IMG/VR virus record: IMGVR_UViG_3300026184_000144
Coordinates: 1 to 23,611 of that record
DNA: 23,611 bases
Direction: 5' to 3' (one strand)
Source: a virus
Made by a program: the position numbers and the translations under genes. Of this stretch, positions 1 to 23,611 are shown in pieces. Each line of letters begins with the position of its first letter. Within the stretch, counting starts at the first letter, position 1. Under the pieces are notes generated by a model. The model made no database searches and was not told the origin of the DNA. It saw only the letters and a program-made list of their open reading frames with translations.

Positions 1-33
1 GAAATTGAAAAAACCATGGAGGATTTCCTATGA
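1..33 (+). CDS. 3' end of an upstream gene (partial)
   Basis: The first ten codons of the window are open in frame 1 and end in a TGA at 31-33. The last residues would be EIEKTMEDFL. The stop overlaps the ATG at 30 in an ATGA arrangement, the same coupling used by many gene pairs downstream, which is why this is called a real gene end. Too little is present to suggest a function. Confidence 0.5.
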   Translation, partial: EIEKTMEDFL

Positions 34-233
34 GTGAGGGAATGGATAAGTTCAAGGCCATCATTACCGAGGCCGTGGAGATGGAATTAAATACTATGCA
101 ATTTGTCCACGCCGTAGATTGCGACAATTGTAAGGAGGAAAGCGAGACCCCTTGTCCTATTCGGGAGTGGTGGATAGAATACAAAGAACTCTTTAAGAAA
201 GAGGGACCTAGTTACTTGGAGCGGTTCAAATGA
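30..233 (+). CDS. Small cysteine-containing protein, unknown function
   Basis: A 67-aa acidic protein. A GGAGGAT ribosome site lies just before the ATG. Residues 31-42 hold three cysteines in the pattern CDNC then C seven residues later, which could bind a metal but does not form a complete C4 site. The start overlaps the upstream stop (ATGA), and its own stop overlaps the next ATG in the same way, so it sits inside a translationally coupled operon. No family is recognised. Operon position and codon use support it as a real gene; the function is unknown. Confidence 0.7.
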   Translation: MSEGMDKFKAIITEAVEMELNTMQFVHAVDCDNCKEESETPCPIREWWIEYKELFKKEGPSYLERFK

Positions 234-613
234 ATAGACCCATTGACTACGATAAGCTCTACAATGCTATTAAGTCCTCTCCCATTGTCCAAGAGGCCAT
301 GAAGGTTAAACTTAACTATTTCGTGGAGTTCGAGAACCTCGTAGAGACCCAGGCGCTTAAAGGATTTCTTTACTACCATCGCATAGTCCAGGAATGCCCG
401 GCGGATATTTGGGATTTCGTTCTAGAGGATATGATCGAGACCTCCGACGGCCACAAGTCGGTAGGTATCTACTGTAATGTATGCGATACCTCTCGGCCCA
501 TCTATGCCCGTCAAAGGATTGACGACACTACCAGTTTAAATTATCAATACCTAATCCTCTTTGATAAGGATAATTTCACCTGGCATTTACCCGGTGGAGA
601 GATTCATTACTGA
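230..613 (+). CDS. Unknown 127-aa protein
   Basis: The ATG at 230 overlaps the preceding stop (ATGA). The protein has one CNVC cysteine pair near residue 82 and is otherwise an ordinary soluble sequence rich in aromatic and acidic residues, with no membrane segment or signal peptide. It is the last gene of its operon: only about 10 nt after the stop a long C-rich tract begins and a new promoter follows. No family is recognised. Confidence 0.7.
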   Translation: MNRPIDYDKLYNAIKSSPIVQEAMKVKLNYFVEFENLVETQALKGFLYYHRIVQECPADIWDFVLEDMIETSDGHKSVGIYCNVCDTSRPIYARQRIDDTTSLNYQYLILFDKDNFTWHLPGGEIHY

Positions 614-621
614 TATGATAG

Positions 622-706
622 TCCCCTAACCCCCCTTTCCCCTCCTCCCCTCTCCTCTCGACTCCTCTCTCCCCACCGCCCCTTTTTCCCCCTCTAACCC
701 CCTTCT
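622..706 (+). other. C-rich polypyrimidine tract; G-quadruplex-capable minus strand
   Basis: About 91 percent of these 85 nt are C or T, with only two G. Four runs of at least four C (623-626, 630-635, 639-642, 647-650) are separated by 3, 3 and 4 nt, so the minus strand meets the standard four-tetrad G-quadruplex pattern and the plus strand the i-motif pattern. It lies between a gene end and the dpdA promoter and may act in termination of the upstream operon or in control of the downstream gene. No coding potential is seen. Confidence 0.75.
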
Positions 707-790
707 AATAGCCCGTTATATTTCTGCTACACTTTGGTACATTGTTAACAAAAACATCCCTTTTTGATAGTGGGTGTATACACCCGACAC

Positions 791-807
791 TTTACTTATA
801 TATTAAG
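791..807 (+). promoter_or_regulatory. Archaeal-type TATA promoter of the dpdA-like gene
   Basis: TTTAC at 791-795 is followed by TATATATTAAG at 797-807, whose centre lies about 23 nt before the ATG at 824. The same 11-mer recurs at 13595-13605 before the protease gene. No convincing bacterial -35/-10 pair is seen. The spacing predicts a very short leader or leaderless mRNA and argues for the ATG at 824 over the in-frame TTG at 764, which lies upstream of the TATA box. Confidence 0.65.
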
Positions 808-823
808 CCGTCCCATTGGAGTT

Positions 824-1573
824 ATGGTAAAACTAATCCCCTCCGTGACCGGTCAACGTACCGACCAATGGATAAACCACTATTGGGTTGATGACATGGA
901 CCAAATACTCGTAGCCCCCTACGGCGAATTAGCCAACTGGCCCGCCAATACCAACAATACCATAGGCATAATCTCCCAGCAATTCAGCGAGGTTATAATC
1001 GACAATTGCGCCTATTCGATCTTTACCGGCAAGCTACCTGACACAATCACCCCAATGGACCGAATGGTAGCCCAACTCAAACTAGCCAAGTACACCGTGG
1101 CCGAGAAGGTCACCTTAGTAGTCCCCGACTTCGTCCAGGACCCAGCCCGTACCATGAAGGCCTATAAGGAATTACTTCCCTTTCTCCGTACTCTGACCCA
1201 CCCCCGACTTACTCTTATGTTCGTCCTCCAGGGTGACCTCTCCGATATGAGAGATATGTATCAATGGATTAAGGCCCAAAACTTCCCCCACTACGACATA
1301 GCCGTAGCCACCCAAGAACGTGGGTTCGATGACCTCCGAGCCATCCTCCCCTTGGTCCGATCAATCCCCCAGCGAGTCCACCTATTCGGAGAGACAAGGG
1401 AGCGAGCCGTCGCCATGTTTGAGGGGATAGCCGACTCCTACGATACCTCCGCCAACTATTGGAAAGCCTACCACCAGGGATTTAGAGGAGCCGAGCTATT
1501 CTACCAAGTGGCCCAAAATATCGCCAAGTCCCTGGATAGCGATTTCCGACCTTTCACCCCCAAACAATCCTAA
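824..1573 (+). CDS. dpdA: DpdA-like transglycosylase (7-deazaguanine DNA modification)
   Basis: A 249-aa protein resembling the TGT-fold DpdA family, which exchanges guanine in DNA for a 7-deazaguanine base. Landmarks: DNCAYS at 60-65 (position of the substrate-binding Asp; many relatives have DNGAF), VVPDFVQD at 99-106, LQGD at 135-138, HLFG at 186-189 and SYDTS at 205-209, whose Asp would be the nucleophile. No C-terminal zinc cluster is visible, unlike tRNA TGT. In viruses such modification shields DNA from host restriction. No preQ0-synthesis gene is in the window, so the base precursor would come from the host or from elsewhere in the genome. The coding strand has more C than G, opposite to its neighbours. 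The start was chosen from the TATA position. The assignment rests on motif recognition only. Confidence 0.62.
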   Translation: MVKLIPSVTGQRTDQWINHYWVDDMDQILVAPYGELANWPANTNNTIGIISQQFSEVIIDNCAYSIFTGKLPDTITPMDRMVAQLKLAKYTVAEKVTLVVPDFVQDPARTMKAYKELLPFLRTLTHPRLTLMFVLQGDLSDMRDMYQWIKAQNFPHYDIAVATQERGFDDLRAILPLVRSIPQRVHLFGETRERAVAMFEGIADSYDTSANYWKAYHQGFRGAELFYQVAQNIAKSLDSDFRPFTPKQS

Positions 1574-1628
1574 CCTTATACTATCTTACGTTATCTCATT
1601 TATCATAAAATCGCCCGAAATCCCCTCA

Positions 1629-1638
1629 TTATATATAC
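1629..1638 (+). promoter_or_regulatory. TATA-like promoter for the 1729 operon
   Basis: TTATATATAC lies in the 155-nt gap after dpdA and points toward the HTH gene at 1729. A start of transcription about 25 nt downstream would give a leader of roughly 65 nt that contains the inverted repeats at 1668-1719. It is the only clear TATA-like box before the long operon. Confidence 0.45.
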
Positions 1639-1667
1639 TCAGGCTATTAATCTGTTTTCGTAGCACG

Positions 1668-1719
1668 CTTACACTTACATTTATTTTCATAGTAACTTTG
1701 AAGTGTAAGGAAACGTAAG
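1668..1719. promoter_or_regulatory. Inverted repeats built from CTTAC / GTAAG half-sites
   Basis: CTTACACTT at 1668-1676 is perfectly inverted as AAGTGTAAG at 1701-1709. The left arm carries a second CTTAC (ending 1678) and the right arm a second GTAAG (1715-1719). A further CTTACG lies upstream at 1585-1590. This can be an operator for a dimeric regulator, perhaps one of the HTH proteins encoded just downstream, or a hairpin in the mRNA leader. The choice is inference. Confidence 0.5.
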
Positions 1720-1728
1720 GTTTCGCCC

Positions 1729-2535
1729 ATGACATTACAACAATATACGGTCCCATTACCTCTAGTGAGAGAATTTCACAACTTACGGAGTGACAACTCT
1801 TTTAGTCTGGCCCAAAAGGGGAACGGCAATATTCCCAAAAAGGACGCCTTTCCCTATTTCGTGGCCATATTCACCGGTTGGTTTAGAGGAGAGAAGGTCA
1901 CGAATGTAGATATAGCCGAGGCTATGGGAATTAACCCCAATACCATATATCAACTTAAGAACCGGCTTAAGGATAAGATCGCCCTGGACCTAGGGGAGTT
2001 CGAGGATATAGCCCAGGGTTTCGACCCGAATATCTCCGAACTAAAGGACATACTAGAGACCTTTCCCGGTGGGAAGAATTCAGCCGGCCAAGGGACCCAG
2101 GTTTACGACGCTAGGGAGACCCGCCCAGGTAGTGGAGAATATGAGTCCACCTCTCCACCCAAAAGCCTGGAGGAATTTAAGGGAACTCCTATCCAATTTC
2201 TAGCCAGTCGTCATAAGGATACTCTAATGAATTCCTATAAGCTCATGGACTCGATTATGACCGATACCGTGGAGGTCCGTTCGGGGGATGATTGGCTAAC
2301 CGTACCCAAGCGAAATCTAAGGGAGTGGAATAATACCTATGCTCATCTCATGAGGGAAAGCCGAGCCTATACCAAAGACTGGTTAGAGTTATTCGGTCAC
2401 CTCTCAGAGTCCGCCGTAGCCGAGGCATTGATTAAACGCCGGCAAGTGGCCGAGCTATCGGTAGACTTCCTCCAAGAACACGCCCCCCACTTGGTCCCTA
2501 AATACATCGTGTTTCTATCGGAGGCGACGGAGTGA
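1729..2535 (+). CDS. HTH protein; candidate regulator or small terminase subunit
   Basis: A 268-aa protein with a helix-turn-helix at about 59-84 (DIAEAMGINPNTIYQLKNRL). A hydrophilic Gly/Ser/Pro-rich linker covers about 113-145 and a helical C-terminal region follows. It opens the long operon that leads to the terminase about 6 kb later. An N-terminal HTH plus helical body is compatible with a small terminase subunit, and no other small subunit is evident in the window, but the distance from the large subunit and the inverted repeats just upstream equally fit an autoregulator. The ATG at 1729 is the first in frame after the inverted repeats; no strong Shine-Dalgarno is present. Confidence 0.6.
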   Translation: MTLQQYTVPLPLVREFHNLRSDNSFSLAQKGNGNIPKKDAFPYFVAIFTGWFRGEKVTNVDIAEAMGINPNTIYQLKNRLKDKIALDLGEFEDIAQGFDPNISELKDILETFPGGKNSAGQGTQVYDARETRPGSGEYESTSPPKSLEEFKGTPIQFLASRHKDTLMNSYKLMDSIMTDTVEVRSGDDWLTVPKRNLREWNNTYAHLMRESRAYTKDWLELFGHLSESAVAEALIKRRQVAELSVDFLQEHAPHLVPKYIVFLSEATE

Positions 2536-2539
2536 CAAT

Positions 2540-2821
2540 ATGACCGATGAGAATTCCAAGGCGTGGCCGGAGAATGGCGACGAATTATTAATAGTACTAG
2601 AATTATTAACAAAGGAGGAACTTAGGACCTCCTTTTCTATGGACGAGATAGTCGGAGCCAGCGAACTAACCCTCAAAGAAATTAGGTATTGTATCCGCCG
2701 GCTCTTGGACCTGGAGGTAGTAACCCAGGTCCCGAACCTCCAGGATATGCGAACCGTTTATTATGGTTTGATCAAATATAACGGAGACATTACTTATAGA
2801 GTGAGGAGGAACGGTTCATAA
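2540..2821 (+). CDS. Winged-helix DNA-binding protein
   Basis: A 93-aa protein. Residues 17-75 read as a winged helix: a first helix (LIVLELLTK), a turn into SMDEIVGASELTLKEIRYCI as the HTH, then a hydrophobic strand-wing part ending near YYGLIKY. It follows the preceding gene by 4 nt and its TAA shares its last A with the next ATG. A role as a small viral transcription regulator is likely by fold, but its target is unknown. Confidence 0.6.
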   Translation: MTDENSKAWPENGDELLIVLELLTKEELRTSFSMDEIVGASELTLKEIRYCIRRLLDLEVVTQVPNLQDMRTVYYGLIKYNGDITYRVRRNGS

Positions 2822-2967
2822 TGAAGAACGAGGACGAGTTCGTTAACCCTATCAAATACCGTCGCGGTGATTGTAGGGTTTGTAATAACGTAACACTATC
2901 AGGGCGATGGACCGGCCCTATGATATGCTCGGATTGTGTGAGAAAGACAAAGAGGTCCAGGAAGTAG
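2821..2967 (+). CDS. 48-aa zinc-ribbon-like protein
   Basis: A short open frame starting at the ATG that overlaps the preceding TAA by one base (TAATG). It encodes two CxxC knuckles, CRVC at about 19-22 and CSDC at about 37-40, spaced as in a C4 zinc ribbon, and ends in a strongly basic KTKRSRK tail. Size, charge and fold suggest a nucleic-acid-binding or transcription-associated mini protein. It fills what would otherwise be a gap between two coupled genes, which supports it being real. No specific family is recognised. Confidence 0.65.
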   Translation: MKNEDEFVNPIKYRRGDCRVCNNVTLSGRWTGPMICSDCVRKTKRSRK

Positions 2968-2971
2968 CAAC

Positions 2972-3463
2972 ATGGCATATTTCAGAAAAATTAAAAAATG
3001 GCTGGGGTTCACCCAGGAGCAAAGCCACGGAACCGACCCGGCTCCAGGGCAATTAAGACAAGTGAGATTACAGAAGGCGATTAATCTCCGGGAGATATAC
3101 TCCAATTCCGCCCTATTCTACGATCGAGTGGTTAGAATGTTATCGGGCGAGGAGGACGGCGATTACGTTCATATCATCTCGGAGACCAAGCCCGACAATG
3201 TGAGGACTTTCCAGGTCCTACCCGATGGGTCCGAGATAGAACTAGATACGAACGAATTTATTCGTCAAGTATTCTATGAGGCTTTCGGGTCATCCGGGCC
3301 AGCCCCCCAGGTGTGTGAGAATTGCCAAGAGGCTAAGGAGGACGTCGGACGCCGGCTATTTCTCGTAAAACAGACAAGGGACTCTAGGTCCTGGGTAGAT
3401 CAATTACTTTGTGACGACTGCTCTAGTGAGATTAGGCCCGAATACTCCGGGGGCGACCTATGA
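2972..3463 (+). CDS. Protein with C-terminal zinc-ribbon-like motif
   Basis: A 163-aa protein with a basic N-terminus and a mainly acidic body. Two CxxC pairs, CENC (about 115-118) and CDDC (about 147-150), are separated by roughly 28 residues and can form a C4 zinc ribbon. It begins 4 nt after the preceding stop, and its own stop overlaps the next ATG (ATGA at 3460-3463). Function unknown. It belongs to a run of at least four zinc-knuckle proteins in this operon. Confidence 0.65.
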   Translation: MAYFRKIKKWLGFTQEQSHGTDPAPGQLRQVRLQKAINLREIYSNSALFYDRVVRMLSGEEDGDYVHIISETKPDNVRTFQVLPDGSEIELDTNEFIRQVFYEAFGSSGPAPQVCENCQEAKEDVGRRLFLVKQTRDSRSWVDQLLCDDCSSEIRPEYSGGDL

Positions 3464-3744
3464 TAGAGATAGTCGATAAGCCAGGGGACCCCTACTTTTG
3501 GGTTTACCTGGTTAAGGGGGCCATTCGTGGAGGACCCAACAAACAATTACTTATCCATGAGAACCGGCTAGAGGAGTTAATAATAGAACTCCTAAAGAAA
3601 AAGCCGGAAATCTTTGTTAAGGCCTTCGTGGAATTCTCCGCCGAATTCACCCAGGGAATAGCCCTACCCTCCGAACCCCTGGAGGACGACTCGGACGTCT
3701 ATACCTTTTACGAGGGATGGATTAGAGGATGGTTGTCTAGATGA
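3460..3744 (+). CDS. Unknown 94-aa acidic protein
   Basis: Coupled by ATGA overlaps to the genes on both sides (3460 and 3741). The sequence mixes strand-like (YFWVYLVKGAI) and amphipathic helical (RLEELIIELLKKK) segments and has no cysteines. No family is recognised; position and codon use support a real gene. Confidence 0.65.
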   Translation: MIEIVDKPGDPYFWVYLVKGAIRGGPNKQLLIHENRLEELIIELLKKKPEIFVKAFVEFSAEFTQGIALPSEPLEDDSDVYTFYEGWIRGWLSR

Positions 3745-4226
3745 GTGAGGGCGTAGACCCCAAAATTTACGAGGATACTATCTCCTGGCTAATTGACAAT
3801 CTCTCCAATTTTTCGGGAGGGGCGTCCAACATAGTGGGAGCCATCGCCAAGGACCTGGGATTGAAAACATTCGAGTATAAGGGGCGGGCCTACTACGATC
3901 GGACCTACCCATATAATACCGAGGTGGCCAAGGTTCTTAACCGGCTGACAAAGGAGGGAATTCTAAAGAGCAAATTCGAGGGTAACCGGTGGAAATTCCG
4001 AGTTCACTTTATCCACCAACAGGGGGGGACCTTTAAGGACGAGGACGATAATATCGTCTATTTCGCCCTATGTGGTGGAACCGATGGAGTGGTATCCACC
4101 GAGAATAACCCTCCTCCCAATTGTCCCGACTGTAAGGATAGCGAGGCCCATAAGGACCGAGGTACTCTCTCCCATAAGGCCCCCAGGGATAAGCGGGTTT
4201 GTGGTATATGCCACGACCCCTTCTAG
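3741..4226 (+). CDS. Winged-helix plus zinc-knuckle protein
   Basis: A 161-aa protein. Residues about 8-90 look like a winged helix: helical stretch ISWLIDNL, then AIAKDLG, then EVAKVLNRLTKEGILKSKFEGNRWKF, typical of a recognition helix and wing. The C-terminal part carries cysteines including CPDC (about 128-131) and CGICH (about 154-158), which could hold a zinc ion. A combined HTH/zinc layout suggests a transcription factor or replication accessory protein; this is fold-level inference. It starts in an ATGA overlap. Confidence 0.6.
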   Translation: MSEGVDPKIYEDTISWLIDNLSNFSGGASNIVGAIAKDLGLKTFEYKGRAYYDRTYPYNTEVAKVLNRLTKEGILKSKFEGNRWKFRVHFIHQQGGTFKDEDDNIVYFALCGGTDGVVSTENNPPPNCPDCKDSEAHKDRGTLSHKAPRDKRVCGICHDPF

Positions 4227-4234
4227 GTGATATT

Positions 4235-4792
4235 ATGAATAAAATAAAATTTCTGTTCTATAAGCTAACTCATTCAATCCTATGTAAATTAGGCTACCAT
4301 AGGTTAATCAATTGGTCCGGCTCCGCCGAATTGGAGGACCAGGACGGTAACCCTACCAATGATCTAGAGTGTTGGTGTGGGGATGTCGATAACTGGCCAA
4401 AGCTACCGGAGTTCCATGATGGAGGGTTAATCAAAGCCGAGGACCTTATCTCGGTATCGGACTCCATGTATAATATAGAGTTTATCCCTCTCGGAGTAGC
4501 TCAATCATGGTTTTGTATAATAGCTCCTCCTTATCCTCCCTCTTTGTTGGAAAAGGACCCGTCTCTTAAAGATGGTAAAAAATACGTGGAGAGATGGACC
4601 CAGGCGGTAACTGGCAATTGTCCAGGATGTCGCCACGACCACGCTAATAACAAAATATGTAAGGAATGCGTGGAGGCATATTATACCACATACCCGGAGG
4701 ATAAGCCTATTACCGAGGGTTTCGAGCCTCAATTCTTTACCCATTATGGCCATAGATGGGTCCTAACATTTTATTGGGAGGGGTCCCAATGA
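4235..4792 (+). CDS. Zinc-knuckle protein with basic hydrophobic N-terminus
   Basis: 185 aa from the ATG at 4235, preferred over an upstream in-frame TTG at 4199 because GGTGAT at 4226-4231 sits directly before it and the TTG would overlap the preceding gene deeply. The N-terminus MNKIKFLFYKLTHSILCKLG is basic and hydrophobic but is too interrupted for a confident membrane helix. A CPGC (about 129-132) and CKEC (about 142-145) pair can form a zinc knuckle, with further cysteines (CWC) near 46-48. The stop overlaps the next ATG. Function unknown. Confidence 0.62.
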   Translation: MNKIKFLFYKLTHSILCKLGYHRLINWSGSAELEDQDGNPTNDLECWCGDVDNWPKLPEFHDGGLIKAEDLISVSDSMYNIEFIPLGVAQSWFCIIAPPYPPSLLEKDPSLKDGKKYVERWTQAVTGNCPGCRHDHANNKICKECVEAYYTTYPEDKPITEGFEPQFFTHYGHRWVLTFYWEGSQ

Positions 4793-4989
4793 AGGAGTTT
4801 AGGCCATCTAACCAGGTAGGGGCATTCATTAAAAAACACCTGGACCACGTAGATTTTAAATTCTCCAATGGTCTAGAGGAGACCGGCCAAAGAGTAGGGG
4901 AGAGAAAGGCTCCCGTTACTTATGCTAAGTGTCTCCATGATGGGGTAGAGATGAAGATCAAGTTAGAACCTGGGAGGGATACCTCATAG
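4789..4989 (+). CDS. Small basic protein, unknown
   Basis: A 66-aa lysine-rich protein. The ATG at 4789 overlaps the upstream TGA in the usual ATGA layout and follows a GGGAGGGG ribosome site, so it is preferred to an in-frame ATG at 4756 inside the upstream gene. Its TAG stop at 4987-4989 overlaps an ATA at 4986, which appears to start the next gene. No family recognised. Confidence 0.6.
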   Translation: MKEFRPSNQVGAFIKKHLDHVDFKFSNGLEETGQRVGERKAPVTYAKCLHDGVEMKIKLEPGRDTS

Positions 4990-5360
4990 GCCACCGAGAT
5001 AATAGGAACCCCTCCCCTCTAAAGGAGGAGTTTAACCTCCAGTCTCACCGGGTTAACCTGGGGAGCATATCTAGAGAACTCGCCGGAATGGTCTATATGT
5101 CCTATTCTGCTAAGTATGGGTTTGAGCAATCACTAGACCGGCTGGGAGAACGAGGGGGGTTCGGCCCAGGCGAGGTTATCTCGTTCCTATCCCAGGATAT
5201 AGTATTCCATATAGGAAGTATGATTATTGAATTCCTGGAGGAGTTCGGTATCACTGAGATGGACCACACCGCCCGGACTAATACCAGGGAGCTACTGAAT
5301 GAGTGGATAGTCCAATACATAGAGGAGAGGGCCGAGAATAAACGGGAGGTCTTAGGTTGA
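4986..5360 (+). CDS. Unknown 124-aa protein, apparent ATA start
   Basis: The frame is open without any ATG, GTG or TTG from 4941 to the ATG at 5088. Codons 4986-5087 encode sequence with neighbour-like composition (for example EEFNLQSHRVNLGSISRELAG) that runs smoothly into the part after 5088. An ATA at 4986-4988 overlaps the preceding TAG (ATAG), has GGGAGG at 4972-4977 with an 8-nt gap, and copies the geometry of the ATGA couplings elsewhere. The ATG at 5088 has only a weak ribosome site. If 5088 were the true start the protein would be 90 aa. The C-terminal half is helical and acidic. Function unknown. Confidence 0.55.
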   Translation: MGHRDNRNPSPLKEEFNLQSHRVNLGSISRELAGMVYMSYSAKYGFEQSLDRLGERGGFGPGEVISFLSQDIVFHIGSMIIEFLEEFGITEMDHTARTNTRELLNEWIVQYIEERAENKREVLG

Positions 5361-5662
5361 CCGACGACCCCAATAGAGGACTAAGCTCTAGTAGGATGGA
5401 TGACGGCGGAATGTCGGATTATAATTTCTACGAGTCCAACTACAAGAGTCTCCAACGAACACTAGAACAGGTCCGGGCCAAGTTGGATAATGTGGTTAAC
5501 CTGGATGGCTGGGAGGAGTCCAACCATAGGAAAGTCATGTTAACTAAGTTGGAGATTGATCTATCAGACCACTACGCCACCCCCCAAGAGATGGCCCAAA
5601 AGGTCGAGTCCAGGATAGTTAAGTCTATCCGGGAGTTCATGGAACGGAGGTCCTCCCAATGA
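5357..5662 (+). CDS. Unknown 101-aa protein, TTG start
   Basis: The TTG at 5357 overlaps the previous TGA (TTGA) and follows GGGAGGT by about 8 nt, so it is preferred over internal ATG codons near 5396 and 5411. Residues from about 24 on are helical, with a probable coiled coil around YKSLQRTLEQVRAKL, and the C-terminus is basic (MERRSSQ). The stop overlaps the methyltransferase ATG. No family recognised. Confidence 0.6.
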   Translation: MTDDPNRGLSSSRMDDGGMSDYNFYESNYKSLQRTLEQVRAKLDNVVNLDGWEESNHRKVMLTKLEIDLSDHYATPQEMAQKVESRIVKSIREFMERRSSQ

Positions 5663-6498
5663 AGATATACCCGGCTGAGGTCTACAACCAATCCAGTGAG
5701 CGAATGCCCCAGGTTCCCAGCCAATCGGTGGACCTGGTAATCACCTCCCCGCCTTATAATGTCGGTGTCGATTATGCCGGCTATAACGACCTACAATTAA
5801 CCCAATTATATGTAAATATGCTTTCGAGCAGTCTTTCCGAATGTTATCGGGTCTTAAGACCCGGTGGCCGGATATGTATTAACGTGGCCAACCTGGAGCG
5901 AAAACCATATCGTCCATTGGTCAACCTACTAGAGGCTCTATTAGTATCACACCGTTTTATCTTAAAGGGTGAAATAATTTGGCACAAGTGGGATAACGCT
6001 AATTCTACCGCCTGGGGGTCCTGGCTATCTGCAAGTTCGCCGGCCCTCAGAGATACCCACGAATATATTTTAGTGGGAGCAAAAGGGACCGACCCCCTGG
6101 TTAAACCCATTGGTGGGGAGATGACCCTAGAACGTGAGGAGTTCATTAAGTGGACTAACTCAGTATGGAAGATTAGGCCAGCCAGCCGGCCCGATCATCC
6201 GGCTATATTCCCCAGGGAAATACCGGAGCGACTGATTAAGTTACTTACTTGGACCCATAGTACGGTATTGGACCCGTTCGCCGGTTCCGGTACTACCCTG
6301 GTAACTGCCAGGGAATTGGGCCGAAAGGCCATAGGCTACGAGCTATCGGAGGAGTATTTTTCACTCATTAAGAGCCGTGTATCTAGTGGAGTACAATCCT
6401 CATTAGAAGGCTTTTGGGAAAGCTATTTCTCAGATACCGACGTAGCCACAAAGGAGACAACAGAAAATGAGAACACTCATAAAACTGAAAAACATTGA
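5659..6498 (+). CDS. DNA methyltransferase, SPPY type (N4-cytosine or N6-adenine)
   Basis: A 279-aa amino-methyltransferase that moves a methyl group from S-adenosylmethionine to an exocyclic amino group in DNA. Motif IV (TSPPYN, 29-34) precedes motif I (DPFAGSGTT, 205-213), the beta-class order. LRPGGRICINVAN near 66-78 is the usual strand after motif IV, and PAIFPREIPERLIKL before motif I is typical. TSPPY is often seen in N4-cytosine enzymes, but the base cannot be fixed from sequence alone. No restriction endonuclease is adjacent, so it is probably an orphan protective or regulatory enzyme. It starts in an ATGA overlap, and its 3' end overlaps the next gene by 32 nt. The hydrophilic tail after about 250 is not part of the catalytic fold. 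Confidence 0.9.
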   Translation: MKIYPAEVYNQSSERMPQVPSQSVDLVITSPPYNVGVDYAGYNDLQLTQLYVNMLSSSLSECYRVLRPGGRICINVANLERKPYRPLVNLLEALLVSHRFILKGEIIWHKWDNANSTAWGSWLSASSPALRDTHEYILVGAKGTDPLVKPIGGEMTLEREEFIKWTNSVWKIRPASRPDHPAIFPREIPERLIKLLTWTHSTVLDPFAGSGTTLVTARELGRKAIGYELSEEYFSLIKSRVSSGVQSSLEGFWESYFSDTDVATKETTENENTHKTEKH

Positions 6499-6886
6499 TT
6501 ACGACGGCTACAACCAGGTAGCCGAGCTATTGTTCGAGTTGGTCCCCCAACTTGTTCTTAACGACAAATACCTTAGTTCTACTAAGGACGCCTATTTCTT
6601 AATAGACGATACCCAGGCGATTGATTTCGTCGCTAATTCAAGCGAATTAGAGGAAAAGCTCAAGGTCCTTACTACCCACCTTATGGAGGAGGACGGAGTA
6701 GAGGTATCATTCCAGGAGATTACTCCAGGGGTCACACCTCTAGATATTAACTACTCCGAGTCTAAATCTCACTATTGGGGGGAGGGCTCAGCTTCCCGGA
6801 GTTTTATCCTGGGACCTTTCGACGCCGGCGGGGACGAGGCGATCAAAGACCTCACAAAGGAGTTTAAGGAGGGGTTGGACCAATGA
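6467..6886 (+). CDS. Unknown 139-aa acidic protein
   Basis: Starts inside the end of the methyltransferase gene (32-nt overlap) at an ATG, and its stop overlaps the next ATG (ATGA at 6883). The sequence is acidic with alternating strand and helix segments and no cysteines. No family recognised. The coupled position next to the methyltransferase does not by itself assign a role. Confidence 0.6.
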   Translation: MRTLIKLKNIDYDGYNQVAELLFELVPQLVLNDKYLSSTKDAYFLIDDTQAIDFVANSSELEEKLKVLTTHLMEEDGVEVSFQEITPGVTPLDINYSESKSHYWGEGSASRSFILGPFDAGGDEAIKDLTKEFKEGLDQ

Positions 6887-7287
6887 GCGACGAGGTCCAA
6901 AATATGGCCTCCGTACTCAGCCGGCTACTAGACCAACCAATAGATACTTGGTCGGGAAAGGTCCGGTTCAAGGGAGAATTGGTCTCCTTGATATGGGAGA
7001 CTCCCGACACTAGAAGGATACTTAACAAACAGCTAACCGTTATCGTCCCCGAAGGCGTTAGCAAAAAAAGACCAGGAAACCTTATCGCTAAATTCCCCGT
7101 GGCCAAGGGATACACCAATAGGAACCTATTCTTTCGGTCCGTTAAGTTGTCCACCTCTCACCTCCTCCAGGCATTTAAGAAGATCGAGAGTTATATCGAC
7201 ATCCAGGCCATAGAGGAAAACAACGCCCGGAATATGGCCCGAACCCAGGGAATAGACATCCCAAAGGGTAAGCCGGCAAACTCTTAA
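6883..7287 (+). CDS. Unknown 134-aa protein
   Basis: Coupled to the upstream gene by ATGA. A basic central region (KKRPGNLIAKFPVAKGYTNR) and a helical C-terminal part are visible, with no transmembrane segment. Around residues 11-14 an AGCCGGCT palindrome encodes Ser-Arg-Leu, one of nine copies in the window. Function unknown. Confidence 0.6.
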   Translation: MSDEVQNMASVLSRLLDQPIDTWSGKVRFKGELVSLIWETPDTRRILNKQLTVIVPEGVSKKRPGNLIAKFPVAKGYTNRNLFFRSVKLSTSHLLQAFKKIESYIDIQAIEENNARNMARTQGIDIPKGKPANS

Positions 7288-7308
7288 ACTATCTGAGGTA
7301 TAATTATT

Positions 7309-7584
7309 ATGAAGATAGGGCGAATTTCAAACCATAGGGAGGACCGATACGACCCGGTAAATGAGGAATATCTAGAAGATCAATCATTCCTTGTTATCGA
7401 CCACCGCGAGGGTTGTATCCATAATTATACCGATGAATGTCAAGAGATTTATATTAGAGATAGTCTCCGCCTTATTTTTGATTTATCTATCATGGTTCTG
7501 GTCGTTTTATTTGACCGGTTAACCTGGCCAATAAGGAGGTTTTTCCAACGACTATCTACTCACCGCCGGACCCGGACCTCATAA
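7309..7584 (+). CDS. Small single-pass membrane protein
   Basis: A 91-aa protein that begins 21 nt after the previous stop, with GAGGTAT before the ATG. Residues about 53-76 form one hydrophobic segment (LRLIFDLSIMVLVVLFDRL), followed by a strongly basic tail (RRFFQRL, RRTRTS), which predicts a cytoplasmic C-terminus. Its TAA stop at 7582-7584 overlaps the ATA at 7581 proposed as the terminase start. Position beside terL might suggest a lysis or packaging link, but there is no family evidence. Confidence 0.6.
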   Translation: MKIGRISNHREDRYDPVNEEYLEDQSFLVIDHREGCIHNYTDECQEIYIRDSLRLIFDLSIMVLVVLFDRLTWPIRRFFQRLSTHRRTRTS

Positions 7585-9353
7585 TTAGGATACTACCGGA
7601 TAGTCCGGGGTATCATGAGGCTCTAGCCGGTCATAAGCGCTCGGCCCTATATCCTGGGGATGACCCCAAGAGGAAAGAGGCCTCCCTCCGTTATTATACT
7701 AAGTACGTCCTGGGTTGTCAATTTGCCGACCATTTACAAGGCCAATGGATACACTATCTAACCCATATCAACACTAAGGCGGATTGTCACACCGACGAGG
7801 ACGGTAACTCCCTACACGACACCAAGTCGGGCGGGTGGATTGCCTACCGTGGTTCCATCAAGTCCACTATATCCCAGGCTTATACTAGCTGGCAATTATT
7901 ACGACATACAATTTATGAAGATACCTACGATATGGCCGTAGGGTCCTACTCATTGAAGAAATTGGGTAGGGAATGGCTCCCCTCCGTGGAGGTTATGCTC
8001 GACCTGGCCAAGGAGGTACTAGATCTAGAGTTCGAGTATGACACCAACAACACAGAAGAAATTAAAATCACATTAACAAAGATGGACGGGCGGACTAAGG
8101 TATATCGGTCCGACGCTATCTCTAGAATACAGACAGCTAGTTATAAATCTCCAATTCGTATGATGCACCCCGACGAGTGGATTATAGACGATTGGTTAGA
8201 CGAAACAATGGGAGATTTCCAGGAGGGAGAAAGGAAATTCAGACAAGAACTACTAGGAACCAGGACGGCCGAATGGAAAGACGAGGCCACGGGTGGAGCC
8301 GGCAAAGGGACCATAGTTAATCTACTAGGGACCATCCTCCGAGAGGACGACCTCCTCCATATGATGTCAAAGGGTGAGCTAGGTAATTTCACATTTTACG
8401 GTAAGTTCCACGCCTACCTAGAAATCGAGGAGGGAGAGACATACTCCGAGAAAGAACTATCCAAAATGACCCCTACATGGAACCGTAGGCCCCACAAGTT
8501 CCTTATGGCCCAGCGAAAGGACCAGGGAGACCACATATTCCAGGTTGAATACTTACTCAATCCTATTAGTGATAAATCCGCCCTCATTAAACACGAATGG
8601 ATAGACCACGCCAAGAAAATGGGAGAGAATCTCTCCTATGGTAGGCGGAAACATAAGAACGCTATCACCTCAGTAAGTGCCGTCGATTTCCAGGTCTCGC
8701 CTGATGGCGATTGGGGGGTAATAATGTCTATGGAGGCCGTTCCATTCGATGACGATCTAGAGAAGAAACCAAGGGTTAGAATTCTAGAGATGGAGAGAGA
8801 AAGGGGATGGGATGACTACGCCGTCCTCGATTATATCTACACAGATTATAACAAATATCGCCATGACCTGGTAGGGTTCGAGGATAACGGGTTCCAAGCA
8901 TGGGCCGGCAATCGTGCTATTAGGGATAAAATTACTTTCCCTCTCTACCGGCATAATACAACCGGTAAGACCTACAAGAGAAAGTCCTCCCAGGATGTCC
9001 AACACTCCGGTAAGGGAATGGATAAACAAAAGCTCGACCTCATGGCCAGGCATAATATAGGTCTCCTCCGGTCTACTATGGCCACGTTCGATTTAGCCTT
9101 ACCAACAGCCACCGAAAGCGATAGAGAGAAAACAGCTATCATTACCAAGGAATTGAGAGGCTGGCAATGGGACAACTCCAAAGGTCGATACGTCCATAAA
9201 GGAAAGACTAAGGATACTAGCTTAGGCCTACTCATTGGGTTGATTACTCTAGATATAGCCCTCGGCTCATCCGTTGACGTGGAGGCCGTAGACCTGGACA
9301 ATGTCGAGGATGACTACGACGACCCCAGGGATATAGATATAACATTAAGGTAG
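7581..9353 (+). CDS. terL: Terminase large subunit, apparent ATA start
   Basis: The packaging motor and headful nuclease, 590 aa from the ATA at 7581. The first ATG (7932) would give 473 aa and lose the ATPase P-loop. In-frame codons before it encode a Walker A-like RGSIKST (90-96), and no ATG, GTG or TTG lies between the upstream stop at 7512 and 7932. Other landmarks: Walker B IIDD (201-204), coupling motif GTILREDD (about 250-257), then the RNase H-like nuclease with Asp369 (VDFQVS), Glu434 (FEDNGFQ) and Asp545 (DTSLGLL). The ATA overlaps the previous TAA (ATAA). ACG 7548 or ATC 7554 after AAGGAGGT (7533-7540) are alternative starts. The last codons overlap the 54-nt repeat. Identity is secure; the start is not. 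Confidence 0.92.
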   Translation: MIRILPDSPGYHEALAGHKRSALYPGDDPKRKEASLRYYTKYVLGCQFADHLQGQWIHYLTHINTKADCHTDEDGNSLHDTKSGGWIAYRGSIKSTISQAYTSWQLLRHTIYEDTYDMAVGSYSLKKLGREWLPSVEVMLDLAKEVLDLEFEYDTNNTEEIKITLTKMDGRTKVYRSDAISRIQTASYKSPIRMMHPDEWIIDDWLDETMGDFQEGERKFRQELLGTRTAEWKDEATGGAGKGTIVNLLGTILREDDLLHMMSKGELGNFTFYGKFHAYLEIEEGETYSEKELSKMTPTWNRRPHKFLMAQRKDQGDHIFQVEYLLNPISDKSALIKHEWIDHAKKMGENLSYGRRKHKNAITSVSAVDFQVSPDGDWGVIMSMEAVPFDDDLEKKPRVRILEMERERGWDDYAVLDYIYTDYNKYRHDLVGFEDNGFQAWAGNRAIRDKITFPLYRHNTTGKTYKRKSSQDVQHSGKGMDKQKLDLMARHNIGLLRSTMATFDLALPTATESDREKTAIITKELRGWQWDNSKGRYVHKGKTKDTSLGLLIGLITLDIALGSSVDVEAVDLDNVEDDYDDPRDIDITLR

Positions 9354-9402
9354 GTACTGCATGGACCACGTCGGAACCGAGGTCGTCGCTCGAAGGACAA
9401 CT
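9349..9402 (+). repeat. 54-nt direct repeat, copy 1
   Basis: Matches 18404-18457 in the same orientation and at identical length. The first 12 nt differ at one position, nt 13-19 are unrelated, and the last 35 nt (from ACGTCGG to GACAACT) differ at one position (C against A). It begins in the last codons of terL and ends in the gap before the gene at 9461. A small CGAG/CTCG hairpin is possible in the conserved part, but the differences between copies do not support one conserved RNA fold. It borders the head module on its left. Confidence 0.85.
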
Positions 9403-9422
9403 TTAAACCGAGGTGATAAGCC

Positions 9423-9443
9423 GTAAACTATAAGACTTTACAG
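9423..9443 (+). promoter_or_regulatory. TATA-like box within a GTAAA/TTTAC inverted repeat
   Basis: GTAAA (9423-9427) and TTTAC (9437-9441) flank CTATAAG (9428-9434). The TATA-like core lies about 30 nt before the ATG at 9461, which has no clear Shine-Dalgarno, fitting a leaderless or short-leader transcript. Similar TGTAAA/TTTACA pairs occur at 13550-13592 and 19127-19157, so this may be a shared operator of late promoters. Confidence 0.5.
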
Positions 9444-9460
9444 CCGGCTAGTAATATGTA

Positions 9461-9961
9461 ATGTCACTAGAGGAGATATTCGCCGAATTCTTGGGAGAGT
9501 TAATTTTAGGGGGAGCCGTTATCGGTGTCGCTTATATTTACAAGTCTCAAATGTTGGCAGTTATTAAGGAACTAGGTAAATTATGGATTAACCGGGACGA
9601 GGACCGGAAAGAGACCATTTACTCCGTGCTAGGTATTGAAGCAAATAAACACCACGGGAAAGAGGTCGAGGGTCCACCTCCAGGACCGGATAACCTACCA
9701 ACTAAAGATTGGTTGGAGGGGCAATTCGGAACCCTGGCCGAACAGAACCGAGACACCCAGGACCGTATTACAGTTATGGGCGTCCGTCTAGATATTCTAG
9801 AGGAAAGCCACAATATTAACCCGGATGTAAAGATAACCACCCAGGACGAGAAGAACCTCAAAAAGGCGGTTAAGACTATTGAGTCGGTCCCGACTCCAAA
9901 GAAGAAGGACCGAATTAAGGAGATAGACGACTTAATCTCCCAATACGACGAGGAGGAGTAA
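9461..9961 (+). CDS. Single-pass membrane protein between terL and portal
   Basis: A 166-aa protein. Residues about 10-28 (FLGELILGGAVIGVAYIY) form one membrane segment near the N-terminus. The rest is soluble and highly charged with a Pro-rich stretch (EGPPPGPDNLP), a helical region near 88-115 and a Lys/Glu-rich end. An N-terminal anchor with a long charged soluble part is also seen in some phage holin-like or spanin-like proteins, but no family is recognised and the position inside the packaging/head block gives no firm role. The stop lies 4 nt before the portal ATG. Confidence 0.65.
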   Translation: MSLEEIFAEFLGELILGGAVIGVAYIYKSQMLAVIKELGKLWINRDEDRKETIYSVLGIEANKHHGKEVEGPPPGPDNLPTKDWLEGQFGTLAEQNRDTQDRITVMGVRLDILEESHNINPDVKITTQDEKNLKKAVKTIESVPTPKKKDRIKEIDDLISQYDEEE

Positions 9962-9965
9962 TTAA

Positions 9966-12743
9966 ATGGGGTTTCTCGAAAATATAAGTAGATGGCTGAG
10001 GGGAGTACCCGAACCGTCGAATTTTTCCGGTGTGCTTATCGACGTCGAGGATACAGTCCTAGACGAGAACCATATCGCTAGAAACCAAGTCGAGGACCCA
10101 TTCAGTGAACAAACCCTCCGTAAGGCAAAACTCCCGGAGTGGTTCACCAATCACCCTTATGGAGTCCCTAGAACAGATAACGATTATCTATACCGTAAAC
10201 TGGCCCAAATGGGGATAGTTCAACGGTGTATAATGGTAGTTCTGGACGAGGTTCTAGATAGCCCGTGGGATATAGTACCCTCGGACCCTATGGACGACTC
10301 AGATAGTGTTAAGGCCGAGGCTACCAGGGTAAAGGAGAAGCTACTAAAGATCAACTCGAACGAGTCCTCCTACTTCCAGGAATGGAGAAAGGCATTAACG
10401 GACTATTTCGAGGTCGGGGACGGTGTCCTCGTTAAGATGTTTGATAGCTCAGCCTATACCGACGTCAACGGTCACAAATTACTTTTACCCAACACACCGG
10501 CGGGTAAGTTCGAGGCTTTCCAGGTTAAGGCCTACGACTCGACCCAATTCCAGGTATTCGCCACACCTTACGGGGACATACTAGGCCACTTCCAATTTAA
10601 TTTTAGAGCTAGTCCCCCTAGATTTTTTACACCCAGGGAAACGATTATCCTCCAGGATAACCCCACCACTTACCGCCACTATGGACGGTCCAGGATTAAA
10701 CAAGTTAAAGAGTTCCTGGAGATGGTGGGCGCCCAAATGCTTCAAATGAGAAATTACTATCAGAAAGGAGGTATTTTCCAGGGTATCGTTAAAACTACAG
10801 GGTTCGCCAAGGACGAGAGAGATAAGGTTAAGAAATTCTTTCAATCTAAATTTAGAACCATGGCGCACAAGATAGGCCTTATTCAGTCTACCAGTGAGTC
10901 GGCCACGGTTGACTTTATCCCACTTATGCTTAGTGTGGAGGACCTGGCATTCCTTAACGGGCTCGACTTTGTCCAAAGGTTCGTAGCCTCTGTTTATGGT
11001 GTCACTCCTGGAGAACTTGGTCTTAGTGGCGATGGGTCTAAAGCCGGTCGCGCTGAGGAGGGGCGAGTCTTTAGAAGGAGGACGGTCCGTACTATGAAAC
11101 ATATGATTGAGTACCGGACCAATAACGAGGTAATAGCTGAGTTATCCCCAGGTGGAACGGTTAAATTCCAATACGACAACACTCCCGAACCGGAGATTAG
11201 ACGTATCGAACAGGAAATCGCCGGCTCCCAGCTAGACCGGGACCAAATTACCCTTAACGAGTGGAGGTCTCAAAACGGATTACATCCCTATCCCGAAGGC
11301 TACGGAGATAAGCCCAAGGGATTGATGGAGCAAGAGAAAAAGGAGGAGAACGCCAAGATTATGGCCGAGAAGCTAGGCGGTAATGGGTCCACCCCTCCAG
11401 GCGTACCGGATGAAGGTAACGAGATGGAGGGACGAGAGGACTCCGATACCGAGCCGGCCGTTAGTTCTGAGGAGGACACCGAGGGAGGAGACCCCGAAAA
11501 GAAGGGCGAGGACCTGGACAAAAAGGCCCCCTATTTGAGGTCCCACGCCGACCCGGTCGTCCTGGCTACGGAGGTTCTTAAGATCGTAGTACCTCTAATT
11601 AATGGGTCCAAGAAGGATTTAGACGCCCAGGATGTCGATGTCTTTACACCCGATGAAAAGCCAAAGGCTGACATTGACGAGGAATGTATCTCCAAGAACT
11701 ACGCTAGGATTAAGACCAACTTCCCCGACATCGAGGACAAGGAGGCATTGGGTAGAGCCCTGGAAATATGCGCCCTGGCCAAACATCCCAGCGACTCGGA
11801 GAAAGACACCAAGGCCCTGGCTCGACAAGTGGACCTTAAGGATATTTCCGATAAGGAGAAGGATAAGCGACTCGATGAACTTTACACCCCCTTAGAGGAT
11901 GAAATCCGGTCCAATGCAACCAAGCTATTCAATGAGTGGAGGGAGCAACTTCTCAATTTACCACTAGAAACTATGAGCCTGGACGACGTTAAACGGACGG
12001 TGGAGCAAATAGTAGACCACGGACAATTAGCCGAGGTAATAGCTGAGGAGTTATTCGAGGCATTCCTTACAGGTCTCAAATTGACCGATGATCTAGAACT
12101 AGAGGAGTTAGGAAGTTTCAACCTACCCGATAGCCAGGCCATTGAGTACTTTAAGTCCCAGCCCCTTATAGTGGCCGAGTCAATCGCCGAGAGACTGGAG
12201 AACCGGCTAAGGTTCGAGCTAAGGGACTCCATTACCAAGGGAATTAGTATACCCAAGATGAGGGAGAAAATACGGTCAGTAATGGGAGATTTCACAGATT
12301 ACGAGTCCGACCGGCTGGCCAGGACCGAGGTTACCAACGCCTCGACCTGGGGAAGAATTAACCAAATGCGAGCCAACGGCCGGGACGAGTGGAAGTTCTA
12401 CACCGCCCTGGACGAGAGGGTTTGTCCTCAGTGTGGCCCCTTACATGGGAATGTATTCGACATAAAGGACCTGGAGTTTAAGCCTCCAGTCCATCCTAAT
12501 TGTAGATGTACGGTCTTAACAACCGTTGGAGACTCAGACACTAAGTCCGCCTGGTTCCCTACCGCCGAGATAGGTAAGATCGAATTCAAGTATAAGAGAC
12601 CCATCGAGAACATTCTAACCGAATTGTACGTTATAGAGGACCTCGGTTATCGTGGTGTAAGCCGTGAATTAGAGGTAAGCCATACAACAATAGCCAATTG
12701 GGTTAAAATGATTGGTATTCAAAAACAGGAAGTAGAAGCCTAA
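9966..12743 (+). CDS. Portal - MuF - HTH fusion protein
   Basis: A 925-aa protein with at least three parts. Residues about 30-435 are a portal protein (DNA entry ring at the capsid vertex): SPWDIVP, a long ring region, and FVASVYGVTPGELGL near 340-354, followed by a C-terminal crown. About 450-540 is a charged linker. About 570-610 has DIDEECISKNYARI...ALEICALAK, like a Cys-containing helical domain known from other phage head proteins. About 783-850 is an SPP1 gp7/Mu F-type domain: ARTEV, then the cysteines CPQC and HPNCRC that probably bind zinc. The last 44 residues (882-925) read as an added HTH (YRGVSRELEVSHTTIANWV). Portal-MuF fusions are known in tailed viruses; the HTH end is unusual. 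Confidence 0.88.
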   Translation: MGFLENISRWLRGVPEPSNFSGVLIDVEDTVLDENHIARNQVEDPFSEQTLRKAKLPEWFTNHPYGVPRTDNDYLYRKLAQMGIVQRCIMVVLDEVLDSPWDIVPSDPMDDSDSVKAEATRVKEKLLKINSNESSYFQEWRKALTDYFEVGDGVLVKMFDSSAYTDVNGHKLLLPNTPAGKFEAFQVKAYDSTQFQVFATPYGDILGHFQFNFRASPPRFFTPRETIILQDNPTTYRHYGRSRIKQVKEFLEMVGAQMLQMRNYYQKGGIFQGIVKTTGFAKDERDKVKKFFQSKFRTMAHKIGLIQSTSESATVDFIPLMLSVEDLAFLNGLDFVQRFVASVYGVTPGELGLSGDGSKAGRAEEGRVFRRRTVRTMKHMIEYRTNNEVIAELSPGGTVKFQYDNTPEPEIRRIEQEIAGSQLDRDQITLNEWRSQNGLHPYPEGYGDKPKGLMEQEKKEENAKIMAEKLGGNGSTPPGVPDEGNEMEGREDSDTEPAVSSEEDTEGGDPEKKGEDLDKKAPYLRSHADPVVLATEVLKIVVPLINGSKKDLDAQDVDVFTPDEKPKADIDEECISKNYARIKTNFPDIEDKEALGRALEICALAKHPSDSEKDTKALARQVDLKDISDKEKDKRLDELYTPLEDEIRSNATKLFNEWREQLLNLPLETMSLDDVKRTVEQIVDHGQLAEVIAEELFEAFLTGLKLTDDLELEELGSFNLPDSQAIEYFKSQPLIVAESIAERLENRLRFELRDSITKGISIPKMREKIRSVMGDFTDYESDRLARTEVTNASTWGRINQMRANGRDEWKFYTALDERVCPQCGPLHGNVFDIKDLEFKPPVHPNCRCTVLTTVGDSDTKSAWFPTAEIGKIEFKYKRPIENILTELYVIEDLGYRGVSRELEVSHTTIANWVKMIGIQKQEVEA

Positions 12744-12876
12744 ATAAACTAATGCACAATTTAAACTAATTATTCATCAAAACTTTACGATTTTAAGGGG
12801 GGTTAGAGCCATTTATTTTTTTATCGAGGGGTATAGCCTATCTAGTATTGGTACGAAATACGGATATTTTCAACTA
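12744..12876. terminator. Convergent intergenic region with T-rich terminator-like tract
   Basis: This 133-nt gap lies between converging genes. A T-rich stretch at 12811-12823 would end the plus-strand portal transcript in the manner of archaeal U-tract termination. Immediately before it, GGGGGGTTAGAG (12797-12808) is the reverse complement of an 11-nt part of the C-rich tract at 692-702. For the minus-strand operon this motif therefore reads CTCTAACCCCCC downstream of its last gene. No open frame is credible here. Confidence 0.5.
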
Positions 12877-13269
12877 TTAGAAGGATTTAGCATTCGGAGG
12901 AATATCGAGTTTCTTAAACTCGAACTTATCCTTAATGTGGCTATGGAAATATTTACCGTGAGACTCGGCCTTAAGTAATTCCATATACTCCAATAGCGGA
13001 ACCTCGCTATATTCATAGACGTTACCGCCCTTGAACCTAATAGATAGTATCTCGGTATCCTGGTTATACCGGACGGCCTCTAGATTGGATGAATTAAGGA
13101 GAACAATCTCTCCTATGTTCTTAAATATTTCAATCTCTTTCTTAACTCCCTGGAGGGCCTCGATAACGTAATCGAGTTGATCGGTCCCAACATTGAGACC
13201 CCACATAGTGGAATAACCTTGTTCTTCTATTCGGGCCTCCTCGCCCTTTCTATAAACATTCAGTGTCAT
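12877..13269 (-). CDS. KTSC-domain protein
   Basis: A 130-aa protein whose residues about 60-121 match the KTSC domain pattern: SSNLEAVRYN, then LSIRF, GGNVYEYSEVP, a helix ending AESHGKYF, and a final IKDKFEFKKL strand. KTSC was named for its occurrence at the C-terminus of some lysyl-tRNA synthetases and occurs as a small stand-alone protein in many phages; its activity is not established. The N-terminal half here is unrelated, with a helical stretch at 31-52. It lies on the minus strand among plus-strand late genes, with its own TATA box 28 nt upstream of the ATG and almost no leader ribosome site. Confidence 0.75.
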   Translation of the reverse strand: MTLNVYRKGEEARIEEQGYSTMWGLNVGTDQLDYVIEALQGVKKEIEIFKNIGEIVLLNSSNLEAVRYNQDTEILSIRFKGGNVYEYSEVPLLEYMELLKAESHGKYFHSHIKDKFEFKKLDIPPNAKSF

Positions 13270-13311
13270 AGTGAGTAAGTATTCTCTAGATAATTTATAA
13301 AATGTCTTAAT
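13265..13311 (-). promoter_or_regulatory. Minus-strand promoter unit A (near-duplicate of unit B)
   Basis: Read on the minus strand, a TATA core (TTTATAAA, 13294-13301) is followed by GAGAATACTTACTCACT and then the ATG at 13269. TATA centre to ATG is about 28 nt, so the mRNA is probably leaderless or nearly so. The unit is nearly identical to 13485-13531, exactly 220 bp away. Confidence 0.7.
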
Positions 13312-13489
13312 CTAATTTCTCTAGTTTGTACGAGGTTAAATCATGAATATTAACGGTTATTTCGGTACTATCAGTCTTAAAAGTGATAGTTTGTAAATCT
13401 AAATCTTTGGTTACTTTTGGCTTAGCCTTGAAAGTATGTTCTTCTAAAGGCTCATTATGGTTGTATCGGATTGATAATCGATGGGTCAT
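13307..13489 (-). CDS. 60-aa protein, unknown
   Basis: A short basic/polar protein with strand-like alternation (LQTITFKTDSTEITVNIHDL), suggesting a small beta fold. It has its own copy of the promoter used by the KTSC gene and, like it, starts Met-Thr. The near-identical upstream region and start context indicate duplication of a promoter-start cassette rather than of the whole gene, since the two proteins are unrelated beyond the first residues. The stop lies close to promoter A. Function unknown. Confidence 0.6.
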   Translation of the reverse strand: MTHRLSIRYNHNEPLEEHTFKAKPKVTKDLDLQTITFKTDSTEITVNIHDLTSYKLEKLD

Positions 13490-13531
13490 AGTGAGTAAGT
13501 ATTCTCCAGGTCCCTTATAAAATGTCGTTAC
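13485..13531 (-). promoter_or_regulatory. Minus-strand promoter unit B
   Basis: Read on the minus strand, TTTTATAA (13515-13522) is followed after a short variable stretch by GAGAATACTTACTCACT and the ATG at 13489. About 38 of 47 positions match unit A, with differences concentrated between the TATA box and the GAGAATAC block and at the far upstream edge. The conserved block downstream of the TATA box could be an initiator or a regulator site. Confidence 0.7.
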
Positions 13532-13549
13532 ATCATACGGTAAGCATAA

Positions 13550-13605
13550 CTGTAAACCCCCAGCCGGCCCATAGACTTAGGTAATTTTACAGCATATATA
13601 TTAAG
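13550..13605 (+). promoter_or_regulatory. Promoter of the protease gene with CTGTAAA/TTTACAG inverted repeat
   Basis: CTGTAAA (13550-13556) is perfectly inverted as TTTACAG (13586-13592), directly next to a TATA box (TATATATTAAG, 13595-13605) identical to that of dpdA. The protease ATG is at 13630, preceded by GGTGAT at 13612-13617. The inverted repeat upstream of the TATA box is a likely activator or repressor site. It shares a short gap with divergent promoter B. Confidence 0.6.
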
Positions 13606-13629
13606 TTTAGAGGTGATGAAAGGTTAACT

Positions 13630-14631
13630 ATGGCTGGCAATCCTAGAGCCGGTAAGAAGAACGCTACCGGGATATTTGAGATCGTGGACTATGATAGGCG
13701 TATTATAGAAGGTACGCTTACCACGGAAAGATTGGACCGCGATAACGAAATCGTGGACCATCATTCTGTAAAGTCCGCCTTTCCCACGTTCCTGGAAACG
13801 GGACCGGCTCTTGTTGTCCTCCATGACCTGTTAGCCCCAGCCGGGCGAGTTTTGAAACATTGGTCCGGTGTAAAGAACGGTAGAAAAGCCGTTAAGGTAA
13901 GGGTACAGGTCGCCAAATCACGAAATCCCGATACTCCTTGTGAATTTGCCTGGGAAATGGTAGAACAGGGAGTCCTAAACGGATTTTCATTCCAATACGA
14001 GTACTCCAAGAAGGTTAACGAAAAGACCTCCAAAGGGATGGCTAAGCGAGTATTTGTAGAAGATATTTGGGAAGTATCACTAGTCCCCGTCATGGCCAAC
14101 CCGGACGGTACGTTCGACCAGGTGATTAAGTCTATGAAATCTTTAATAGGCAATCGCCCCCAACGTAAACGGCTAGTAGCAACAGCCATTAAGTCACTAA
14201 CCAAAGGTGAAAATATGCCACTAGATAAGGAAACCAAAGAGGAACTAAACGAAGTTATCAAAACGGCTATTGAGGGAGTAGGTGAGAAATTCAGCCAGGA
14301 AATAAAATCCCTGGGTGAGACACTCAGCCAAACCCTTACTAGCTCCAAGACGCCGACCCCACCGGCGGAACCCAATAAGGGAGAACCCATCGACCCGGAG
14401 AAGGTCGTTAAGGAATTTCTAACCGGAGATACCGGTAAGAAAATGCTTGCCGGCTTAGTGGAGAACTCCGAGACACTCGCTACCTATAAGAAGGCCCTCC
14501 AGGGCCTTCCCGGTGGCGATGGAGACGAGGACGACGACTCCGGCCAGGACATCAAAATGGTTACCCCCATCGGTAGCGAGGGTAACGACGCCTGGAATAA
14601 ATTCAAAAAAGACGCCTACCGAGTGGATTAG
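13630..14631 (+). CDS. Prohead protease fused to scaffold domain
   Basis: A 333-aa protein. Residues about 12-160 match the HK97-type (S78/U35) prohead protease: GTLTTERLDRDNEIV, His65 in VVLHD, Ser120 in LNGFSFQY, and WEVSLVPVMANPD near 147-159. The enzyme cleaves the scaffold and capsid precursors during head maturation. The C-terminal half is acidic, with a probable coiled coil at about 205-240 (KEELNEVIKT, EIKSLGETLSQTL), a Pro-rich linker and an acidic Gly/Asp tail. This is the expected layout for a scaffold carried on the protease, and no separate scaffold gene precedes the capsid gene. Position directly before the capsid gene agrees. Confidence 0.88.
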   Translation: MAGNPRAGKKNATGIFEIVDYDRRIIEGTLTTERLDRDNEIVDHHSVKSAFPTFLETGPALVVLHDLLAPAGRVLKHWSGVKNGRKAVKVRVQVAKSRNPDTPCEFAWEMVEQGVLNGFSFQYEYSKKVNEKTSKGMAKRVFVEDIWEVSLVPVMANPDGTFDQVIKSMKSLIGNRPQRKRLVATAIKSLTKGENMPLDKETKEELNEVIKTAIEGVGEKFSQEIKSLGETLSQTLTSSKTPTPPAEPNKGEPIDPEKVVKEFLTGDTGKKMLAGLVENSETLATYKKALQGLPGGDGDEDDDSGQDIKMVTPIGSEGNDAWNKFKKDAYRVD

Positions 14632-14644
14632 GAGGACTAGCCAC

Positions 14645-14655
14645 TTAAAATATTA
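14645..14655 (+). promoter_or_regulatory. TATA-like box of the major capsid gene
   Basis: TTAAAATATTA is centred about 30 nt before the capsid ATG at 14680. The sequence just before the ATG is AT-rich and lacks a Shine-Dalgarno, so a separate short-leader transcript for this abundant product is plausible. Confidence 0.5.
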
Positions 14656-14679
14656 GACCCCAGGAATTAAAATTAATTT

Positions 14680-15870
14680 ATGTCAGTATCTATACCCCAA
14701 GGTTTTGGAACCTCTGGACTCGGACTAGGCGACGATCGACAAGTCGCTAGGAAAGCCGTAAAGTCATACGGTGACGCCATCGATTACAACTTTTATGGTG
14801 TCCAGGCCGACGTTAAGGAGGGACCCAAAACATTACACGATTGGAATTTCGACGGGCTAGCCATCAAACAGGCCGAGTTTAAGGCCGTTTACCAGGCTCA
14901 CCTTAAGGACAAGAAATCCCCAGGTTACAAGAACCAACTTAAAGCCGTTATGCAGGCCATCAAGACATTGAGCGCCGGCGACACGGACACCCTGGTATTT
15001 AACCCCGAAATCATCCAACCTAATCTTATCGACACCTATCGACGCGCTACTCCGGCCATTGCTATGGTCCAAAAAATCCCAGCCGTCGGTAAGACTGTTC
15101 ACGTTCCAACCAGGGACGCCCGTACTACCCCAGCATGGGGAGACGGTGGCGGTGGCGCTCTTACCATCGTGGACCAGTCATTCGGTGAGTACACCACCGA
15201 CCAGGCGTACTTATACAACCCTGGAGCGGTCTCAAATGCCGCGCAAAAATTGACCGAGACAGTAAGGAATCTCCTTTCTACCTCTCGTCAAAAAAACATG
15301 GAGGACCTCATGTTTTACAAGGAGCAAGTGTTCTTTAGAGGAGACGTAAGCGGAACCTCTAACGTCGCTAGTGCGATCGACCTCTCCGCCGAGGCCTCTA
15401 GTTACTCCGGTATCCTGGAGAAAATGGAGGACGCTAGCCGGCTGACCGACTTAGCCGGAGCCAGGTCCTACAACCTGGGAGACGCCCTCGACATTATCGA
15501 GAAGATCGAGGATAACGGAGGTGTCACCGGAGTTATATTCTGTGACCGTGGAGGATTTACCAAGCTCCGAAAGGATGCGGCTAGCTCATCCAGGATTGAC
15601 CCCGATACTCCCAAGTTCGGATTTTCCACTAGGGAGTTTAACGTCGATGGAGTCCCCGTAGTGTGGACCCCTGGTCTCACCAACACCGCCAATCAAAGGG
15701 TAATGGTTGGAATGGACTTTCGAGCAGTCGCCGAATATCCTCTCCTTCAACCCGAATTGGTCCAGGCTGGCCAAGAGGTGGCGGACCGAACAGCCTTCTT
15801 TATCCGTAACTATACAACCCTCGGAGTCCAGGCGACCGATTGGATGTATGGATACGTCGATGGGGCCTAA
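14680..15870 (+). CDS. Major capsid protein, HK97 fold
   Basis: 396 aa, a normal size for the family. It follows the protease-scaffold gene and precedes decoration and connector genes, the canonical order. The first about 110 residues are charged and helical and may be a delta domain or N-arm. After it come the E-loop and P-domain-like parts (VPTRDARTTPAWGDGGG near 138-155, a long helix AAQKLTETVRNLLSTSRQKNMEDL) and C-terminal A-domain strands (FNVDGVPVVWTPG, FFIRNYTTLGVQATDW). Whether the arm is removed by the protease cannot be read from the sequence. Identification rests on position, size and the overall HK97-like pattern. Confidence 0.87.
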   Translation: MSVSIPQGFGTSGLGLGDDRQVARKAVKSYGDAIDYNFYGVQADVKEGPKTLHDWNFDGLAIKQAEFKAVYQAHLKDKKSPGYKNQLKAVMQAIKTLSAGDTDTLVFNPEIIQPNLIDTYRRATPAIAMVQKIPAVGKTVHVPTRDARTTPAWGDGGGGALTIVDQSFGEYTTDQAYLYNPGAVSNAAQKLTETVRNLLSTSRQKNMEDLMFYKEQVFFRGDVSGTSNVASAIDLSAEASSYSGILEKMEDASRLTDLAGARSYNLGDALDIIEKIEDNGGVTGVIFCDRGGFTKLRKDAASSSRIDPDTPKFGFSTREFNVDGVPVVWTPGLTNTANQRVMVGMDFRAVAEYPLLQPELVQAGQEVADRTAFFIRNYTTLGVQATDWMYGYVDGA

Positions 15871-15891
15871 GCTCCAGGAGATGTATTAGTT

Positions 15892-16167
15892 ATGGGTTCA
15901 ATTTCAGATTTAAGGGACAATTACATCTTGGAGAACGACGTCTATATCAAGGACGTTACATTCGCCTCCGAGACCTCCGTATCTGTCCCTAATCCATTCG
16001 CCGGCTCGGACACCGATAAAATCGATGTCCAAATTACGGAAAAAGGCTCCGCCGGGTCTCTCTCAGGTCAAAACTTCGGTTTTGAGTTTAGCGGTAACGA
16101 CATCAATATACTAGCTAGCGCTAGCTCTACCGCCACCGTCCGAGTCCGTATCGCAAGTAACCACTAG
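15892..16167 (+). CDS. Small beta-rich protein, possible capsid decoration
   Basis: A 91-aa Ser/Gly/Asp-rich sequence with alternating strands and no cysteines, beginning 22 nt after the major capsid stop with GGAGATG upstream. Small beta proteins directly after the capsid gene are often decoration or auxiliary head proteins; that is a positional inference only. The run ASAS near its end is encoded by a 14-bp palindrome at 16113-16126. Confidence 0.6.
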   Translation: MGSISDLRDNYILENDVYIKDVTFASETSVSVPNPFAGSDTDKIDVQITEKGSAGSLSGQNFGFEFSGNDINILASASSTATVRVRIASNH

Positions 16168-16180
16168 GAGGACCGGCAAC

Positions 16181-16534
16181 ATGCAAACCAAACAAAACGA
16201 GCTAATCAAAGACTCAGAGGGTAACCCTCGCCAATTCCACATTATCAAAACTCGGAGTTACGGGAAAAAGAAACCTCCCACTATGGAGGCCGAGAACGGA
16301 CCCGTAACACTAGACACCGATACCTTAACGGATGACCCAGCCGTCGCCGATCATTTTAGAGGACGAGGCCACCAGGTCCGACACTTCGGAACCCTCACAG
16401 TGTCCGACGCCCTAAAATATGCTAAACGGGAGTCTATCCAGGTATACGGTAAGACTGAGGGCCTGGTCAATGAGGAAACAAAATTTACCCACGGACCCGC
16501 CGAAAAAGAGCCGGTAGCCGTGGCCAGTGAATAG
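16181..16534 (+). CDS. Unknown head-region protein
   Basis: 117 aa, charged, with a GAGGACC ribosome site. It resembles the small hydrophilic proteins often found between capsid and connector genes. The central part (FRGRGHQVRHFGTLTVSDALKY) is basic, and the C-terminus is acidic and low in complexity. No family recognised. It is followed 8 nt later by the connector gene. Confidence 0.6.
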   Translation: MQTKQNELIKDSEGNPRQFHIIKTRSYGKKKPPTMEAENGPVTLDTDTLTDDPAVADHFRGRGHQVRHFGTLTVSDALKYAKRESIQVYGKTEGLVNEETKFTHGPAEKEPVAVASE

Positions 16535-16542
16535 GTGATTTC

Positions 16543-17319
16543 ATGGTTAATTATGCCACCTTTCAAGATATAATGAACCGGTTAGGCCGTTCCAGTCTAG
16601 AGATGGCATTAGCAAATTTAACCGGCAATCTCACCACTGGAGAGAATGCCCTAGGAGGCACTAGCTCAGCCTCAATTTACATTATCAGTCAATCCGGCGA
16701 TGAAGTTCACTACCGACTTGTTAGTCCCGACTCTGGCAACGATCTAGAGTATGGGGAGACCGTGACCGGTCAAACCTCTAACGAGTCCGGTATCGTGATG
16801 TTTGCCGAGTCAACATTTATTAACGAATTAATAGTCCAGGCGACCGAGGAAATAAACGATCATATCGACTACGAGTACGGAGATAATACTCTCTCCGAGA
16901 CCGAGTATTTCACGGCCGAGGATGACCAGGAAACGATATTCCTTAAACGGGATAACATCCAATCGGTAAGCTCATTTACCTTTGATGGGGACGCCCTGGT
17001 CGAGGATACCGATTACTGGCTATACCCTAAAGCCGGCTATATAGAAGTCGAACCAGGGACACTTTACAAGAACAGGCCCAAGGACCTGGCAATCACTTAC
17101 ACTTATGGAATTGCCAACGTCCCAGCCGGGCTTAAACGTATCTGTATAGATATGATAATCAACGTCCTGGAGGATTATTTCCGTGGAAAGGACGCCGGAG
17201 GTGGAGATAGTATCTCTTTGGCCGAGTACTCGGTCCAATTCACAAAGAGGCCACTTATCACCCCGGAGATTGAGAAAAGGCTAAATAAATACGCTCGTAG
17301 TTCCATAAGTGCCATTTAG
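16543..17319 (+). CDS. Head-tail connector (gp6-like adaptor)
   Basis: A 258-aa protein with the connector/adaptor pattern: an N-terminal helix (TFQDIMNRLG), then a helical core VQATEEINDHIDYEYG at about 100-115, a central beta part with a YxPKAGYIEVEPG-type turn, and C-terminal helices (GLKRICIDMIINVLEDYFRG). Residues about 25-85 form an extra beta-rich Gly/Ser insertion not expected in the minimal adaptor. It probably forms the ring below the portal. GGTGATTTC precedes the ATG. Assigned by pattern and position. Confidence 0.7.
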   Translation: MVNYATFQDIMNRLGRSSLEMALANLTGNLTTGENALGGTSSASIYIISQSGDEVHYRLVSPDSGNDLEYGETVTGQTSNESGIVMFAESTFINELIVQATEEINDHIDYEYGDNTLSETEYFTAEDDQETIFLKRDNIQSVSSFTFDGDALVEDTDYWLYPKAGYIEVEPGTLYKNRPKDLAITYTYGIANVPAGLKRICIDMIINVLEDYFRGKDAGGGDSISLAEYSVQFTKRPLITPEIEKRLNKYARSSISAI

Positions 17320-17333
17320 GAGGAAACTTAACA

Positions 17334-17585
17334 ATGTCAGAAATTAGAATACAAGGCGAAAGTACAACAACACCCCACGACGTAAGCGGGTTTAAACGGA
17401 TTACTGTTATAGTCCACGCCAATGGAGGCGATGTCGGTTTAGAGCATTCTACCGATGGGTCCAATTGGGCCGAGAGTAGCGCCGTAACCGGGACCGGAGT
17501 TATTACATTTAGTGGACCTATGCAACTTATACGGGTAGTCCCTACCACTACCGGAGCCTGGGACATACTAGGCGACAACAAATAG
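17334..17585 (+). CDS. Small beta-rich protein
   Basis: An 83-aa protein with GGAGG before the ATG. It alternates strands and turns (FKRITVIVHANGGDVGLEHSTDG, GVITFSGPMQLIRVV) and looks like a compact beta sandwich. Similar small beta proteins lie near neck genes of many phages as accessory or exposed proteins. No family recognised; it sits between two neck genes. Confidence 0.6.
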   Translation: MSEIRIQGESTTTPHDVSGFKRITVIVHANGGDVGLEHSTDGSNWAESSAVTGTGVITFSGPMQLIRVVPTTTGAWDILGDNK

Positions 17586-17597
17586 GAGCCGGCCATT

Positions 17598-17978
17598 ATG
17601 AACGCCTGGGACCAACTTATCAAGAACAAGGGTATAGAGGCCACTATCTACGTTGTTAGTTCCGCCGTCTACGACGAATATAATAACCTGGATTGGGACG
17701 CCTCTACCATAACCTCTAGTACTTCCAAGTGTTTGATATTCCCGGCTAGCTCAGGACCTACCCTTAACAAGGATATGGAGGGATGGGGAGACGTGGAGCC
17801 GTTTAATGCACACTTCCCCACAAACATAACCATCCCTACCAATACCGGGCCCGACGCCGACGTAGTGGAAATCCAGGGGCAACGATACAGAGTCGAGGCC
17901 TCAGACTTCCCCACCTATGGACGGCTCAAAAGAAATAAAGTTCTCCTCCGACCATTACCAGGAAACAACCTAGGTTAA
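17598..17978 (+). CDS. Head closure (stopper) protein candidate
   Basis: 126 aa, with strand pairs and the typical late segment V-EIQGQRYRVE followed by a short basic tail. This fits head-closure proteins of the SPP1 gp16/HK97 gp7 type, which plug the portal after packaging. It lies between the connector and the locus of the gp10-like gene, its usual place. GGAGCC precedes the ATG. The assignment depends strongly on synteny. Confidence 0.6.
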   Translation: MNAWDQLIKNKGIEATIYVVSSAVYDEYNNLDWDASTITSSTSKCLIFPASSGPTLNKDMEGWGDVEPFNAHFPTNITIPTNTGPDADVVEIQGQRYRVEASDFPTYGRLKRNKVLLRPLPGNNLG

Positions 17979-17982
17979 ATCA

Positions 17983-17990
17983 TTATATAA
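17983..17990 (+). promoter_or_regulatory. TATA-like box for the membrane gene at 18013
   Basis: TTATATAA is centred about 26 nt before the ATG at 18013, with no Shine-Dalgarno between. This is the clearest leaderless-style arrangement on the plus strand and favours ATG 18013 over the in-frame TTG at 18004. Confidence 0.55.
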
Positions 17991-18012
17991 ATTATATCTC
18001 CTATTGGCTATT

Positions 18013-18294
18013 ATGGTTAATCTAGACCCAACCAGTTTATTTATGGCAATTTCTCTAGTTCTCTTATTTGTCTCCCTGGTTGTATGGTCCATTAGGACCC
18101 TACGACAATTCTTTAAGGACATCCATTTAGCAGTACTAGAATACAAAAAAGCAAAGATCGGAGGTATCACCCTCCAAGAAGCGAATAAGATTTTAAAGCG
18201 GGTTGAGACTGCTTTTATCAACCTTAGCTATAATCTGAAAAGACTTCTAGTACCTGGGAGAGTATCTCCCTGGATAACCGATCTAGAGGAGTAG
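18013..18294 (+). CDS. Small single-pass membrane protein in the neck region
   Basis: 93 aa from ATG 18013. Residues about 7-26 form a strong membrane segment (LFMAISLVLLFVSLVVWSI), and the rest is basic and helical (LQEANKILKRVETAFINL). A membrane protein inside a neck block is out of place functionally; together with its own promoter this suggests an inserted cargo gene. Lysis-related or holin-like roles are possible but unsupported by family recognition. Confidence 0.65.
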   Translation: MVNLDPTSLFMAISLVLLFVSLVVWSIRTLRQFFKDIHLAVLEYKKAKIGGITLQEANKILKRVETAFINLSYNLKRLLVPGRVSPWITDLEE

Positions 18295-18298
18295 TAAA

Positions 18299-18388
18299 AT
18301 GCCACTATCAGAGGAACTTAAGGAGGTCCTCTCCCAAATGGAAAGCCGGCAATACTCGCGCGCGCGAACATTCGGATTTACTGAGTAG
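18299..18388 (+). CDS. Very short ORF, possible truncated gene
   Basis: 29 codons from an ATG with GAGGAG upstream, reading MPLSEELKEVLSQMESRQYS and continuing to a TAG at 18386. The first half looks like a normal helical N-terminus. The second half is encoded by the TCGCGCGCGCGA palindrome and sequence of different character, right before the 54-nt repeat and a converging minus-strand gene. It may be the start of a gene cut by the rearrangement that inverted the neighbouring segment, or a genuine mini protein. Confidence 0.35.
   Translation: MPLSEELKEVLSQMESRQYSRARTFGFTE
18356..18367. repeat. 12-bp perfect palindrome with five CG repeats
   Basis: TCGCGCGCGCGA is fully self-complementary. 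CGCG and GCGC are otherwise uncommon in the window, so this alternating block stands out and could adopt Z-DNA. It lies about 40 bp before the second 54-nt repeat at the left edge of the inverted segment. Confidence 0.8.
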
Positions 18389-18403
18389 ACATAGCCGGCT
18401 TTA

Positions 18404-18457
18404 GGTTGGTACTGCTGTTCCAACGTCGGAACCGAGGTAGTCGCTCGAAGGACAACT
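18404..18457 (+). repeat. 54-nt direct repeat, copy 2
   Basis: Second copy of the element at 9349-9402, in the same orientation, about 9.05 kb away, with identical length and a conserved 35-nt 3' part with one change. Here it lies in the convergent gap between the short ORF ending 18388 and the stop of the gp10-like gene. An AGCCGGCT palindrome (18393-18400) lies just before it; copy 1 has one at 9442-9449 shortly after it. Confidence 0.85.
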
Positions 18458-18806
18458 AGGTAGAATTATCTAGAGCCTGGACTAGTCTTTGTTCGGCCCA
18501 GGGACGAGATACCTCTATCCCATCTCTAAACATCCTAGCCCCCGACATTCTAGAATTACCGTACTCTTGCCAAACTCCATACTCTACGTTAGTTCCTACC
18601 TCGACCGATAGGACGGAGTTTCCACTAGTGTTAAGATTGCTCCAGTGAATTGAATTTCTAAGATACCCGGTATCTACTCTAGTTCTTTCCTTAATCCGAT
18701 CGACGGTATAATCTGCAATGTCGATAATTGCACGTCCTAGATTTTTTAGGAGTTCGTCCTCCTTTGGGAGGAGGTCCTCTAGAATGTCCTCCGGGTTATT
18801 GCTCAT
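18456..18806 (-). CDS. HK97 gp10-like neck/tail-completion protein (inverted)
   Basis: 116 aa. The core RIKERTRVDTGYLRNSI (38-53), a strand VEVGTNVEYGVWQEYG (68-83) and GARMFRDGIE (89-98) closely follow the HK97 gp10 family pattern (PVDTGxLRxSI, YGxxxExG, ARPFMRPA). Such proteins join head and tail. In related viruses the gene lies between head closure and tail terminator on the same strand. Here it is exactly there but on the minus strand, 4 nt after a zinc-knuckle gene in the same operon. It must therefore be transcribed apart from the other structural genes. Confidence 0.82.
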   Translation of the reverse strand: MSNNPEDILEDLLPKEDELLKNLGRAIIDIADYTVDRIKERTRVDTGYLRNSIHWSNLNTSGNSVLSVEVGTNVEYGVWQEYGNSRMSGARMFRDGIEVSRPWAEQRLVQALDNST

Positions 18807-18810
18807 TGGC

Positions 18811-19089
18811 CTACTCTCCTTCGGGTTTCATTCCTGGTTTGTATTGAGCCCTCATAGTGGCTAGTGGATAAATCCCGTGAGTCCTGGGATTGTAGGTATT
18901 GCCTGGATTAATCTCCCTGGTCTTGGGACCGACTCCTCCAGGACATCGGACCGCGTCGCAAACCTCGGTTACTACGACCTGGCCGTCCTTGATTGTAATA
19001 TGTTTGATAGCTCGTAGTGTCTCGCAATCTGGACACCTAAACCTATCATATTCAACGGGAATAACTTCCCCTTCTAACTGTTCAAACAT
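18811..19089 (-). CDS. Zinc-knuckle protein upstream of gp10-like gene
   Basis: 92 aa. CPDC at about 19-22 and two more cysteines (CDAVRC, about 44-49) could build a C4 zinc site. The C-terminal part has an HGIYPLATMRAQYKPG stretch. It is the first gene of the minus-strand pair. The ATG at 19089 is preceded by a leader like those of the genes at 13269 and 13489, and the box TTAAATAAT (plus strand 19115-19123) lies 26-34 nt upstream. Function unknown. Confidence 0.65.
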   Translation of the reverse strand: MFEQLEGEVIPVEYDRFRCPDCETLRAIKHITIKDGQVVVTEVCDAVRCPGGVGPKTREINPGNTYNPRTHGIYPLATMRAQYKPGMKPEGE

Positions 19090-19123
19090 GGTAATTAGAT
19101 ATACTCTAGGGGCCTTAAATAAT
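19090..19123 (-). promoter_or_regulatory. Minus-strand promoter unit C
   Basis: On the minus strand an ATTATTTAA box is followed by CTAGAGTATATCTAATTACC and then ATG. Unit A reads CTAGAGAATACTTACTCACT then ATG at the same spacing, so about 14 of 20 positions agree. All three minus-strand transcription starts thus share one design. Confidence 0.55.
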
Positions 19124-19126
19124 GAT

Positions 19127-19157
19127 TGTAAACCGAGCCGGTCGGGGTGGTTTTACA
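19127..19157. promoter_or_regulatory. Imperfect hairpin / operator between divergent units
   Basis: TGTAAACC (19127-19134) pairs with GGTTTTACA (19149-19157) with one bulged base, and CCGA/TCGG can pair inside it. It lies between the minus-strand promoter C and a plus-strand TATA-like TATTAAG (19162-19168) upstream of the tail terminator gene. Its arms resemble the TGTAAA/TTTACA pairs at 9423 and 13550. Confidence 0.55.
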
Positions 19158-19250
19158 AAACTATTAAGTATAAATGGACCGAGTAAGACATATCAGTTAA
19201 ACACTCCAGGCTTGGAGAGTTTGAATAATTGCCTAAGCGAGGGCTCCATT

Positions 19251-19712
19251 ATGTCCGCGGTGACAGAGAGTAATATAGTTAGCCAGCCGGCTTATGATGT
19301 AAAGAGTCGTATAGACGACGCCGTAACTAGCGGTAGAATTACAGACCCCCAATCGGGGAACCGTGGCTCTAACCAACCTTTCACCCGACTTAATGAGGCT
19401 CGCGTAGATAAGTACTACCCTCACCTGGTCATAGCTAGTAACGTCCCTTTGGGCGAAACAATGGGCTTACCAGGAGATAACCATAGAAATTTTGTTCACG
19501 TCGATATAACCGTAGTGGCCAACAATACCAAAGACCTGGATACTATCACGGATGAGGTCATCCATGAGATGTTAGACTCCAGGACCACTTTTAACAGCTA
19601 TGGAATGAAAAAACCCAGGGATTACACCCAGGGAATTAGTCCGATCATGAGAGAGGATAACGAGGTCCGTAGAACGGCAACATTCAGATTTAAAGTCTAC
19701 ACAGTGACTTAG
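19251..19712 (+). CDS. Tail terminator protein candidate
   Basis: 153 aa from the ATG at 19251, preceded by GAGGGCTCC. An upstream in-frame ATG at 19122 would translate through the hairpin and promoter region and is rejected. The pattern is that of tail terminator/minor tail proteins: an N-terminal helix (YDVKSRIDDAVTS), a strand HLVIASNVPLGE, then VHVDITVVANN with a helix DTITDEVIHEMLDS, and a last strand TATFRFKVYTVT. It would cap the tail tube and bind the neck. Place between neck and tail tube agrees. Confidence 0.65.
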   Translation: MSAVTESNIVSQPAYDVKSRIDDAVTSGRITDPQSGNRGSNQPFTRLNEARVDKYYPHLVIASNVPLGETMGLPGDNHRNFVHVDITVVANNTKDLDTITDEVIHEMLDSRTTFNSYGMKKPRDYTQGISPIMREDNEVRRTATFRFKVYTVT

Positions 19713-19724
19713 AGAGGTTAAATT

Positions 19725-20660
19725 ATGTCCGAATACATCGAAGGAGAAAGCGGTCAACAAGCCCTATTTGGGTGGGAGTCTACCCCAGGGACCGAGGCCG
19801 GCACAATAGACAAACAACTAGGGATAACTCAATCCGTGGACCCCATCGATTTAGGGTTCGAGTCCAAGGACGGTTATTCTATAACATCATACGACCGGCT
19901 ATATGCTAGGGAGATACGCGCTAACTACGCTTTTAGTGTGGAATTTTACGCTATCAATTTTAGGTTTTTACACTTCCTATTTGGTATTCATAACGTATCA
20001 GCCGGTCCACCTTATACCCATACTCTTACCCAGGGAGCCAAACCCTCGGCTAGTTTTGAGATTATCAACGATGATCTAGCAGTTAGCCGAAAGGTCCTAG
20101 GTTGCCAGGCTGTTGGTGGTGAAATCAATTGGGCCGAGGGAGAGGAAATCTCCGGTAAGATTGATTTCATAGGACGGGACGCCGAGAAAGAGGCTACCCC
20201 TCAATCCTCCACCGATACGGCAAAGGTTCCATTATTCGCCGACGAGATTACTATCGTCGATGTTAATTCGGTGAGCCGGCTATCGGACGTAATAAGTGGC
20301 TCCTGGAAATTCGGTCAGAATGCCGAGGCGAGACACTCCGTCGGGTCAATAAAACCAAGATTTATCAAACAGGGTAAGAGACTGTACTCTATTGACCTGG
20401 AGATGTACCAACAGAATATGACAATTTGGGACCTGGTCCAAAATAAGACCGAGTTCCAAACACAATTGAAATTTGTAAGGACGGCCTCCAGTGATGAGGC
20501 TACCTTTACATTCCCCCAATGTAGGATATTCAACCCAGGCCAGGCTATACCTGGGGATGATGTCCTTATGGAAAGTCCTACCATTGAGGTAATGAGAGAT
20601 TACGGGTCCGAGATAATCACGGCCTCGATAATCGACGATTTAGCCGACTATACCGCATAG
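19725..20660 (+). CDS. Major tail (tube) protein
   Basis: A 311-aa beta-rich protein, starting 12 nt after the terminator with GAGAGGT upstream. It opens with ALFGWESTPGTEAG, a beginning common to siphovirus tail tube proteins, then strands and a long hairpin region (YAFSVEFYAINFRFLHFLFG), with PYTHTLTQGAKPSASFEI typical of the central sheet. It forms stacked rings of the tail tube. It has no sheath gene next to it, which supports a non-contractile tail. Confidence 0.8.
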   Translation: MSEYIEGESGQQALFGWESTPGTEAGTIDKQLGITQSVDPIDLGFESKDGYSITSYDRLYAREIRANYAFSVEFYAINFRFLHFLFGIHNVSAGPPYTHTLTQGAKPSASFEIINDDLAVSRKVLGCQAVGGEINWAEGEEISGKIDFIGRDAEKEATPQSSTDTAKVPLFADEITIVDVNSVSRLSDVISGSWKFGQNAEARHSVGSIKPRFIKQGKRLYSIDLEMYQQNMTIWDLVQNKTEFQTQLKFVRTASSDEATFTFPQCRIFNPGQAIPGDDVLMESPTIEVMRDYGSEIITASIIDDLADYTA

Positions 20661-20671
20661 GTGACAACAAA

Positions 20672-21001
20672 ATGAGCAAAGATTTAGACGTAGCAACAAT
20701 CAAGAATTTCGCTCTTAGGCGAAACAGAATGAACCAGGCTAAAGCACGCCTGGAGACCATCGACGACAAGAAAGAGGTAAAACGTCGAGCTAACATCCTC
20801 AAAGAACAGGAGAAAGAGTTCTCCGAGGAGTACGGGAAAGAGTCCAAGTTCTTGGACCAAGTTAAGGAGAAATTCGACTCCTTACCCCGACAAGTCAAGG
20901 ACTATTATATGGTCCTTTACCCGTCCAGGTTCGGCCCAAGAGCCAAGAAGGAGGAACCGGCCTCCAAGGATGAGGACACCGGCGAGGAGGACGAGGAGTA
21001 G
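20672..21001 (+). CDS. Highly charged coiled-coil protein of the tail block
   Basis: 109 aa, mostly Lys/Glu/Arg, with a helical region from about 6-65 likely to form a coiled coil and an acidic low-complexity tail (EEPASKDEDTGEEDEE). GGTGAC precedes the ATG. It sits between tail tube and chaperone genes. It may be an extra tail assembly factor; no family recognised. Confidence 0.6.
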   Translation: MSKDLDVATIKNFALRRNRMNQAKARLETIDDKKEVKRRANILKEQEKEFSEEYGKESKFLDQVKEKFDSLPRQVKDYYMVLYPSRFGPRAKKEEPASKDEDTGEEDEE

Positions 21002-21039
21002 TCCTCTCTAAGAGAATTCACTCTAGGAGTTAAATAAAA

Positions 21040-21312
21040 ATGCCAACCATAGTTTACAAGGACGACGACGACGTCGAAAGAAAGATCAAAGTAAGAAAGA
21101 TGAGACCCAAAGAGTTTTGGGGCCTCCAGGGGATGGACCAAGATAACATCCAATCGGAGGAAAACTACAACCTGGTTAAGGACTCAGTCCAAAAGGTTGT
21201 TATGACTGAGGGCGTAGATGTTGAGACACTACCCGCGGACGCCTTTTTCGAGATACTACTAGCTAGCGCGGGAGGGGCTCTAGAAGTCTCAAAAAAGTTA
21301 TCCGAGATGTAG
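21040..21312 (+). CDS. Tail assembly chaperone, short (G-like) form
   Basis: 90 aa, upstream of the tape measure as expected. It is acidic and helical, with FWGLQGMD and the end ALEVSKKLSEM. A slippery A_AAA_AAG at 21291-21297 lies just before its stop, allowing a -1 shift that extends it to 21581. As in lambda G/GT, such proteins bind the tape measure and recruit tube subunits and are not part of the virion. The family was recognised by position plus the slippery site, not by strong sequence identity. Confidence 0.75.
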   Translation: MPTIVYKDDDDVERKIKVRKMRPKEFWGLQGMDQDNIQSEENYNLVKDSVQKVVMTEGVDVETLPADAFFEILLASAGGALEVSKKLSEM

Positions 21313-21581
21313 AGGGAGCGGTATTCCGTAACCTCCACCTGGACCGTCCCATCAAGGACCCTAGCGTCAGCCGGCTTATGATGTTTCAAGGATACGCCGA
21401 ACGCTTCGGGTGGTCCTTTGATGAGATAGAGAAGAATCTCGGAGTAAAACTTAACCTCGCTAATTGGGAAATACAACAGATTAGCCGGGGGATAGCTAGA
21501 GGAGAGTCCAGGTATCACAGAAAGTTAAAGAAGCAAAACAAAAAGCCACCCCTAGGCCAGGGGTCCAGGCGTAGGCGGTGA
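21040..21581 (+). CDS. Tail assembly chaperone, frameshifted (GT-like) form
   Basis: Reading A_AAA_AAG (21291-21297) with a -1 shift joins the short form to a frame that is open through VIRDVEGAVFRNLHLDRP, on to FQGYAERFGWSFDEIE, and ends in a basic tail at 21581. The extension has no good start of its own: its first ATG at 21378 lacks a ribosome site and would drop conserved-looking sequence upstream. A possible stimulatory stem (GGAG-CGG with CCG-CTCC, 21315-21336, one bulge) follows the slippery site. The stop overlaps the tape-measure GTG (GTGA). The expected product is 180 aa. Confidence 0.8.
21291..21297 (+). promoter_or_regulatory. -1 programmed ribosomal frameshift site A_AAA_AAG
   Basis: The heptamer lies in the correct zero-frame phase (AAA, AAG), so that both tRNAs re-pair perfectly after slipping back one base. 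It is among the most efficient known slippery sequences and is followed by a possible stem-loop at 21315-21336. Zero-frame translation stops four codons later. Confidence 0.85.
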
Positions 21582-22975
21582 TTAATATTCCAGGCGTAAT
21601 TTATAACATATCATACAACATAGGGCGAGCAATTAATAATTTAAAGTCTCTAGGCGGAGCCCTCTCCAATGTGGGGAGGAGGACCTCGGACGTTTCCAAA
21701 GGAGTTCAAGGATTGGGCCAACGGTCTAAACTTGATCTAATGGCTATGGCTGGGGCTTTCCAAACTATGGGAGCCGTAGCCCAGGGAGTCTTTAGTAATA
21801 TTATCGAGCAGTCCCCTAGTATGGGCCTGGCATTCGCACAAATGGAATTCTCAGTTAATCGGGTATATCTGGCCATAGGTGAGGCATTGGCCCCCATCAT
21901 AATGGAAACATTGGTCCCGGCTATCGAGACTCTGACTAACTGGTTTATTGGTCTTAACCCGAATATCCAGGCATTAATAGGACTCACCATAGGTTTAACC
22001 GTGGCTGGGGGAATGCTAGCGGTAGCCATCATAACCATTCAGACGGTAGGGGCTCCATTGATCGCTATTATCCTGGGTATCGCCCTGGCAATAGCCGGCT
22101 TAATCCTCATATGGAGGAACGATTTTCTAGGGATAAGGACCAAAACTACCGAGATGTTTCAATCCTTCACCCCATTATTTGATACTTTTAAGGGAAGTCT
22201 TGGAGGATTAGGCGAGGCATTTTCCGATTTATTCGAGCTAGTGGCTCCGGCTATGAAAATATTCGTTGACATCATGGGCGATTATGTTCAAATGCTAGTG
22301 GCTAACTTCATGGCCAAAATTAACCTTATAGTAACGGTCCTCACCGAGGTAATCAATATCATAGTGGCAATCGCTAGGGGTGATTGGTCGGCGGTGTGGG
22401 AGGCCTTCTCTAATATCATAGACGCCTTTGTGGATTACTTTAGGACCAAGTGGGAGAACCTGGTAGGCTTTCTAGATAAGGTCGTCCAAACCTTGTTTGG
22501 AATGAACCTCAGTGAATTAGGAGGCATAATCGCCGACTTCATAGGCGATATAATTAATATGCCTATAAACTGGATTAACAACAGTGTCATAGGTTCTATT
22601 AACGGGATACTCAATACATTAGCCGGATACGTGGATAAAATCCCAGGTGTAGGCCGTCCTAATTGGGCCATTCCAACTATTCCGACATTCGCCGAGGGTG
22701 GATTTATGCCGTTTACAGGTTTGGCATTCCTTCACCAAGGGGAGCGAGTACTCAATCCCCAGGAGACCCAGGCCTTTACCATGTTACAAACTCTTGGTAT
22801 CCCGGCCCAGGGTGGAGGAGGTGGCTCGACCAGTCAGCCCCAGCCTATCATTATTCAAAACGAGATAACCATAGATGGAGGTATATTCCTGGACCGATCA
22901 ACCGTCGATGATCTAACCGATTTATTGTCGGAGAAGCTACTAGAGAAGGTCCAACGGTCTATTAATGGGGTGTAA
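21578..22975 (+). CDS. Tape measure protein (short)
   Basis: 465 aa with a GTG start overlapping the chaperone stop (GTGA). N-terminal helical repeats (AINNLKSLGGALSNVG) lead into hydrophobic segments at about 125-185, where LIGLTIGLTVAGGMLAVAI and LIAIILGIALAIAGLILIW look membrane-active. Amphipathic helical repeats follow, and a C-terminal Gly-rich linker plus helix (GGGGGSTSQPQ...LLSEKLLEKVQR) ends the protein. It sets tail length and may help DNA cross the membrane. At about 0.15 nm per residue the tail would be near 70 nm. The FAEGGFMPFTGLAFLHQGERVLNP motif near 375-395 is common to many tape measures. Confidence 0.87.
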   Translation: MINIPGVIYNISYNIGRAINNLKSLGGALSNVGRRTSDVSKGVQGLGQRSKLDLMAMAGAFQTMGAVAQGVFSNIIEQSPSMGLAFAQMEFSVNRVYLAIGEALAPIIMETLVPAIETLTNWFIGLNPNIQALIGLTIGLTVAGGMLAVAIITIQTVGAPLIAIILGIALAIAGLILIWRNDFLGIRTKTTEMFQSFTPLFDTFKGSLGGLGEAFSDLFELVAPAMKIFVDIMGDYVQMLVANFMAKINLIVTVLTEVINIIVAIARGDWSAVWEAFSNIIDAFVDYFRTKWENLVGFLDKVVQTLFGMNLSELGGIIADFIGDIINMPINWINNSVIGSINGILNTLAGYVDKIPGVGRPNWAIPTIPTFAEGGFMPFTGLAFLHQGERVLNPQETQAFTMLQTLGIPAQGGGGGSTSQPQPIIIQNEITIDGGIFLDRSTVDDLTDLLSEKLLEKVQRSINGV

Positions 22976-22977
22976 TC

Positions 22978-23400
22978 ATGGCAAATAGTTATATTACCGA
23001 TGGAACGACTACAATTTATTTTGATACTATACGGAAGTTCCCCAGGACTAGAAAACCTAGTCAGACTTTTGAACAGGGAGACTTAGACGGAGAGGGAGCC
23101 GTAGAGAGTTCAGGGGCCAGCCTTCTAACCCTTAAGGTGACCTTTGAGGTTATTACCGACGGCCTCAATTCGGGGATGACCGCCCTAGAGATATGGGACG
23201 CCCTGGATGATATGATACAGAATAACAATGATATTTCTTGGACCCTATCTATCTCCATTACTGGTAAACTAGGGGAGCAAACTATCACGTTTACGGGCAA
23301 ACCCAACGGAGGTTTATCTAGTGATATGTCAGCCGGGGACCCGGACGAGGAAGTAGGGACCCTAGGTTTTAGTGTTGAGACCAAGGGGGCCATAACATGA
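22978..23400 (+). CDS. Small beta-rich tail protein, possible distal tail component
   Basis: 140 aa, starting 2 nt after the tape measure stop. Sequence is strand-rich with a short helix (TALEIWDALDDMIQ), followed by strands WTLSISITGKLGEQTITFTG. The place after the tape measure is that of distal tail or tail-tip proteins, but it is shorter than usual Dit proteins and no family is recognised. The stop overlaps the next ATG (ATGA). Confidence 0.6.
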   Translation: MANSYITDGTTTIYFDTIRKFPRTRKPSQTFEQGDLDGEGAVESSGASLLTLKVTFEVITDGLNSGMTALEIWDALDDMIQNNNDISWTLSISITGKLGEQTITFTGKPNGGLSSDMSAGDPDEEVGTLGFSVETKGAIT

Positions 23401-23611
23401 CTCTAATAGTTTACTACAAACTCGACGAATTAAACCCCGACGGCAAGCATGAGGATTACAGCGGCAACGGATATGATGGTACAAATAATGGAGTATCGTT
23501 TGTTTCTGGGAAGGTGAACAATGCGGGGGATTTTGAGAATGCTAATAATGATTACATGACAATTCCCGACTTGAAACTATTTTCTAGTATATCATATAGT
23601 GTTTGGATCAA
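23397..23611 (+). CDS. LamG-like (concanavalin-type) protein, cut by window end
   Basis: Starts at an ATG overlapping the preceding TGA and runs off the window, so only about 71 residues are present. The pattern YYKLDE, EDYSGNGYDGTNNGVSFVSGK, FENANNDYMTIPD and SISYSVWI matches the first strands of LamG/laminin-G-3 jelly-roll domains, which bind carbohydrates or proteins. In this position it is probably a tail-tip or receptor-binding protein. The family call is good; the full size and other domains cannot be seen. Confidence 0.8.
   Translation, partial: MTLIVYYKLDELNPDGKHEDYSGNGYDGTNNGVSFVSGKVNNAGDFENANNDYMTIPDLKLFSSISYSVWI

Follow-up and report, generated by a model that had tools for sequence, protein, structure and literature searches.

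A divergent viral terminase gene lacking a standard start codon upstream of its Walker A motif

The large terminase gene (terL) of an uncultured tailed virus known from one metagenomic record has no ATG, GTG or TTG codon in the part of its reading frame that encodes the Walker A motif. We analysed the whole 23,611-bp virus sequence, called the window here. The terL frame runs open from 7515, directly after a TGA at 7512-7514, for 612 codons to a TAG at 9351-9353. None of the 139 codons between 7515 and 7931 is a standard start. A preliminary description of this DNA had drawn attention to the gap; our codon scan agrees with it, and the observation that an essential N-terminus lacks a standard start codon is confirmed. 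Where, then, does translation of terL begin? Most probably the start site is at 7548, where an ACG codon follows a strong Shine-Dalgarno (SD) sequence, and not at the ATA codon at 7581. The account that we tentatively prefer is that terL is an ordinary gene that would start at 7548 behind the ribosome-binding site AAGGAGGT, and that its ACG is a single-base departure from ATG in this one contig. Either the consensus would be in error at this base, or the assembly would have taken up a strain-level variant; the functional genome would carry a standard start at the same position.

If initiation at ACG proved true, an essential viral gene would use a codon that is not among the accepted prokaryotic starts, and gene finders would truncate such terminases, dropping the ATPase motif. 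If a base departure is responsible, the case calls for caution: automatic annotation would call TerL from 7932, without Walker A.

The terL frame and its product

ATG, GTG and TTG make up 3.9% of the internal codons of the window. Given this background, a run of 139 codons lacking all three has a probability of about 0.004; for the 128 codons counted from 7548, it is about 0.006.

Judged by its profile match and motifs, the product of the frame is a terminase large subunit. In the PHROG collection it matches phrog_38 ('terminase large subunit') over residues 72-468 of the translation that begins at 7515. The match thus begins near 7728, well upstream of 7932, which bears out the earlier claim that a TerL N-terminus with RGSIKST precedes the first standard start codon. 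In Pfam, 7578-9350 matched nothing at E 0.01 or better; the sole weak match (E 0.09) is irrelevant. A local BLASTP comparison with a plasmid-borne terminase set YRGSIKST on PRGEAKST and PDEWIIDD on PDLVVLDD, and the stretches SAVDFQ, FEDNGFQ and KDTSLG appear to be placed like nuclease motifs. A single-sequence AlphaFold2 model, which bears on the RNase H-like nuclease fold, had a mean pLDDT of 33 and was discarded. With the Caudoviricetes TerL proteins of phrog_38, the predicted protein shares a Walker A of the form RGxxKST, a Walker B-like motif, putative nuclease-like stretches and a gene position just upstream of a portal-MuF gene. Unlike them, it is encoded by a gene with no standard start upstream of Walker A, and it is so divergent that tblastn against 50,697 phage records gave no relative at E <= 0.01.

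The coding signal in the TerL frame is convincing from about 7617-7626 on, and the segment 7626-7931 outscored every out-of-frame control window. A start at 7932 would cost the protein its ATPase P-loop, because Walker A lies upstream of that codon. That TerL nonetheless begins at ATG 7932, the first standard start codon of its frame, or that the gene is a dead remnant, is therefore very improbable: Walker A would be lost although the roughly 100 codons before 7932 look coding, and neither the terL frame nor any other structural gene recognised in the virus is broken.

Table 1. Features in and around the 5' part of terL (positions in the window)
Feature	Position	Strand	Remarks
Upstream ORF, 91 aa, overlapping terL in another frame	7309..7584	+	own SD TCTGAGGTA, -7.0 kcal/mol
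AAGGAGGT, proposed terL Shine-Dalgarno	7533..7540	+	8-nt anti-SD match, -11.8 kcal/mol
terL reading frame from proposed start	7548..9353	+	601 codons + stop; phrog_38, E 6e-15
ACG, probable terL start position	7548..7550	+	8 nt behind AAGGAGGT
ATAA overlap	7581..7584	+	SD -3.5 kcal/mol, fold -17.6 kcal/mol; weak candidate
Walker A motif RGSIKST	7848..7868	+	motif reading; paired with plasmid terminase
First ATG/GTG/TTG of terL frame	7932..7934	+	downstream of Walker A
Walker B-like EWIIDD	8175..8192	+	aligned with PDLVVLDD of plasmid terminase

Candidate start sites

When TerL was aligned by MAFFT with distant terminases, at low identity, an F..F(V)-like element stood ahead of Walker A, and LRYYTKYVLG (7686-7715) may be its counterpart. 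The distant terminase frames that we examined have standard starts close to the beginning of the frame. From this placement and these starts, the start of terL should precede about 7690. Six near-standard codons lie in frame between 7515 and 7690: CTG 7524, ACG 7548, ATC 7554, ATA 7581, ATT 7584 and ATA 7590. Among them only ACG 7548 and ATC 7554 have a strong SD upstream; the preliminary description had placed both behind AAGGAGGT, and this was borne out. The sequence is the longest and strongest SD among the starts examined in the window. Most other starts there have a spacing of 7-10 nt. ACG 7548 is the only near-standard in-frame codon at a normal distance, while ATC 7554, 14 nt away, falls outside this mode. 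The predicted fold from -30 to +30 around 7548 is ordinary (-9.1 kcal/mol). Because SD strength and spacing fit best there, 7548 is the probable start site.

Could the SD be fortuitous? AAGGAGGT recurs at 8010, 10765 and 18320, two of these positions being within genes, and AAGGAGG is common within genes of this virus (15 on the plus strand). Given this frequency, a chance match before 7548 is conceivable.

The preliminary description had instead favoured ATA 7581, coupled to the end of the upstream ORF. The geometry that it described is real: the ATA overlaps the TAA at 7582-7584, and ATGA, TTGA or GTGA couplings are indeed common in the window (ends at 233, 3744, 5360, 5662, 6886 and 21581). 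The preference itself did not hold. The best SD pairing at ATA 7581 is far weaker than that at 7548, and no other -30 to +30 context in the comparison is as structured (Table 1). A coupled start also needs a real gene that ends at 7584. The upstream ORF, which has a hydrophobic segment in its C-terminal half, shows some coding signal to about 7523 and none in its last 20 or so codons, and this weakens the case for coupling. Overall the ORF falls in the bottom 2% of coding windows, and neither Pfam nor PHROG gave a family match for it.

Weighing the explanations

To our knowledge, ACG is not accepted as a prokaryotic start codon, and it is not on the start list of NCBI table 11. For this reason a one-base departure from ATG is our leading reading. 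Each of the other clear genes in the window opens with a standard codon near the beginning of its frame, so unusual starts are not a habit of this virus. In metagenome contigs, a consensus error or a strain variant can remove a start codon. The site at 7548 resembles such losses in lying one base from ATG, at the expected spacing from an intact SD, in a single record; it differs in that a loss here would be provable only with reads. Against a departure stand the lack of any copy of the site in other viral contigs, the poor codon usage of the TerL frame between 7548 and 7625 and the possibility that the SD is fortuitous. Even so, a base departure in a single contig accounts for the data at least as well as non-standard initiation.

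Genuine initiation at ACG 7548 is unlikely, but it deserves to be taken seriously. An essential packaging gene of a tailed virus, possibly archaeal, would truly be translated from ACG by way of a near-perfect SD, whose strength (-11.8 kcal/mol at 8-nt spacing) would offset the poor codon while terminase was kept low. Terminase is needed in few copies. A parallel might be drawn with infC, which starts at ATT, and with the GTC of sigR: in each case an SD precedes a codon other than ATG, GTG or TTG. Those non-canonical starts have been shown experimentally, whereas the one considered here is known from one sequence and uses a codon off table 11. Prokaryotic non-canonical starts do exist, and in Streptomyces the sigR GTC start is repressed through IF3 (PMC5472188). 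Archaeal aIF1, on the other hand, is reported to counteract initiation at non-canonical codons (PMC6237735), which favours a departure. Besides the low standing of ACG, the absence of the pattern from other genes in the window argues against this explanation.

The weak point of any start at 7548 is the stretch that follows it, where TerL-frame codon usage ranks in the bottom 0.9% of true coding windows. The stretch 7548-7625 may encode an unusual, proline-rich N-terminal tail that is constrained by the overlap. Its weak signal may also point to a later start or to an indel that hides one. If the contig or the genome itself carried a one-base indel, the real start would be masked: it could be the out-of-frame ATG at 7615, or the upstream ORF could in fact be in frame with terL. 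We regard this, too, as unlikely. Although 7548-7625 looks non-coding, and ATG 7615 has a moderate SD (-6.4 kcal/mol), the distance of that SD is very short and the window's best SD would go unused. Nor is the hydrophobic segment of the upstream ORF like a terminase N-terminus, and the recognised genes show no other frame lesion. Initiation at another near-standard codon (ATC 7554, ATA 7581, ATT 7584 or ATA 7590), perhaps with ribosomes re-initiating past the TAA at 7582-7584, is more doubtful still. ATC, ATA and ATT are start codons in table 11, and the ATAA overlap has its counterparts among the couplings of the window, but the spacing of ATC 7554, the weak SD and structured context of ATA 7581 and the non-coding end of the upstream ORF all speak against it. 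Least probable of all is a programmed -1 frameshift from the upstream ORF into terL within the overlap 7515-7584. The two frames do stand in a -1 relation, and within the overlap TTT TTC follows an SD-like AAGGAGG. However, we saw no X XXY YYZ heptamer at that point when reading the overlap by eye, and an SD directly upstream typifies +1 sites such as prfB, not -1 sites. The fusion would also place a hydrophobic segment before the motor.

Relatives and viral context

A second copy of the site would bear on the preferred reading of ACG 7548 as a departure from ATG. Searches of viral contigs, GTDB contigs, phages, plasmids and about 1,310 archaeal genomes gave no TerL relative, and the start site, with the codon's middle base left open, was not found in other viral contigs; very near records may be missing from the searched sets, and these absences say little about sister genomes. 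Against GTDB contigs, plasmids and phages, TerL gave a plasmid terminase (22.8%), a Bacillus phage terminase and other weak matches, all at E > 0.1. Whole genomes of four archaeal phyla (227, 398, 293 and 393) yielded one weak match, L094, which was rejected because its 202-aa frame adjoins a primase-like cellular ORF. Exact peptides from TerL, capsid, portal and methyltransferase, scanned against IMG/VR, gave no confirmed relative, and six matches to a degenerate FQxEYLLNP pattern were all due to chance. Hand-built query alignments of masked motif variants, whose rows are synthetic, served to steer scan patterns only, and none was confirmed. A MuF-domain scan found 80 loci, helpful for portal and protease relatives, none of them with a close TerL. 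Rfam gave no intron or other RNA family in 6400-9500. Among the terminase frames compared, L178 (from the record of L168) and L010 (MT835760.1) have an apparent intein-like insertion within or near Walker A, ending in VVHNS or VCHNS.

Outside terL, the window is a structural module of a tailed virus: a portal-MuF fusion, prohead protease, HK97-like capsid protein, adaptor, tail proteins and tape measure. The ORF at 9966-12743 combines a portal domain with a MuF domain and, at its C-terminus, a helix-turn-helix-like stretch (PF18024, below cut-off). T/A-rich boxes lie about 25-37 nt upstream of several starts: TTATATATTAA before 824, CATATATATTAAG before 13630 and, at position -32 of two minus-strand genes (starts 13269 and 13489), TTTATAA. 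Four starts have an AGGTGA-type SD. The boxes and SDs suggest, as far as sequence features can, an archaeal host. The top-scoring relatives of the DNA methyltransferase are mixed, bacterial and archaeal, and do not decide the host.

Several smaller features were noted along the window. Between genes, 619-704 forms a polypyrimidine tract on the plus strand, with C or T at 76 of 86 bases. The ORF at 764-1573 is listed from a TTG at 764 that has no SD; ATG 824, preceded by GGAG and with its TTATATATTAA box about 26-30 nt upstream, is the likelier start. The 250-aa product of this ORF had no match in Pfam, PHROG or NCBIfam. The leaders of the minus-strand genes at 13269 and 13489 (13249-13340 and 13469-13560) are near-identical, each with ACATTTTATAA some 32-36 nt upstream and GAGAATACTTACTCACT immediately ahead of the ATG, and they resemble a duplicated archaeal-type promoter and leader.
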